From: Robiginitomaculum sp.
GTDB taxonomy: Bacteria > Pseudomonadota > Alphaproteobacteria > Caulobacterales > Maricaulaceae
Assembly: GCA_002733805.1 (NCBI GenBank)
Contig: NVXG01000032.1
Location: 1-64,000 of the forward strand
Direction: 5' to 3'
Length of the DNA stretch: 64,000 nucleotides
The position numbers and the translations under genes were made by a program. Positions 1 to 64,000 of the stretch are shown here, in pieces. A model generated the notes under the pieces. That model did not search any database, had not been told where the DNA came from, and was given only the letters and a program-made list of their open reading frames with translations. Each line of letters begins with the position of its first letter. The stretch's first letter is position 1.

Positions 1-9
1 TAATGAGTC

Positions 10-1431
10 TTACTGCGGTATTGGATGGGTAATCCGGTATAACCGCTCAGCCAGACGAGCCGATGATGGCGGTTGTACAAAAACCGGTACCGGTGGCAGC
101 GGTGGAAATGGTGCGGGCATAAATGGCACTGGAGCGGGAACCGGGGCAGCCATTTGCTGCGGCACCGGGGATTGTTTCATCCGCCCGGACGAAGCCGCTA
201 ATACGGTTAACAAAATGAATAAAAAACTTTCCGTCCCGTGGGCATTAACCAGAGTGCTTTCTGTAAAGGAAGACTGCAATAACATAACCAAAGTCGGCAA
301 TGTCCAATAGGCAGATTTTGAACGCGGGATACTCCACAACGCGGCGATCAAGGCAAACCCTGCCATCAGGATCAACGTGGCCAAGCCCGGTATCCCGGTT
401 TCCAACCGTGCGTCCATCCAGCTCGAATGTGCATTGGTCGGCTTGAAGTGAACTTCCTGATGCACCGCAACCACGGGACCGGAAGCTGACTGATCCCCCC
501 AAACCGCGTCAAAGCCAAATCCTTTGACCGGACGTTGTTCGATCAACCGCTCAGTAGCGGTCCAGATGATGGTTCGGCTGGTCAGGGTTGCATCGCGGTT
601 AAGCAGACCAAACAAAATGCCCGGTGCAAAAATCATAATAGCGACCAGAGCGGCAATAGTCATGGTGCTGAGCCAGACAAACATCGCCGCGATCACCGGC
701 CCACGGCGCATGATAAACACGCCCATGGCGACGGCCAAGATTAACAACAAGCCGACCAGAGCGGTTTTGGAAGTGGTCATCAACACCATGGCCAGACTGA
801 TCAGGCCCAAAGGCAGGCTGGTTAGCCAACTTGATGGTGTAACCGCAAACCGGGCCACCGCCAGTCCAAAGCCCATGGCAAAAAACCCACCCATGGTATT
901 TTTATCGACCCACACACCATTCCAAGCACCAACGTGGATTTCCTGCATGGTTCCGATTTGGGGCAGGCCAAGCGCCAGCACCGTGCTGACCACGGCCAGC
1001 CCACCGAACAGAACGGCAAATACGTTTAGGATTTCCACCAAAGAAAAGCGTTGGGAAACATAAAACGCGCCGACTACGCTCGCGAAGAAAAACATGGTAT
1101 TTTTGATACTGGTTGCCGGATCAATTGACCACAGGCAACTCAAAGCAATCGCACCAACCATAAACACCACCGGTGGCGCACGAAAGGCGGCCCGAATGAT
1201 CTTGCCCGGATGAAACAACAGGCCAATGGCGGCCATGACCAAAATCGGCGTCCAGAATATCCCCAATCCGGATGTGGGAGCGATGCCAGCGATTTTGACC
1301 AGAAAATCAATTGGCGCACCCGACAGGATAAACAAGACAGCCCCAAACAGGCCGAACGCCATCGCTTGCAGGAAAACACCGCCAGCCGGGCGGGAAAGTA
1401 TCGAATTTGTACCAGAATGAGACAGAACCAC
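10..1431 (-). CDS. O-antigen ligase / ExoQ-like polysaccharide polymerase
   Basis: A 473-residue polytopic inner-membrane protein of about ten hydrophobic segments. Such proteins join or polymerise lipid-linked glycans on the periplasmic face. The first conserved loop has GxW...DKNTMG (residues 172-181; family members usually have HKN, here DKN). The Wzy_C region has SRTIIW (285-290), HSSW (335-338) and an E-x-G just after. The C-terminal 50 residues are a proline-rich tail, probably cytoplasmic and not part of the catalytic core. The start is GTG at 1431 and its ribosome site is poorly placed (GGAG only one base away), so the true start may be internal. It stands alone, without other glycan genes beside it, so the substrate (O-antigen, exopolysaccharide or other) cannot be told. 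Confidence 0.75.
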   Translation of the reverse strand: MVLSHSGTNSILSRPAGGVFLQAMAFGLFGAVLFILSGAPIDFLVKIAGIAPTSGLGIFWTPILVMAAIGLLFHPGKIIRAAFRAPPVVFMVGAIALSCLWSIDPATSIKNTMFFFASVVGAFYVSQRFSLVEILNVFAVLFGGLAVVSTVLALGLPQIGTMQEIHVGAWNGVWVDKNTMGGFFAMGFGLAVARFAVTPSSWLTSLPLGLISLAMVLMTTSKTALVGLLLILAVAMGVFIMRRGPVIAAMFVWLSTMTIAALVAIMIFAPGILFGLLNRDATLTSRTIIWTATERLIEQRPVKGFGFDAVWGDQSASGPVVAVHQEVHFKPTNAHSSWMDARLETGIPGLATLILMAGFALIAALWSIPRSKSAYWTLPTLVMLLQSSFTESTLVNAHGTESFLFILLTVLAASSGRMKQSPVPQQMAAPVPAPVPFMPAPFPPLPPVPVFVQPPSSARLAERLYRITHPIPQ

Positions 1432-1562
1432 GCTCCATTACTTGTTGTAAGGAGTGGAGGAGCAAGTTTTGGGCCGGATCAGACATCCCATTCCCCCGAT
1501 CCATTGATCGGGCCGGGCCATCTCTGGTTTTAACCTTGGAAAGTTCTGAAGATGGTTGTGGT

Positions 1563-2342
1563 TTACGTTGGTTTGTTAATGGCTTTATAGTGATGGCTTA
1601 TGAATAACATCACGACCAATGCGAGAACAAACTCTGCGTATTCTTCTAATAATTCATGTTGAAGCAGTGTTGCTGCACTGAGAATAACGACCAAACCAAC
1701 ATGGCTACCCCGAAGCCACTGACCACCACTTTCCAAAAGCCCCTTCAATCCGTTTTTTAATTCAGATATGCTTTTTTTGGCCGTTCCGAAAAAGAAGAAT
1801 GCCACGAAGGACAACCCAAGCATGGTATAGCCCATGATATAATATAAGGCGTCATAAACCCGTGGGTTTGCTATATTATGAAGGTTGGTTTCCTGCTGAC
1901 GATTGATTTCTGTTAGAATATCTGGAGTGCCCCAGTAGAAAACCCACTGGCCCCAACTTAACTCTTCGCCGGCAACAAAAAAACTCACAAGAGCAAGTCC
2001 AAGAAATAAAACTTGCTGAATGCCTTTCACCTTTTTGGTAACTTTAATGGCAAAAATACAAGCCGTTACCAAGCATAAGACCGTTCCCCACTCAAACACA
2101 CCGCGATCAATAGTTTCCGAACTATATAACCAGGCAAGTATTTCACCCGACTTATTGTGAAATGCACTAAGGCCAGCGAAAATTGCGATTAACATTCCGA
2201 TTAGAATTGGGTAGACAACGGCTTTATTTATACCATTGCGCGATAAACGTGCGTAGATCTGAACCCCGATCATCAAGGCTGAAATTATTGCGGCTATGCC
2301 AAATGCTAGCAATTGTATCGGATCGCTAATACTCATATTCAT
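1563..2342 (-). CDS. Conserved membrane protein with GEELSWGQ motif, function unknown
   Basis: A 259-residue protein with about six hydrophobic segments. The only striking motif is GEELSWGQ at residues 125-132, followed by a W/TP segment and N-x-Q-x-ETNLHN at 147-156. From memory, GEE(I/L)SWGQ followed by an NLHN element recurs in uncharacterised bacterial membrane proteins. The conserved acidic and His/Asn residues between membrane segments suggest an enzymatic or metal site, but this is inference. ATG at 2342 follows an AGAGGAAA element by only three bases, and the second ATG at 2336 is spaced better, so either may be used. It is divergent from the GFA gene at 2425. Function unknown. Confidence 0.6.
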   Translation of the reverse strand: MNMSISDPIQLLAFGIAAIISALMIGVQIYARLSRNGINKAVVYPILIGMLIAIFAGLSAFHNKSGEILAWLYSSETIDRGVFEWGTVLCLVTACIFAIKVTKKVKGIQQVLFLGLALVSFFVAGEELSWGQWVFYWGTPDILTEINRQQETNLHNIANPRVYDALYYIMGYTMLGLSFVAFFFFGTAKKSISELKNGLKGLLESGGQWLRGSHVGLVVILSAATLLQHELLEEYAEFVLALVVMLFISHHYKAINKPT

Positions 2343-2424
2343 TTTCCTCTTAACGTGGAAAATGATGCAAAATCCGCGCCAAACTCACTTTGGGTTGGGG
2401 AGATTTTGAACAGGGACCAAATTG

Positions 2425-2910
2425 ATGGAACAGAACAATCAACCAATTGAAGGCGGCTGCACTTGCGGCGAAATACGCTATTCCATTACAGAACGTCCGC
2501 TTTTCACCCATTGTTGTCATTGTCTTTGGTGCCAGCGCGAATCTGGTTCGGCTTTTGCGCTCAACGCCATGATTGAAGCAGACAAGGTCAAATTGCTGCA
2601 AGGCAAGCCAAAAGCGGTGGCCTTACCCACCAAGAGCGGGCGGGGACAAACCATGTGGCGCTGCCCGACCTGTCAGGTCAATTTGTGGAGCCATTATGCC
2701 GGTGCCGGAACCAAGGTGAACTTTATACGGGTTGGCACCTTGGATGATCCCAGCCAAATGCCACCAGATATTCATATCTATACGGCTTCAAAACAGCCTT
2801 GGGTGATTTTGCCAGAAGGCGCACTGCACAAAGAGGGTTATTATGACCCGAAACAAGATTGGCCCGAAGCCAGCTTGAAGCGGTTGGCCATTTTACGAGA
2901 TCAAGGCTGA
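2425..2910 (+). CDS. GFA/CENP-V-type zinc-binding protein
   Basis: A 161-residue protein with the glutathione-dependent formaldehyde-activating (GFA, Mss4-like) fold. Zinc ligands are visible in order: GGCTCGEIRY near residue 10, HCCHCLWCQ near residue 30, and the RCPTCQ pair near residue 77. These make the structural and the second zinc sites typical of the family. Family members are usually annotated as formaldehyde-activating, but most have no proven activity; the name is structural here. ATG at 2425 is preferred to the TTG three bases upstream. A formaldehyde dehydrogenase is encoded far away at 41.7 kb, so no operon link supports a role in formaldehyde oxidation. The upstream region is shared with the divergent membrane protein gene. 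Confidence 0.8.
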   Translation: MEQNNQPIEGGCTCGEIRYSITERPLFTHCCHCLWCQRESGSAFALNAMIEADKVKLLQGKPKAVALPTKSGRGQTMWRCPTCQVNLWSHYAGAGTKVNFIRVGTLDDPSQMPPDIHIYTASKQPWVILPEGALHKEGYYDPKQDWPEASLKRLAILRDQG

Positions 2911-2990
2911 ACCTGACTTGCCACAACGCAAATAATGCCTTGGCAAGCCAGTTCAACGATTGTCAGAGAAACCTGATCCAGTTTTGATCT

Positions 2991-3209
2991 TCAATCTGCC
3001 GATTTCATCGGGCAGGTTTTGATACCCAAAATAGCATAGGCCGGACACCAGCCAATCAGACCTGTGACCAAGGGAACCAGACCAATCCAGCCCCATGGGT
3101 TGAGCCAACCCATGCCAAATTGCCCGCCCATAAACACGCCGCCAACCAGCAACGCACCGACAAGAATTCGAACAATGCGGTCCAAACCGCCTTCATTGTT
3201 TTTCAGCAT
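2991..3209 (-). CDS. Small DUF2892 (YgaP-type) membrane protein
   Basis: A 72-residue protein beginning MLKNNEGGLDRIVRILVG, the usual N-terminus of the DUF2892 family, followed by two hydrophobic helices. The second contains GLIGWCPAYAILGIKTC. The paired cysteines at the end of helix 2 match the membrane domain found at the C-terminus of the YgaP rhodanese in E. coli, though no rhodanese domain is present here. Free-standing copies are common in proteobacteria and often sit near sulfur or oxidative-stress genes. No such neighbour is seen here, and its role is not established. It lies between the GFA gene and ettA. Confidence 0.8.
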   Translation of the reverse strand: MLKNNEGGLDRIVRILVGALLVGGVFMGGQFGMGWLNPWGWIGLVPLVTGLIGWCPAYAILGIKTCPMKSAD

Positions 3210-3328
3210 TAGGTCACTTCCATTTTCCAGCTATATTAGCGAACCCTAACATATGGGGTGAGATTTACCAGCCATTGCCACGGCAGTTCAACCAAATGTG
3301 ATGAAACCGCAGAATGTGGAACAGCAGA

Positions 3329-4993
3329 TTAGCGACGGAATTTCTGGAATTTGATCCGTTTTGGAATGTCTGCGTCCGGGCCGAGGCGGCGTTTTTTGTC
3401 TTCCAGGTAATCAGCAAAATTTCCCTCGAACCATTCCACATGGCTATCGCCCTCAAAGGCCAAAATATGTGTGGCGATCCGATCCAGAAAAAACCGATCG
3501 TGCGAGATCACCACGGCGCAGCCTGCGAAGTTCTCAAGCCCTTCTTCCAGCGCGCCCAGTGTTTCCACATCCAGATCATTGGTTGGCTCATCGAGCAGCA
3601 GCAAATTGGCTTCGCGGCGCAGCATTTTGGCCAAATGCACCCGATTACGTTCCCCGCCGGATAGTTTTCCGACTGGTTTTTGTTGATCTGACCCTTTGAA
3701 ATTAAACGAGCCGACATAGGCCCGCGATGAAATTTCGCGCTTACCAAGCTCGATAATATCGTTGCCGTCAGAAATTTCTTCCCAGACCGTTTTGCTGTCG
3801 TCCAGCGCATCGCGGCTTTGATCCACATAGCCCAGCTTGACGGTTTCACCGACCTTGAACGTACCTTCATCCGGCTGTTCCGTGCCGATCATCATTTTGA
3901 ACAAGGTAGATTTACCTGCGCCATTTGGCCCAATCACCCCGACAATCCCGCCCGGTGGCAATTTGAAGCTCAAATCGCGGATCAGCAATTTATCGCCAAA
4001 CCCTTTATTGAGGTTCTCCACCTCAACCACGAGGCCACCCAGCCGGGGACCGGGTGGAATGGTGATTTGCGTGGTACTGACCGTTTCGCGCTGTGCTTTA
4101 TCACGCATTTCTTCATAGGCACTGATCCGAGCCTTAGACTTGGCTTGGCGGGCGCGCGGACTGGAGCGGATCCATTCCAGTTCTTTGGCCAGCGCTTTGG
4201 TTCGGCTTTCCTGCGCCCGGCCCTCTTGCACCATGCGTTTTTCTTTTTGTTCCAACCACGATGAGTAATTGCCCTCATAGGGAATGCCGTGCCCGCGATC
4301 CAGCTCCAGCGTCCAATTGGTCAGATTGTTCAAGAAATAACGATCATGTGTTACCAAAATCACCGCGCCCTTGAACTGAGATAGATGGTGTTCAAGCCAA
4401 GCCACGCTTTCTGCATCCAAATGGTTGGTTGGCTCATCCAGCAGAATTAAATCCGGTTCAGACAATAGCAACCGACACAGCGCCACGCGGCGCATTTCGC
4501 CGCCGGAGAGTTTGCCCACTTCGGCATCGGCTGGCGGGCAGCGCAGCGCCCCCATAGCCATTTCGATCTTGCTATCAATATCCCAAGCGCCGGCCGCATC
4601 GACCTGTTCTTGCAGGGCCGTCATCTCCTCCATGATCTCGTCCGTGTAGTCTTCGGCCATCTTAGCTGCGACTGCATTGAACTGATCAAACAGGATTTTA
4701 TCGGCACACTCAGAAATAACATTACCCCAGACATTCAGATCAGGATCAAGCTGTGGCTCTTGCGGTAAATATCCAGCCCGCGCCCCTTTGGCAATTTGCG
4801 CGTCCCCAGAAAAATCAGTATCCTGCCCGGCCATAATTTTGAGCAAAGTCGATTTACCGGAACCGTTGACCCCGACCACGCCAATTTTGGCATCCGGGAA
4901 AAACGACAGAGACACACCATCCAACACCTTTTTCCCGCCGGGAAAGGTTTTTGACAATTGATGCATGTTGAAGATGTATTGATAGGAAGCCAT
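3329..4993 (-). CDS. ettA: Energy-dependent translational throttle protein EttA (ABC-F ATPase)
   Basis: A 554-residue ABC-F protein, the family's usual length (E. coli EttA is 555). There are two ATP-binding cassettes: Walker A GVNGSGKST near residue 40 with signature LSGGEMRRV, and Walker A GPNGAGKST near residue 330 with signature LSGGERNRVHLAK. Both Walker B segments read LLDEPTN. An arm and linker region (SSPRARQAKSKAR) lies between them. EttA binds the ribosomal E site and gates the first elongation step according to ATP/ADP level. The open frame extends 28 codons upstream, but ATG at 4993, preceded by GAGAGA and beginning MASYQYIF, fits the family. It is divergent from the S9-like gene. 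Confidence 0.95.
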   Translation of the reverse strand: MASYQYIFNMHQLSKTFPGGKKVLDGVSLSFFPDAKIGVVGVNGSGKSTLLKIMAGQDTDFSGDAQIAKGARAGYLPQEPQLDPDLNVWGNVISECADKILFDQFNAVAAKMAEDYTDEIMEEMTALQEQVDAAGAWDIDSKIEMAMGALRCPPADAEVGKLSGGEMRRVALCRLLLSEPDLILLDEPTNHLDAESVAWLEHHLSQFKGAVILVTHDRYFLNNLTNWTLELDRGHGIPYEGNYSSWLEQKEKRMVQEGRAQESRTKALAKELEWIRSSPRARQAKSKARISAYEEMRDKAQRETVSTTQITIPPGPRLGGLVVEVENLNKGFGDKLLIRDLSFKLPPGGIVGVIGPNGAGKSTLFKMMIGTEQPDEGTFKVGETVKLGYVDQSRDALDDSKTVWEEISDGNDIIELGKREISSRAYVGSFNFKGSDQQKPVGKLSGGERNRVHLAKMLRREANLLLLDEPTNDLDVETLGALEEGLENFAGCAVVISHDRFFLDRIATHILAFEGDSHVEWFEGNFADYLEDKKRRLGPDADIPKRIKFQKFRR

Positions 4994-5193
4994 CGAGCGT
5001 TTCTCTCTTTTTTCGTCTGGCCCGCCTTGTAAAAGAGCCCATTGAAATTGGCAACGGTGTGGAACCACCAAAGGCAATAATAATCCTGTCTGTTATATGA
5101 ACCATTTTTAAGTACGTTGCGTGCTAGAGCCGTGTAGAATAACAGACTGTCTCCAACCTGTTGCACACATTGAAGGGTGCTTTTTTTCCGACC

Positions 5194-7278
5194 ATGTTCA
5201 ACCGTTCTCATCCTGTTTTTGCCAGCTTGCTAGCCTTGGCTTGTCTTGGACTGAGCTTTTGCTCCGCGCCAGAGCAACCCGTGCCAAGCGTGGTGGAACA
5301 GCCAGAACCCGAAATAGAGCACACCTATATTCCGCGCGATCTATTGTTTCGCGAACCGGTGCAATACCAAGGACGGATTAGTCCAAACGGCGTTAAGGTA
5401 TCGTGGCTCTCTTTTGTCGAAGGCGGCCTGAACCTGTATGTGGCAGATGCCAATGACCCCAAGACGGCACGCCAATATACCTTTGGGGAGCGCGGTGTGA
5501 ACATTCATGACTGGAGCCCCAATTCGGCCTTTGTCCTGTTCACCCGAAGAACCGGGGATGACAAAAACCTAAAAACCTATTCGCTGAATGTCTGGTCCGG
5601 CGAAGTAATTACCTTGGGACCAGAGCAAGACGGCATTGACGTGCGCTTGCAAAAAATATCACGCAATTGGCCAAATACTGCATTGGTGGCGATCAATGAT
5701 CGTGATCCAAAATACCCAGATCTGTATCGGATCAATTTACGGACAGCCGAACGAAAGCTGGTTCTGCAAAACTCCGGATTCCAGAAATGGGTGGCTGATG
5801 ATGATCTGGTCCCTCGCATTGGCATTCGCAAAAATAACGATCAGTCCAATGATTGGGTGCTCTTGTTACGCAATGGTGAAACCCGTTTGCTGTTCACGGT
5901 TCCGGCAAAAGAGGCCAAAGGAACCCGGCCCCTACAATTCGACCCATCCGGCACCGTTTTGTACATGCTGGATCAACGGGGCCGTAAACATAGTGTGTTT
6001 ACCGCGCTCGACCTGATCGATGGCGACGTGGAAGTTATTGCGAGTGTACCGGGCTTTTCAGTTGAAAAAGTGCTGTTTCATCCTATCACATCCCGACCCT
6101 TGGCTTGGGCCTTTACTGCAATATTACCCCAGTGGGTCGCGTTGGAGCCGGATTTTGAACCGGCACTGGAACAAGCCGCCAATGACCTGGGACCCAATTT
6201 TCAGATATTGGCCAGCACGTCAGATGTGCAACGATTGGTCATTCACTCCAATCAACCGGACCGCCCCGGACGCTATTCTTTACTCAACCGTAAAACCGGT
6301 ATTATAGAAACCATGTTCGAGACGGCCTCCGAGAAAACCATTCCAACGGACAGCCAGACCCGCCCGGTTCGCATCATCGCCAGAGACGGATTTGCCCTAG
6401 TTGGGTATCTATCCCCGGCGCTTGGACTGGATGCCGACGAAGCGACAACCGCCCCCCTGATTATTCTGCCCCAACCTTGGCCCGGCTCCAGAATGGTTTA
6501 CGCGTATGATCCGCAAATTCCGTGGTTGAATTCACGCGGGTATACCGTTTTAGAACTCAACACCCGGGGAGCGGGTCGTCTGGGTCATAAATATGACAAG
6601 CAAATGACTGGCCGCTTTATGGAACGCGCCATTACTGACCTGACCGATGCTGCCATTTGGGCGGTCAGTACCGGTTGGGCCGAAGCAAGACAAATTTCTG
6701 CATTGGGCACCGGGTTTGGGGGTACCAATGTGCTGCAAGCCATGGCCCGTGATGACAATCCATTTTCCTGTGCGGTTACCTTGGATGCTATTTTGGATGT
6801 GGCCGGAACCGTTGAATGGTTACGACAAGAAAGCCCGGCAGAAGCCATAAAACTGGCTCGTATTTTTTCAGATAAAAATGGCAAGCTAGATAAAGCGTTG
6901 ATGAAACGCCTGTCTCCCTCTTACCAAACCGCATCTATTCCAGCACCGCTTTTGATGCTGCACACCGATCAATCGAACCAACAGGCATTAAGAGCAACTG
7001 AGCAATATGCCAAACGCTTGGACGCGGATCATACGCCGATTACCTTGGCAAATCTCGAAGGTGATTTTCCGGTCTGGTACGAGAGTAAAGTCGTTCCGCC
7101 CGCTTTGGCTATTTCCGAGCAGTTTTTTGCGAGTTGTCTGGATGGACAGGCCGAGCCATTGGGCAAGGAAATGACTGGAATTACGGTCAACCTAGCCGTC
7201 GGGTCAGAGCGCATTGCCGGATTGTCTGATGCGCTAAACGCACTAGCTGAACAAACCCAAGCGCCCGCACCAGATTAA
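5194..7278 (+). CDS. S9 (prolyl oligopeptidase)-like protein with degenerate catalytic triad
   Basis: A 694-residue exported protein. It has an N-terminal signal segment ending near FCSAP (possible but imperfect lipobox, L-S-F-C), a beta-propeller-like region to about residue 400, then an alpha/beta-hydrolase domain. The fold and order match the S9 peptidases common in Hyphomonadaceae and Caulobacter. The nucleophile elbow, normally G-x-S-x-G-G, reads G-T-G-F-G-G with Gly507 in place of Ser. The acid-loop region reads LHTDQ instead of HGxxD, and no histidine follows the late LEGDF segment where E-G-x-x-H is expected. It is therefore probably a non-catalytic relative, perhaps peptide-binding. 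ATG at 5194 is preferred to TTG at 5161. Its stop overlaps the stop of the convergent msrC gene. Confidence 0.8.
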   Translation: MFNRSHPVFASLLALACLGLSFCSAPEQPVPSVVEQPEPEIEHTYIPRDLLFREPVQYQGRISPNGVKVSWLSFVEGGLNLYVADANDPKTARQYTFGERGVNIHDWSPNSAFVLFTRRTGDDKNLKTYSLNVWSGEVITLGPEQDGIDVRLQKISRNWPNTALVAINDRDPKYPDLYRINLRTAERKLVLQNSGFQKWVADDDLVPRIGIRKNNDQSNDWVLLLRNGETRLLFTVPAKEAKGTRPLQFDPSGTVLYMLDQRGRKHSVFTALDLIDGDVEVIASVPGFSVEKVLFHPITSRPLAWAFTAILPQWVALEPDFEPALEQAANDLGPNFQILASTSDVQRLVIHSNQPDRPGRYSLLNRKTGIIETMFETASEKTIPTDSQTRPVRIIARDGFALVGYLSPALGLDADEATTAPLIILPQPWPGSRMVYAYDPQIPWLNSRGYTVLELNTRGAGRLGHKYDKQMTGRFMERAITDLTDAAIWAVSTGWAEARQISALGTGFGGTNVLQAMARDDNPFSCAVTLDAILDVAGTVEWLRQESPAEAIKLARIFSDKNGKLDKALMKRLSPSYQTASIPAPLLMLHTDQSNQQALRATEQYAKRLDADHTPITLANLEGDFPVWYESKVVPPALAISEQFFASCLDGQAEPLGKEMTGITVNLAVGSERIAGLSDALNALAEQTQAPAPD

Positions 7279-7742
7279 ACCAGCAGCAAATCCCGGCAAA
7301 TGACCTCTAGGCCTTGTTGGTCTACCTGATCAAATGCGGCTGGTTCAGTTGAATCCACATCCAATACAGCGACCAATTGTCCGGCAGCATCACGCACCGG
7401 CACCACAATTTCCGAACGTGTGGCACTGTCACAGGCAATATGGCCGGCAAAGCTATGCACATCGGCCACCAATTGAGTTTGGCCATTTTTCGCACAGGTC
7501 CCGCACACCCCCTTGCCAAACGGGATGCGCAAACAGCCCAATGTGCCTTGGTACGGACCCACGACCAGCTCGTCTGGTTTGTTCGGGTCTACTTGGTAAA
7601 ACCCGGTCCAGTAAAATCGCGGTGCAAAGCTCATGGCTAACAAGCAGGCCGCACTGGCCAGACGGGCCGTGCGAGAGGGTTCCCCGGCCACCACCGCCAT
7701 GATCTCGCTGTGCAATTCCGAATATCGTTGTTGTTTATCCAT
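7275..7742 (-). CDS. msrC: Free methionine-(R)-sulfoxide reductase (GAF-type)
   Basis: A 155-residue single GAF-domain protein of the fRMsr family (E. coli YebR/MsrC). It reduces free methionine-R-sulfoxide in the cytoplasm with electrons from thioredoxin. Diagnostic segments are all present: WTGFY near residue 45, GPYQGxxxCxRIPFGKGVCG near 62-82, and HIACDSATRSEIVVP near 101-115. The three cysteines (CLRI, GVCG, IACD) correspond to the catalytic and resolving cysteines of characterised members, so activity is expected. It is convergent with the S9-like gene: the two stop codons share the TTAA at 7275-7278, so there is no space for a terminator between them. The length is typical. Confidence 0.92.
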   Translation of the reverse strand: MDKQQRYSELHSEIMAVVAGEPSRTARLASAACLLAMSFAPRFYWTGFYQVDPNKPDELVVGPYQGTLGCLRIPFGKGVCGTCAKNGQTQLVADVHSFAGHIACDSATRSEIVVPVRDAAGQLVAVLDVDSTEPAAFDQVDQQGLEVICRDLLLV

Positions 7743-8158
7743 GCTGGCTGACCTTGGCTTTCAATGAAACACGGGTTCATGCAAAATTCTGCGATCAGCG
7801 CAAACCATCAAACTTTTCTTTCAATGCCATAGCTTTTCTTTCAATGCCATAGATAGAAAATCTCATCGATCACAAAATTTTGATTGGATTTGGCCACAAA
7901 TGTCCAGAGCCGCTCGTGACAGCTCTGGTTGCCCCCCCTATCCTGACCTTGAAAAAGACAAGAATTTTCGGGTGCTGTGGCAACTGCTGTGAAGGGTTTC
8001 ATTCTTCGCAACTTTTGGTGTATGTAAAATACCAATATTTACTTGTTTTTATTAACTTATTTTCATTTTAACTCGTTGAATCCTATGGACAACCAAAGGT
8101 GGAAACGCATATGATTTGCCGTTGTCTAGGAACAAATTGGACGAGGGAAAATCTCATC
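7743..8158. other. Intergenic leader between msrC and TonB receptor
   Basis: This 416-base stretch holds promoters for the divergent msrC and TonB-receptor genes. Visible structure is a 20-bp exact tandem duplication (7813-7852), a short palindrome CAAAATTTTG (about 7872-7881), and a weak hairpin CCAGAGC/GCTCTGG (7904-7910 with 7922-7928). AT-rich sequence follows from 8020 to 8080. I recognise no riboswitch, Fur box or tRNA in it. Confidence 0.5.
7813..7852. repeat. 20-bp exact tandem duplication
   Basis: The 20-mer CTTTTCTTTCAATGCCATAG occurs twice head to tail (7813-7832 and 7833-7852). A shorter relative, GGCTTTCAATG, occurs near 7755. It is immediately upstream of msrC and inside the TonB-receptor leader. 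It may simply be a replication slippage product. Confidence 0.85.
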
Positions 8159-11107
8159 ATGAAAAAACCATCACATAAGCAGGCGTTATTGTTATCGTCT
8201 GTTATTGCGGTTGCTGCGTTTGGCGCATCATCAGCAATTGCACAAGATGCCAATGATACAATTGTCATCACAGGGTCACGGATCCACCAAAACCCACTCA
8301 ATGCACCAAACCCACTGCAAAATATTTCATCTGCGGATATTGACCGAACTGGCCTGACCGCGATCGGTGATGTGTTGCAAAAACTGCCGATTACCGGCTC
8401 AGCAATCAATACCGCCAATAATGCCTCAGGCAATCTGGGCTTTCCGCCGGATGGCAGTGGTATCGGTGCAGGTGCATCACAAGTTGATTTGCGTAGTTTA
8501 GGAGCCAAACGGACGTTGGTTCTGGTTGATGGTAAACGCTGGATTAGCGGTTCCTCAGCCAGTGGCGTGCCGGGAGCGGTTGATCTGAACACCATTCCAG
8601 CTGGCATTATTGAACGCATTGAAGTTCTGCAAGATGGCGCATCGCCGATTTATGGCTCTGATGCCATTGCCGGTGTGGTTAACATCATTACTCGCTCTGA
8701 CTTTGACGGATTCCGGGCCAACGCCTATTTCGGCTTGTTCGAAGATGGCGACGGCGAAACCCAGAGCTATGAAGGCAGTTTCGGAGCCAGTGGGGATAAA
8801 ACCCGGGTTCTATTGGATCTATCCTATGTCCGACAGCAAGACGTAGCGGCTGGTGATCGGGAAATTTCAGAGTTTCCAATTGCCGGCATTGGCCGGTGCT
8901 TGGCTACTTGTAGTTCCGGCACTCCACAAGGCCGTCTGGTCTTCACCGATCCTAATACGGGCATTGTAAACGACATCACCTTAAATGATGGCACGTTAAA
9001 CAACGGCACTTCCTTGCCAGTGTTTGATCCGCTCAACCAAAATGGCGGTGATTTTCATGGCTTTACGGTTGATGACCGGTTTAACTTTCAACCCTTCAAC
9101 TTTTTGCAAACTCCAAATGAGCGGCTCAATCTGTTTGCCAAAGCCGAGCATGACGTTACCAGTGAAATTACCTTGCGGGTCACCGGTAGTTACACCAACC
9201 GGAAATCACAAAACCGGGCCGCGCCAGAACCATTGTTCATTGGTCCTGATGCCGGCAATGGCAATATCATGGATACGGTCGGTATTGATGTAACCAACCC
9301 GTTCAATCCGTTTGGATTTTCACTAGATTCCAATAATCTGATCTTTGCCGGACGGCGACCCATTGAAGCGGGCCCCCGCCTGTTCAAACAAAATGTCGAT
9401 ACTTGGTTTGTCGGTGGCACTCTGGATGGCAAAAATGAATTTGGTGGCCGCGAGATTTACTGGGATTTCAATATCAGCTTTGCTCAAGCCCAAGCCAACC
9501 AACGCAAAACTGGCGCGTTCAATGCGGCTCGTCTGAAGCGCGCATTGGGACCGCTTAACCTTTGTGTTGATGCGGGCGGCAACAGCATTGATGGCTGCGT
9601 ACCGTTTAACTATCTGGGCGGACAAGGCCCGAATGGCGAAGGTTCGATCACCCAAGAAATGCTTGATTTTGTAACCTTTGTGCAAAAAGACGAAAGTCAG
9701 CAAAAATTGTTTGACCTGTCCTTCAACGTCACCGGCACTCTGCTTGACCTGCCCGCCGGGCCGGTCGGCTTTGCGGCTGGGTATGAACACCGAAATCAGG
9801 ACGGCTTCTTTATTCCTGATGCTGTGGTAACCGCTGGTGAAACAGCCGGGGTTCCATCCTCCCCAACCGCAGGTGGATTTACCGTCGACGAGTTTTATGG
9901 CGAAATCAACGTGCCTCTGGTTTCTGGCTTGCCACTGATGCAAATGCTAGAGTTTAGTGGTGCGGTCCGGGTCTCTGACTATGACCTGTTTGGCTCAAAC
10001 GAAGTGTTCAAGGCCGGTGGTAACTGGCGTGTAACTGACGATCTGCTGATCCGCGGTAACTGGTCCGAAGGGTTCCGGGCACCAGGTATTGGCGAATTGT
10101 TCAATACCGGTTCACGCTTTGACGCTGGCATTGATGATCCATGTTCTGATTTGCTTGGGCTTGATCCAGGTGGAACAGGCACTGCCAAAAGCGCTACGAC
10201 CATTGCCAATTGCGGCACATTGGGCGTTCCAACCGATGGCAGCTATGTGCAGTTTGGCGCGCAAATTGGTGTTCAGACCGGCGGCAATACTTCGTTGCAA
10301 CCTGAAACATCAACCAGCTATAATTTTGGCTTCGTCTATGATGCCTCTTGGGCCGGTGAAATTGCCGGAATTAGCGCATTGGTGTTCGAAGCGGATTATT
10401 ATGACATCACCATCAATGGTGCCATTCAACCGCCAGATCCACAAACCAAGCTGACCCAGTGTGTGGCCACGCTTGATCCGATATTGTGTAACGGGATCAA
10501 TCGGACACCGAGCGGCGTGATTAACGCCTTTGACAATTTACTTGGCAATATTGGCGGGATTTCAACCTCCGGCTTTGACTGGTCGATCAAACTGGCACTG
10601 GAAGAAACCGCGTTTGGTCAGTTCAGCTTTCAGTGGTTGAATACCTATCTCGACGAATATACTGAGCGGGTACCAACTGCGACCGGGTTTACCGAGTTTG
10701 ATCGTGTGGGCACCGAATTGGGCTCACCGGAACGAGGCTTCAACCAGTACAAATCAACCTTCATTGTTGATTGGGCTAAGGATGAGTTTTCCGGGTCAGT
10801 ATCCGTTCGGTATTTGAGTTCATTGGATGAAAACTGCCCTGGTGCAGTTGTCGGATTGGCACCGCAATTGTGTACCGATGCAGCCGCTGGAACCAATGTG
10901 ATTGATAGTAGATTCTTCACAGATATTCAGGCCGGTTGGGCACCAGAAAGCTTGTTCGGACGGGATGTAAGCCTCACATTCGGCGTCAACAATTTGTTTG
11001 ATACCTCTATTCCGTTCTGCTTCTCATGCGATCTGAACAGCTTTGATGGAACCCTGTACCCGATCCCGGGCCGGTTCTTCTATAGCCGCATTTCAATTCG
11101 CGGATAG
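8159..11107 (+). CDS. TonB-dependent outer-membrane receptor
   Basis: A 982-residue beta-barrel receptor with a signal peptide (MKKPSHKQ..., cleavage likely after SSAIA before QDAND). An Ala/Val-rich segment follows with DTIVITGSRI, the TonB-box/plug start seen in many alphaproteobacterial receptors. The plug domain includes VDLRSLGAKRTLVLVDGKRW and the ERIEVLQDGASPIYGSDAIAG-type segment (about residues 110-170). The rest is a long barrel. Such receptors import iron chelates, saccharides or peptides with TonB/ExbBD energy. The ligand cannot be inferred, as no transporter or enzyme genes adjoin it in an operon. The last residues (RISIRG) lack the usual terminal aromatic. ATG at 8159 with GAGGGA ten bases upstream gives the signal peptide. 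A strong terminator follows. Confidence 0.93.
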   Translation: MKKPSHKQALLLSSVIAVAAFGASSAIAQDANDTIVITGSRIHQNPLNAPNPLQNISSADIDRTGLTAIGDVLQKLPITGSAINTANNASGNLGFPPDGSGIGAGASQVDLRSLGAKRTLVLVDGKRWISGSSASGVPGAVDLNTIPAGIIERIEVLQDGASPIYGSDAIAGVVNIITRSDFDGFRANAYFGLFEDGDGETQSYEGSFGASGDKTRVLLDLSYVRQQDVAAGDREISEFPIAGIGRCLATCSSGTPQGRLVFTDPNTGIVNDITLNDGTLNNGTSLPVFDPLNQNGGDFHGFTVDDRFNFQPFNFLQTPNERLNLFAKAEHDVTSEITLRVTGSYTNRKSQNRAAPEPLFIGPDAGNGNIMDTVGIDVTNPFNPFGFSLDSNNLIFAGRRPIEAGPRLFKQNVDTWFVGGTLDGKNEFGGREIYWDFNISFAQAQANQRKTGAFNAARLKRALGPLNLCVDAGGNSIDGCVPFNYLGGQGPNGEGSITQEMLDFVTFVQKDESQQKLFDLSFNVTGTLLDLPAGPVGFAAGYEHRNQDGFFIPDAVVTAGETAGVPSSPTAGGFTVDEFYGEINVPLVSGLPLMQMLEFSGAVRVSDYDLFGSNEVFKAGGNWRVTDDLLIRGNWSEGFRAPGIGELFNTGSRFDAGIDDPCSDLLGLDPGGTGTAKSATTIANCGTLGVPTDGSYVQFGAQIGVQTGGNTSLQPETSTSYNFGFVYDASWAGEIAGISALVFEADYYDITINGAIQPPDPQTKLTQCVATLDPILCNGINRTPSGVINAFDNLLGNIGGISTSGFDWSIKLALEETAFGQFSFQWLNTYLDEYTERVPTATGFTEFDRVGTELGSPERGFNQYKSTFIVDWAKDEFSGSVSVRYLSSLDENCPGAVVGLAPQLCTDAAAGTNVIDSRFFTDIQAGWAPESLFGRDVSLTFGVNNLFDTSIPFCFSCDLNSFDGTLYPIPGRFFYSRISIRG

Positions 11108-11130
11108 AAACAACCCATCTTAAAAAGATC

Positions 11131-11161
11131 AAGGCGGCCTCGGACCTGAGGCCGCCTTTTT
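11131..11161 (+). terminator. Rho-independent terminator after the TonB receptor
   Basis: An 11-bp perfect stem AAGGCGGCCTC/GAGGCCGCCTT (11131-11141 with 11148-11158) with a six-base loop, followed by a short T run. It lies 24 bases after the receptor stop and in front of the convergent oxoprolinase stop at 11182. The A-rich 5' flank may let it work on both strands. Confidence 0.92.
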
Positions 11162-11181
11162 CATGCTTAGATGAAACCAAA

Positions 11182-14100
11182 TTATTCCTTGCCGGACCCG
11201 CCGCCACCGGGGGTTTCAATTTCCACGCTGTCGCCGGGTTGAACCTCAATCTGAAAACAACCTTCTAACTCATGGACAGTTCCATCGGCCCGGATTACAC
11301 GCTGCGCGCCGCTGTTTCCCCATTCACCACCATCCAAACCGGGAGCTAAAGTCTGCCGCCGGGAGGAAAGTAGGGCCACGTCCATGGCCGCCAAGAACGT
11401 CACTTGCCTTCGGCTGCCATCGCCCCCCCGGTAATAACCATCGCCGCCGCTGCCAAAACGCACCTCATGGGCTTCGATACGAACCGGGAACCGGCTTTCC
11501 AGTACTTCGACATCGGTCATGGCCGAATTGGTCATGTGGGTGTGGACTGCACTGGCACCATCGCGGGTTTGACTGGCCCCGGCCCCGCCGCAAATTGTCT
11601 CGTAATACTGATGATCCGCATTGCCAAAGGTGAAATTATTCATGGTGCCCTGACTGGCCGCCAACGCATCGGTGGCCAGAAACAACGCATCAACTACGTG
11701 TTGCGAGGTTTCCACATTGCCCGCCACCACCGCAGCAGGCGGGTCTGGGTCGAGCAGAGAGTGCGGCCCAATGCGAATGTCCAGCGGGATCAAACAACCC
11801 TCGTTAAGCGGGATGTCCTGCTGGGCCAAGCAGCGAAAAACGTAGATCACCGCAGCCCGCGCCACGGATCGTGGCGCATTGAAATTGTTGACCATGGTCG
11901 GTGAAGTACCGGCGAAATCAACAATGGCCGAGCGAGTGGCTAGATCAACGGTGATTTTCACTTTGATCACCGCCCCGCAATCCATATGGATTTCGGCCTC
12001 GCCATCGCTCAATTGATCAATTACTTGCCGCACGGCAGCTTCCGCATTGTCCTGAATATGGCCCATATAGGCCAGAACCAGCTCCGGACCGTGATGATTG
12101 ATCATTTCGCTCAGTGCATTGATCCCGGTGCGGCAAGCGGCAATTTGCGCCTTCAAATCGGCAATATTCTGATCCGGATTGCGAGCTGGCCATGGACCAG
12201 AACCCAAAATATCCCGGACGACCTTGTGTTCGAATTGACCATTTTTGACAATTTTAATGGCTTCGAACTGCACACCTTCTTCGGCTATATCGGTCGAAAA
12301 AGGTGGCATGGAGCCGGGTTGTATCCCGCCAATATCTGCATGGTGGCCACGGGACGCGACTAGAAACAATCGTTTTCCCGATGCATCAAATACCGGCTCA
12401 ACCAAAGTAATATCTGGAATATGAGTCCCCCCGGCATAAGGCGAATTTAGCGCCACCACATCGCCCGGACCCAGATTGGGATGGGCCTCCAACACGGCGC
12501 GCACACTGTCAGACATGGAACCCAGATGCACCGGCATGTGCGGGGCATTGGCCACCAAACTACCCGTGCCATCAAACACCGCACAGGAAAAATCGAGCCG
12601 CTCTTTCATGTTGACCGAGTGAGCGGTGCGAGCCAGCACCCGGCCCATATGTTCGGCCACCCCCATAAAGCGGCGATTGAACAGCTCCAACTGCACCGGA
12701 TCGACCGGATGTGGTTTGATCTCTTTTTTTACGATTTCGGTGCCGGTCAGGATCAGCATGCCCGTCGCGTCCATATGGGCCTGCCAGCCGGGTTTGAGCA
12801 TGATCTGCGAATGAGTTTGCAAGATCAAAGCCGGGCCTTCAATGATCTGCCCGACGGCCAGTAAATCGTGGTGCCAGACGGGAACGTCTTGCCATTTCCC
12901 CTCATTCCAGATCGGGGTCTGGTGGCTGCTTTGCCCAACCGGGCGCGCCGCAATTTCTGATGCCGGTTCCTGAACGATACCCGGCTCACCTTGCATTTTT
13001 ACTTCCAGCGAATCCATTACCAATGGGGTATCATCCAGATAAAACCCAAACAGTTTTTGATGTTGCGCCGCGAACTGTTGGCTCATCAATTGTTCGGTTG
13101 CCAGCTCAATCCGTATGGCGGTGTCCGATCCCTTCACCCGCATTTCGATATGGGTTTCGGTGCAAAGACTTTGCGACCCAACCAGCATCAGAGCCAGATC
13201 AGCACCGGTTTGTTCGGCCAGTTGTCCAGCTTTCTCCTGGACTTTTCTCAAATTGTTCGATGAAAGTTCCAAGCCCAATGCCATCCGTCCGATAGCTTCG
13301 GGACGGGCCAAGCCCATGCCCAACGCCGAGAGCAAGCTGGCTTGTGGATGGACCAAGGCCGTACCAATGCCCAGCTTCTCGGCCACATAGAGCGCCATCT
13401 GGCCCCCGGCTCCACCAAAGCTGGCCAGTGCATATTCCGCCGGATCCTCGCCTTCCTGCACGGTCATGGCGTGTACGGCTCGCGCCATGCTCTCGGCGGC
13501 AATTTCCAGAAATCCTTCGGCAGCTTCGCGGTGATCGGCCAAGCCCAATTGCCCGGCCAGTTCGATCAGCACACGATCCGCCGCATCGCGATCCAGTCCA
13601 GCATCGCCAGTTTTGCCAAACACATGCGGAAATCCGCCGGGATCAATTCGGCCCAACACCAGATTAGCATCGGTCACGGTGGCCGGGCCGCCTCGCCCGT
13701 AACAGGCCGGGCCGGGAATCGCCCCGGCACTGTGCGGTCCCACCTGGGCGCGCCCGCTTTTGACTTGCAGGATTGAGCCACCACCGGCGGCGATGGTATG
13801 GATATCCAGCATGGGCGCGCGCAGCAAAATACCAGCCGGACGGTTCAAGGAGCGCATTTGGCGTTGTGCGCCGCTCACCCGGCTGACATCGGTTGATGTA
13901 CCACCCATGTCGAAACCAATGACTTTGGTAAACCCGGAGGCGAGCGCAGTTCCCGCCATACCAACCACCCCACCGGCTGGTCCCGATAACACGGCGTCCC
14001 GACCCCGAAAACCAGCACTTTCAGTCAAGCCACCGGATGATTTCATAAAGACCAAATTTGCCCCGTGCAGACGTTTCTGGAACCCGGCAATCCCTTCGTT

Positions 14101-14766
14101 CAAAATCGGGGTTAACCCCGCATCCATCACCAGTGTCGAGCATCGGGGCACAAATTTGATCAACGGATCAATCCGGCTGGTGGTGATATGGCTAAAACCC
14201 GCCTCGGCGGCCAATACGGCCAATTGGTCCTCATGTTCGGAATACCGATAGCCGTGAACCAGACAAATCGCCACCGAGCGACAACCGCGCCGTCTGGCCC
14301 GGCGCAGACGCTTGGCAATGGGTTTGAGGTCCAGCGGGCGCACCACTTCGCCGGAAACCCCAATTCGTTCGTCGATTTCCATACACTCATCAAACAACGG
14401 CTCAATCTGCTCGATATCCAGTGCAAAAATATCGGGCCGCATCTGATCCCCGATCAACAGAGCATCGGCAAAGCCTTTGGTGGTCAGCAACAAGGTCGAA
14501 GCCTGTTTGCGCTCTAGCAGGGCATTGGTGGCCAAGGTGGTACCCATGCGAACCTGCCTGACCAGACCCTCAGGCAAGGGTTGATGCTCGGCCAGACCCA
14601 AGATTTGCCAGATCCCGGCAGTGGCCGCATCTTGGTACTGGCCCGGGTTGACCGACAGCAATTTACGCACATGCCATTTGCCTTCCGGGTTACAGCCCAG
14701 AATGTCGGTAAAAGTGCCGCCACGATCAATCAAAAAATCCCAACCGGGTTTTGTTGCTTTTTGCAT
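11182..14766 (-). CDS. 5-oxoprolinase (fused hydantoinase A/B type)
   Basis: A 1194-residue protein joining the HyuA-type ATP-binding half to the HyuB-type half. This is the architecture and length of ATP-dependent 5-oxoprolinase, which opens 5-oxoproline to glutamate. The N-terminal phosphate-binding motif DRGGTFTD is at residues 14-21. A second actin-like motif, GFDMGGTSTDVSRV, is in the middle of the A half. The B half begins near FNRRFMGVAEHMG and contains the TAHSVNMKERLDFSCAVFD block. The frame is open for 111 codons upstream, but ATG at 14766 (MQKATKPGWDF) starts the conserved domain. Hydantoinase activity on another cyclic amide cannot be excluded. It is divergent from the TerB/J-domain gene, 70 bases away. 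Confidence 0.9.
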   Translation of the reverse strand: MQKATKPGWDFLIDRGGTFTDILGCNPEGKWHVRKLLSVNPGQYQDAATAGIWQILGLAEHQPLPEGLVRQVRMGTTLATNALLERKQASTLLLTTKGFADALLIGDQMRPDIFALDIEQIEPLFDECMEIDERIGVSGEVVRPLDLKPIAKRLRRARRRGCRSVAICLVHGYRYSEHEDQLAVLAAEAGFSHITTSRIDPLIKFVPRCSTLVMDAGLTPILNEGIAGFQKRLHGANLVFMKSSGGLTESAGFRGRDAVLSGPAGGVVGMAGTALASGFTKVIGFDMGGTSTDVSRVSGAQRQMRSLNRPAGILLRAPMLDIHTIAAGGGSILQVKSGRAQVGPHSAGAIPGPACYGRGGPATVTDANLVLGRIDPGGFPHVFGKTGDAGLDRDAADRVLIELAGQLGLADHREAAEGFLEIAAESMARAVHAMTVQEGEDPAEYALASFGGAGGQMALYVAEKLGIGTALVHPQASLLSALGMGLARPEAIGRMALGLELSSNNLRKVQEKAGQLAEQTGADLALMLVGSQSLCTETHIEMRVKGSDTAIRIELATEQLMSQQFAAQHQKLFGFYLDDTPLVMDSLEVKMQGEPGIVQEPASEIAARPVGQSSHQTPIWNEGKWQDVPVWHHDLLAVGQIIEGPALILQTHSQIMLKPGWQAHMDATGMLILTGTEIVKKEIKPHPVDPVQLELFNRRFMGVAEHMGRVLARTAHSVNMKERLDFSCAVFDGTGSLVANAPHMPVHLGSMSDSVRAVLEAHPNLGPGDVVALNSPYAGGTHIPDITLVEPVFDASGKRLFLVASRGHHADIGGIQPGSMPPFSTDIAEEGVQFEAIKIVKNGQFEHKVVRDILGSGPWPARNPDQNIADLKAQIAACRTGINALSEMINHHGPELVLAYMGHIQDNAEAAVRQVIDQLSDGEAEIHMDCGAVIKVKITVDLATRSAIVDFAGTSPTMVNNFNAPRSVARAAVIYVFRCLAQQDIPLNEGCLIPLDIRIGPHSLLDPDPPAAVVAGNVETSQHVVDALFLATDALAASQGTMNNFTFGNADHQYYETICGGAGASQTRDGASAVHTHMTNSAMTDVEVLESRFPVRIEAHEVRFGSGGDGYYRGGDGSRRQVTFLAAMDVALLSSRRQTLAPGLDGGEWGNSGAQRVIRADGTVHELEGCFQIEVQPGDSVEIETPGGGGSGKE

Positions 14767-14836
14767 GACTTCTTGCTCATACTCCAATGATCGAACCAAG
14801 GCGATTTTGCCGTGGGAATCACCGGAGAGTACCCAA

Positions 14837-15538
14837 GTGGGATTGTGGCGCAAGTTGATTGAGATCGGAGCCAGAGCCGCCGACTTGCTGGTGGACCGTA
14901 CAGCCGACAGTTTCCCGCAAGATCGACGCATTGATGATGCGAGTTTTGCCGCAGCTTTAATTGCGTTAAGCGCCAAGATGGCCAAGGCGGACGGTCTGGT
15001 TACGTCTGACGAAGTCATTGCCTTTCGGCAAATCTTTTCGGTGCCCCCCGAAGCCGAAAAAGACGTGGCCAAACTGTTCGACATGTTTCGCGAAACCACT
15101 TTGGGCTACGAATCATACGCCAAGCAGATCGCCCGCAAATTCCGCTGCTGCCCGTTTGTGCTCGAAGATGTGTTGGATGGTCTGTTTCACATCGCCAAAG
15201 CCGATGGCGTGGTAACCGATGAAGAAGAGAAATTCCTACACACTGTTTCGGATATTTTTGGGTTTTCCACCCGCGAATATCGACGCATCCGAGCCTCGCG
15301 GCTGGGCCGCGAGCCAGATGATCCCTATTTAATTTTGGGCATTGATGAAAGTATTTCAGACGATGACCTCAAAACAGCCTTTCGACGGATGGCTTCCAAC
15401 AACCACCCGGACCGAGTTCTAGCCCGTGGTTTACCAGTCGAATTGCAGGAATTGGCCAACGCCAAAATGGCCATGATTAATCTGGCTTATGACAAAATAA
15501 TTGCCGAACGAGCGGTGGATCAAAATCTTGTGCATTGA
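14837..15538 (+). CDS. DjlA-like co-chaperone with TerB and J domains
   Basis: A 233-residue protein. A TerB-like helical domain (about residues 40-150) contains the repeated acidic segments AKMAKADGLVTSDE and IAKADGVVTDEEEKF. A C-terminal J domain starts near DPYLILGI and carries the HPD tripeptide in SNNHPDR, needed to stimulate DnaK ATPase. This is the layout of DjlA, but the usual N-terminal membrane helix is not seen. The frame is open far upstream over the divergent gene. I choose GTG at 14837 because GGAGAG (14824-14829) lies seven bases before it; TTG at 14843 is the alternative. The gene precedes a small membrane protein and an amidase, suggesting a shared cell-envelope unit. Confidence 0.85.
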   Translation: MGLWRKLIEIGARAADLLVDRTADSFPQDRRIDDASFAAALIALSAKMAKADGLVTSDEVIAFRQIFSVPPEAEKDVAKLFDMFRETTLGYESYAKQIARKFRCCPFVLEDVLDGLFHIAKADGVVTDEEEKFLHTVSDIFGFSTREYRRIRASRLGREPDDPYLILGIDESISDDDLKTAFRRMASNNHPDRVLARGLPVELQELANAKMAMINLAYDKIIAERAVDQNLVH

Positions 15539-15595
15539 CGAAACGGATAAGAGTGCCAAGATAAGAGGGTGTGGGGCACAATCAGGAGCAAGGCG

Positions 15596-15946
15596 ATGTA
15601 CCTTTCTCAACAAAATATCGGTCCGGGTTCAAACCCGAACCAAAATTTGATCGACAAAATCATGATGTTCTTGCGAAAGAGCATGGTCTGGGTCGTTGGT
15701 GTCAGCTTTGCTGCACTGGCCGCAATGGCCACGTTTTTCTTTGCCATGGCGGCTATTATTGGCACGTTTATTCTGGTTGGCACTGTTGCCTTTGCCTGGT
15801 TCGTGTTCAAATTGCTTGGCCCAAAGCGCTTTACGGCCCGTGGCTTCAAGGCAAATGGGTTTGATGCAGAAGGACCAGAAACACTGGATGCGGAACGCGG
15901 CCCCGAAGGCTGGACGGTAAATGGACGCAAGCCATTTGGCCACTGA
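15596..15946 (+). CDS. Small two-helix membrane protein, unknown function
   Basis: A 116-residue protein with two adjacent hydrophobic helices (about residues 30-75, rich in Ala, Phe and Val) and a hydrophilic C-terminal tail. No family is recognised. ATG at 15596 has AGGAG (15584-15588) seven bases upstream. It follows the DjlA-like gene by 57 bases and overlaps the start of the amidase by 26 bases, so the three are probably co-transcribed. The overlap makes translational coupling to the amidase likely. It is composition-typical for the region. Confidence 0.65.
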   Translation: MYLSQQNIGPGSNPNQNLIDKIMMFLRKSMVWVVGVSFAALAAMATFFFAMAAIIGTFILVGTVAFAWFVFKLLGPKRFTARGFKANGFDAEGPETLDAERGPEGWTVNGRKPFGH

Positions 15947-16667
15947 TCCGACAAGTAAGTGGACCTCACCCAATTTTGATGACCGAAGTCTGCCGATCAG
16001 CATGCTGGTTTTGCATTATACCGGCATGCAAAGCGCTACCCACGCTTTGGAGCGCCTGTGCGACCCGCTGGCCAAAGTCTCGGCCCATTATGTAATTGAT
16101 GAACAGGGCGAGGTGTTCGCTCTGGTCCCCGAGGACAGAAGGGCTTGGCATGCCGGTCTATCATGCTGGCAAGATGTGACCGACATCAACAGCGCCTCGA
16201 TCGGGATCGAGATTGTAAATGGCGGTCATGATTTTGGCCTGCCCGGATTTCCCGAAGCCCAAATGCTGGCATTGATCGAGCTGTGCAGCGCCATATTGGC
16301 CCGCCACAAGATCGCACCACAAAATATTGTCGGCCACAACGAAATCGCCCCGGGCAGAAAGATTGACCCCGGCGAGCGGTTTGCGTGGGCGCAATTGGCT
16401 GGGGCTGGCATTGGGCTATGGCCCGGCGAGCCGAATGGACAACGCCAATCCTGCCCCGAGCCATCTGCCAGCAAAGTGGCTGGGTCCCTGCTCACTGAAA
16501 TTGGTTATGAAACCGCACTGGCTGATTTTTCGACATCAGCTCCCAATGCCCCGCTATCCGAGTTTCAACGGCGTTATCGCCCAAGCCTGATTGATGGCTT
16601 GCTGGATCACGAGACATTGGATTTAATCAAGCGACTGCACCGACAGGTTTTCGCACCCAAACCTTGA
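15921..16667 (+). CDS. N-acetylmuramoyl-L-alanine amidase (Amidase_2, AmiD/AmpD-like)
   Basis: A 248-residue peptidoglycan amidase that cleaves the lactyl-L-Ala bond. The Ami_2 domain begins at MLVLHYTG, with the first zinc His in LHYTG. It continues through SAHYVIDEQGE and the IGIEIVN strand to VGHNEIAPGRKIDPG, which supplies the second His and the Asp ligand. The last 60 residues (ending FQRRYRPSLIDG...) resemble a peptidoglycan-binding helical domain, as in AmiD. There is no clear signal peptide or lipobox at the chosen ATG (15921), so the protein may be cytoplasmic and AmpD-like, acting in wall recycling. It overlaps the preceding small membrane gene. The RNase P RNA follows 31 bases later on the same strand. 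Confidence 0.9.
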   Translation: MDASHLATDPTSKWTSPNFDDRSLPISMLVLHYTGMQSATHALERLCDPLAKVSAHYVIDEQGEVFALVPEDRRAWHAGLSCWQDVTDINSASIGIEIVNGGHDFGLPGFPEAQMLALIELCSAILARHKIAPQNIVGHNEIAPGRKIDPGERFAWAQLAGAGIGLWPGEPNGQRQSCPEPSASKVAGSLLTEIGYETALADFSTSAPNAPLSEFQRRYRPSLIDGLLDHETLDLIKRLHRQVFAPKP

Positions 16668-16698
16668 CCGCTTCGCCCAAGTCTTGTTGGGTGCGCCC

Positions 16699-17079
16699 GG
16701 ACCAGATGGCTGGGTGATCGCGGATGGCGCAAGCTATCCGAGGAAAGTCCGGGCTTCATAGAGACAGGGTGCCGGATAATGCCCGGCGGGCGCAAGCTCA
16801 GGGAAAGTGCCACAGAAAGGAAACCGCCGCTTTGGCTTCGGCTAGATCGGTAAGGATGAAAGGGTGCGGTAAGAGCGCACCGCTTGGCTGGCAACAGACA
16901 AGGCATGGTAAACCCCACTCGAAGCAAAACCAAATAGGGATGACATATGGCGGGTCTTTGCGCTGTCATCCGGGTCGGTTGCATGAGGTGTCTGGCAACA
17001 GGCATCCCAGATGAATGATCGCCTCTCCTGACCTCGCGTCAGGAAGACAGAACCCGGCTTACAGGCCATCTGGTCCACT
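16699..17079 (+). ncRNA. rnpB: RNase P RNA (type A)
   Basis: The catalytic RNA that trims tRNA 5' leaders. The conserved core GAGGAAAGTCCGGGC is at 16740-16754, ACAGAAA...ACCGCC follows near 16812, and the 3' P4 partner GACAGAACCCGGCTTAC is near 17046-17062. The ends pair as helix P1: GGACCAGATGGC at 16699 with GCCATCTGGTCC ending at 17076. This fixes both the strand and the limits to within a few bases. It is of ordinary bacterial A type and about 380 bases long. No clear terminator was found downstream. Confidence 0.96.
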
Positions 17080-17135
17080 CATACGATCTTATAAAACCAC
17101 ATCTGCTGCAACAATAAGCAGTCAAATAAATCCAT

Positions 17136-18701
17136 TCAATTCTTAATTGGTATAAATATATTAATCATCATCCGCAGTGATCGGTAACGACTATCTTTGT
17201 GAAAAGAAACAAAATATCTGAGATTGGCTTCCAATATCGGGACGCTTTTTATTGAAAGGCATGGGTATTCATCATTATTTTTGACAATGGCTATAAAGTG
17301 GTCAATGTTAGCAGAAGCTCTCCTGTCAATCATGATAAACACTCCCACGCTCTCATTTTCTGACATGTATTTGAGTGGTTGAGATGGAGCGTGTTTATAT
17401 CCACGTCTTCCCCAAATTTTAAACTCAATATGGTATTTACGACCATCGGTTTTTTCAGATTCAGTAGGCGCATAGACCAATGTAAGATCCGTTCTTCCAA
17501 TTTTAGAATACTCCTCACGGTGTATGCGATCTTCGGGTTTTCTCAATAAAGCATACACCCAATCACGGACGTCTTCTTCCTTAAAAGATTGCCCCGGAGG
17601 AAACTGGTTAAAGATTTCTGGGATGGCGAAATCAAGTTGCCTAATAAAATAGGAAAAACTCGACTCATCGATGCATTTGTTAAATGTAGCAAGTTCGCTA
17701 TCAGTCGTTAATGCGTATTGAAAATAGCGATACATATACTCATATGTGTATGGTATACCTTCAGGAAATAATTCTCCATATATCTCGAGTATTCTATGGT
17801 ATATTAATGGGCTATCATATGTAACTATTGATTTGATTGAGCCATTTAAACTGTCATTTTTTCTTAAAACAGAGCAGCCTAGGTACGTTTTATCAAATTC
17901 ACAATTTTTTATATTTGTCATTATTGCTACGTATCCATCAATAATTACAGTGATGGCATTTCTATCAAACAGTACACATACGAAATACTTTGAGTTACTG
18001 CCAATAATATTGGATTCTATATACTGATCGGTGCCATTTTCATGCACCCTTAACACAAACTTGGCGCCGTGTTTGCCGGATATGCCAATACTGATTTCAG
18101 TGGAGTGTTTTGATGACCATAAAGAAAAAAATGTTAGAAATTGGTCTTCCATAATTTGACACGTTTTTGGACCGGGCTCAGCAACCATAATGACTGTTGC
18201 CGAATGTGAGCTGATGATTCCGTTGTGCTTATCATTTTCAATGTGAACGATATCCCGGTCACGGGTCTCCCCTTTTTCACCGTCCTTCGCAAAACAAGGT
18301 AATTGAATATCTGGAGGAATGGGAGATGAGGTGTATAACCCTTCCTCACATTGAAAAAAAAACACCGATATATCTGCGTGAAGTTTAACAGATGACATTA
18401 AAGTGCAAAAAACCTTTAAAGGTTTTACTGCCAGTTTATTTTGAATACTAATTTCATACCGTTTCCAGGAAGAATTGATGTTGAACTCTTCGGTTTGCGA
18501 ACTGAACGGACCCTCTAAAGAGATACGTAAACACTCCGGACCTCCAATTGATTTTGCATAAAAAGAGACGGTAGTCGCTTTTCCATTTGGGTATGCTGTT
18601 GCAATTAAGTTGCGTGTTAGAGAATTTAGGCGATATACCCGTGCCATAAGGTCATCAGCATTGGATTTTGTTGTACCTACAATTTTCATTGGATTACTCA
18701 T
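17136..18701 (-). CDS. Orphan protein with C-terminal PD-(D/E)XK-like nuclease motif and beta-rich N-terminus
   Basis: A 521-residue protein of no family I recognise. The C-terminal third has the order expected of a PD-(D/E)XK nuclease: GRTDL with Asp405, then E-F-K (Glu426, Lys428) at the end of a beta-strand, then Gln441 in an SQPLKYM helix. The upstream part (residues 40-290) is beta-rich and resembles two jelly-roll segments. One is carbohydrate-binding-like (SVSFYAKS...WKRYEISI). The second is LamG-like (FLTFFSLWSS...FVCVLFDRNAITVIIDGYVA). Base composition is clearly more AT-rich than the flanks, with codons to match, suggesting transfer. It stands alone beside rnpB. A defence or mobile-element role is an inference. 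ATG at 18701 has a weak ribosome site; Met5 is an alternative. Confidence 0.6.
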   Translation of the reverse strand: MSNPMKIVGTTKSNADDLMARVYRLNSLTRNLIATAYPNGKATTVSFYAKSIGGPECLRISLEGPFSSQTEEFNINSSWKRYEISIQNKLAVKPLKVFCTLMSSVKLHADISVFFFQCEEGLYTSSPIPPDIQLPCFAKDGEKGETRDRDIVHIENDKHNGIISSHSATVIMVAEPGPKTCQIMEDQFLTFFSLWSSKHSTEISIGISGKHGAKFVLRVHENGTDQYIESNIIGSNSKYFVCVLFDRNAITVIIDGYVAIMTNIKNCEFDKTYLGCSVLRKNDSLNGSIKSIVTYDSPLIYHRILEIYGELFPEGIPYTYEYMYRYFQYALTTDSELATFNKCIDESSFSYFIRQLDFAIPEIFNQFPPGQSFKEEDVRDWVYALLRKPEDRIHREEYSKIGRTDLTLVYAPTESEKTDGRKYHIEFKIWGRRGYKHAPSQPLKYMSENESVGVFIMIDRRASANIDHFIAIVKNNDEYPCLSIKSVPILEANLRYFVSFHKDSRYRSLRMMINIFIPIKN

Positions 18702-18996
18702 CGATTAAGATCAATCCTGATTGCACTGCTATTAATACTAGCACGTTCACAAAAATACCAGCGTTCGTTTAGAAGCGTGACGAGGTGCATTCTCAGTATG
18801 CAAATGTAATATTGAAATACCGCCAGCGCTAGCATGCTTCAACATCAAGGGGCATGAGCCCGCTCGATTCGAATACGAAGCCTGTAAACAGAAGTCATTT
18901 TTTATAAAGATACTTAACTATACCCACTCCCCAGCGAGGAGAGGAAGTCTAACGTGACAACCCGTCCTTGTGAACCGCGCCCAGTACCACCCTCTC

Positions 18997-19067
18997 GTCA
19001 TGCCCCGACTTGTTCGGGGTATCCAGCGCATGGGTGCTGGATCACCCGGACAAGCCGTGTGATGACA
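18997..19067. repeat. Imperfect palindromic intergenic repeat
   Basis: GTCATGCCCCGACTTGTTCG at one end mirrors CGGACAAGCCGTGTGATGAC at the other, with an inner TATCCAG/CTGGAT pair, making a long imperfect hairpin. It is related in its core (CCGGACTTG.TCCGGGG) to the repeats at 19107 and 39679. Elements of this REP-like kind are common between alphaproteobacterial genes. Confidence 0.75.
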
Positions 19068-19106
19068 ATTGGTGTTTGGTGATGACAGAAGAGAATAATA
19101 AAAAAG

Positions 19107-19133
19107 CTGGTCCCCGGACTTGATCCAGGGGCC
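19107..19133. repeat. Short palindromic repeat of the CCCCGGACTTGATCC type
   Basis: CTGGTCCCCGGACTTGATCC is followed at once by AGGGGCCA, forming a hairpin. The same 16-mer CCCCGGACTTGATCC appears in the repeat at 39679, 20 kb away. Confidence 0.75.
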
Positions 19134-19172
19134 ACTATTGCAAGAAATGCACTGGCGCAAACAGGCCAGCAA

Positions 19173-19874
19173 TTAAATGCTTTTGGCCATAGCCGCTTTT
19201 TCCCGGCGGTTCGGGAAGCGGTAGAAGATATGGCTACCCACATCGGCGGTGCGCAGCAAGGTGCTGGACCAGAACGGGCGAATGGCCACGGTGTGATAGT
19301 GGGTGGCACGACCAATGGTTGGTTTGTCGATGCCGAGCAGAGCGTTTACCGCACTGGCCTTTGAGCGCGCCCATGCTTTGGCCCGTGGTTTTATGGCCAA
19401 TGAGCCGTCACAGGTAAATGAGAACTGGCAACCAGTGGTGCGGGTTGAACCCTGATAGACCACGTCACAGACGGTGGAGGGGTAATGCCGCGATGTCACA
19501 CGGTTCAGAACCACTTGCGCCACGGCCCTCTGGCCGACAATGGGTTCAGAGCGCGCCTCGTAATAAATTGCCGTGGTCAAGCAATCTAGTTTGGCGGCTT
19601 GCGTATGAGCCAGCGCCAAATGATTGCGGGTGAAAGTTTCCAATTCGGCAAAGGCAAAGGTTTTGGGCACAATGCTGGTTAAAGACGGAACCGATCCGGC
19701 CGCAACAAACGAGTGTGCCATGTCCCGCCACATGGTGTCTTCAACTTGTGCATCAGCCTTGTCTGGAACTTGCAAAAACAAGACAGGCAACGCCAACAAT
19801 GCCAAGGCAAATACTGCGCTGCGACCCAACAGGGCCGGGGTACTGATCCCCAAAATTGTGCTGATCTTCTTCAT
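19173..19874 (-). CDS. Cell wall hydrolase, SleB/Hydrolase_2 family
   Basis: A 233-residue secreted or membrane-anchored peptidoglycan hydrolase. The hydrophobic segment at residues 17-36 (signal or anchor) is followed by a linker. The Hydrolase_2 domain then starts at LDCLTTAIYYEARSE, whose Glu is the likely catalytic acid, and continues with GQRAVAQVVLNRV and the GCQFSFTCDG block. The family includes spore-cortex lytic SleB and CwlJ. In non-sporulating alphaproteobacteria it is thought to act in wall remodelling or growth. ATG at 19874. It is a single gene with a 205-base upstream region before ppdK that shows no clear motif beyond AT-rich stretches. Confidence 0.9.
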   Translation of the reverse strand: MKKISTILGISTPALLGRSAVFALALLALPVLFLQVPDKADAQVEDTMWRDMAHSFVAAGSVPSLTSIVPKTFAFAELETFTRNHLALAHTQAAKLDCLTTAIYYEARSEPIVGQRAVAQVVLNRVTSRHYPSTVCDVVYQGSTRTTGCQFSFTCDGSLAIKPRAKAWARSKASAVNALLGIDKPTIGRATHYHTVAIRPFWSSTLLRTADVGSHIFYRFPNRREKAAMAKSI

Positions 19875-20079
19875 CTTCAGCCTGCTGCTTTGCGTTCTTC
19901 AAACCAGATATCAAGACTTGGTTTACCGTAAACCACTTAACATCTGCCTAATTTGGCTCGCAGATAGGGAGTCTAACGATTCCCGTCAATGGCTAAACGT
20001 AGAAAATTATACCCCGAACCGGTAGATCGAGGATAAATTCGATCAATTTTATGTCATAAATAGTAGTATATGATCGAAA

Positions 20080-22761
20080 TCAGGTTTTGGAGTTTGCATT
20101 TCGGATTGCAGCCTGCGCGGCGGCCAATCGGGCAATCGGCACCCGAAATGGAGAACAGGAAATGTAATCCAACCCTAGCTTCTCACAAAAATCAATACTG
20201 GCCGGATCGCCGCCATGTTCGCCGCAAATCCCCAGTTTGATGTCGGGGCGCGCCGCCCGACCCCGCTGAACGGCAATGTCGATCAATTGCCCGACACCAT
20301 GCTCGTCAATCGACACAAACGGGTCTTTTTCAAACACCCCTTGATGCACATATTCGCCCAGAAACGACGAAGCGTCATCTCGCGACAAACCCAATGTGGT
20401 CTGGGTCAAATCATTGGTCCCGAACGAGAAGAAGCTGGCCGGACCCGCCAATTTATCAGCGCACAGCGCCGCACGGGGCAATTCAATCATCGCGCCATAT
20501 TGGTAGGTGGGCGCGTCGCCCAGTTCGTCGGTTACCTTTTTGGCTTCCAGCTCAATCCACGATTTTAAGATTTGCAATTCTTTGGCGGTTGCCGCCAGCG
20601 GGATCATGATCTCAACCTGAGCCAGCACGCCGGTTTCGCGCTTTACTTCGGCTTGCGCCTCAAAAATCGCCCGGGCCTGCATCTGATAAATCTCAGGATA
20701 GCTAATCCCCAAGCGACAACCGCGATGGCCCAGCATTGGATTGCTTTCAGCCAGAGAGGCGGCGCGTTTCATCAAAGCATCGACCGCAATGCCGGTGGCT
20801 TCGGCCACGGCAGCCACGTCTTCGGCGGTGTGGGGTAAAAATTCATGCAAAGGCGGGTCCAGAAGACGAATGGTACACGGCAAATCACCCATGATCTGGA
20901 ATATCTCAACAAAATCACCGCGTTGCATCGGTAAAATCCGATCCAGTGCGGTAATCCGCCCGGCTTTGTCTTCGGCCAAGATCATTTCGCGAACCGCCGC
21001 AATGCGGCTTTCTTCAAAGAACATATGTTCAGTCCGGCACAGGCCAATCCCTTCGGCCCCAAAGTCCCGAGCGGTTTGTACGTCTTCGGGTGTTTCGGCG
21101 TTGGTCCGCACTTTCATGCGGCGCTGGCCATCGGCCCATTCCATCAAAATGGCAAATTCGCCGGTTAACTCCGGCTGTACCATCGGGGCCGCGCCCAGCA
21201 GCACATGACCCTTGCCACCATCAATGGTGATAATGTCGCCCTCAGATACCGTGCGGCCTGCGACTTCAAATTTTTGTTCTCGCGCATTGATCTGCAAGCT
21301 ACCCGCGCCCGAAACGCAAGGCCGACCCATGCCGCGCGCCACCACTGCCGCGTGCGAGGTCATACCGCCCCGGGCCGTGACAATCCCTTTGGCGGCGTGC
21401 ATGCCGTGAATATCTTCCGGTGAGGTTTCCACCCGAACCAGAATGACATCCTGACCTTGCCCGGCCCGTAATACCGCTTCCTCAGCCGTAAACACCGCCT
21501 GTCCGGTGGCCGCACCGGGTGAGGCCGGTAATCCCTTGGTCAGGATGACATTGGTATGCCCGTCGGCCAGACGCGGGTGCAGCAATTGATCCAATGAAGT
21601 GGCCTCGATCCGCAAAATGGCATCTTGTTCACTGATCAAGCCCTCGCCCACCATGTCCACAGCGATTTTCAACGCCGCCCCGGCGGTGCGTTTTCCAGCC
21701 CGGGTTTGCAACATCCATAACCGGTCCTGCTCGACCGTAAACTCGATGTCCTGCATGTCGCTATAATGGGTTTCCAGTTTGGCAAAAACCTGGGTTAATT
21801 CATCAAACACGACCGGCAATGCTTCTTCCATCGAAATTTGTTTGTCACCCATTTCTTCGCGGGCGGCTTTGGTCAGGGCATGGGGCGTGCGGATACCGGC
21901 CACCACGTCCTCACCCTGTGCATTGATCAAAAACTCGCCATACCAAGCCTTCTCGCCGGTCGACGGATTGCGGGTAAAGGCCACGCCAGTGGCCGAGCGT
22001 TGGCCCATATTGCCAAACACCATGGCTTGCACATTGACCGCCGTGCCCCAATCGGCCGGGATCTCGTGCAACATGCGATAAACCTTGGCCCGCTCATTCA
22101 TCCAGCTATCAAACACGGCGCGGATCGCGCCCCATAATTGCTCGGATGCAGTTGAGGGAAATGGAACTTCCAGCTCTTCTTCGACCAGCGCCAGATATTG
22201 CCCAGCGATCTTCTCCCAATCCTCGGCCAACATGTCGGTGTCGGCTTCATAGCCTTGGATGTCTTTGTGCTCGTCGAGCAATTCTTCGAACAGGTCATGG
22301 TCGAGACCCAGCACCACATCGGAATACATCTGGATAAAGCGCCGATAACTATCAAACGCAAAGCGCCGATCGCCTGACATTTCGGCCAGCCCTTCGACCG
22401 TCTGCGAATTCAAACCTAAATTCAAAACTGTATCCATCATGCCGGGCATCGAGGCGCGCCCGCCGGATCGCACCGAAACCAGCAATGGCGATTTGGCATC
22501 CCCAAATTTCTTGCCAGCTTGCACTTCCAAGGTTTTTAAGGCCGCATCAGCCTGCGCCCGCAAGCCATCTGGCCAAGCCTTGCCCTGCTCGTAATAGGCT
22601 GAACAAACCTCAGTGGTCAGGGTAAATCCGGGCGGCACCGGCAGGCCCAAAGACGACATCTCGGCCAAATTGGCTCCCTTGCCACCCAACAGATTTTTCA
22701 TGGTCGCAGCGCCATCGGCTGCGCCATTGCCAAATCCATACACCCATTTGCGATCCGACAT
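20080..22761 (-). CDS. ppdK: Pyruvate, phosphate dikinase
   Basis: An 893-residue enzyme interconverting pyruvate, ATP and phosphate with PEP, AMP and pyrophosphate. The N-terminal ATP-grasp domain begins KWVYGFGNGAADG and includes GGKGANLAEMSSLGLPVPPGF. The swivelling phosphohistidine domain has GGMTSHAAVVARGMGRPCV with the catalytic His. The C-terminal PEP/pyruvate TIM barrel has GTEHMF-type (LCRTEHMFF) and SFGTNDLTQ. The length is typical. ATG at 22761 (MSDRKWV) with GGAA upstream is preferred to the non-ATG start four codons earlier. It lies 20 bases after glyS on the same strand. The order glyQ-glyS-ppdK recurs in alphaproteobacteria, so one operon is likely. Confidence 0.97.
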   Translation of the reverse strand: MSDRKWVYGFGNGAADGAATMKNLLGGKGANLAEMSSLGLPVPPGFTLTTEVCSAYYEQGKAWPDGLRAQADAALKTLEVQAGKKFGDAKSPLLVSVRSGGRASMPGMMDTVLNLGLNSQTVEGLAEMSGDRRFAFDSYRRFIQMYSDVVLGLDHDLFEELLDEHKDIQGYEADTDMLAEDWEKIAGQYLALVEEELEVPFPSTASEQLWGAIRAVFDSWMNERAKVYRMLHEIPADWGTAVNVQAMVFGNMGQRSATGVAFTRNPSTGEKAWYGEFLINAQGEDVVAGIRTPHALTKAAREEMGDKQISMEEALPVVFDELTQVFAKLETHYSDMQDIEFTVEQDRLWMLQTRAGKRTAGAALKIAVDMVGEGLISEQDAILRIEATSLDQLLHPRLADGHTNVILTKGLPASPGAATGQAVFTAEEAVLRAGQGQDVILVRVETSPEDIHGMHAAKGIVTARGGMTSHAAVVARGMGRPCVSGAGSLQINAREQKFEVAGRTVSEGDIITIDGGKGHVLLGAAPMVQPELTGEFAILMEWADGQRRMKVRTNAETPEDVQTARDFGAEGIGLCRTEHMFFEESRIAAVREMILAEDKAGRITALDRILPMQRGDFVEIFQIMGDLPCTIRLLDPPLHEFLPHTAEDVAAVAEATGIAVDALMKRAASLAESNPMLGHRGCRLGISYPEIYQMQARAIFEAQAEVKRETGVLAQVEIMIPLAATAKELQILKSWIELEAKKVTDELGDAPTYQYGAMIELPRAALCADKLAGPASFFSFGTNDLTQTTLGLSRDDASSFLGEYVHQGVFEKDPFVSIDEHGVGQLIDIAVQRGRAARPDIKLGICGEHGGDPASIDFCEKLGLDYISCSPFRVPIARLAAAQAAIRNANSKT

Positions 22762-22781
22762 ATCTGGTTCCACTTTTGTGT

Positions 22782-24788
22782 TTATCCGGCGATTCGATCA
22801 AAGTCTGCCACAGGTGTCAGCGCGCTGCGAATCCCCGATAGCAATTTCAGACGATTAACCCGTAAGTTTTCTTGCTTGTCATTGACCATCACTTCATCAA
22901 AGAACGCATCAATCGGCCCGCGCAAGGGGGCCAACGCCGCCATGGCTGCGGTGTAATCCTCGGCAGTAATCGCTTTGGCTGCGGTCTGGCTGGCCGTTTC
23001 TAGCGCTGCGAACAGTGCTTTTTCTTCTGGCTCGATAAGTAATTTTACGTCAACCTCACCAACAATCGTCTCGCTTTGTTTTTTCTGTTCGACCTTTACG
23101 ATATTGGCGGCTCTCTTAGTGCCAGCCAATAATTGCTCGCCATCAGCTGTCGCTAAGAACGTAGAGAGTGCCTCGACCCGCGCTACAATTGCCACTAGAT
23201 CGGCACCCGCTTGTGAAATAACTGCGTCGATCAAGTCATGTGAAAAACCCTGCTCTCGCAAATGGACTTTCAAGCGGTCAAACACAAAACTCGATAATTC
23301 AGCCGGAATAGGTAGCCGCACTTTGTTTTCCAACAATATCCGGATCACCCCCAGCGCCGCGCGCCGTAAGGCGTACGGGTCTTTACTCCCCGTGGGTTTT
23401 TCGTCGATGGCCCAAAAACCAACCAAGGTATCCAGCTTGTCAGCCAGTGCCACGGCAATGCTGACCGGATCGGTTGGTACGGCATCAGTTGGGCCTTGTG
23501 GTTTGTAATGATCGCGGATGGCATCAGCTACGGCCATGTCTTCGCCATCAGCCAAAGCATAATAGCGCCCGATCACCCCTTGCAAGCTGGTAAACTCCAC
23601 CACCATTTGGGTGGTGAGGTCCGCCTTGGCTAGCCACGCGGCGCGTTCGGCCAGTTCGGGATCGGCCCCCATTTTTGGGGCGAGTTCCTTGGCCAGCGCT
23701 GCCACCCGCATCGCCTTGTCATAGACGCTGCCCAGTTTCTGGTGAAACACCACATCGTGTAAAGCATTAACTCGGCTGCGCAGGGTTTGGGTGCGGTCGG
23801 TATCCCAAAAATACCGGGCATCGGCCAAGCGCGCAGTCAGCACGCGGGCATTGCCCTGGGCTATGGCTGTGCCGCCATCGGGTGCCGCTAAATTGGCCAC
23901 GACCAAAAAGTGCGGGGCCAGCTTGCCGGTTTTGGCGTTGTTCACCGAAAAGTATTTCTGGTGCTTGGCCATCGACAGCGTGATCACTTCGGGCGGCAGG
24001 TCGAGAAATGCCTCGTCCATTTGCCCCAGCAACACCACTGGCCATTCGGCCAAACCGGCCACTTCGTCCAGCAAAGCCGGATCTTCTACCAAGCTCAACT
24101 TATGCTGCTGGCAAATTTGTTTGATCTGTTCGGATATCCGAGCTTTGCGGTCCCCGGCATCCAGCACCACATGACCCTCGCCTTCGAGGTGCTCGCGATA
24201 ATCGGCAAAGGACGACACGAGAAACGGTCCCGGTCCCATCTGTCGGTGGCCCATGGTTTGATTGCCGCTGGCAATCCCGGCTACTTCAAACGGGACCACT
24301 TTGCCATCCAACAAACAGACAATGCCGTGTAACGGGCGCACCCAGCGAAAACTACCGCTGCCCCATTTCATGGATTTTGGCCATGGAAAATCAGCCATAA
24401 TTTGCGGGGTCGTTTCAGCCAGAACTTGCTCGGCGGCCCGACCGGGTTTTTCTATTTTAGCGACCCAGAACTTGCCCTTTTTGTCTTCGCGCTGCTCGCA
24501 CTTATCCATTGAGCTAATTCCGGCCCCGCGCATAAACCCAGCCAAAGCCTGTTCCGGTGCGCCAACTCGTGGACCTTTGCGTTCTTCGGAAACATCTGGT
24601 GATTTTTCCGGTAGATCAGTAATCACCAACGTCAACCGCCTTGGTCCAGCAAAGGTCTGTATTTCACCAAATTCAAAACCCGCGTCCTTCAAGGATTTTT
24701 GCAGGCCATTGCCCAGATCACGGGCCGCCTTACCCTGCATCCGGGCCGGTATTTCTTCACAGAAAATTTCAAGGAGAAACTCAGCCAT
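22782..24788 (-). CDS. glyS: Glycyl-tRNA synthetase beta subunit
   Basis: A 668-residue tRNA-binding subunit of the heterotetrameric glycyl-tRNA synthetase. It starts [18 protein letters not shown], the standard beta-subunit N-terminus. It contains FPKSMKW-type (FPWPKSMKWG), the RPLHGIVCLLDG block and the central LADKLDTLVGFWAIDEKPTGSKDP-type segment with its HD-like neighbourhood. A DALR-like anticodon-binding C-terminus is inferred from length. Its ATG overlaps the stop of glyQ in TAATG (24786-24790), giving translational coupling of the two subunits. ppdK follows after 20 bases. Confidence 0.97.
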   Translation of the reverse strand: MAEFLLEIFCEEIPARMQGKAARDLGNGLQKSLKDAGFEFGEIQTFAGPRRLTLVITDLPEKSPDVSEERKGPRVGAPEQALAGFMRGAGISSMDKCEQREDKKGKFWVAKIEKPGRAAEQVLAETTPQIMADFPWPKSMKWGSGSFRWVRPLHGIVCLLDGKVVPFEVAGIASGNQTMGHRQMGPGPFLVSSFADYREHLEGEGHVVLDAGDRKARISEQIKQICQQHKLSLVEDPALLDEVAGLAEWPVVLLGQMDEAFLDLPPEVITLSMAKHQKYFSVNNAKTGKLAPHFLVVANLAAPDGGTAIAQGNARVLTARLADARYFWDTDRTQTLRSRVNALHDVVFHQKLGSVYDKAMRVAALAKELAPKMGADPELAERAAWLAKADLTTQMVVEFTSLQGVIGRYYALADGEDMAVADAIRDHYKPQGPTDAVPTDPVSIAVALADKLDTLVGFWAIDEKPTGSKDPYALRRAALGVIRILLENKVRLPIPAELSSFVFDRLKVHLREQGFSHDLIDAVISQAGADLVAIVARVEALSTFLATADGEQLLAGTKRAANIVKVEQKKQSETIVGEVDVKLLIEPEEKALFAALETASQTAAKAITAEDYTAAMAALAPLRGPIDAFFDEVMVNDKQENLRVNRLKLLSGIRSALTPVADFDRIAG

Positions 24789-25663
24789 TATCCTGCCTCC
24801 TCAAGGGCGACCCAGCTTTGGGCGCAGCCTTTGGCCAGATCGCGAACCCGCTTGATATAGCTGGCCCGCTCGGTGGCTGACACCACACCGCGCGCATCTA
24901 AAATGTTAAAGGCGTGGCTAGCTTTGAGCACAAAATCATAGGCCGGCAAGGGCAGGTTTTGCTCTAGCAAAATCCCGCATTGGCGCTCGGCATCGGCAAA
25001 CCAACGGGTGAACATCTCGGTATCGGCATGGGTAAAGTTGAAGTGTGAAAACTGACGCTCGTTTTCCTGAAACACGTCCGCATAAGTCACACCGTCATTG
25101 TTAAAGGCCAGATCATAAATGCTATCCACGCCCTGCACATAGGTTGCCAGACGCTCCAGACCATAGGTCAGCTCGCCCGAAACCGGATTAACCTCCAATC
25201 CGCCAACCTGCTGAAAATAGGTGAACTGGCTAACTTCCATGCCGTCGCACCACACTTCCCAACCCAGACCCCATGCGCCGACTGTGGGATTTTCCCAGTC
25301 GTCCTCGACAAAGCGCACATCGTGCAAGTCCATATCAATGCCGATGGCCCGCAAACTGTTCAGGTATAATTCCTGCAAGTTATCCGGGCTGGGTTTGAGC
25401 AAAACCTGAAACTGGTAATAGTGCTGCAACCGGTTGGGGTTTTCGCCATACCGACCATCGGCCGGGCGGCGGCTCGGTTGCACATAGGCCGCATTCCACG
25501 GTTTTGGACCCAAGGAGCGCAACGTCGTTGCCGGGTGCAACGTACCGGCCCCGACCTCCAGATCATGCGGTTGCAAAATCACGCAGCCTTGTTCGGCCCA
25601 ATAGTGTTGCAGGGTCAGAATTAGGTCTTGAAAACTGAGCGGTTGTTTGGGTGGCTTAGACAT
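24788..25663 (-). CDS. glyQ: Glycyl-tRNA synthetase alpha subunit
   Basis: A 291-residue catalytic subunit that activates glycine. Recognised from [60 protein letters not shown] and [19 protein letters not shown], all hallmarks of GlyQ. The frame is open 116 codons further upstream over the neighbouring methylase, but ATG at 25663 ([11 protein letters not shown]) is the family start. It is first of a glyQ-glyS-ppdK unit and 53 bases after the methylase gene on the same strand, so it may share that transcript. Confidence 0.97.
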
Positions 25664-25716
25664 GGAAAAATTGGTTCCGGAATTGCAGTGTTCAAACGGG
25701 TTGTACCCATTTTTAC

Positions 25717-26451
25717 TCAAAAGACCAGAGCCTCTTTCCCGCGAAAGATCGCCTCGGCGCGCGCCGTGTAGCTTTGGCCGGTTTCGTGTAAGATCAATGG
25801 GGCTAGAAGTTTGGAGCCAGTCCGCACCCCTTTGCGGGCCTGCACCACAACCCGGTGAGCGTTTTGCCCGACCCTCGGGACGATGGGCAATATCTGAATG
25901 GCCCCGCACGGACCCTGCAACAAAGCGACAATTTCGGCCAGATGATCGGCCCGGTGGATCAGGGTCAGATGCCCCCGCGCTTTCACCAATATCAAAGCCA
26001 GCCGCACCCAAGTGGCAAGGTCGGCACCATTTCCGACAAATGCAGTATCTTTGCCGGGTTTGGGTACATTGCCAGCACTGGCATTGTCCTGAAACGGTGG
26101 GTTGAAAAAAACCTGATTAAAACTGTCTGGACACAATTCTTTGGGCCGGGCACTGACATCTCCAGATAAAACCGCAACTCGATCACCCAAATCGTTACGT
26201 TGGATATTGCTGCCGCAAAGTTCGACCAATTCCGGCTGTTTTTCCAATCCGGTAAATTGCGCGCCCGGATTGCGCCAGGCCGCACACAACAAGGCAGTAC
26301 CGGCACCACAGCCCAGTTCCAAAGCGTTTTGTCCCTGCGCCAGATCAATGGCTGCGGCCAACAATGCCGCGTCCAATCCAGCCCGATAGCCCTGCCCTTG
26401 GGCAATGGACAATGTGCCATCAAGGAAAAAAGGAATCGTCGGGTCAGTCAT
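25717..26451 (-). CDS. TrmN6-like adenine-N6 methyltransferase (small domain)
   Basis: A 244-residue SAM-dependent methylase. Motif I is [13 protein letters not shown] near residue 45, and the NPPF tetrapeptide near residue 115 is typical of N6-adenine methylases. Its size and placement beside a divergent polyprenyl synthase match the alphaproteobacterial genes annotated as tRNA1(Val) A37-N6 methyltransferase. Substrate assignment to tRNA is by family; a rRNA or protein substrate is possible. ATG at 26451 (MTDPTIPFF) is preferred to a start seven codons upstream. It is probably co-directional and possibly co-transcribed with glyQ. Confidence 0.82.
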
Positions 26452-26557
26452 ACTGAAAAAAACTTCATTCAATTTATCGTCAGATGTTATTCATATCTCA
26501 CTCATTTGCTTGGCAAGCAAACCAGCAATTTGTATGGTAGGCTAACTGTTGGAAACA

Positions 26558-27619
26558 ATGTTAGGGGCTAGTGGGTTGTCCATTACCGCAGAAATCGTTG
26601 AAAAACCAGATGGCAAACCGTTGGTGCAACACCCCGGTGGGCCAAACCCGGTCGAACGACTGAGTGCGCTGCTGCATGTCGATATGGCGCGGGTCAACGA
26701 GACGATTGAGGCCCGGATGCAAAGTCCGATTGGCACGATCCCTGATCTGGCCTCACATCTGGTTGGTGCCGGGGGTAAAAGATTGCGCCCGATGATTACC
26801 TTGGCCACCTCCTCATTGCTGGGCTATCGCGGCGACCATCATATTTTGCTGGCAACCGCCGTTGAGTTCATTCATTCGGCCACCTTATTGCATGACGATA
26901 TCGTAGATGGATCAGACCTGCGGCGCGGCAAACCACCAGCCAATCGGCTGTGGGGAAACTCGGCCAGCGTATTGGTTGGCGATTTTTTGTTTGCCCGTTC
27001 TTTTTCCCTGATGGTCGAAACCGGACATTTGCGCGTTCTGGATATTTTATCTCGCGCCTCGTCAATCATTGCCGAAGGCGAAGTACACCAATTGGCGGTG
27101 ATCGGGGATATTGACCTGCCCATTGATGATTATATGACCATTATCGAGGCCAAAACTGCCGAACTGTTTGCGGCGGCGGCCCGGGTTTCTGCGGTGATTA
27201 CCAAATGCTCCGAGGCAGACGAAAAAGCCATGGATCAGTTTGGGCGATCGCTAGGTTTGGCCTTTCAACTGGTTGATGATGCGCTGGACTATAGCGGTCA
27301 AAAACAAGAACTAGGCAAACGGGTTGGCGATGATTTTCGCGAGGGCAAAGTCACCCTGCCCATGTCACTGGCTTACCATGCGGGGAGTTCTGCCGAAAAA
27401 GACTGGTGGGAACAGATGCTGGATGCGGATAGCCGCAATGCTGCCCAACTTACCTTGGCCAACTCCTATATCGAGCGCCATGACGCGGTTGGCAAAACGC
27501 TCAGCTTGGCCAAATCCCATGCGGCGCAAGCCAAAGCGGCCTTGGACCGCTTCGAGGACAATGAGCTACGCACCTGTTTGCGTGATTTGTGTGATTTCGT
27601 GGTGACCCGCGCCTACTAA
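26558..27619 (+). CDS. ispB: Polyprenyl diphosphate synthase (octaprenyl-type)
   Basis: A 353-residue trans-prenyltransferase making the long isoprenoid side chain of ubiquinone. The first Asp-rich motif DDIVDGSDLRRGKP is near residue 112 and the second, FQLVDDALDYSG, near residue 235. GGKRLRPM and the EGEVHQL block also fit. Chain length (C40 or C50) cannot be read from sequence here, so the symbol is by family. ATG at 26558 is favoured over TTG at 26549; a short leader before the conserved part is usual. It is divergent from the methylase gene with about 100 bases between. It ends four bases from the convergent WecA-like gene. Confidence 0.92.
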   Translation: MLGASGLSITAEIVEKPDGKPLVQHPGGPNPVERLSALLHVDMARVNETIEARMQSPIGTIPDLASHLVGAGGKRLRPMITLATSSLLGYRGDHHILLATAVEFIHSATLLHDDIVDGSDLRRGKPPANRLWGNSASVLVGDFLFARSFSLMVETGHLRVLDILSRASSIIAEGEVHQLAVIGDIDLPIDDYMTIIEAKTAELFAAAARVSAVITKCSEADEKAMDQFGRSLGLAFQLVDDALDYSGQKQELGKRVGDDFREGKVTLPMSLAYHAGSSAEKDWWEQMLDADSRNAAQLTLANSYIERHDAVGKTLSLAKSHAAQAKAALDRFEDNELRTCLRDLCDFVVTRAY

Positions 27620-27622
27620 GCG

Positions 27623-28657
27623 TCAGTGATGACGATCCTGCTGTCTGGCCCGCCAATGGACCAATGCGGCAAAACTCGCCGCCGAAGCAAATCCCAAAAA
27701 GGCACTGGTTGGCGACACCCGAAAGAGTATGGCCAGCACGGTCACGGCAACCATTTGCAAGGCCAGCCCGATGGCTACGCGCAAATGGGAATGCCCCTTG
27801 GCCAACGCCAATTGATACAAATGGTCATTGTGGGCCACCAGCAGTTTTCGTTTCTTGCCGAGCCGCCAAAACATGGTCAGCAGCACATCGGATAACCACG
27901 GCATGGTCAGCAGAGGCATGATCCAGACCACGGCTGGCGGACCTTCGGCGATTAGGATCAATGCGGTTCCGGCAATCCATGTGCCAATAAACAGTGATCC
28001 GGTATCGCCCAGAAATATCCGGGCACGGGGCATGTTAAACGGCAAAAATCCGGCCAAACCTGCCGCCAAGAACAAAGCCGCACCACAGGCACTCCATACG
28101 CCAAAAAATGCAGCCAACACGGCCAGCCCCAAACTGACCAGCAGAGCGCTAAGCGGGACCACGCCATCAGCGCCATCCATGAAATTGACCGTATTGGTCA
28201 AGGTAAACACCCAAAGGGCCGTGCCGACCACGCCCAGAACCCATGGGATTTTCAATGAAAAAGTATCAAAGGGTAACGAAACCACCGGTCCCAATATGAT
28301 GGCCATCAAAACCGATAGTCCAAACAAAATCCCGAATTTGAAACCTGATGACAGCTCGACCACATCATCGACCAATCCCAGCACCGCAGCCAGAGCGGCC
28401 AGTCCGATCAATTGCGGGATCAGGTGCAGATCAATGTCGGTTACTTGCACAAATAAGCTGGCACTGGCCACCACCACCAGCGCCACGGCCAGACCGCCAG
28501 CGGTCGGGACCGGTTGTTTGTGGGCCGAGCGCACATTGGGCATGGCCAATAATCGAAACTTGACCAAAACCCGGGTAAGGAAGGCTGATACGGCGATCAT
28601 GATCGCCAAAGCAATACTAATACCAAATCCGGTCGGCTCGAACATAAATCCTCGCAT
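27623..28657 (-). CDS. WecA/MraY-family glycosyl-1-phosphate transferase
   Basis: A 344-residue polytopic protein of about ten helices that transfers sugar-1-phosphate onto undecaprenyl phosphate. Key motifs in order are KQPVPTAGGLAV (about 45-57), LGLVDDV, NTVNFMDGADG (catalytic Asp cluster), ARIFLGDTGSLFIG, and a cytoplasmic HNDHLYQ loop that replaces the HxHH-type motif. The WbpL/WecA subgroup is more likely than MraY. The frame is open to 28882, but ATG at 28657 with GGCAGGG just upstream starts the first membrane helix. It lies 20 bases after ispE in the same direction, forming the end of a TPR-ispE-wecA-like run. The product could feed the O-antigen-type polymerase at the window start, but this is inference. 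Confidence 0.87.
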   Translation of the reverse strand: MRGFMFEPTGFGISIALAIMIAVSAFLTRVLVKFRLLAMPNVRSAHKQPVPTAGGLAVALVVVASASLFVQVTDIDLHLIPQLIGLAALAAVLGLVDDVVELSSGFKFGILFGLSVLMAIILGPVVSLPFDTFSLKIPWVLGVVGTALWVFTLTNTVNFMDGADGVVPLSALLVSLGLAVLAAFFGVWSACGAALFLAAGLAGFLPFNMPRARIFLGDTGSLFIGTWIAGTALILIAEGPPAVVWIMPLLTMPWLSDVLLTMFWRLGKKRKLLVAHNDHLYQLALAKGHSHLRVAIGLALQMVAVTVLAILFRVSPTSAFLGFASAASFAALVHWRARQQDRHH

Positions 28658-28677
28658 GGCATACCCTGCCGTGGTTT

Positions 28678-29514
28678 TTATAGGGGCGGCGCTTGTCCAA
28701 TCGTCACCGGCTGGATCCACCAATTTGGGTGGTTTTCTTGCAAATCTCGTGCCGCTTTGCGTGCGCCATCCTGGCTCGAAAAACCAGCCAGACAGGTCGC
28801 GCCCGAACCACACATGATCGGTCGATTCGCCCCCTCGCAAATCTCTAAAAGCGCCTGTAGCACATCGGCGATCTGTGGACAAAGCGAAATGGCTGCTTGG
28901 CTCAAATCATTTTGATGTTCAGTTGCCCCAAATTGCTCTGGTGCGAGCCTTTGATCGAACCGGCCAAATACCTGGGCGGTAGAAACAGCAATACCGGGGT
29001 TCACCAATACTGCCGCAAAAGACGCTTCAGGCGGCAAGTTTTCGATTCTTTCGCCGCGGCCACGCATCCGAAGCCAACCACCATGCAGGCAAGCCGGAAT
29101 GTCCGATCCGAACGATGCGCCTATTGTCGCCAGTTCGCTTAACTTTAGCTGGCAATCCCATAGCCGGTTTAGCCCACGTAAAGTCGCCGCAGCATCGGCG
29201 CTGCCACCACCAATGCCACTGGACACGGGTAGGTTTTTGGTAAGCTGGATCCGCGCGCCCTTAGAAATTCCGCTGGTTCGGGCCAAGGCCCGCGCCGCCT
29301 GCAAAATTAGATTATTGTCTTGTACGGGTAGCTCTCCAGCAAAAGGACCGGTGATTTCAAGGTACAGTTGATCCGCCGGTTCAAAGACCAGAACATCCCC
29401 AAAATCGGCAAAAGCCACCCGACTATCAATCGGATGGTATCCATCATCCTCCAATGGTCCAACGCGCAAAGAGAGATTGATTTTTGCCGGAGCAAATTCC
29501 GTGCAAATGGTCAC
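28678..29514 (-). CDS. ispE: 4-diphosphocytidyl-2-C-methyl-D-erythritol kinase
   Basis: A 278-residue GHMP kinase of the MEP isoprenoid pathway that phosphorylates the 2-hydroxyl of CDP-methylerythritol. The start APAKINLSLRVG (with the substrate-contacting Lys/Asn) and the ATP loop PVSSGIGGGSADAAA near residue 95 are diagnostic. MCGSGATCLAGF is the third GHMP motif. The start codon is GTG at 29514. It begins three bases after the stop of the upstream TPR lipoprotein gene, so coupling is likely. The nearby ispB gives this region a second isoprenoid gene. Confidence 0.95.
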   Translation of the reverse strand: MTICTEFAPAKINLSLRVGPLEDDGYHPIDSRVAFADFGDVLVFEPADQLYLEITGPFAGELPVQDNNLILQAARALARTSGISKGARIQLTKNLPVSSGIGGGSADAAATLRGLNRLWDCQLKLSELATIGASFGSDIPACLHGGWLRMRGRGERIENLPPEASFAAVLVNPGIAVSTAQVFGRFDQRLAPEQFGATEHQNDLSQAAISLCPQIADVLQALLEICEGANRPIMCGSGATCLAGFSSQDGARKAARDLQENHPNWWIQPVTIGQAPPL

Positions 29515-29517
29515 CGG

Positions 29518-31254
29518 CTATTCTACTGTAAGGTCACTTGAGAGATCGCTGGCCAGTTTTTTAACCTCTGGGGCCGGCAAGCCTTGCCGGATTTTTGCCT
29601 GAATAACTTCCAGATCCGTTTCCTCGTCCGGCTCCAGCGTCAACACACGTTGCCATTGGTATTTGGCTTCGAGCTTGCGCCCGACCTGCCAATAAGTATC
29701 ACCCAGATGCTCGTTGATGGTTGGCTCACCTGGTTCCAGCATTACGGCACGTTCCAGCTCGGTAACGGCATCTTCAAAGCGGCCCAGTCGGTAATAGCCC
29801 CAGCCGAGAGAATCAACGATATAACCAGCCCTTGGGGATAATTCGATGGCCTGACGGATCAGGGCAAAGCCCTCTTCCAAATTCTCTCCGGCATTAACGA
29901 AGGTATAACCCAGATAGTTCAGCACATCGGCTTGCTTGGGGTTCAGCTCTAGACTTTTGCGAAAATCCGGCACCGCTTCGCGCCAGCGGTCAGTGCGCTC
30001 CAGACACACGGCCCGTGAAAAATACAATTGCCAATCGGCGGAATCTGCTTCTGCCTCGATCTGTTCGGTATAGAGCACCAGTGCCGCATCATATTGCTTG
30101 TCGATCTGCAAGGCATTGGCCAAAGCTCGTTTGACCCGCAGAGTCGGCGTGGTCTCGGCCAATGTACGCAAATGATCCAGCGCCTCCTCTTTGCGCTCCA
30201 TCCGGAACAACACATTGGCCATATTCAATTGGGCCAGCAGATATTGCGGACTGTCTGGGTCAATAGCGGCAAACATGGCCAGCGCATCATCGGCCCTGCC
30301 TTGAAGCTCAAACAATTGGGCCAGTAAATCTTTGGACGCGTTGTGTCCCGGATCCAGATGCAAGGCCAATTCCAGATAGACCACCGCCAGATCATATAAC
30401 GAGCGTTCAGCCAAAACCTGCGCCGGACCAAACAACGCTTCGGCGGCGCCTTGGTTGATGGTGGAAAACACCGCAACTGGCGGGCTGGCTTCGTCCAGTT
30501 TTGCAGCCAGATAAATCGCTTCGGCCTCACGTTTATTATTGTCCAAACGCTGGGCAACTAGAACTTTGGCCTCGTCCAACTCTCCGGAACTCATGCGAAT
30601 CAGAGCCAAGGCATAGGCGGTGCGAGAGGTCAGCACGCCGGTACCTAAGGCCAAACCCAAGGCTTCGTCAGCCGCCAAGGTTTGACCGGTTTGGGCCAGA
30701 ATTAACCCACGGTGAAACAGGGCCAGATCGCCCAGAACTGGAGCTTGCGCTACGTCGCCCAAAACCAGCAGGGCTTCATCGGTTTTACCTTGCCCATGCA
30801 ACGCCCAACCGTGCAACAAGCCACTGGCCACCTGATTAAGCGGACCCAGTTTGGCATCACGCAACACCAATTCCGCTTCGGCATATTTGCCGTGGCTGAT
30901 CGCATTGGAAGCAATAATCAATACGGCCAGACGGTTGTCGGGATCATCGACTAAAATCGGTTTGGCCTGCACAACTGCTTTTTCAACCTGACCAGAAAAA
31001 ACTGCGCTTAACATGGTGCGATGGCGCAGATCGGTATTTTCTGGATCTTTTTTCAAGGCGCTGGCAAAATACGCAGCCGCCTTGTTCACATCGGATTCGG
31101 AGCTGGCATAGCGCGCCGCCAGATAATCGCCAAAGGCTGATTGCGGGCCATCATAGGCCGAATACCGACCGCCAAAGGATGAACAGGCCACAATCAACAG
31201 ACTGGCCAAAAGCCCGGTCGAGATCAAAAACGCGCTTCTAATGGTTTTTCTCAT
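29518..31254 (-). CDS. TPR-repeat lipoprotein
   Basis: A 578-residue exported protein. It has basic residues (MRKTIRS), a hydrophobic core and a lipobox LIVAC giving a lipidated Cys near residue 24, then tandem tetratricopeptide repeats to the C-terminus. The clearest repeats are near the end: ADVLNYLGYTFVNAGENLEEG, then AGYIVDSLGWGYYRLGRFEDA, then GEPTINEHLGDTYWQVGR. TPR proteins at this site beside ispE and ETF-QO are common in Caulobacter relatives. They are thought to scaffold envelope complexes, but the partner is unknown. ATG at 31254 starts the signal peptide; an upstream ATG at 31269 gives five extra residues. It overlaps nothing; ispE follows after three bases. Confidence 0.88.
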   Translation of the reverse strand: MRKTIRSAFLISTGLLASLLIVACSSFGGRYSAYDGPQSAFGDYLAARYASSESDVNKAAAYFASALKKDPENTDLRHRTMLSAVFSGQVEKAVVQAKPILVDDPDNRLAVLIIASNAISHGKYAEAELVLRDAKLGPLNQVASGLLHGWALHGQGKTDEALLVLGDVAQAPVLGDLALFHRGLILAQTGQTLAADEALGLALGTGVLTSRTAYALALIRMSSGELDEAKVLVAQRLDNNKREAEAIYLAAKLDEASPPVAVFSTINQGAAEALFGPAQVLAERSLYDLAVVYLELALHLDPGHNASKDLLAQLFELQGRADDALAMFAAIDPDSPQYLLAQLNMANVLFRMERKEEALDHLRTLAETTPTLRVKRALANALQIDKQYDAALVLYTEQIEAEADSADWQLYFSRAVCLERTDRWREAVPDFRKSLELNPKQADVLNYLGYTFVNAGENLEEGFALIRQAIELSPRAGYIVDSLGWGYYRLGRFEDAVTELERAVMLEPGEPTINEHLGDTYWQVGRKLEAKYQWQRVLTLEPDEETDLEVIQAKIRQGLPAPEVKKLASDLSSDLTVE

Positions 31255-31340
31255 ATGCTTAACGTCCATCTATGGGATCAAACTAGCAAGTCATTTTGTT
31301 TCACAAGTTTGTGGTCGAAACGTGGTTGGATGCAGTTTTA

Positions 31341-33005
31341 TCACATATTTGGATAATTCGGACCGCCACCGCCTTCTGGACAAGCCCAGGTAATGTTCTG
31401 GCTCGGGTCTTTGATGTCACAGGTTTTACAATGCACACAGTTTTGGGCATTGATCTGGAACCGCACTTCACCAGAGGTTTCATCAGTCACATATTCATAA
31501 ACCCCGGCCGGGCAGAACCGTTGCGATGGCCCAGCGAATTTGGGCAAATTAACCGAGACCGGCAGATCAGGATCAGCCAGTTGCAAATGCACCGGCTGAT
31601 CTTCTTCATGATTGGTCGCTGAAAATGACACGGAGGTCAGCTTGTCAAAGGTCAGCACCCCGTCTGGTTTGGGATAGGAAATTGGTTTGTGTTGGTCGGC
31701 TGGCTCGGTGCTCAACGCATCGGTTTTACCGTGCTTCAGGGTGCCAAACACCGAGAATGTCCCAAACAGGATATTGCTCCACATATCCATGCCAGCCAGC
31801 ATGATGCCGCCCAGTAATGTGCCATATTTGGACCAAAGCGGTTTGGCATTGCGGACGATTTTCAACTCTTTGCCAATTGGGCTGGCCCGCCATCCGTCTT
31901 CATAGGCGCTGAGTTCATCGCCAGAGCGATCTGCATTCAGAGCAGCAAAGGCAGCTTCGGCGGCTTGCATGCCGGAATACATCGCATTGTGCGATCCCTT
32001 GATGCGCGGTAAATTCATGAACCCGGCCGAACAGCCGATCAGCGCGCCACCGGGGAAGCACAATTTAGGTACTGATTGATAGCCGCCCTCGGTCAACGCG
32101 CGCGCCCCATAGGAAATACGCTTGCCGCCTTTGAGAATCTCGGCAATGGCCGGATGGGTTTTTAAGCGTTGAAACTCATCATAGGGCGACAGGTACGGAT
32201 TTTTGTAGTTCAGATGAACCACCATGCCGATCGCCACCTGATTATCCTCGAAATGATAGAGGAATGAACCGCCACCGGTTTTATTGTCCAACGGCCAACC
32301 AAAGGTATGTTGCACATGACCCGGTTTATGCTTGGCCGGGTCAATTTGCCACAATTCCTTAATGCCCAGACCAAATTTTTGCGGCTCACTATCCGCATCA
32401 AGTTGGTATTTGGCAATGACCTGCTTGGACAGCGAGCCACGCGCCCCCTCGCCCAGCAACACATATTTGCCGAGCAATTCCATACCCGGCTCAAACTCGC
32501 TTTTTTCGCTGCCATCAGCTGCCCGGCCAAATACCCCGGCTACCACGCCGCGCACCATGCCATCATCCGTATAGAGCACTTCGGATGCGGCCATGCCCGG
32601 ATAGACCTCAACCCCCAAGCTTTCTGCCTGTTCAGCCAGCCAGCGACAGATATTGCCCAATGATGCAATGTAATTGCCATGATTGTGGATCATCTTCGGC
32701 ATGACAAAGCCGGGCAATGAAATGGAACCCTCTTTGGTCAACAGCAAAAACTTGTCTTTGAGCACTTCGGTTTTTAGGGGCGCACCGCGTTCTTTCCAAT
32801 CGGGCAGAAGAGCGCTTAACGCACCGGGATCAATCACCGCACCGGACAGAATATGAGCGCCAACTTCGGAGCCTTTTTCAAGCACAACCACCGAAACTTC
32901 TTTGCCAGCATCTGCGGCCAATTGTTTCAGGCGGATGGCCGCCGACAATCCGGCTGGACCCGCGCCCACAATCACCACATCAAAATCCATTGCTTCGCGG
33001 CTCAT
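31341..33005 (-). CDS. Electron transfer flavoprotein-ubiquinone oxidoreductase
   Basis: A 554-residue FAD/[4Fe-4S] enzyme passing electrons from ETF to ubiquinone during fatty-acid and amino-acid oxidation. The FAD-binding GAGPAGLSAAIRL is at about residues 14-26. EVGAHILSGAVIDPGAL, the GCSAGFMNLPRIKGSHNAMYSG-type block and the C-terminal cluster ligands (FCPAGVYEY, then NCVHCKTCDIKDPSQNITW) are all present. It is monotopic at the membrane. ATG at 33005 follows GGAGAG; the TTG before it is less likely. ETF subunits are not in the window. It lies upstream of the TPR-ispE run on the same strand, 87 bases from the next start. Confidence 0.96.
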   Translation of the reverse strand: MSREAMDFDVVIVGAGPAGLSAAIRLKQLAADAGKEVSVVVLEKGSEVGAHILSGAVIDPGALSALLPDWKERGAPLKTEVLKDKFLLLTKEGSISLPGFVMPKMIHNHGNYIASLGNICRWLAEQAESLGVEVYPGMAASEVLYTDDGMVRGVVAGVFGRAADGSEKSEFEPGMELLGKYVLLGEGARGSLSKQVIAKYQLDADSEPQKFGLGIKELWQIDPAKHKPGHVQHTFGWPLDNKTGGGSFLYHFEDNQVAIGMVVHLNYKNPYLSPYDEFQRLKTHPAIAEILKGGKRISYGARALTEGGYQSVPKLCFPGGALIGCSAGFMNLPRIKGSHNAMYSGMQAAEAAFAALNADRSGDELSAYEDGWRASPIGKELKIVRNAKPLWSKYGTLLGGIMLAGMDMWSNILFGTFSVFGTLKHGKTDALSTEPADQHKPISYPKPDGVLTFDKLTSVSFSATNHEEDQPVHLQLADPDLPVSVNLPKFAGPSQRFCPAGVYEYVTDETSGEVRFQINAQNCVHCKTCDIKDPSQNITWACPEGGGGPNYPNM

Positions 33006-33151
33006 CAATCTCTCCTCACCCCAAACCCAAAATAGCTGGAAAGAACCCTAGAATAGATTTTCTGAGGTTGGAACAGGCTTTTGAGCCGAACTATGAGCTA
33101 ACCCGCAGCAATTCACCCGGCCCGGTCGGCCAGAAAGCTATCCGGGGCGAC

Positions 33152-33412
33152 CTAGGTGTCTGGATACTGGACATTGGTCCATTGGCACATCGCCACCAGC
33201 ACCGGATGCAAACCCAGACTTTTTGGGGTCAATTGATAGGCATAGCGTAGCGGACGGCGGCAATAGGGCGCGCGGGTCACCAATCCGTTTTTGGCCATTT
33301 GCCCCAACCGGGCGGACAGAACACTGGCGGTGATCCTTTCTGGCTCGTCCAGAAATTCCGAAAAGCGGGTTTTTCCGTTGACCAGATCGCGCAACACCAC
33401 CAAGGGTCGCGG
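33152..33412 (-). pseudogene. HxlR-family winged-helix regulator, 5' part replaced by repeats
   Basis: About 86 codons encode the C-terminal two thirds of an HxlR/MarR-like winged helix: LVVLRDLVNGKTRFSEFL, ITASVLSARLGQMAKNGLV and the wing RRPLRYAYQLTPKS. The usual N-terminal C-P-(V/I)...W segment of HxlR proteins is absent. The frame instead runs on through a GC-rich hairpin (33408-33441) and a 129-base palindromic repeat (33461-33589), to an ATG at 33661 that almost touches the divergent UDG start. The continuous frame (about 170 codons) could be translated, but its N-terminal half would be repeat-encoded. I judge it a broken gene, or one with a repeat-derived N-terminus. Either way the recognition helix is intact. 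Confidence 0.5.
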
Positions 33413-33441
33413 GGCCCCGGCTCGAAGGCCGGGGGCCGCGT
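33408..33441. repeat. GC-rich hairpin abutting the HxlR remnant
   Basis: CGCGGGGCCCCGGC is followed by TCGAA and GGCCGGGGGCCGCG, a strong near-perfect hairpin. It lies exactly where the conserved HxlR domain stops being recognisable. Confidence 0.8.
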
Positions 33442-33460
33442 TGCTGCGGCTTACCACTTG

Positions 33461-33589
33461 CTGATGCTTCGAGGCTCCCGCTGGTCGCACCTCAGCATGA
33501 GGTGGGTGATGTTGGGGCGAGGTGCGGTTCGTTTCAAAAAGCAACCTCATGCTGAGGTGCGACTGCACAAGGAGCCTCGAAGCATCGGC
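33461..33589. repeat. 129-base palindromic dispersed element (copy 1)
   Basis: The left arm starts GATGCTTCGAGGCTCCCGCT and runs to CAGCATGAGGT (to about 33503). The right arm (33544-33589) is its near-perfect reverse complement, ending GGAGCCTCGAAGCATC. The loop contains TTCGTTTCAAAAAG, also found in the copy at 39538. Related copies lie at 38469 and 39538. Confidence 0.9.
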
Positions 33590-33662
33590 AACCTGCCCAC
33601 ATGGCCCTTGGTCCAGCCCGGCGCTTGGCGTATAGTCGTGATCCACCAACGGGATCCGCATC

Positions 33663-34460
33663 GTGCCAACCACAATTGAACAAGCGCAAAAAAGCCTGAG
33701 CCAATGGTGGCAGGATGCCGGTGTGGAAGTTCCACCGGCCGGGCCCGTTGCTGCCAGTTCCGGCACCAAAGCAGGATCAGTCACACCCGCCCCAACCCCA
33801 AAACCAGCGACCAAAGTATCTGGAGCAAACCCCAAAGACGACCGGCTTGCCACCGCGCGCAAACTGGCTGCCGCCGCCAATACGCTGGACGAGTTGATCG
33901 CTGCCATCACTGATTTTGATGCCGGGCTGCTGTCTGATGAAGCGCGGCAAGCGGTCATTGCGCGAGGCAATTCAACGGCCGACATCATGCTGATCGGCGA
34001 AGCGCCGGGCCGCGAGGAAGATCAGAGCGGCAAGCCGTTTGTCGGGCGCTCCGGGCAATTGCTCGACAAAATGTTCGCCGCCATCGGCATGGATGAGAAC
34101 AACCTCTACATCACCAATGGGGTGTTCTGGCGGCCCAAGGGCAATCGCACCCCGACCCCAACTGAGAGCGCCCTATGCCTGCCGTTTGTCGAGCGCCATA
34201 TTGCATTGATCGCTCCCAAAATACTGGTGACCATTGGCGGTAGCTCAACCAAGACCATGTTGAACACCGAAACCGGCATCACCCGCTTGCGTGGCAAATG
34301 GGCCGACTACCCAGTAAAAAATCCGGATGGAAGCGATTCCGAGACCACGATCCCGCTGCTACCGATCTATCACCCGGCCTTTGTATTGCGAAAACCCGCC
34401 ACCAAACGCGAGGTATGGCAGGATTTACAAAGCGTGATCGAACAATTGCATGGCCTGTAA
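33663..34460 (+). CDS. Family 4-type uracil-DNA glycosylase, cysteine-poor
   Basis: A 265-residue protein with the family 4 motifs GEAPGREEDQSGKPFVGRSGQ-like (motif 1, about residue 118) and YHPAFVLR (late motif). It also has the ITNGVFWRPKGNRTPTP block. These enzymes excise uracil from DNA and normally carry a [4Fe-4S] cluster held by four cysteines. Only one cysteine (ESALCLPF) is present here; the N-terminal pair and the one before the GNR block are replaced, so the cluster is probably absent. The first 75 residues are a Pro/Ala-rich linker. GTG at 33663 is the start used here; it nearly abuts the HxlR remnant. Its neighbours ETF-QO and rnhB fit the conserved chromosomal context. Confidence 0.85.
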   Translation: MPTTIEQAQKSLSQWWQDAGVEVPPAGPVAASSGTKAGSVTPAPTPKPATKVSGANPKDDRLATARKLAAAANTLDELIAAITDFDAGLLSDEARQAVIARGNSTADIMLIGEAPGREEDQSGKPFVGRSGQLLDKMFAAIGMDENNLYITNGVFWRPKGNRTPTPTESALCLPFVERHIALIAPKILVTIGGSSTKTMLNTETGITRLRGKWADYPVKNPDGSDSETTIPLLPIYHPAFVLRKPATKREVWQDLQSVIEQLHGL

Positions 34461-34668
34461 CCAACTATAATTATTCATAGTTTTCTATAATGACCGGCTC
34501 TTTGTTGTTTATTTTGCAATTTTATGCATATAATTTTTGACATAATGCCCAATATTTTATACTGATAGACAAACTTACTCGCCATCATGACCGCGGCGCA
34601 CAGCTTGATCAATACCGTCACAAAGCGCCGAGCGTTCTCATCAGAGATACCGAAATAGGAAGAAGCAA

Positions 34669-35148
34669 ATGGATTTATCAAACCGTGCCAAAAATATTCT
34701 GGGGTTCATGATTTTTGAAACCCTGCTTACCGCCTATTTTCTCTGGCACGCCTACCGGCTTCCGGCTGATACGCCACTGCTTTCCGAACCGATGTTCGAA
34801 CTTGTGTTGGCGATCACTATATACTCGATCATTGGCGGAATCTTGATCTCGGCCATTGTTCATGGCACCAAAAAAGCGGAAACCGCCGATGAACGGGACA
34901 AAAATATCGAAGCCAAAGCGGATGGGTATGCCTATCGCACTTTGGTCTGGTCTATCGGCTTTTTCTTAGTGTTTTTGTATGCAAGCCAGGGGGTCGGCAT
35001 TCCGGATAGTCCTTATCAGATCAAGACGATCCTGCTCTCGTTTTCGTTCACGCCGCTGCGGGTTCTGGGTGCCATGATCTTTATCCTTTGGGTTTCGGAG
35101 ACTGTAAAATACGCCGTCCAACTTCGGTTATATCGTCAGGGTTATTAG
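34669..35148 (+). CDS. Four-helix membrane protein of a membrane/HTH gene pair
   Basis: A 159-residue protein with four hydrophobic helices and a charged cytoplasmic loop DERDKNIEAKADGYAY between helices 2 and 3. The DERDxxIxxKA pattern is typical of DUF2178-like proteins, which are usually encoded next to a small Cro/XRE-type regulator, as here. The downstream HTH gene begins one base after its stop. The pair resembles a stress- or signal-responsive membrane/regulator module, but its signal is unknown. The upstream 200 bases are AT-rich and hold the likely promoter. ATG at 34669. Confidence 0.65.
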   Translation: MDLSNRAKNILGFMIFETLLTAYFLWHAYRLPADTPLLSEPMFELVLAITIYSIIGGILISAIVHGTKKAETADERDKNIEAKADGYAYRTLVWSIGFFLVFLYASQGVGIPDSPYQIKTILLSFSFTPLRVLGAMIFILWVSETVKYAVQLRLYRQGY

Positions 35149-35149
35149 G

Positions 35150-35389
35150 ATGACCAAAACCAACATCACCAACCAAATTCGCACCTTGCGCTTTTTTGCC
35201 GATGAAATGAGCCAAGCGGCCCTGGCCGAGAAGATCGGCGTCACCCGACAAACCGTGATGGCCATTGAAGCAGCCAAATACTCCCCATCCTTGGAGCTGG
35301 CATTCAAAATTGCCGCCGTGTTTGGCAAGGAACTGGGCGAAGTGTTTGAATACCCGCAAGGCAAACAAAGTGCCAAACGAGATGCTTGA
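35150..35389 (+). CDS. Small XRE/Cro-type transcriptional regulator
   Basis: A 79-residue protein that is almost all helix-turn-helix: ISNxIRxLRF-like start ([11 protein letters not shown]), then [39 protein letters not shown]. This matches the YozG/YgzD-type compact regulators found beside small membrane proteins. It probably autoregulates the pair. Its start is one base after the membrane protein stop. Its last eight bases overlap the rnhB start, so rnhB may be read as third gene of the same transcript. Confidence 0.85.
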
Positions 35390-35965
35390 GCTGATCTGTG
35401 GTGTGGACGAAGCCGGACGCGGTCCCGGAGCCGGGCCGGTTGTGGCGGCGGCAGTGATCCTGCCGGCCGGGTTTGACGTGTCCGGACTGGATGACAGCAA
35501 AAAGCTGTCAGCCGCCAAGCGCGAACAGCTCTATACTCAGATCATGGCCCATACCGATTGGGGCATTGGCATGGCCGAGCCGCAAGAGATCGACCAGATC
35601 AACATCTTGCACGCCACCATGCGCGCCATGGAACGGGCTGTAATGCACCTGCGCCAGCCCCCCGAATTGGCCCTGATTGACGGCAATCGCGTGCCGAAGC
35701 ATTTGTCCTGCAAGGGCCGGGCGATCATTGGCGGTGATGGGTTGGAGCCGTGCATATCCGCCGCGTCCATACTGGCCAAGGTCACCCGCGATGCTCTGAT
35801 GGTCGCAGCCAGCGCGCGCTTTCCAGCCTACGGTTTTGCCCAGCACAAAGGCTATCTGACCCGGCAACATAAAGCCGCGTTACGTGATTACGGCCCCTGC
35901 CCGATCCACCGGTTTAGTTACGCTCCGGTCCGCGAAGCGGCTCGGGCATGGTGCGCCACAACGAT

Positions 35966-35969
<4 letters not shown>
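35382..35969 (+). CDS. rnhB: Ribonuclease HII
   Basis: A 195-residue endonuclease that removes ribonucleotides from DNA and RNA of RNA-DNA hybrids. The catalytic [17 protein letters not shown] (Asp-Glu at about residues 9-10), [13 protein letters not shown], the third acid in [10 protein letters not shown], and [16 protein letters not shown] with a later Asp-type residue are present. ATG at 35382 ([14 protein letters not shown]) overlaps the HTH gene by eight bases; the open frame further upstream is not used. ccrM follows. rnhB next to ccrM is also the arrangement in Caulobacter, to my knowledge. Confidence 0.95.
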
Positions 35970-37169
<1,200 letters not shown>

Positions 37170-37224
37170 AGCTCCGTCAAGGTAACTATTGCAGATATGA
37201 ACTAACTCTGTCATAGAGGCGGGC

Positions 37225-37668
37225 ATGACCATTGCTCGCCCCGTTGACCGTCGTTTGTTTTTGTTGCTGGACCGCGCCCGGCACAAGCTGTTCAAACGAG
37301 CCAATATCAAACTGCAAGCCGAAATTGGCATTAGTGCCGTGCAAGGCGGTGCTTTGTTCTTTTTGGGACGGCATCGCGATTGTCTGCTGTCTGATTTGGC
37401 CGAAGGGTTGGCTCTCAACAATTCGGCAATTACTGGTTTGGCTGCGCGTATGGAAAAGGCCGGACTGATTGAACGCACCCGATGCAAATTTGACGGGCGG
37501 GCATGGCGCATCTCTCTCACGGCTGACGGTGAAGCAAAGCGCGTCTTGGTCACCGAGCAATTACGCACATTTAATTCTGAAATTTCAACCGGCTTCTCCG
37601 AAACCGAAATGGACATTGTCTATCGATTTTTGAGCCAAGTTGCCGAAGTGGAGACTTTTACCAAATGA
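37225..37668 (+). CDS. MarR-family transcriptional regulator
   Basis: A 147-residue winged-helix dimer of MarR type. It has an N-terminal dimerisation helix (RRLFLLLDRARHKLF), then the HTH LSDLAEGLALNNSAITGLAARMEKAGLIER and the wing CKFDGRAWRISLTADG. The following enoyl-CoA hydratase-like gene overlaps it by four bases (ATGA at 37665-37668), so the two are co-transcribed. MarR regulators in such pairs commonly sense acyl-CoA or aromatic ligands. The ligand here is unknown. Confidence 0.88.
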   Translation: MTIARPVDRRLFLLLDRARHKLFKRANIKLQAEIGISAVQGGALFFLGRHRDCLLSDLAEGLALNNSAITGLAARMEKAGLIERTRCKFDGRAWRISLTADGEAKRVLVTEQLRTFNSEISTGFSETEMDIVYRFLSQVAEVETFTK

Positions 37669-38444
37669 CTGATCCTGTTCTGGTTACCGACGAGGCCGGT
37701 GTTCGCACCATCGCCTTGAACCGCCCGCAAAAGAAAAATGCCCTGTCCCATAAAATGTACGCGCTGATGGCCGACGCATTGCTGGCCGCCGAAGCAGACT
37801 CAGCCATCAAGGTAGTGATCTTCACGGGTACGGATGATTGTTTTACCTCCGGCAATGATCTGGGCGATTTTCTGGGCACCCCGCCCGACCTGACCGCATC
37901 AGATCGCCCCCCAGTCAGCCGATTTATGTTTGCGTTGCTTGAGGCCAAAAAGCCGGTCATTGCCGCCATTGAAGGCCCGGCAGTGGGTATTGGCGTGACC
38001 ATGTTGCTGCATTGCGATTTCGCCTATGCGGGCAAGGAAGCCTATTTCCTGACTCCGTTTGTCAATTTGGCCCTGCCGCCTGAATATGCCTCGACCCTGT
38101 TATTGCCGTTTGCAGTCGGCCCCAAAAAGGCCAGTGAAATGTTGATGCTCGGTGAAAAAGTATCGGCCAAGGCAGCGGCCAAAATGGGCTTGATCACCGC
38201 AATGACCGCCACCGGTGGTGCCTTGAAACAGGCCCAAAAAACCGCCCGCAACCTCGCAGCCAAAGCGCCCGAAGCCCTTCGCTTGACCAAACAATTATTG
38301 TCGATGGGTCCAGAAACCCCAATAGCCCGCATGAACCGCGAAGGCGAAATGTTTGCGACGCGCTTGCAATCCGCTGAGTTCAAAGAAAGCGTCACCGCAT
38401 TCTTTGAAAAACGCGATCCCGATTATTCAAAGTGTCAGGATTGA
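37665..38444 (+). CDS. Crotonase-superfamily protein (enoyl-CoA hydratase/isomerase)
   Basis: A 259-residue crotonase fold. CoA/oxyanion-hole motif CFTSGNDLGDFLG is near residue 62 and the second oxyanion segment AIEGPAVGIGVTML near residue 108. At the catalytic position the sequence reads LPPEYASTLLLP, with one Glu as in delta3-delta2 isomerase/PaaG-like members rather than the two Glu of a classical hydratase. An isomerase role is therefore somewhat more likely. It is coupled to the MarR gene upstream and followed by a dispersed palindromic repeat. Confidence 0.85.
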   Translation: MTDPVLVTDEAGVRTIALNRPQKKNALSHKMYALMADALLAAEADSAIKVVIFTGTDDCFTSGNDLGDFLGTPPDLTASDRPPVSRFMFALLEAKKPVIAAIEGPAVGIGVTMLLHCDFAYAGKEAYFLTPFVNLALPPEYASTLLLPFAVGPKKASEMLMLGEKVSAKAAAKMGLITAMTATGGALKQAQKTARNLAAKAPEALRLTKQLLSMGPETPIARMNREGEMFATRLQSAEFKESVTAFFEKRDPDYSKCQD

Positions 38445-38468
38445 ATAATATTTGGGCCGTAACTCTGC

Positions 38469-38582
38469 CGACCCTTCGAGGCTCCCGCTGGTCGCACCTC
38501 AGGGTGAGGCGGCGGGGCAATAACACAACAGACTTACCAATCCCTCATCCTGAGGTGCTGCGAAGCAGCCTCGAAGGATCGA
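38469..38582. repeat. Palindromic dispersed element (copy 2)
   Basis: The left arm CGACCCTTCGAGGCTCCCGC continues to CACCTCAGGGTGAGG. The right arm (38543-38582) is CCTCATCCTGAGGTG followed by CAGCCTCGAAGGATCG. The arms pair over most of their length around a variable centre. This is the same family as 33461 and 39538. It sits between the convergent crotonase and VOC genes. Confidence 0.88.
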
Positions 38583-38629
38583 CTAGCGGTAGAGTCAACC
38601 AGAACACGCAACCAATTTTATAACGGATA

Positions 38630-39025
38630 CTACCGGTGCAATTGCAGCAAATCCCACAGATTGCCGTACAGATCAGCAAAGACCGCCACGGTGCCATATT
38701 CTTCTTCTTTCGGCTCGCGAACAAATTTGATGCCCTTTTCGCGCATGGCTTGATAATCGCGCCAGAAATCATCCGTTTTCAAAAACAAAAACACCCGACC
38801 ACCGGCTTGATTGCCAATACAGGCCTCTTGCTCTGGCGTAGCCGCACGAGCCAGCAGTAAATCGGCACCAGTACCGCCCGGCGGTGCGACGATTACCCAT
38901 CGTTTATTTGGCTCCAGCTCAGCTTCATCCTCGACCAGCGTGAAATTCAGTTTTTGCGTATAAAAGGCGATGGCTTCGTCATAGTCGCGCACCAGAAGCG
39001 CGATATGACCAATGGATTGTTTCAT
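38630..39025 (-). CDS. VOC-family (glyoxalase-like) protein
   Basis: A 131-residue vicinal-oxygen-chelate protein, beginning IGHIALLVRDYDEAIAFYTQKL with the first metal-type His. It ends EYGTVAVFADLYGNLWDLLQ, where the usual metal Glu/Asn position reads D. Such proteins range from glyoxalases and dioxygenases to antibiotic-binding proteins, so the reaction cannot be assigned. ATG at 39025 gives the domain start; the longer frame upstream encodes unrelated sequence. It is divergent from a second VOC gene 62 bases away. Confidence 0.85.
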   Translation of the reverse strand: MKQSIGHIALLVRDYDEAIAFYTQKLNFTLVEDEAELEPNKRWVIVAPPGGTGADLLLARAATPEQEACIGNQAGGRVFLFLKTDDFWRDYQAMREKGIKFVREPKEEEYGTVAVFADLYGNLWDLLQLHR

Positions 39026-39087
39026 GGATTTGACTCCAGCTCGAATCATAACTAGAACAAACAAGCAACATAATACAGGGACGCACC

Positions 39088-39432
39088 ATGGGCAACCATC
39101 ATAAAATTGACTACGTGGAACTGCCAAGCACCAATTTTGATGCGATGAAGGCCTTTTACGGTCAAGTGTTTGGCTGGACGTTCGAAGACTATGGCGGCCA
39201 TTATGTCTCGTTTATCGGCGCAGGGTTGGAAGGCGGGTTTCTTCCCGTAGAAAACACCCCGCCGCGCGGTGGCGCCATGGTCATTTTATATTCCGATGAT
39301 TTGGCCGCCTCTGAATTGGCGGTAATCAATGCCGGTTCCCAAGTTTTGGAACGCCATGATTTTCCCGGCGGCTCGCGGTTTCAATTCCTCGACCCCTCCG
39401 GTAACGAGCTGGCCATCTGGACCAAAGACTGA
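39088..39432 (+). CDS. VOC-family protein (small, CFP32-like)
   Basis: A 114-residue single VOC module starting MGNHHKIDYVELPSTNFDAMKAFYGQVFGW, as in the small glyoxalase/bleomycin-type proteins. The C-terminus FQFLDPSGNELAIWTKD contains the GNELAIW signature with the metal Glu. It likely acts as a homodimer on an unknown substrate. It is divergent from the neighbouring VOC gene, so both share one 62-base promoter region. A repeat-rich gap follows. Confidence 0.87.
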   Translation: MGNHHKIDYVELPSTNFDAMKAFYGQVFGWTFEDYGGHYVSFIGAGLEGGFLPVENTPPRGGAMVILYSDDLAASELAVINAGSQVLERHDFPGGSRFQFLDPSGNELAIWTKD

Positions 39433-39458
39433 TCGACGGTAAGCACCCCTCACCCCTG

Positions 39459-39479
39459 CCCTCTCCCACAAGGAGAGGG
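39459..39479. repeat. CCCTCTCC/GGAGAGGG hairpin repeat
   Basis: CCCTCTCC (39459-39466) pairs with GGAGAGGG (39472-39479). Flanking CACCCCTCACCCCTG and GTTAGGG are typical of a widespread bacterial intergenic repeat. It is 27 bases after the VOC gene stop and could double as a terminator. Confidence 0.75.
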
Positions 39480-39537
39480 AGTTAGGGACGTGGTCTGACA
39501 AGAATAGGATCAAACTTAGGCGCTCGCCCCTCCTCCC

Positions 39538-39629
39538 TCCTTCGAGAACCTCAGCATGAGGTGGATGGTGCGATTCGTTTCAAAAAGTCCCTCATCCTAA
39601 GGTGCCGCGAAGCGGCCTCGAAGGATCGG
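39538..39629. repeat. Palindromic dispersed element (copy 3)
   Basis: CCTTCGAGAACCTCAGCATG forms the left arm and TCATCCTAAGGTGCCGCGAA...CCTCGAAGGATCGG the right arm. The loop shares TTCGTTTCAAAAAG with copy 1. It is shorter in the left arm than copies 1 and 2. Confidence 0.88.
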
Positions 39630-39678
39630 CAAGCGGGACATCCGTTTTCAGGTAAACCACCCAAACACCCACCGCCCG

Positions 39679-39765
39679 GTCCCCGGACTTGATCCGGGGT
39701 CCAGAGGACGGCGCCGCGAGATGGATTTCAAAAAACTGGACCCTCCGGCTTGGCCGGAGGGTCCA
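39679..39765. repeat. Paired CCGGACTTGATCC-type hairpins
   Basis: Hairpin one is GGTCCCCGGACTTGATCCGG plus GGTCC. Hairpin two is TGGACCCTCCGGCTTGGCCG plus GAGGGTCCA (39737-39765). The two face each other and may fold as a larger cruciform. Same family as 18997 and 19107. Confidence 0.82.
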
Positions 39766-40224
39766 CGACCACTTCCCCATTGTCATTCTATATTGTCAGG
39801 CGCGAGACGCGCCGCGCACTAAAATCACAATGGTTTTGCGCTCCGCTCACAGTCGTTGACACATATTGCACAATAAAATCACAGACATTGACGCTAGTTG
39901 ATACTTGGGCATCCGGGGATAAGCCGACACCATGCCCCGCCTGTTACTGGCCCATACAATGTAGGGGAATGTAGCCCAAAACCCGGCCGGATTCGGCTGT
40001 TTGACATTGTGAATCCTCTTAAAAGCCTTGCCATGGTAGGGAATTGTGCTGCTGCCAATGATTTGATCCAAACTACACAAACAAGATGATCAACCGCAAG
40101 CCGCCCCGTGGACAACTTGGTGCATCAACCCTGCCTTTGATTTTTATCACCCAAAATCCAAAATTTTTACAAATGTACGGCGGCAAAACTTGCTGTTTTC
40201 GTGCAAATGGCTAGACCAAGAGCC

Positions 40225-41727
40225 ATGGCATATTCATCCCTACGAGATTATCTGGCCGCATTGGAAGCCGACGGGTTATTCACCCGAGTAAGCGAGCCGG
40301 TCTCCTCCCATCTGGAGCTGACCGAGATCGGCACCCGACTGATCGCATCGGGCGGTCCGGCTGTGTTGTTTGAAAATGTGACCAATGAGCACGGCGAAAA
40401 AGCCGAGATGCCAGCTTTGATCAATCTGTTCGGCACGGTGGAGCGCGTGGCACGAGCCGTGACCTTGGGCGGTAAGCCCGGTACCTGCGCCGCCGACCTG
40501 CGGGCTGTTGGTGAATTACTGGCTTATTTGCGCCAGCCCGACCCACCCAAGGGCGTCAGCGAAGCCTTAAAAATGGCCCCGTTGATCAAAACCATCATGA
40601 TGATGCGGCCCAAGACAGTACGCAAAGCGCCCTGTCAGGAAGTGGTGCTGTTGGGCGAGGATGCCGATCTGGACCGTCTGCCGATCCAGACCTGTTGGCC
40701 CGGCGAGCCTGCACCCCTGATCACTTGGCCATTGGTCGTCACCCAAGGACCGGGTGATGGCGCGCAAGACAAACCCAATTTGGGTATTTACCGCATGCAA
40801 AAACTTGGCAAGCATCAAACCTTGATGCGCTGGCTGGCCACTCGCGGTGGCGCCCAGCAATTCGCCCGATGGAAAAGCGCCAATCCCGGCAAGCCGATGC
40901 CGCTGGCCGCCGTGATCGGTGCTGATCCCGGTACCATTTTGGCCGCAGTGACCCCGATCCCCGATACGCTTTCCGAATACCAGTTCGCCGGACTGCTGCG
41001 CGGATCCAAGGTGGAGCTGGTCAATTGCAAGACCGTGCCTCTGCAAGTTCCGGCCCAAGCCGAAATTGTCATTGAAGGCTTCGTTGATCCGGATGAGACT
41101 CGCCCCGAAGGCCCGTATGGTGACCATACCGGGTATTATAATTCGGTCGAAGAATTTCCGGTGTTCAATATCAGCGCCATCACCATGCGCCATGACCCGA
41201 TGTACCTGACCACCTATACTGGCAAGCCACCGGACGAACCTTCGGTGCTAGGCGAAGCCTTAAACGAAGTGTTCGTGCCGTTGATCGTCCAGCAATTCCC
41301 GGAAATTGTCGATTTCTGGCTACCGCCCGAAGCCTGTTCCTATCGCATTGCGGTGATCTCGATGAAGAAAGCCTATGCTGGGCATGCCAAGCGGATCATG
41401 ATGGGCGCTTGGTCGTATTTGCGCCAATTCACCTATACCAAATGGTTGATTGTGGTCGATGACGACATTGATGCGCGCAATTGGAACGAAGTGATGTGGG
41501 CCATCTCGACCCGGATGGACCCGGTGCGCGATTGTGTACCGATTGAAAATACCCCGATTGATTATCTGGATTTTGCTTCGCCAGTTTCCGGGCTTGGCTC
41601 CAAAATGGGCTTGGATGCTACCAATAAATGGCCCGGCGAGACAAATCGCCAATGGGGCAAGGAAATTGCCATGGATCCGAAAATCATCGCCGATGTTACT
41701 GCGAAGTGGGAGAAACTGGGGCTATGA
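40225..41727 (+). CDS. UbiD-family decarboxylase
   Basis: A 500-residue prenylated-flavin-dependent decarboxylase, the family of UbiD, which decarboxylates 3-polyprenyl-4-hydroxybenzoate in ubiquinone synthesis. The start [19 protein letters not shown], the [25 protein letters not shown]-type core (prFMN/metal binding), the [10 protein letters not shown] segment and the late [22 protein letters not shown] are all characteristic. UbiD for quinone synthesis is favoured over an aromatic-catabolic paralogue because of these strongly UbiD-like motifs, but no UbiX is in view. ATG at 40225 is preferred; 40207 (ATG) and 40201 (GTG) are in frame. It overlaps the dehydrogenase gene by ATGA. Confidence 0.9.
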
Positions 41728-42833
41728 AAACACAAGCAGCCATTGCGTTGGAAGCGGGAAAACCACTGATCATTGACGAAGTTGATCTGGAAGGTCCAAA
41801 AGCCGGTGAGGTTCTGATCGAGATCAAGGCAACCGGCATTTGCCACACCGATGCCTTTACCCTGTCGGGCGATGACCCCGAGGGATTGTTCCCGTCCGTG
41901 CTGGGCCATGAAGGCGCTGGTATCGTGCTGGAATGTGGTCCGGGTGTCAGTTCGGTTGCGCCGGGCGATCATGTGATCCCGCTCTATACGCCCGAGTGCC
42001 GACAGTGCGAGTATTGCCTGCACCCCAAAACCAATTTGTGCCAAGCCATTCGCGAAACCCAAGGGCGCGGCCTGATGCCCGATGGCACGTCGCGGCTTTC
42101 CTATCGCGGCAAGCCCCTGTTTCACTATATGGGCTGCTCGACCTTTGCCAATCATGCGGTGATGCCGGAAATTGCCTTGGCCAAAGTGCGAAAAGACGCA
42201 CCGTTTGACAAGATTTGCTATATCGGTTGCGGCGTGACCACTGGAGTTGGCGTGGTAATCTTTGATGCCAAGGTAGAGCCCAATTCCACCGTTGTGGTAT
42301 TTGGATTGGGCGGCATTGGTTTGAATGTCATTCAAGGGGCCAAACTGGCCGGAGCGAAGCAAATTGTCGGAGTTGATCTAAATCCGAACAAACAGGCGGT
42401 CGCCCGAAAATTCGGCATGACTGATTTCGTCAACCCTAGCGCAATCAATGGAGATCTGGTTGGTCATTTGGTTGAGCTAACCGGTGGTGGCGCCGATTAC
42501 AGCTTTGAGTGCATTGGCAATGTGAACGTGATGCGCGCCGCGCTGGAATGTTGCCATAAGGGCTGGGGCGAGAGCTATATCATCGGGGTGGCCGGTGCCG
42601 GTCAGGAAATCACCACACGGCCGTTTCAACTGGTCACCGGGCGCAGCTGGCGCGGTACGGCGTTTGGCGGGGCCAGAGGGCGCACTGACGTACCCAAAAT
42701 TGTCGATATGTACATGGACGGGCGGATCAATATTGATGATCTGATCACTCACAAAATGCCGTTGGCTGACATCAATAAAGCGTTTGATCTGATGCACGCC
42801 GGCACCAGCATTCGCTCGGTCGTGGTGTTCTAG
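41724..42833 (+). CDS. frmA: S-(hydroxymethyl)glutathione dehydrogenase (class III ADH)
   Basis: A 369-residue zinc alcohol dehydrogenase oxidising the glutathione-formaldehyde adduct, and reducing S-nitrosoglutathione. The catalytic zinc site has GICHTDAFT and GHEGAG. The structural zinc has four cysteines in [17 protein letters not shown]. The NAD-binding [14 protein letters not shown] is at about 190-205. [28 protein letters not shown] is the class III signature. Its ATG overlaps the UbiD stop (ATGA at 41724), so the two are co-translated, an uncommon pairing. No S-formylglutathione hydrolase follows; the 71-residue gene downstream is convergent. Confidence 0.95.
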
Positions 42834-43045
42834 AAACGCCCACCGCGCTGATGGGTCTCAATGCCCAATTCGTTCAGGATATGCACCAGCAAAACGATGG
42901 CAACCACCAAGGCGATCATCAGCACCGGTTTCCAGCTAAACCAGTGAACCCTGCCGTTTTGGCGCGGTTGCGAATCCCGCCAAATGGCAAAGCCGAAAAG
43001 AACCAGAACTAGAGCCAGCCAGAACAATGTTTGTGCAATTGTCAT
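42830..43045 (-). CDS. Small two-helix membrane protein
   Basis: A 71-residue protein with hydrophobic helices at about residues 5-20 and 41-57, separated by a basic loop with [10 protein letters not shown]. No family is recognised. Its stop overlaps the stop of the convergent frmA by four bases. ATG at 43045. Its small size and position before the GT2 gene make it plausible but unproven. Confidence 0.5.
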
Positions 43046-43099
43046 GTTGTTGGAAATAGGCGCAATTTCGGCTTATTCAAGCACGATTGTACAAGAAGA

Positions 43100-44593
43100 T
43101 CATTGGCTCTTAAACGAATGGCCATGATCGGTCTTTGCCCAATGAAATGGCCGAACAAACAAATCAATACTGGCCTGCACTGCTGCCCAGGTTTGTAGCG
43201 GCCAATAGCCGATCGAGGACAACATCATGCCCCCTCTCACCGCTTGCCCGGCTGCGCGACTGCCAACCTGCAAGAGCGCCAGTGCCAACAAGGTGCCAGA
43301 ACCGGCCAGTATGATGTCCAACATTGCAGGCGGCGGACCACCCAGCGGCCAACAGGCCAGACACAACACCGCACCCAACAATAAAAATCGATGACTAAAG
43401 GCCGAAAGCACCGCAATACCCAACACCGCAAAAAAGCTGAATGCCTGCTTTGGGCGACCGCCGGGCAATTGCCCTCTGGTATGGACCAACAAGGTTTGCA
43501 GAAACCCCTTGATCCATCTGGAGCGTTGTCTGAGCCACGGTGCCAACCCGGCGGTGGCTTCTTCCATGGTCGGCGGCGAAATCACACCGGATCGCCAGCC
43601 TTTTTCGGCCAGCCGAAATCCAAGATCGGCATCTTCGGTCACATTATACGGATCCCAGCCTCGGCAAGTTCCCAACGCGCTCTTCCGAAAATGGTTGCTG
43701 GTCCCGCCCAATGGAAATGCCAACCCCAACCGGGTCAGCGCCGGTAAAATCACCCGAAAATGAGCATTATACTCGAGCGAAAATTGCCGCGTCAGCCAAT
43801 TCTGACCAGCATTGTACACGCCCAGCGGAGCCTGCACACAGCCCAGATCCTCGCCACCGCATGCAAAGGCCCGAACTGCCGCTTTGAGCTGGTCAGGGTG
43901 CGGTCGGTCCTCGGCATCATAAATAGTCACCAACGAGCCTCTGGCGCGGGCCAGACCGACGTTCAATGCCTTTGGTTTGGTGCGGGGTCCAATATCGGGC
44001 ACGATCAACACTTCCCATTCCGGACCCAATTCCAGCTTCCGGGCCACACGCAAGGTCGCTTCGTCATCGCCTTCTAGTAATAATTTGATATCCAAAAGCG
44101 ACTTCGGATAGTCAATTCTGGATATGGAATCCGCCAATTTCGGCAACATCCCTGCCTCGTGATAAACTGGCAGTAATATCGTGTAGACGGGCATGTCCTG
44201 ACCTTCGTCATCCTGGTTCTCTGCAAAGTTTGGTTTTGGCCAAAAATGCACGCCCAACAGCAAAGCGCGAAACAGGATCGCAAACCCAAAAACCAGTTGC
44301 AGAAAACCATAGCCAAATTTGACAAACCCTGCCGCATCCATGATGAGGCCGACCAGTAGACACAGACCAATTCCGATCAGAACGGAACCCTGCAAGACCG
44401 TAAGTCCAGTTTTCGCAGAACGTAAGGGTTCCTTGCGGGCCAAATCAAAGGCCGCCCGGCGCACATCTCGCTTACGCATGCGAATAAACTTCGCCCCTGC
44501 TGCGCCCGACTGTGTTTCAGCTCCTACTGCTTTTTTAGCAGTTTCAAGCTTTTTAGCCGGTCGCCGAACAGAGGGCTTTTCCCTGTCCGTCAC
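43100..44593 (-). CDS. Family 2 glycosyltransferase, cellulose-synthase-like
   Basis: A 497-residue membrane glycosyltransferase. A basic N-terminus is followed by two helices (about 65-115). The GT-A domain has VYTILLPVYHEAGML, the DAED diphosphate/metal motif (YDAEDRPHPDQ), the NVTEDADLGFRL acceptor Asp and QRSRWIKG (the QxxRW motif of processive enzymes). Three or four helices follow at the C-terminus. The residues present define a processive GT2 such as those making beta-linked polymers. A partner c-di-GMP or secretion gene is not nearby, so the product is unknown. GTG at 44593 is used as start; its ribosome site is poorly placed, so an internal start remains possible. Confidence 0.85.
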   Translation of the reverse strand: MTDREKPSVRRPAKKLETAKKAVGAETQSGAAGAKFIRMRKRDVRRAAFDLARKEPLRSAKTGLTVLQGSVLIGIGLCLLVGLIMDAAGFVKFGYGFLQLVFGFAILFRALLLGVHFWPKPNFAENQDDEGQDMPVYTILLPVYHEAGMLPKLADSISRIDYPKSLLDIKLLLEGDDEATLRVARKLELGPEWEVLIVPDIGPRTKPKALNVGLARARGSLVTIYDAEDRPHPDQLKAAVRAFACGGEDLGCVQAPLGVYNAGQNWLTRQFSLEYNAHFRVILPALTRLGLAFPLGGTSNHFRKSALGTCRGWDPYNVTEDADLGFRLAEKGWRSGVISPPTMEEATAGLAPWLRQRSRWIKGFLQTLLVHTRGQLPGGRPKQAFSFFAVLGIAVLSAFSHRFLLLGAVLCLACWPLGGPPPAMLDIILAGSGTLLALALLQVGSRAAGQAVRGGMMLSSIGYWPLQTWAAVQASIDLFVRPFHWAKTDHGHSFKSQ

Positions 44594-44725
44594 ACCTAAT
44601 TCCCCCGAGCCGGGTAAGTTAGTGCATACCCTCGATTTAGGCGAGTCTTTAGTTTTGTACGATTTGGCTCCGGCTGGACGAAACCTTGCCCACCGATCTA
44701 TGCTTGTGAAAATTGGGGTAAAATC

Positions 44726-46450
44726 ATGCAGCTACAAAACCTGGACTGGGCGATCATCATCGCCGTTCTTTTGTTCATTGTTGGTACCGGTTTATATCTG
44801 AACCGGCGGGCATCCAAAGACAGCTCCGGGTTTTTCCTAGGCAATCGCAACATGCCTTGGTGGCTGTTGGGCACCTCGATGGTTGCTACCACTTTTGCAG
44901 CCGATACTCCCAATCTGGTTACCGGGTTGGTACGCCAACATGGGGTAGCCGGGAATTGGGGCTGGTGGGCCTTTTTGATCACCGGCATGCTCAGCGCCTT
45001 TATCTATGCCAAATTGTGGCGGCGACTTGGGGTCACCACCGATATTGAGTTTTATGAATTGCGCTATAGCGGTAAGCCCGCCAGTTTCTTGCGCGGGTTC
45101 CGGGCGGTTTATATCGGCGTGTTCTTCAACATGATGGTGATGGCCAATGTGACATTAGCCCTGATCAAATATGGAAATGTCCTGTTTGGAATATCGCCAA
45201 TTTTGCTAGTGACCATTGCCGGAATTGTCACGGTGCTTCTAAGTGCGTCTGGTGGGCTGCTTGGTGTTTTGATCACCGATTTTTTCTTGTTTGGATTGGC
45301 AATGGTTGGTGCAATCGCCGTTGCCATTTTTGCCGTATCCTTGCCTGAAGTCGGTGGATTGGCCCAGATGATGAGCCATCCGGCAGTCATTGAGAAAAGC
45401 TCTTTTTTACCGGATATGCGTGACCCCTCGCAATATGTGCCCTTGCTGCTCATACCCCTATTGGTCCAGTGGTGGGCCGCGTGGTATCCGGGAGCGGAAC
45501 CGGGCGGCGGCGGCTATGTCGCCCAACGCATGCTGGCGGCTAAAGACGAGAAAAATGCCACCAAGGCGGCTGTTTTCTTCAATGTCGCCCACTATGCCTT
45601 GCGGCCTTGGCCATGGATATTGGTGGCATTGGCCTCGCTGATCGTTTACCCGGATCTGGCCAGCATCAAGACGGCTTTGCCCCATATTGATGAGGGGTTA
45701 ATTGACCATGATCTGGCCTATCCAGCCATGCTAATCTTTTTGCCAAGTGGTTTACTTGGTTTGACGGTCGCATCCATTCTGGCTGCTTATATTTCAACCA
45801 TATCAACCATGTTGAACTTAGGCTCGTCCTATGTGGTCAATGATGTGTATTCACGATTTATCAACCGTAATGCCAGCGAAGCCCGCAAAATCATGGCGGC
45901 CAGAATTTCCACAGTTATCATGATGGTTGGCGCCGCCTTGCTGGCGCTGGTCTTGCAAAGTGCCACCCAAGCCTTTCATTTGCTACTGGCGGTTGGGGCC
46001 GGTACCGGGTTTTTGTTCTTCGCGCGCTGGTTCTGGATGCGGATCAATGCGTGGAGCGAAATCAGCGCCATGGTCTTTTCGCTGGGAGTTGCCGGTTGGC
46101 TTGAATTTTTCGGTCCTGACGGACTGGAATCATGGCAAAAATTCTTGTTGTCAGTCGGCTTAACCACGGTCGGGTGGATCTTGGTTACCTTGCTGACAGC
46201 GCCGACAAGTCCAGAAAAACAACGCAGCTTTAAAGCTAGTATCAAAGCAGCTGGAGCCGGTGAAGGTCACGACTTAAGAAGTGGGATTATTGCCGCGCTT
46301 AGTGCCAGTGTCGCGGTCTATGGTTTGCTGTTTGCCACCGGTAGCATCTTGTACGGGAATATGGTTCCCGCCTTGGTATTTGGTTGCATTGCATTGGCTG
46401 GTGGCCTGATTTGCTGGCGTCAAACCCAAGCTGGATCACGCAAGACTTGA
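44726..46450 (+). CDS. Sodium:solute symporter (SSS family)
   Basis: A 574-residue transporter with about thirteen hydrophobic segments and the LeuT-type SSS pattern. The FFLGNRNMPWWLLGTSMVAT motif follows TM1. GGLLGVLITDFFLF and IAAYISTISTMLNLGSSYVVNDVY (the sodium-site helix of the family) are clear. It uses a sodium gradient to import a small solute; the substrate (sugar, acid or amino acid) is not determinable. ATG at 44726 has a GGGGTA element about nine bases upstream. The gene stands alone, divergent from the GT2 gene. A small secreted protein follows on the same strand. Confidence 0.9.
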   Translation: MQLQNLDWAIIIAVLLFIVGTGLYLNRRASKDSSGFFLGNRNMPWWLLGTSMVATTFAADTPNLVTGLVRQHGVAGNWGWWAFLITGMLSAFIYAKLWRRLGVTTDIEFYELRYSGKPASFLRGFRAVYIGVFFNMMVMANVTLALIKYGNVLFGISPILLVTIAGIVTVLLSASGGLLGVLITDFFLFGLAMVGAIAVAIFAVSLPEVGGLAQMMSHPAVIEKSSFLPDMRDPSQYVPLLLIPLLVQWWAAWYPGAEPGGGGYVAQRMLAAKDEKNATKAAVFFNVAHYALRPWPWILVALASLIVYPDLASIKTALPHIDEGLIDHDLAYPAMLIFLPSGLLGLTVASILAAYISTISTMLNLGSSYVVNDVYSRFINRNASEARKIMAARISTVIMMVGAALLALVLQSATQAFHLLLAVGAGTGFLFFARWFWMRINAWSEISAMVFSLGVAGWLEFFGPDGLESWQKFLLSVGLTTVGWILVTLLTAPTSPEKQRSFKASIKAAGAGEGHDLRSGIIAALSASVAVYGLLFATGSILYGNMVPALVFGCIALAGGLICWRQTQAGSRKT

Positions 46451-46510
46451 GAGGGCTAACGCAATCTGGCACAGTCCTGAACATAAAAGAATTTAACCGG
46501 AGCGCTCGTT

Positions 46511-46987
46511 GTGATTTTATTGCGTAACAGTATGGGGGTCGGACTATGTGCGATTGCCCTGTTTTTGTCCCATACGGCATTGGCTGCCAATGGGCCCACG
46601 GCACAAGGAGCCCATAATTTCTTTCAACTATTGGCCGACAAACACCTGCTTCGTGGTAGCAAGGATCGATATATACAGAACTATAAAGCCCAAGGGGAAT
46701 GCATATCAATTTGGGAGGATATCGACGGGAAAAACGACGGGGAAATTCGACATATAGAGGTTGACTGGAGCAGCATTACTTCAGCCCTCAACATGAAGGG
46801 TGCGGGTGGAGATTATGGCGATAGTGTTACTTTTTTTGGGTCTGTTATTTTTGAAACCACCGAAAGAAAAGAACATAGAAATGGCTTCCGACTCTATGCC
46901 GTTGATGGCGTCACACGAGACCGCATTTATAAGGCCGGTGAATTTCTACGTACCCAGTGCGATACCTTAAGCGCCACTGGGTTTTAA
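46511..46987 (+). CDS. Small secreted protein, unknown function
   Basis: A 158-residue protein with an N-terminal signal peptide (hydrophobic to about residue 25, cleavage likely after ALAAN or TALAA). The mature part has no recognised domain; it contains two cysteines (GECISIW and RTQCDT), which may form a disulfide. The start is GTG at 46511, supported by GGAG at 46499-46502 eight bases upstream; ATG at 46532 is an alternative that still leaves a signal peptide. It follows the symporter by 60 bases and may be cotranscribed. No function can be inferred. Confidence 0.6.
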   Translation: MILLRNSMGVGLCAIALFLSHTALAANGPTAQGAHNFFQLLADKHLLRGSKDRYIQNYKAQGECISIWEDIDGKNDGEIRHIEVDWSSITSALNMKGAGGDYGDSVTFFGSVIFETTERKEHRNGFRLYAVDGVTRDRIYKAGEFLRTQCDTLSATGF

Positions 46988-47109
46988 GGCTTATTCCCCA
47001 ACAGATACCCACCGGGTAGAATACTCCGCAGGCCACATCATTCAGAGCAAAGCCTACCAAAAATTTCAGTCAATCATGAAAAAGAAATGGCAAAGCGCTT
47101 GCTATTGTA

Positions 47110-47181
47110 TTAACCATAACGTATTAACATACTACTACATTAACTCAACTCAATTCAACTCAATTCAACTCACCGGGATTC
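47110..47181 (+). promoter_or_regulatory. Upstream region of the histidine operon
   Basis: The 11-mer TTAACCATAAC (47110-47120), also twice upstream of ccrM, is followed by GTATTAACATAC, whose arms GTAT/ATAC pair. A 10-bp tandem repeat (47141-47170) comes next, and GATTC (a GANTC) ends two bases before the yerC start. These are candidate binding sites for CtrA and for the operon's own regulator. The assignment is inference. Confidence 0.5.
47141..47170 (+). repeat. Threefold 10-bp tandem repeat before yerC
   Basis: TAACTCAACT, CAATTCAACT and CAATTCAACT lie head to tail, ending 13 bases before the yerC ATG. One-turn spacing would place the repeats on the same face of the helix. Confidence 0.85.
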
Positions 47182-47183
47182 AA

Positions 47184-47495
47184 ATGTCACAGCGCGAGAA
47201 AACCACCAACCGAGCCGATCACCGCACAGCTTTGGCTGGAGCTTTGCACTCCGTAACCACGGAGGAAGAAATGGAACGGGTATTGGTCGATCTATGCACA
47301 CCGGCTGAATTACGGGCGCTGTCTGAACGGTGGCATATTGCAAAACTGCTGGATGCAAACACCTTATCCTATCGCGATATCAGCACCCGCACCGGAGCCA
47401 GCACCACGACCATTGGCCGGGTTGCCCGGTTTTTGAAAGAAGAACCACATCAAGGATACCGGACCCTGTTGGACCGGGAAAAGAGCACAAAATGA
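47184..47495 (+). CDS. yerC: TrpR/YerC-family transcriptional regulator heading the his operon
   Basis: A 103-residue TrpR-fold protein of the YerC/YecD group: TTEEEMERVLVDLCTPAELRALSERWHIAKLL, then the HTH SYRDISTRTGASTTTIGRVARFL. It is the first gene of the histidine operon and its TGA overlaps the hisG ATG (47492-47495). Comparative work on other bacteria links TrpR-like regulators to his genes (a proposed HisR group). Placement here suggests it senses histidine or an intermediate. It likely autoregulates at the repeats directly upstream. ATG at 47184 is the family start; the longer open frame upstream covers the tandem repeat. Confidence 0.9.
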   Translation: MSQREKTTNRADHRTALAGALHSVTTEEEMERVLVDLCTPAELRALSERWHIAKLLDANTLSYRDISTRTGASTTTIGRVARFLKEEPHQGYRTLLDREKSTK

Positions 47496-48376
47496 CCGTA
47501 CGTTTACGACTAGCAATCCAAAAGAAAGGCCGACTGGCCGAAGAAAGCTTTGCCGCCCTGAAGAATTGCGGCTTGCGCTTTTCAGTGCGCGGCGATGGGT
47601 TATTGGCCCGCGTCAACAATATGCCGATTGATCTATTATTGGTCCGCGATGATGACATTGCCGGATTTGTTTCCGAAGGAGTCAGCGATCTGGGGATTGT
47701 TGGCGAAAACGTATTGCTGGAAGAGCAATACGTGCAAGGCAGCAAGCTGGATGCCCAAATAGACCGCCGCCTCGGGTTTTCTCGCTGCCGCTTGTGTCTG
47801 GCCGCTCCAGAAAACGGAAATGTCCAGACCTTACAAGACTTGAACGGCACCCGGATTGCCACAAGTTATCCCGGCGTTTTGGGGAATTTTCTAACAGAAA
47901 ACCAAATTGATGCGATCCCCGTTACCATGAAAGGCGCGGTTGAATTGGCCCCGCGCATCGATATTGCCGCATCGATTTGTGATCTGGTTTCCTCTGGTGC
48001 AACCCTCGAGGCCAATGGGTTGAAAGCATTTCAAACCATCCTGGAAAGCGAAGCGGTTTTGATCAAATCGGCACGACCGCTTGGCCGGGACAAACAAGCA
48101 ATTTACGACCGGCTGGTCCGGCGGCTGGATGCAGTCATCCGCTCAAAAGATTCCAAATATGTGATGCTGAACGCGCCCCGCTCCAAGATCGAAGACATTA
48201 CCCGGCTTTTGCCCGGCTCTGATGCGCCAACCATCATCCCCCTACCCGGCGATGATGATCTGGTAGCCATACAAGCCGTGTGTACCGAAACCGTGTTCTG
48301 GGAAACGCTGGAAGCGTTAAAAGATAACGGGGCGCGATCCATTTTAGTGGTCCCGATTGAAAAAATGATGAGCTGA
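47492..48376 (+). CDS. hisG: ATP phosphoribosyltransferase, long form
   Basis: A 294-residue enzyme of the first histidine step (PRPP + ATP). RLAIQKKGRLAEES, the GISDLGIVGEN-type segment (VSDLGIVGEN) and DIAASICDLVSSGATLEANGL (PRPP loop) are present. It extends beyond 220 residues into a C-terminal regulatory domain ending RSILVVPIEKMMS. It is therefore the long HisG_L form, as in enteric bacteria, feedback-inhibited by histidine and needing no HisZ. Most alphaproteobacteria have the short form with HisZ. The start overlaps yerC by ATGA. Confidence 0.96.
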   Translation: MTVRLRLAIQKKGRLAEESFAALKNCGLRFSVRGDGLLARVNNMPIDLLLVRDDDIAGFVSEGVSDLGIVGENVLLEEQYVQGSKLDAQIDRRLGFSRCRLCLAAPENGNVQTLQDLNGTRIATSYPGVLGNFLTENQIDAIPVTMKGAVELAPRIDIAASICDLVSSGATLEANGLKAFQTILESEAVLIKSARPLGRDKQAIYDRLVRRLDAVIRSKDSKYVMLNAPRSKIEDITRLLPGSDAPTIIPLPGDDDLVAIQAVCTETVFWETLEALKDNGARSILVVPIEKMMS

Positions 48377-48379
48377 CCC

Positions 48380-49684
48380 ATGCAACAACTCATCTGGAAT
48401 CAATTGGATAAAAAAGACAAATCCAAGGCGCTGGAACGCCCGACGGCCATCTCTGACCCGACAATCACCAACACCGTGCGCGATATCCTGCAAGCTGTGT
48501 TGGAGGAAGGAGATGCGGCGCTGTCCCGTTTTACTTCCAAGTTTGACGGGGTTACTCCGACCCAATTAAAAGTGCCGGAAACAGAACTGCAAGCGGCGTG
48601 GCAGACCCTGCCCGCTCTCGATCAAGCGGCTTTGCGCCAAGCCAAAACCAACATCGAAAAATTCCACAAAGTGCAATACCCCGAACCAATCGTTCAGAAA
48701 ATCATGCCCGGCCTTGTCTGCCGCCGCGAAGCGCGGGCCATTGACAGTGTGGGCCTTTATGTGCCCGGCGGCTCGGCACCCTTGGTTTCCACAGTTCTGA
48801 TGCTGGCGATCCCTGCAAAAATTGCCGGTGTGGCCAGACGTGTGCTGGTAACACCCCCCACCAAAACCGACGGTATTGATCTGCGCATTTTAGCCGCAGC
48901 CTATTTGTGTGGGATCACCGAAGTCTTTCAGGTGGGCGGCGCGCAAGCCATTGCGGCATTAGCCTATGGCACAACCAGCGTTCCCAAAGTCGCCAAAATC
49001 TTCGGGCCGGGTAATGCTTGGGTTGCCGCTGCAAAGTCCTTGGTTTCGGCCGTGGCTGGCGGTCCGGCGATTGATCTGCCGGCTGGTCCCAGTGAAGTAC
49101 TGGTTTTGGCCGATAGCCAAGCTGATCCAAGCTTTGTTGCGGCTGATTTACTGTCCCAAGCCGAACACGACCCGCTGTCCCAAGTGATTTGTGTTTGTGA
49201 TTCTGAACGCTTCGCCGATCAATTGCAGATCGAGATCACCGCGCAATTAGCCACACTACCCCGTCAAAAAATTGCGGCGGCGGCCTTACAAAATGGGCGC
49301 ATTTTAATCACCGAAGATCGCAACCAAATGATCGAGATTGCCAATTCATACGCACCAGAACACTTGATTGTTCAACTGGAGAACCCCAGCCAAATTGTCC
49401 CGGATATTCGCAATGCCGGATCCATTTTTCTGGGACCATGGACACCGGAATCAGTTGGCGATTATGCCAGCGGAACCAATCACACACTGCCAACTTTCGG
49501 CGCAGCACGCGCCTATAGCGGGGTCTGTGTCGAAAGCTTCATGAAATATGTCAGCATTCAAGAACTGACCCGGGATGGGCTGGCGGCTTTGGGACCAGTT
49601 GTGCAGCGCCTCGCCACGATGGAAGGGCTGGAAGCGCACAAGCGGGCTATCTCGGTTCGGTTAGCCCCGGAGACCATTTCATGA
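48380..49684 (+). CDS. hisD: Histidinol dehydrogenase
   Basis: A 434-residue zinc enzyme performing the last two oxidations from histidinol to histidine. It contains the SVGLYVPGGSAPLVSTVLMLAIPA block, AKIFGPGNAWVAAAK, DLPAGPSEVLVLAD and the zinc/catalytic segments LLSQAEHDPLSQ and YAPEHLIV. The C-terminal MKYVSIQELTRDGL is also typical. Length and motifs are full. It begins three bases after hisG and ends overlapping the fusion gene start (ATG at 49681). Confidence 0.97.
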   Translation: MQQLIWNQLDKKDKSKALERPTAISDPTITNTVRDILQAVLEEGDAALSRFTSKFDGVTPTQLKVPETELQAAWQTLPALDQAALRQAKTNIEKFHKVQYPEPIVQKIMPGLVCRREARAIDSVGLYVPGGSAPLVSTVLMLAIPAKIAGVARRVLVTPPTKTDGIDLRILAAAYLCGITEVFQVGGAQAIAALAYGTTSVPKVAKIFGPGNAWVAAAKSLVSAVAGGPAIDLPAGPSEVLVLADSQADPSFVAADLLSQAEHDPLSQVICVCDSERFADQLQIEITAQLATLPRQKIAAAALQNGRILITEDRNQMIEIANSYAPEHLIVQLENPSQIVPDIRNAGSIFLGPWTPESVGDYASGTNHTLPTFGAARAYSGVCVESFMKYVSIQELTRDGLAALGPVVQRLATMEGLEAHKRAISVRLAPETIS

Positions 49685-51339
49685 CCCGCACATTACAATG
49701 GCCCAAAACCATAGCCCGAAAAGCGGTGGTCAATTTTGAACCTTACAGCGCACGCGGCGGCATGAGCGGTGCGCTGCACCTTGATGCCAATGAATCACCG
49801 TGGGCACCGCCGCCAGTTACCAACACGGAAGATTTCAATCGATACCCGGAACAACAGCCCGCTGCGTTGCGGACCAGACTGGCTGACCTCTATGGGGTTA
49901 GGCCTGACCAAATCATGATCGGACGCGGTGCCGACGAAGCAATCGAAATTTTATTACGAACCTTTTGCGAAGCGACAAAAGACAGCATCCTAGTTTGTCC
50001 ACCGACCTTTGGGTATTATCGCGCCTGCGCCGAATTGCAGGGGGCCGGCATCATCGAAGTCCCGTTGCAGGACAAATATACTTACGATCTTGAGAAGGTC
50101 TCACAAGCCATTCGGTCCGTCGGACCAAGCCTGAAAATTGTGTTTTTATGCACACCCAATAACCCAACGGGAAATTGCATCCAGCCAAGCACAATTGAAA
50201 AACTATGCGCTGATTTTCCGGAGACACTCATTGTGGTTGATGAGGCCTATCAGGAGTTCTCGGATCAAAATAGTTTTGCCACGCAAATCGAACGCTTTAC
50301 CAATTTGATTGTGCTTCGCACTTTGTCCAAGGCCTATGCTTTGGCGGGCGCACGGCTGGGCGTTGCCATCGCTGACCCGCGAATTGTGCAATTGATGTGC
50401 AAGGTGTTGCCGCCGTATCCCATTGCCCGGCCAGTGGAAAATGCCGTGATGGCGGCCTTAACCCCCGCCGCAATGTCAATCTTCGATGCGCGGATGGATT
50501 TGTGGAAATCAGAAGTTAAACGAATGGCCGAAGCATTGCTTCGCTCCCCATTCGTGGAGAGCATTGCCCCATCACAGGCCAATTTCTTGTTGTTGAAAAT
50601 AAAAGACAGCTCGTCCCTGTTACGCGAGCTTGGCAGGCGCCAGATCAAAATTCGGGACATGAGCAAAATTCTGCCCAACCACTTGCGGATTAGCATCGGC
50701 ACGCCTCAAGAAAACGATATTGCCCTCGCTGCATTTGGCGTTGCGAATTGCGAGCAAATACCGGGCCGCATTGGCGAGGCACACCGAAAAACCGCTGAAA
50801 CCGATATTGCGGTTCGGGTTGATCTGGATGATGCGTCGAACACACAAATTCAGACCGGGATCGGATTTTACGATCACATGCTTGAAGCCTTAGCCAAACA
50901 CGGAAAGTTCGGGCTGGTGCTCACTTGTCGGGGAGACCTACACGTGGATGCCCACCACACCATTGAGGATTGTGCATTGGTATTGGGAACCGCTTTGAAA
51001 ACCGCATTGGGCGACAAAGCCGGTATTGGTCGATTTGGCTTCACCCTACCAATGGATGAGTCACAGGCGCGCGTGGCAGTCGATCTTTCCGGGCGTGCTG
51101 CCATGACCTTTAGCGGTCAATTCCCAACCGATCAGGTTGGGGATTTCCCGGCTGAGATGTGCCCGCATTTTTTTGAAAGCCTGTCGCAGACGTTGGGCGC
51201 GGCCATCCAGATCGAAGTGGATGGAGACAATACGCACCACATGATTGAGGCCTGCTTCAAAGGACTAGCCAAATGTTTGTCCATGGCATTTGAGCGGGAT
51301 CAATCTGGCGCCATTCCTTCCACCAAAGGCTCGTTGTAA
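49681..51339 (+). CDS. HisC-HisB fusion: histidinol-phosphate aminotransferase / imidazoleglycerol-phosphate dehydratase
   Basis: One uninterrupted 552-residue frame. Residues 1 to about 355 are a HisC-type class I/II aminotransferase: LDANESP (35-40), CTPNNPTG (157-164), VDEAY (186-190) and the PLP lysine Lys217 in LSKAYALAGARLG. Residues about 364-552 are a complete imidazoleglycerol-phosphate dehydratase with DHML (His399), AHHTIEDC (His425, His426, Glu429), THHMIE (519-523) and the terminal STKGSL. No stop or frameshift separates them, and the junction (about 356-366) is short. Together they catalyse steps 6 and 7. The HAD-type phosphatase (step 8) that enteric HisB carries at its N-terminus is missing. 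Overlaps hisD and hisH. Confidence 0.95.
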   Translation: MTRTLQWPKTIARKAVVNFEPYSARGGMSGALHLDANESPWAPPPVTNTEDFNRYPEQQPAALRTRLADLYGVRPDQIMIGRGADEAIEILLRTFCEATKDSILVCPPTFGYYRACAELQGAGIIEVPLQDKYTYDLEKVSQAIRSVGPSLKIVFLCTPNNPTGNCIQPSTIEKLCADFPETLIVVDEAYQEFSDQNSFATQIERFTNLIVLRTLSKAYALAGARLGVAIADPRIVQLMCKVLPPYPIARPVENAVMAALTPAAMSIFDARMDLWKSEVKRMAEALLRSPFVESIAPSQANFLLLKIKDSSSLLRELGRRQIKIRDMSKILPNHLRISIGTPQENDIALAAFGVANCEQIPGRIGEAHRKTAETDIAVRVDLDDASNTQIQTGIGFYDHMLEALAKHGKFGLVLTCRGDLHVDAHHTIEDCALVLGTALKTALGDKAGIGRFGFTLPMDESQARVAVDLSGRAAMTFSGQFPTDQVGDFPAEMCPHFFESLSQTLGAAIQIEVDGDNTHHMIEACFKGLAKCLSMAFERDQSGAIPSTKGSL

Positions 51340-51932
51340 TGAGCGTGGTGATTGTCGATACAGGCTGCGCCAATTTGGCCTCGGTCGGGTTTGCCATCGA
51401 GCGTCTTGGCAGTTCCAACCTGATCACCCGCGATGTGGAAGTTATCCGCTCGGCAGAGCGTGTTTTGTTGCCCGGGGTCGGGGCCGCACCTTCTGCCATG
51501 CAAAACTTGCGAGAGTTTGGTCTGATCGACTGCTTGCAAGAACTGACCCAACCCGTGTTGGGCATTTGTCTTGGCATGCAAATCCTTTTCATGCGGTCTG
51601 AGGAAGGTGCTTGTGGTGGACTTGGTTTGATTAAGGGCAATGTCACCCAGTTGGAGACCGCCCAATTTCCCAGCCCACACATGGGGTGGAACACCTTACA
51701 TGATCTGGCTGATGACCCTCTGCTTCATGGCATTAATGACGGTGATTATTCATATTTTGTCCATTCCTACGCAGTGCCGGTAAACCAATACACCTTGGCC
51801 AAAACGAACTATGGCACTCCGTTCAGCGCAATGGTTCGCAAAGAAAACATCTGGGGTTGTCAGTTCCACCCTGAGCGTTCCGGGCAAATCGGCGCACAGA
51901 TTTTGGCCAACTTCCTGCAGGTGAGGTCATGA
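51339..51932 (+). CDS. hisH: Imidazole glycerol phosphate synthase, glutaminase subunit
   Basis: A 197-residue class I glutamine amidotransferase that delivers ammonia to HisF. The nucleophile is Cys77 in LGICLGMQ, with PGVGA near residue 46 as the oxyanion strand and WGCQFHPERS carrying the catalytic His and Glu. The start overlaps the fusion gene stop as TAATG at 51337-51341. The length is usual. Confidence 0.97.
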   Translation: MSVVIVDTGCANLASVGFAIERLGSSNLITRDVEVIRSAERVLLPGVGAAPSAMQNLREFGLIDCLQELTQPVLGICLGMQILFMRSEEGACGGLGLIKGNVTQLETAQFPSPHMGWNTLHDLADDPLLHGINDGDYSYFVHSYAVPVNQYTLAKTNYGTPFSAMVRKENIWGCQFHPERSGQIGAQILANFLQVRS

Positions 51933-52654
51933 TATTTCCCGCCATAGATTTGATGGATGGTCGGTGCGTTCGACTGTTCCAAGGCGATTTTTCCCGACGC
52001 TCTGAATATGATATTTCACCGATTGCCATGGCCGAGCAGTTTGCCCGATCCGGGGCAGACTGGTTGCATGTTGTTGATTTGGACGGGGCCAGAAATCAGC
52101 AATCTGGCCAGTCAGAGCTGATCATCCAAATTGCCAAACAATCGGGTTTGCAAGTGCAGACCGGAGGTGGACTTCGCGAATGGTCACAGGTTCAACACTT
52201 GCTGGACAATGGGATTTCCCGGGTGGTGATCGGATCGCTGGCTATTCGCGACCCGGATCGAATTGCCCGTTGGGCTGACAAATTGGAGTCAGAAAAACTG
52301 GTCTTGGCACTGGACGTTCATGTTGATTCAGATGGCACACCTTGGCCGACATCCCACGGTTGGCAAAAGCGCTCAAAGCAAACATTGTGGCACGTAATGC
52401 AAAATTATCTGGACTTGGGCCTGCGTGATTTTCTGGTAACCGACATTGCCAAAGATGGTGCCTTGCAAGGTGCCAATCTTGATCTGTATCGCGACATTAT
52501 GCGCCGCTATCCGCTGGCTCATTTGATCACATCAGGTGGGGTCGGAAGTCTGGACGATGTTCGCGCCTTAAAAGCACTGACCCCAGCAGGAATTATCATT
52601 GGAAAAGCACTGTATGAAAACGAGTTTACTTTGGCTGAGGCCATCTCATGCTAG
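51929..52654 (+). CDS. hisA: ProFAR isomerase (phosphoribosylformimino-AICAR-P isomerase)
   Basis: A 241-residue beta/alpha barrel. [18 protein letters not shown] carries the catalytic Asp7, and [13 protein letters not shown] the second catalytic Asp. Half-barrel duplication is evident from the phosphate-binding GG and GV(G)S loops (QTGGGLR and ITSGGVGS). It interconverts ProFAR to PRFAR, the substrate of HisHF. Its ATG overlaps the hisH stop by four bases. Confidence 0.97.
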
Positions 52655-53415
52655 CCCGGCGCATCATTCCCTGCCTTGATGTGCGCGACGGCAAAGTTGT
52701 CAAAGGCGTGCAGTTTCGCAATCATGAGATTGTTGGCGATATCGTCGAACTGGCTCTGCGCTACCGCCAGGCCGGGGCTGACGAATTGGTGTTTTATGAC
52801 ATTACAGCCAGCGTGGATGGCCGCGCGGTACAATCTCATTGGATCCGAAAAGTTTCCGAAGTGCTGGACATCCCGTTTTGCGTAGCGGGAGGCATTACCA
52901 GCGTAGAGCTGGCCCGGGAACGCTTAGAGGCCGGAGCCGACAAAATATCGATCAATACACCGGCCTTGCAACGACCGGAGCTGATCAATGAACTGGTCGC
53001 GGCCTTTGGTCGCCAATGCATTGTGGTCGGCATTGACAGTTTTGTCGATGACGCTGGGTTTTGGGTCAAATCCCATACGGGGGCCCCGGCACAAACCCGC
53101 GAAACCGGCCGGACAACCTTGGACTGGCTAGTGGAAGCTACCAAGCGCGGCGCCGGCGAAATTGTCTTGAACTGCATGAACCAAGACGGGGTCAAAAATG
53201 GCTATGACCTGCCGCAGTTGATTGCGGCTCGAAAGGTATGCCCGGTACCGCTGATTGCATCGGGCGGAGCCGGTGAAATTTCCCATTTTGAGCAGGTGTT
53301 CAAACAGGCCAATGTAGATGGTGCCTTGGCCGCCAGCGTATTTCACAAAAAGACCATTGCCATACCTGCACTAAAATCCCGGCTCAAAGCCACAGGAATA
53401 GAGGTTCGATTATGA
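52648..53415 (+). CDS. hisF: Imidazole glycerol phosphate synthase, cyclase subunit
   Basis: A 255-residue barrel forming imidazole glycerol phosphate and AICAR with His[20 protein letters not shown] (Asp11) and VVGIDSF (Asp near 130) are the catalytic segments, and [12 protein letters not shown] is the second phosphate loop. It overlaps hisA by seven bases and hisIE by four. Paired evolution with HisA is evident from the similar ends. Confidence 0.97.
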
Positions 53416-54002
53416 ACATAGATTTTGAAAAAGGCGGCGGGTTGGTTCCCGCCATCGTGCAAGACGCGGATACCGATCAGATCTTGATGCTGGGCTATAT
53501 GAACCACGAGGCGTTGGCTGCCACCCGAAAAACCGGGCTGGTCACTTTCTTTAGCCGCTCCCGGAAAACTCTTTGGTGCAAGGGCGAAACCTCAGGCAAC
53601 ACCCTCGCTTTGGTTGATATTGCCGTAGACTGCGATGCGGACACTTTGCTGGTTCGCGCCAAGCCAAACGGTCCGACCTGTCACACTGGCACCATTTCAT
53701 GCTTTGGCAATCAAGGCGCGACCGGCTTTGGCTGGCTGGCCAAGCTTACCCAAGTCATAGACGCTCGAAAAACTGCCGACCCAGCCAGCTCATATACTGC
53801 CAAATTGCTCAATGGCCCATTGGAGCGCTGCGCCCAAAAAGTGGGCGAAGAGGGCGTTGAGACGGTGATCGCCGCACTGGCTCAATCAAAACCAGAATTG
53901 ATCAGCGAATCGGCTGACTTGCTGTATCATCTCATGGTGTTGCTGGCCGCCAAGGACTTGTCACTTGATGATGTGATCGCAGAATTACGAAATCGGGCCT
54001 GA
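53412..54002 (+). CDS. hisIE: Bifunctional phosphoribosyl-AMP cyclohydrolase / phosphoribosyl-ATP pyrophosphatase
   Basis: A 196-residue fusion for steps 3 and 2. The N-terminal HisI domain has [18 protein letters not shown], the zinc/metal site [22 protein letters not shown] and cysteines near residue 74 and 92. The C-terminal HisE domain (about residues 107-196) is the helical MazG-like part with [13 protein letters not shown] and [13 protein letters not shown]. The HisIE fusion is typical of enteric and Bacteroidetes operons, whereas many alphaproteobacteria encode HisI and HisE separately. It ends the operon; a hairpin follows. Confidence 0.96.
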
Positions 54003-54021
54003 ATTTCTTCACTCCATAAAA

Positions 54022-54050
54022 ATGAGGGGACCGACAACCGATCCCCTCAT
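54022..54050. terminator. Bidirectional hairpin between hisIE and porin
   Basis: ATGAGGGGA (54022-54030) pairs with TCCCCTCAT (54042-54050) around an 11-base loop, with A-rich sequence before and a T-rich run CTATTTGTT after. It lies between two convergent genes and can serve both. Confidence 0.8.
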
Positions 54051-54076
54051 CTATTTGTTCTGAGGTGAATCCAGCC

Positions 54077-55321
54077 TTAAAATGCTGCACCCAGAGTAAA
54101 CCAAATTTTCTGGGTATCCGTGGCAAAACCGTCGGCATTGTAATCAGCAAATTTCAAGCCGATCGAATAATGCTTCATGAATTTGGTCGATACTTGCAAA
54201 TCAACTTCCGAGCCGTATGAACCGCCGGTGTCAGCTGAGAAATCATGATAAATCGCATCAAATTTCACACCCTTCATCGAACCGTCTTGCACTTTGTAAG
54301 ACAATGAGCCGTAGAAATCTTCCAAGCCACCCGCCGGGGTGCCCAAGAACTTATCAGCCCAGCCATTGAACTTATGCAAAGTAGCCAATGGGGTCTGGAA
54401 CGAAGCCACTCCACCATCACTACCCAGTTTTTCATATCCGACTTTGCCAGTGAACCCATGGGCCGACAGCCCCAATGAGCCATGCAGATAATTCGTACTA
54501 AAATTGGTCGGATTACTGGCATTGTCCGTCTGGTTGGCGTATTCGGCCTCATAGAGGAAGGTCAGATTACCGCCGTCAATTTTGTGTTTGCCATCAAAGC
54601 GCACACCGAATGTCTTGCTGGACAGACCAAAAACCGGCGCATCATTCAGATCAATGATCAGAGCATAGGCCGTTACATTGCCAATTGGCAGTCCGCTGTA
54701 TTTGGCATCCAGAATTATCGTGTTGGTATCCAGATCGCCAAACGGGTGATCATCACCAAAAATCCTGTTTACATTCCAGACATAGGCCGCAGTAAAGGTC
54801 AGGTCAGGGACCGATGTATTGATCAGGGCCGCCATGTCCCAAGTCTGGTCATTTTGGCGCCAACCCACGGTACCCACAAAGCGTTGGTTACCGATATTGT
54901 GAGCCACCCGACCCGCAATCAATGTGGTGTTGTCAAAGCCGGTAAAGGCGACATAGGCCTGATTGACTGCGGTAATTTCCGGATCAGCAATCACTGGAAA
55001 CCTAGTCTTGCCGTTCACCGTGCTGTTAAATGCAGTGGCTCCGACATTGGTTACATTATCAAACTCAAGAACGCCGGAAAAACCTTTGAATACACCGGTT
55101 GAATACTTCAATTTGGTCCGCAAGGTTGACGCGAACGCATCCTGTGCAAATCCGGCTTGATCGACATTTTCGGCCCGGTACCTGAAACTGACCGAGGCTT
55201 TGCCGCCGGTTATGGCTTCGGCCAACGTGCTGGCTTCTTCTGCGAATGAAGGGCTGGCTGCCGCCATCAGGGCGAATGAGGCGATACCAGCAAAAAGGCC
55301 AGACTTCGTGGGAGTACGCAT
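54077..55321 (-). CDS. Outer-membrane beta-barrel porin
   Basis: A 414-residue exported protein. The signal peptide MRTPTKSGLFAGIASFALMA is cleaved after SPSFA or nearby. The mature part is alternating beta-strand sequence (SVSFRYRAENVDQ..., LEFDNVTNVG...) with few Lys/Leu helices, and the last residues IWFTLGAAF end in the C-terminal Phe of outer-membrane barrels. It resembles the porin/alginate-export-like barrels of Sphingomonads and Caulobacter relatives. An FNR-type box 63-76 bases upstream and the nearby nar operon suggest anaerobic expression, for example for uptake of nitrate or small anions. ATG at 55321 is the signal-peptide start; the frame is open 23 codons further. Confidence 0.85.
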   Translation of the reverse strand: MRTPTKSGLFAGIASFALMAAASPSFAEEASTLAEAITGGKASVSFRYRAENVDQAGFAQDAFASTLRTKLKYSTGVFKGFSGVLEFDNVTNVGATAFNSTVNGKTRFPVIADPEITAVNQAYVAFTGFDNTTLIAGRVAHNIGNQRFVGTVGWRQNDQTWDMAALINTSVPDLTFTAAYVWNVNRIFGDDHPFGDLDTNTIILDAKYSGLPIGNVTAYALIIDLNDAPVFGLSSKTFGVRFDGKHKIDGGNLTFLYEAEYANQTDNASNPTNFSTNYLHGSLGLSAHGFTGKVGYEKLGSDGGVASFQTPLATLHKFNGWADKFLGTPAGGLEDFYGSLSYKVQDGSMKGVKFDAIYHDFSADTGGSYGSEVDLQVSTKFMKHYSIGLKFADYNADGFATDTQKIWFTLGAAF

Positions 55322-55383
55322 AACGAGATTTCCTATGCAAGATGAATGTTGCCCTTGGGTAAGGTGGGTTACACAGCAAAAAA

Positions 55384-55397
55384 TTGACATAGATCAA
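55384..55397 (-). promoter_or_regulatory. FNR/ANR/Dnr-type box upstream of the porin
   Basis: TTGACATAGATCAA matches the FNR consensus TTGAT-N4-ATCAA at nine of ten defined positions. It is centred about 69 bases upstream of the porin ATG. The motif is close to palindromic, so strand is nominal. Confidence 0.55.
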
Positions 55398-55840
55398 ACC
55401 AGCCGCTGACAAAAGGTCGCACGGCGGTAACGCCACACCACGCACCGGTGCAGTTGGGAAAATTGGGGAAGAAGCGAGGCGTTGAACAACCGCGATCTGT
55501 TTCGTTTTTTTGAGTGATCAATCATCGCCCCGCACCTGCATTTTAACATAGGGGTCATGGGAGCAAACTCCCGCACGAGACCACACTTCGCCACAGTCTT
55601 CAGCGGCTCGTTACTCCGCTGGTTTAGGTAACCGGCCACTGACCTCGTTAAGGGCCGTTCCGTAAATGCCTTCCCCGGATCAGGGCGCAAGTAGAATACA
55701 TGGAGTGACGCGGGGTGGGATAAGTTTGTTGGTATCACAACACTGTACTGGCCATCCGCTAGAATTTCGTTTCTGTGGTAACTTTAGACAGCCTTCATAT
55801 ATTCATACATAGTCTAGCAACTCAGATATTGGAGATTCGC
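55398..55840. other. Intergenic region before the DUF488 module
   Basis: This 440-base stretch is GC-normal to about 55.74 kb then AT-rich. A small hairpin GGGAG-CAAA-CTCCC lies near 55560. A 114-codon open frame on the minus strand (55394-55738) has no recognisable domain and no good ribosome site, so I do not call it. The change of composition near 55.75 kb may mark the boundary of a transferred module. Confidence 0.4.
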
Positions 55841-56341
55841 ATGCTTAACACAATTGGATATGAAAAAGCGTCACCGCAAAATTTTCTTGGTACGCTCCAA
55901 AAAGCTAATATTGAAATTCTCATAGATATTCGGGATAGAGCGCAATCTAGGAGACCTGGTTTCTCAAAAACAGCCCTTTCTGAAAATTTGAAAAATGGTG
56001 GAATTGCATACTTGCACTTTAAGTCTCTAGGCGACCCAAAAGACGGTCGCGATGCTGCTCGTTCTGGTGATTTCGCTACATTTAGGAAAATTTATCGAGC
56101 CGTATTGAAGACGGACGAAGCCAAGTCTGCCATTGAGGAAATTTCAGTTCTAGCCGCAAGTAAACGCATTTGCCTTATGTGTTATGAGCGAGATTTTACA
56201 ACTTGCCACCGTAAGTTGGTTTCAGATATTTTAGAAACTAAACTTGGGTCAAAAGTTAGACATTTGGGAGTGCAATCCTTTGAACCGATTTTCGAGTCAA
56301 AACGACGAGTGTGTTATTCTAGTGAAGGCGCTGCCGCATAG
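55841..56341 (+). CDS. DUF488-family protein
   Basis: A 166-residue DUF488 protein. The start TIGYEKASPQNFLGTLQK, then IDIRDRAQSRRPGFSKTAL, LHFKSLGDPKDGRD and the signature ICLMCYERDFTTCHRKLVSDIL (paired cysteines C-x6-C with H) are all conserved features. The function is unknown; some members occur near DNA repair, toxin and modification genes. ATG at 55841 has GGAG (55831-55834) six bases upstream. It overlaps the next gene by 62 bases, so the two form one unit. The composition is AT-rich against the neighbours. Confidence 0.88.
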   Translation: MLNTIGYEKASPQNFLGTLQKANIEILIDIRDRAQSRRPGFSKTALSENLKNGGIAYLHFKSLGDPKDGRDAARSGDFATFRKIYRAVLKTDEAKSAIEEISVLAASKRICLMCYERDFTTCHRKLVSDILETKLGSKVRHLGVQSFEPIFESKRRVCYSSEGAAA

Positions 56342-57047
56342 AAGCAGTAACTACTACGAAACTGTGTGCTGCGCGGGAGTTGGCCGCGACGGCAAATGGA
56401 GACGGCAATATCCTGTGCCTTTTAGAATTTTGGACAATAATCAAAAATTTGGTCGGTGGGATTGGGTAAAATACAAATTTACTACATCAAAAACTGACCC
56501 GCGAAAAGAAAGTCAAAAAGTTATTCCCGAATCTATTTTACCTGCGGGAAAAATGAAATCTTCAGAACGAGTAAAGTTCATAAATCCATTGATAAGAGAA
56601 AACTTGGATGAGGCAAACAAGAAGGGAGAATCATTAGCATTAATTCGCCCTGATGAAATTTTGTTTTCATGGAAACAAAAAACTGACCAAGAGTTGAGTG
56701 ACGAAACGCAAAAACATGCTGAATTAGCAAACCAACTTTCTCTTTTTGACAAAAATGCAAAGCCATTAATACCTTGCCCATTCCTCTTTACGATTAAGTG
56801 GCACGCTAACAATGCGGTACACAACCACGTATGCGATGACTGGGAAACGTCAACGGCCTTTTTTCGGCGGAAATCAGTAGAAGGGGAAGCTGCTGCGTTG
56901 TTATCCTTGAAGGAGACTTACGAAGAAGAGTATATAAAAAAAGGCCTGTGCTTAGCGTTTAGCACTCATTCTCGACGAAACCAGCAGTGGCTTTTAGTTG
57001 GCTTAATCAGACTAGATGCAAACCATCAAGATGATTTGTTTCTATGA
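56280..57047 (+). CDS. DUF488-partner protein, unknown function
   Basis: A 255-residue protein. The N-terminal part VILVKALPHRSSNYYETVCCAG, followed by W-RRQYPVPFR and a KFGRWDWVKYKF segment, matches a conserved but uncharacterised family that I have seen encoded next to DUF488. The C-terminal half has an FLFTIKWH segment, then CDDWETSTAFFRR and KGLCLAFSTHSRRNQQWLLVG; it ends at 57047. Start choice: TTG at 56280 is preceded by GGGAG (56266-56270) nine bases away, and this start keeps the whole conserved N-terminus. The overlap with the DUF488 gene implies translational coupling. The composition is AT-rich. A nucleic-acid or nucleotide-handling role is only a guess from the partner. Confidence 0.6.
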   Translation: MNRFSSQNDECVILVKALPHRSSNYYETVCCAGVGRDGKWRRQYPVPFRILDNNQKFGRWDWVKYKFTTSKTDPRKESQKVIPESILPAGKMKSSERVKFINPLIRENLDEANKKGESLALIRPDEILFSWKQKTDQELSDETQKHAELANQLSLFDKNAKPLIPCPFLFTIKWHANNAVHNHVCDDWETSTAFFRRKSVEGEAAALLSLKETYEEEYIKKGLCLAFSTHSRRNQQWLLVGLIRLDANHQDDLFL

Positions 57048-57057
57048 ATCTGATTAG

Positions 57058-57084
57058 AAAGGGAGGCATAGAATACCTCCCTTT
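57058..57084. terminator. Hairpin between the DUF488 module and narI
   Basis: AAAGGGAGG (57058-57066) pairs with CCTCCCTTT (57076-57084) around a nine-base loop. It lies between convergent genes (stops at 57047 and 57101) and may end transcription from both sides. Confidence 0.8.
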
Positions 57085-57100
57085 CCCATATCACTTACCA

Positions 57101-57784
57101 TTACCCGCGTTTGCGAACGATCTGATAGCCAGAGCGCAGCAGATATTTGAACGGGGCGCTGACGATATGCACCAACCGAGTAAACGGGAAGAGCAAGAAG
57201 ATAGTCAGGCCCAGCACAATGTGCAGCTTGAACACCAAAGCTTCTTCCATGATAAACTCAGCAGCACCCGGCCTAAACGTAACAATATGTTGCGCCCATT
57301 CGGCCAACGCAATCATCGAGGAACCATCCAGATGTTTGGCGCTTTGCGGGATGGTCATCAAGCCCAATACCAATTGCACAAACAAGATCAGCAAGATCGC
57401 CATGTCCATAAACTTGGTGGTGGCTCGCACCCGGTCCTGCGTTGTTCGCCGCCAAATCAAAATACCCATACCAAGGAAGCACATGGTGCCAAAAATACCG
57501 CCTGCCGTCATGGCCAAAAGCTGTTTTTGCCCGGATGTGATAAACGGTTCATAGAGCCAATGCGGGGTCAGCAATCCGACCAAATGACCGAAAAACAACA
57601 ATAATATCCCAACATGGAATAAATTACTGCCCAGACGTAAGCCCTTGGAATGCAGCAGTTGTGAACTATCGGCTTTCCACGAATATGGGTTTTGATCATA
57701 GCGCAAAATGGACCCCAAAATCATCACCAGAATAGCAATATAGGGATAAATGCCAAACAAAAATCCATTGAGATGTTCAGCCAT
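57101..57784 (-). CDS. narI: Respiratory nitrate reductase gamma subunit
   Basis: A 227-residue membrane cytochrome b subunit anchoring NarGH and taking electrons from quinol. Five helices are visible. The heme ligands come from His residues such as those in LFHVGILLLFFGHLVGL and KLHIVLGLTIFL. It begins MAEHLNGFLFGIYPYIA and has the NPYSWKADSSQ loop usual in NarI. It is last gene of narGHJI. ATG at 57784 overlaps the narJ stop by one base. Confidence 0.95.
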   Translation of the reverse strand: MAEHLNGFLFGIYPYIAILVMILGSILRYDQNPYSWKADSSQLLHSKGLRLGSNLFHVGILLLFFGHLVGLLTPHWLYEPFITSGQKQLLAMTAGGIFGTMCFLGMGILIWRRTTQDRVRATTKFMDMAILLILFVQLVLGLMTIPQSAKHLDGSSMIALAEWAQHIVTFRPGAAEFIMEEALVFKLHIVLGLTIFLLFPFTRLVHIVSAPFKYLLRSGYQIVRKRG

Positions 57785-58458
57785 TACATGCCTCCATTGA
57801 GTTGCGGGCTTGGGGTTTCATCCGGGTCGCACGTGCCGCAATCCGGAGCGCCGGTAAACGCCTCCGGCTCTTTCCACTGCTCGTCCAGTTCATCCAAACT
57901 CTTGATATCCGGTAATGCCGCATCAGCGGCTTTTTGGATATCTGCCTTGCTTATGTTTGCCCCGGAAAGGGTGACTATGGCGTTCATTATATGCGCGTAG
58001 CCAGATTTTTGACGTTTCAGTTTTTCACCGATCGTCGCAATCACTGGCGCGGCCTGTTCGAGAAGGTCGAGGCCTTCATCCGCACCAGTGATCGAGATAA
58101 ATTCCAGCATGAGCGGCAAATAATCCGGCAATTCGCCGGTACCAATTTCAATACCCTTGGTTTTATACCGCTCGGCCAGCTCAATCATGGCCTGACCGCG
58201 AAAGCGGCTTTCGCCATGCACATGTTCAAACAGGTGCAGGCAATGGGCCCGCCCCCGGTCAAACAAGTCTACATATTGTTCTTGGGCCAGAATTATATCC
58301 ATGGCGGCAAATTCATCCATAAACCCAAGCAGGTTTTTCAATGGCTTGCCCTTGAGTAGACCTTCGTCGGTAAGAGCTGTTTTCAACTCACCCATATGGG
58401 TTTGTAGTTCGGCCTCTGGATAGGCCAAAAGATGGGCCAGCACGCGAAAACTTCTCAT
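57784..58458 (-). CDS. narJ: Nitrate reductase assembly chaperone (delta subunit)
   Basis: A 224-residue TorD-like chaperone for molybdenum cofactor insertion into NarG. The MRSFRVLAHLLAYPEAELQ start, YVDLFDRGRAHCLHLFEHVHGESRFRGQAM-type segment and LPLMLEFIS are diagnostic. It is cytoplasmic and not part of the final enzyme. It lies between narH and narI with overlapping ends. Confidence 0.95.
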   Translation of the reverse strand: MRSFRVLAHLLAYPEAELQTHMGELKTALTDEGLLKGKPLKNLLGFMDEFAAMDIILAQEQYVDLFDRGRAHCLHLFEHVHGESRFRGQAMIELAERYKTKGIEIGTGELPDYLPLMLEFISITGADEGLDLLEQAAPVIATIGEKLKRQKSGYAHIMNAIVTLSGANISKADIQKAADAALPDIKSLDELDEQWKEPEAFTGAPDCGTCDPDETPSPQLNGGM

Positions 58459-60020
58459 GATGATCCTCCCGGTTTTCTAGGTGAACCACTCAAAGTGTTG
58501 GCATGGGTTTGCGTACCGAACAAATTAACTTTTTTGCCAGAACCAGTATTGCTATCACTGCCAAACGAGAAGCCGCATTCAGAGCGAGCCGAAAAGGCGA
58601 TTTCAGCATCAAACGGCCCGTCACCGGCATATTCACGGTGGTTGGTTGGAATGACAAACCGATCTTCATAATTGGCAATCGCCATCAATTGGTACATATC
58701 GTCCATTTGATCCTTGGTCATGCCAACTTGTTCGAGCACAGCCGGGTCTTCGACCCCGTTGACGGTTTTACCGCGCATATAGACCCGCATGGCCATCATC
58801 CGTTCCAGCGCACTGATCACTGGCTCTTCATCACCAGCGGTCAGCAAATTGGCTAGATATTTGTTGGGTATCCGCAAAGAGCGCACATCCGGCAACATGC
58901 CGTCTTGTTCCAGTTTGCCAGCTTCGGCGGCGGACTGGATCGGCGACAATGGTGGCACATACCAAACCATAGGCAGCGTCCGATATTCCGGATGCAGCGG
59001 AAAGGCGATTTTCCAATCAATAGCCATCTTGTAAACTGGCGAGTTTTGCGCGCCCTCAATCCAGCTTTGTGGAACCCCATCGGCCAATGCCCGTTCGATC
59101 ACATCTGGATCATTCGGGTCTAGGAACAAATCACACTGGCTTTGGTACAGGTCTTTTTCATCCTTGACCGATGCAGCGGCTTCAATCTGATCTGAATCAT
59201 ACAGAAGAACACCCAAATAGCGGATGCGTCCGACGCAAGTTTCGGAACAAACTGTCGGCTCACCGGCTTCAATGCGCGGATAGCAGAATGTACATTTTTC
59301 CGATTTGCCCGATTGCCAGTTGAAATAAATTTTCTTGTAGGGGCAACCGGATACGCACATGCGCCAACCCCGGCATTTGTCTTGGTCAATCAGCACAATC
59401 CCGTCTTCCTCGCGTTTGTAAATCGCGCCAGATGGACATGACGCCACGCAAGACGGGTTCAGGCAATGCTCGCACAGACGCGGCAAATACATCATGAAAG
59501 TGTTTTCAAACTCGCCGTAGATCTCTTTTTCAATATCAGCGAAATTGTAATCCTTGGAGCGTTTTTGGAACTCACCGCCCAGGATTTCTTCCCAATTTAC
59601 GCCCCATTCCGGCTTTTCCTTGAACTTGCCGGTAATGGCCGATTTCATGCGAGCCGTTGGAACTGTTTTACTTTCCTTGGCGGTTTTCAAATGGTCGTAT
59701 TCATAGGTAAACGGCTCATAATAATCGTCAATCAACGGCAGATCCGGATTGGCAAAAATGTTAGACAACACGCCGAGTTTTCCGCCAATTTTAGGCTTCA
59801 ACTTGCCAGCCTTGGTCAGTTCCCAGCCGCCTTTCCACTCGGATTGGTCTTCCCAATTGCGCGGATAACCAACACCGGGCTTGGTCTCTACATTATTGAA
59901 CCACGCATATTCAACGCCGCCCCGACTGGTCCATACGTTTTTACAGGTAATGGAACAGGTGTGGCAGCCAATGCATTTGTCCAGATTCAGGACCATGCCG
60001 ATTTGTGCACGAATAGTCAT
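58455..60020 (-). CDS. narH: Nitrate reductase beta subunit
   Basis: A 521-residue iron-sulfur protein relaying electrons from NarI heme to NarG. Cysteine clusters are visible in NLDKCIGCHTCSITCKNVW, LCEHCLNPSCVASCPSGAIYKRE, DKCRGWRMCVSGCPYKKIYFNW and SEKCTFCYPRIEAGEPTVCSETCVGRIR. The tryptophan in CRGW (in place of Cys) marks the usual [3Fe-4S] centre. The tail is slightly shorter than in E. coli but complete. It overlaps narG and narJ by four bases. Confidence 0.97.
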   Translation of the reverse strand: MTIRAQIGMVLNLDKCIGCHTCSITCKNVWTSRGGVEYAWFNNVETKPGVGYPRNWEDQSEWKGGWELTKAGKLKPKIGGKLGVLSNIFANPDLPLIDDYYEPFTYEYDHLKTAKESKTVPTARMKSAITGKFKEKPEWGVNWEEILGGEFQKRSKDYNFADIEKEIYGEFENTFMMYLPRLCEHCLNPSCVASCPSGAIYKREEDGIVLIDQDKCRGWRMCVSGCPYKKIYFNWQSGKSEKCTFCYPRIEAGEPTVCSETCVGRIRYLGVLLYDSDQIEAAASVKDEKDLYQSQCDLFLDPNDPDVIERALADGVPQSWIEGAQNSPVYKMAIDWKIAFPLHPEYRTLPMVWYVPPLSPIQSAAEAGKLEQDGMLPDVRSLRIPNKYLANLLTAGDEEPVISALERMMAMRVYMRGKTVNGVEDPAVLEQVGMTKDQMDDMYQLMAIANYEDRFVIPTNHREYAGDGPFDAEIAFSARSECGFSFGSDSNTGSGKKVNLFGTQTHANTLSGSPRKPGGSS

Positions 60021-63000
60021 TGGGCTGCCTCCGTATTCAAGGGCGTATTGATCGGCTGACCTTCGGTATATTCTTCTTCCATCCAGTCCACTGTGTTGGT
60101 TTTTCTCAAAATCACGAACTCGTCGCGGTTTGAACCAACCGTGCCGTAATAGTTGAAACCCCAGGAAAGCTGGGCGTACCCGCCGATCATATGGGTCGGT
60201 TTGACCACCGCTCTGGTCACCGAATTATGAATACCGCCCCGTTTGCCGGTAATGCGGCTACCCGGGGTATTCATAGTTTTTTCTTGTGCGTGATACATCA
60301 TGCACATGCCTTCCGGAACACGTTGCGAGACCACGGCGCGAGCCGTGATGGCACCATTGACGTTGTACAGCTCAATCCAATCATTATCCTCGATATCGCA
60401 TTTGCGCGCGTCCACTTCGGATATCCAAACCACGGGTCCGCCCCGGTTCATGGTCAGCAATAGTAAATTATCCGAATAGGTCGAGTGAATGCCCCATTTC
60501 TGGTGCGGGGTGATCCAGTTCAAGGTAATTTGCTTGGCGTCACCGCCACGGGCTTTAACCGAATTGGTAACGGTTCGAGTTGATATCGGCGGTTTGTAAA
60601 CACATAAGCCCTCTCCGAAATCACGCATCCATTCATGATCCTGATAAAAATGCTGACGACCAGTCAGGGTGCGCCACGGGATCAGCTCATGCACGTTGGT
60701 ATAGCAGGCATTATAACTCACATGCTCGTCTTCCAGGCCCGACCAGGTTGGCGACGAAATGATTTTGCGCGGCTGGGCCTGAATATCCCGAAAACGGATT
60801 TTTTCGTCTTCCTTGGGTCGAGCCAGATGGGTGTGCTCGCGTCCGGTCATTTTGGACAGCGCCGCCCAAGCTTTGACTGCGACCTGTCCATTGGTTTCCG
60901 GAGCCAGTGTCAAAACAGTTTCGCAAGCATCAATATCGGTTTCGATTTTGGGCTGCCCGAAGGAAACGCCCGGCTCGCGCACCGTCTTGTTAAGCTTGCC
61001 TAACAAATCAACTTCGTCCTCGGTGTTCCAGGATATCCCTTTGCCGCCATTACCCAATTTGGACAAAAGAGGACCAAGCGAGGTGAATTTCTTATAGAGA
61101 TTGGGGTAGTCGCGCTCCACTTCGACCAGATTAGGCATGGACTTGCCGGGCACGGGTTCACATTCACCTTTGCCCCAGTCGCTTACGCCAAGCGCCTGAC
61201 CCAACTCACCCGGTGTGTCGTGCAGGATCGGCACGGTGACCAAGTCGGTCTCAACACCCAAATGCCCGACACATAGCTCGGAGAAGGTTTTGGCCAAGCC
61301 TTTAAAAATATCCCAATCGGAACGGCTTTCCCATGCCGGATCGACCGCCCGACTCAACGGGTGAATAAACGGATGCATGTCAGAAGTGTTCAGATCGTTC
61401 TTTTCGTACCATGTGGCGGTCGGCATCACGATGTCCGAATAAACCGCTGTGGTCGACATCCGAAAATCAAGCGTAACCACCAGATCTAGTTTACCTTCCG
61501 GTGCATCTTTATGCCATTTGACTTCCGATGGCTTGTCCGCACCCATGCCCTCCAGATCTTCGCTCATCACGCCATTTTGCGCGCCGAGCAGATGTCGCAG
61601 CATGTATTCGTGGCCCTTGCCAGACGAACCCAGAATGTTGGAGCGCCAGACAAACAGATTGCGCGGGAAGTTATCCTCACGGTCCGGGTCTTGCGCTGCA
61701 AACTCCAGATCACCGGATTGCAATTGGCCGACCACGTAATCCTTGGTGGACTGACCGGCTTTTTTGGCTTTGGCAGCCAACCCGAGTGGATTTTCATCCA
61801 ATTGCGGTGCCGATGGCAGCCACCCCATGCGCTCCGAGCGCACATTGCAGTCGATCAGCGAATGGTTTTTCCATTTATCGGCATCGGCCAACGGCGACAA
61901 AATTTCATCAACGCCCAGCTTTTCATAGCGCCACTGATTAGAGTGATTGTAGAAAAACGAAGTGGAGTTCATCTGCCGTGGCGGACGGTTCCAGTCCAGC
62001 CCAAAGGCCAGTGGCAACCAGCCGGTTTGCGGTCGCAGCTTTTCCTGGCCCACATAGTGCGCCCAGCCACCGCCGGATTTACCGATACAACCGCACATGA
62101 TCAACAAATTGATGATACCGCGATAGGTCATGTCCATATGATACCAATGGTTGATCGCCGCGCCCAAAATCACCATAGATCGGCCACGGGTCTTGTCCGC
62201 ATTGTCAGCAAATTCGCGAGCGACCTGAATAATTTTATCGGCGGAAACACCGGTAATTTTCTCGGCCCAAGCTGGGGTATAAGGCACATTGTCAGCAAAA
62301 TCTTTGGCAACATTTTCGCCGCCCAGTCCGCGATCAATCGCATAGTTTGCCGCCATCAGATCATACACAGTTGCCACATAGGCAGTCTTTTTGCCTTTCA
62401 AAATGACTTTTCGAACCGGCAGTTTCCGGACTTGCACACTGTCATGATCGGTGTGGGCAAAGATTTTGCTTTCATGTTCCTGATTACCAAAATACGGAAA
62501 TGCCACGTCCAGAACATCGTCTGAATTGTCGATATTACTCAGGCCCGGCCAAATGTCATCGCCCGAGATGTTGTCCTTGGCTTCCAAATTCCATTTACCT
62601 TCTTCGCCCCAACGCGAACCAATTGTGCCGTTGGGAATCCGATGGCTGCCGGAACGTTCGTCAAACACCACCGATTTCCATTCGGCGTTGTTTTTGGCCT
62701 TCAGGTTTCCAGTGAAATCGGACGCACGCAAATTCCGAGTCGGGATGTAGTGGTCCCCTTGTTTTTCTAGCAAAACCTGCATCGGCATATCGGAGTAGTT
62801 TCGAACATAATCGGTGAAGTATTCCGAAGCATTGTTCAAATGATATTCCTTGAACACCACATGGCCCATGGCCATGGCCATGGCGGCATCGGTGCCTTGG
62901 CGCGGGTTCAACCAGATGTCGGTCAGTTTGGCGACTTCTGAATAATCTGGGGTGACCGATACGGTCTTGGTGCCCTTATAACGCACTTCGGTAAAGAAGT

Positions 63001-63796
63001 GGGCGTCCGGTGTGCGGGTTTGCGGCACATTAGACCCCCAAGCAATAATGTAGGACGAATTGAACCAGTCGGCACTTTCCGGCACGTCGGTTTGCTCACC
63101 CCAAGTTTGTGGAGATGACGGCGGCAGATCGCAATACCAATCATAAAAACTAAGGCAAACCCCACCCATCAACGACATATAGCGCGAACCGGCCGCGTAA
63201 GAGACCATCGACATGGCCGGAATGGGTGAAAAACCAAACACCCGGTCTGGTCCCCATTTTTTGGTGGTATAGATGTTGGCCGCTGCGGTGATCTCGTTGA
63301 CCTCATCCCAACTGGCGCGAACAAACCCACCAAGCCCACGCATTTTCTTGTAATCATTGGATTTTTCTGGATCAGAAACAATACTGCCCCAGGCCAGAAC
63401 CGGATCGCCCAATTCGGCCTTGGCCAAACGAAAGGCTTGCAAAAGCCGGGACCGGATCAATGGGAATTTCAACCGGGCAGCGGAATACAAATACCAAGAA
63501 TAACTAGCCCCGCGCGAGCAACCGCGTGGCTCATGATTTGGCATATCAGGCCGGGTTCTTGGGTAATCCGTTTGTTGAGTTTCCCAGGTAACCAGCCCAT
63601 TTTTGACATAGATTTTCCAGCTGCAAGAACCGGTACAGTTCACACCATGGGTCGAGCGAACAATTTTGTCGTGCGCCCATCGCCCTCGATAGGCCTTCTC
63701 CCAATCTCGGGATTCGGAGGTCGTAATGCCGTGGCCATCAGAAAATTTTCCCTCAACTTTGGAAAAATAGGTCAGGCGATCTAGGAAATTGCTCAT
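60017..63796 (-). CDS. narG: Respiratory nitrate reductase alpha subunit
   Basis: A 1259-residue bis-MGD molybdoenzyme reducing nitrate to nitrite at the cytoplasmic face. The [4Fe-4S] FS0 site with its His ligand is seen in THGVNCTGSCSWKIYVKNGLV, and the GCSRGASYSWYLYSA segment follows. The catalytic Asp region lies downstream in YSWYLYSAARLKFPLIR..., with the long molybdopterin domains to the end. The length matches typical NarG (about 1240-1260). It is the first gene of narGHJI, 79 bases after a NarK-type gene. Confidence 0.97.
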   Translation of the reverse strand: MSNFLDRLTYFSKVEGKFSDGHGITTSESRDWEKAYRGRWAHDKIVRSTHGVNCTGSCSWKIYVKNGLVTWETQQTDYPRTRPDMPNHEPRGCSRGASYSWYLYSAARLKFPLIRSRLLQAFRLAKAELGDPVLAWGSIVSDPEKSNDYKKMRGLGGFVRASWDEVNEITAAANIYTTKKWGPDRVFGFSPIPAMSMVSYAAGSRYMSLMGGVCLSFYDWYCDLPPSSPQTWGEQTDVPESADWFNSSYIIAWGSNVPQTRTPDAHFFTEVRYKGTKTVSVTPDYSEVAKLTDIWLNPRQGTDAAMAMAMGHVVFKEYHLNNASEYFTDYVRNYSDMPMQVLLEKQGDHYIPTRNLRASDFTGNLKAKNNAEWKSVVFDERSGSHRIPNGTIGSRWGEEGKWNLEAKDNISGDDIWPGLSNIDNSDDVLDVAFPYFGNQEHESKIFAHTDHDSVQVRKLPVRKVILKGKKTAYVATVYDLMAANYAIDRGLGGENVAKDFADNVPYTPAWAEKITGVSADKIIQVAREFADNADKTRGRSMVILGAAINHWYHMDMTYRGIINLLIMCGCIGKSGGGWAHYVGQEKLRPQTGWLPLAFGLDWNRPPRQMNSTSFFYNHSNQWRYEKLGVDEILSPLADADKWKNHSLIDCNVRSERMGWLPSAPQLDENPLGLAAKAKKAGQSTKDYVVGQLQSGDLEFAAQDPDREDNFPRNLFVWRSNILGSSGKGHEYMLRHLLGAQNGVMSEDLEGMGADKPSEVKWHKDAPEGKLDLVVTLDFRMSTTAVYSDIVMPTATWYEKNDLNTSDMHPFIHPLSRAVDPAWESRSDWDIFKGLAKTFSELCVGHLGVETDLVTVPILHDTPGELGQALGVSDWGKGECEPVPGKSMPNLVEVERDYPNLYKKFTSLGPLLSKLGNGGKGISWNTEDEVDLLGKLNKTVREPGVSFGQPKIETDIDACETVLTLAPETNGQVAVKAWAALSKMTGREHTHLARPKEDEKIRFRDIQAQPRKIISSPTWSGLEDEHVSYNACYTNVHELIPWRTLTGRQHFYQDHEWMRDFGEGLCVYKPPISTRTVTNSVKARGGDAKQITLNWITPHQKWGIHSTYSDNLLLLTMNRGGPVVWISEVDARKCDIEDNDWIELYNVNGAITARAVVSQRVPEGMCMMYHAQEKTMNTPGSRITGKRGGIHNSVTRAVVKPTHMIGGYAQLSWGFNYYGTVGSNRDEFVILRKTNTVDWMEEEYTEGQPINTPLNTEAAQ

Positions 63797-63844
63797 GGAA
63801 CTGGTCCTTCGAAATTCGAAAATGGGTAGAAAAAAGAAGAGATA

Positions 63845-63864
63845 GCGGGTGATTTCTCACCCGC
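63845..63864 (-). terminator. Hairpin between narK and narG
   Basis: GCGGGTGA (63845-63852) pairs perfectly with TCACCCGC (63857-63864) around TTTC. On the minus strand it is followed by a T-rich run (TATCTCTTCTTTTTT). It may attenuate or stabilise message between narK and narG rather than end the operon. Confidence 0.6.
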
Positions 63865-63875
63865 CATTTGGGGTT

Positions 63876-64000
63876 TTATGGATTTTTCACATACGCGTCT
63901 TTGCGCAGGTAGAACCACCAGTTGATGACGATGCAAACCACGTAAAAGGCAGCAAAACCATACAGCGCATATTCCGGAGTCGTTGCCTTGATCTGTTCAC
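63876..64000 (-). CDS. NarK-type nitrate/nitrite transporter, C-terminal end (partial)
   Basis: The last 40 codons are visible: EQIKATTPEYALYGFAAFYV, then VCIVINWWFYLRKDAYVKNP and TAA at 63876. One hydrophobic helix ends in the NWWFYLRKDA segment usual for NarK/NNP-family MFS transporters. The gene runs off the window edge. Position directly upstream of narG on the same strand supports nitrate/nitrite transport. The start and the operon promoter lie outside the window. Confidence 0.75.
   Translation of the reverse strand, partial: EQIKATTPEYALYGFAAFYVVCIVINWWFYLRKDAYVKNP

Follow-up and report, generated by a model that had tools for sequence, protein, structure and literature searches.

Phage and GTA head-spike fibres are the closest described counterparts of the protein treated here. 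The RcGTA head fibre is reported to bind the cell capsule (PMC10218006, PMC7296036), and a Leu-Gly repeat at its N-terminus reportedly fixes it to its base (PMC7296036). We analysed a window of 64,000 nt (the whole stretch of DNA, positions 1 to 64,000 of contig NVXG01000032.1 of Robiginitomaculum sp.) that carries a 521-aa gene with, in collinear order, the jelly roll, the QxExG..SxI and TRxxD motifs and the LamG-like part of the NCBIfam family GTA_spike_fiber (NF048003) and of the RcGTA head fibre Rcc01080. Our best explanation, to which we assign a probability of roughly 0.28, is that the gene was gained horizontally and would encode a cytosolic one-gene nuclease against phages or GTAs that uses a phage-type lectin for recognition. 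The features of the locus, in window coordinates, are as follows.

16702..17077, plus strand: rnpB (RF00010, 326 bits), left border of the insertion
17080..19165, no strand: approximate insertion relative to the closest relative, comprising the gene and upstream DNA (from the rnpB-SleB spacing)
17136..18701, minus strand: 521-aa gene, stop codon included, ATG start
18309..18596, minus strand: residues 36-131, carbohydrate-binding-like jelly-roll domain as in phage/GTA spike fibres (NF048003, hhalign)
17781..18266, minus strand: residues 146-307, TRxxD motif and LamG/ConA-like domain (Laminin_G_3, hhalign)
17139..17780, minus strand: residues 308-521, C-terminal domain, tentatively PD-(D/E)XK-like (PDDEXK_9, hhalign)
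17379..17489, minus strand: candidate active-site stretch D405-Q441, residues with a putative role
17487-17489, 17424-17426, 17418-17420 and 17379-17381, minus strand: codons of D405, E426, K428 and Q441, respectively

The gene, its surroundings and its relatives

The 521-aa frame is far longer than chance allows, as open stretches reached 175 codons at most in 300 Markov replicas of equal length. The gene has a GC content of 37.4% and a third-position GC of 33.5%, whereas four neighbouring genes have 55-57% and 59-63%, respectively, which bears out the AT-rich, compositionally foreign character noted in the preliminary description. It adjoins rnpB, as was also proposed there, across a gap of 58 bp in which the longest ATG frame has 18 codons, and two short frames of 84 and 105 codons lie upstream of it. 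The five neighbours scanned are ordinary and encode hydantoinase A and B in one frame, a TerB-DnaJ protein, an AmpD-like amidase, a SleB-like cell-wall hydrolase and pyruvate phosphate dikinase. Phage genes, secretion genes and a gene for DUF2793, which we take to be the RcGTA spike base, were all absent from these five. Within 11182-15538 of the window, there is an overlap between the hydantoinase A and B frame (at most 1305 codons) and the TerB-DnaJ frame, which lies on the opposite strand, and one or both of the mechanically assigned starts are probably too far upstream.

The distance from rnpB to the SleB-like gene is 2098 bp in the window versus 191 bp in G396, which is the closest relative as judged by these two markers (rnpB 98%, SleB-like protein 91%). 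Genome G394 has a convergent rnpB/SleB-like pair about 38 bp apart, as calculated from match coordinates, and elsewhere in the 18-genome genus sample, wherever both markers were found, they lie on separate contigs or at a large distance from each other. A full-protein search of G396, which is 84% complete, found no copy of the gene elsewhere in that genome at E ≤ 0.1. The simplest reading is that approximately 17080-19165 was gained in the lineage of the window, in an apparently recent and horizontal event. Because its composition differs and the G396 site is empty, we regard the gene as foreign and acquired; the same two observations support the earlier view of a foreign gene that stands alone. 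The insertion contains no other long ORF, and no direct repeats framing it were found. A hairpin repeat at 19112-19131, upstream of the gene, recurs with two mismatches at 39681-39700 (0.01 second copies expected by chance). Since the two copies are nearly identical, this palindromic repeat looks like a dispersed genomic element and not like a part of the gene.

As far as the viral, phage, plasmid and genome samples searched go, the 521-aa protein is an orphan at the level of its sequence. No relative was found in viral contigs (six scans, with the whole protein, the N-terminal part, the middle part and three C-terminal queries), in genome contigs (two scans, C-terminal queries only), in phages and plasmids by tblastn (faint matches in phage H1 at E 6 and plasmid H2 at E 3) or in the PDB by sequence (best E 0.73). 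The full protein had no relative outside its own genome among 385 class, 99 relative and 398 order genomes, and neither had the C-terminus among 398 phylum genomes; these samples overlap and each includes the own genome. The two matches outside the own genome in the class and relative samples (E 0.008 and 0.05) are weak and were rejected, since they lie in unrelated-looking frames. With the C-terminus, 37 of the 398 phylum genomes, the own one included, gave matches at E ≤ 1. Five weak C-terminus loci (L041, L050, L053, L055, L057) were inspected by eye and lacked the motif; one of them, L055, has 48% identity over 29 residues (FEIWGPQGVKH versus FKIWGRRGYKH), but is without both the Glu and the Lys.

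The N-terminal spike-fibre module

The lectin-like N-terminus of the preliminary description was recovered and, by profile comparison, identified as the module of phage/GTA head-spike fibres that combines a jelly roll with a LamG-like part. The family profile NF048003 matched residues 22-130 with an E-value of 5.1e-5 and 23.9 bits, and the gene with 25.9 bits in a six-frame search, both below the family cut-off of 36 bits. Laminin_G_3 matched with E 0.048 when the whole protein was the query and with E 0.0046 when the middle piece was used, both under the curated cut-off. PHROGs yielded weak matches only (E 0.28, 0.19 and 0.029). BLASTP against the genome's own spike fibre gave E 0.77, and the relation is thus visible to profile methods only.

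We compared the protein by hhalign with an alignment of seven spike proteins that by eye resemble the combination of jelly roll and LamG. Residues 36-307 aligned collinearly over 242 columns (E 8.2e-7 for one comparison). The jelly-roll domain ends in FFFQCEEGLYTSSPIPP, which is aligned with QLExGxxAxSxI of the family, and hhalign paired FQCEEGLYTSSPIPP with this same motif and TRDRD with TRAAD. In a Pfam search of six of these spike proteins at E ≤ 0.1, Laminin_G_3 was found in two of six and CBM_4_9, weakly, in three of six; the name LamG therefore rests partly on the alignment. Residues 1-310 scored 55.5 against the spike alignment (shuffle maximum 18.9, 0 of 60 shuffles as good). Residues 1-140 alone reached E 7.2e-6 and a score of 43.0 (shuffle maximum 18.7, 0/60), residues 141-310 alone E 0.021 and a score of 22.2 with a thin margin to the shuffle maximum of 20.8 (0/60), and the C-terminus a score of 10.9, which 40 of 60 shuffles equalled. 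On these shuffle controls, and as a statement about sequence profiles, the relation of the jelly roll to spike fibres is secure, that of the LamG-like part is secure mainly through its collinearity with the jelly roll, and the C-terminal domain lies outside the module.

The match starts at column 130 of the 393-column profile, which leaves the protein without the first third of the module. No remnant of it was seen by eye in three upstream frames, and the Leu-Gly repeat described for the RcGTA fibre is absent from the start of the 521-aa protein.

The C-terminal domain and the nuclease question

The preliminary description had proposed a PD-(D/E)XK-like nuclease C-terminus on the basis of D405, E426-x-K428 and Q441. 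All of these residues are present at those positions in the 521-aa protein and form the series D ... (E/D)xK ... Q, letters that are not strong evidence by themselves. The Pfam family PDDEXK_9 (PF08011) matched residues 306-521 with E 0.011 and residues 388-480 with E 0.0094, values that refer to the whole library of 24736 families. The respective scores of 16.1 and 16.3 bits do not reach the gathering cut-off of 25.5, and the family was absent from the Pfam listing when the whole protein was the query. In the same run, other pieces of the protein matched Peptidase_C39 (middle, E 0.012) and Rep_trans (N-terminal, E 0.023), both of which we take for chance, and a PDDEXK_9 match at E 0.01 is therefore not strong.

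We aligned nine PDDEXK_9 domains taken from class genomes, and hhalign kept eight of them. Comparison with the C-terminus gave E 0.033, a result matched by two of 100 shuffles. The register places GRTDLTL with GRADLLL and IEFK with LEFK, such that G, D, E and K of the C-terminus fall on invariant PDDEXK_9 columns; the aligned part stops before Q441. A six-frame search with PF08011 covered 289 class genomes, among them the own genome, and the 521-aa gene was not listed at E ≤ 0.5. At this threshold 20 genomes had matches, four of them over the cut-off. Among six weaker matches, PD-(D/E)XK-like motifs were seen by eye in three (L105, L107 and L109; E 0.0007, 0.003 and 0.011) and not in the other three (L108, L112 and L115; E 0.005, 0.046 and 0.12), and matches of such size are therefore informative, not decisive. 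The same search found 14 and at least 16 PDDEXK_9 matches at E ≤ 0.5, fragments included, in the 1.7 and 1.9 Mb genomes G006 and G134, respectively, an apparent expansion of the family.

AlphaFold models computed without an alignment had a pLDDT of 42.9 for residues 306-521 and of 34.3 for residues 366-495. The former has strands at D405 and at E426-K428, and its further helices and strands follow one another as the fold would allow, at a pLDDT of 26-37 near the motif that deprives this of the value of evidence. Foldseek with the same model (pLDDT 42.9) returned 52 matches at E ≤ 10, none of the 52 at E ≤ 0.001, and no title of a PD-(D/E)XK enzyme occurred among the 50 matches listed.

We consider the chances evenly balanced that residues 308-521 adopt a PD-(D/E)XK fold. 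What stands of the proposed nuclease is suggestive only: the two PDDEXK_9 E-values and the G-R-x-D and E-F-K stretches in register speak for it, while the sub-threshold score, the two equally good shuffles in 100 and the gene's absence from the six-frame list speak against it. The same observations frame the main alternative, namely that the C-terminal domain is something other than a nuclease, that the agreement of D405, E426, K428 and Q441 with the motif is a coincidence and that the domain has another role, for example in binding or oligomerisation. We hold this to be quite possible, if clearly short of an even chance; the presumed chance matches to other families at comparable E-values and the uninformative AlphaFold models add to its standing, which is lowered by E-values that already cover the entire family library and by four residues that coincide with invariant columns.

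Possible functions and comparison with known systems

Under the reading that we prefer, a lone and apparently recently acquired gene would join the sugar-binding part of a spike fibre, without its first third, in the N-terminal 300 residues to a possible PD-(D/E)XK-type nuclease in the C-terminal 214 residues. The protein, in which no signal peptide was seen by eye, would remain cytosolic. Its lectin may bind a sugar-bearing or spike-related component of the incoming phage or GTA, such as glycosylated DNA or the spike base, and binding would position or release the nuclease, which would cut the DNA and thereby provide defence by a single gene. No PADLOC defence model matched the protein. In its boldest form, which we consider a long shot, the protein would be a one-protein restriction factor, in which the captured spike lectin reads a sugar mark on phage DNA or grips spike parts as a decoy and the fused PD-(D/E)XK nuclease destroys the DNA.

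The protein might instead be a phage- or GTA-like spike enzyme whose C-terminus acts extracellularly on polymers around the target, which would be extracellular DNA if the domain is a nuclease. In 289 class genomes we found 38 NF048003 matches in 24 genomes, the 521-aa gene among them. The loci of 18 of the 37 other matches were read, and eight of these 18 were also scanned against Pfam. In one (L013:296-2296) the spike-fibre domain is followed by GH16 (PF00722, E 5.5e-18) and in another (L021:52-2220) by a SASA esterase (PF03629, E 1e-10). Enzymes behind the spike module are therefore precedented, and the enzyme tails on this module seem to be exchangeable; by eye, a PD-(D/E)XK-like C-terminus was present in none of the 18 other loci. 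Outside the window, at approximately 76249-78645 of the same contig (C16; L100:12249-14645), a DUF2793 gene lies near a spike-fibre gene (NF048003, E 9.6e-43). This pair is located about 58 kb from the 521-aa gene among genes that by eye resemble polysaccharide-synthesis genes, and is probably the genome's own GTA head-spike pair. Despite the precedents and the presence of such a pair, we regard an extracellular spike enzyme as unlikely, though deserving of consideration, given that the module lacks its first third, that none of the five scanned neighbours is a phage gene and that the protein has no signal peptide recognizable by eye.

Slimmer still is the prospect that the gene is a piece of a phage structural gene, open by chance and without present function: its orphan status, foreign composition and truncated spike module fit this, but 521 codons are open at 37% GC, and the two lectin parts share a single frame with the 214-residue tail. 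Least probable of all is a toxin that carries a nuclease part and is secreted or delivered by contact. Its lectin and nuclease could conceivably serve targeting and killing, but this reading is opposed by the lack of a visible signal peptide, of a secretion gene among the five scanned neighbours and of an immunity gene directly downstream, where the 58 bp to rnpB hold only the 18-codon frame.

If the tail is a nuclease, the protein would be a phage-type receptor-binding lectin joined to a DNA-cutting domain. To our knowledge no such fusion has been described, and a literature search covering titles and abstract openings found no phage-type receptor-binding lectin fused to a nuclease. Bacteria could then turn the sugar grip of an invader into a sensor and derive immunity from the invader's own receptor-binding module, and a two-domain protein would lend itself to simple tests. 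Even with a tail of another kind, the locus would be an unusual single-gene insertion beside rnpB that carries a spike module without its anchor.

In comparison with GTA_spike_fiber, the 521-aa protein scores under the family cut-off, lacks the first third, in which the particle anchor is expected, and is encoded by a gene that stands alone, without a spike-base gene (DUF2793) among the five scanned neighbours. It also has an additional C-terminal domain of 214 residues, whereas the seven aligned family proteins end, by eye, at the LamG-like part. With PDDEXK_9 it shares a register in which GRTDLTL ... IEFK corresponds to GRADLLL ... LEFK, again at a score below the cut-off, whereas the three long PDDEXK_9 proteins that were read (L101, L102 and L104) have an N-terminus other than a lectin, presumably ATPase-like. 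The proteins with GH16 or SASA esterase have the same order of a spike-fibre domain and a catalytic C-terminal domain, but by family name their tails act on carbohydrate, whereas the tail of the 521-aa protein resembles a nuclease. Type IV restriction enzymes (GmrSD and the like) cut glycosylated DNA, and recognition of sugar on phage DNA would be common to these enzymes and the 521-aa protein if the boldest reading is right.
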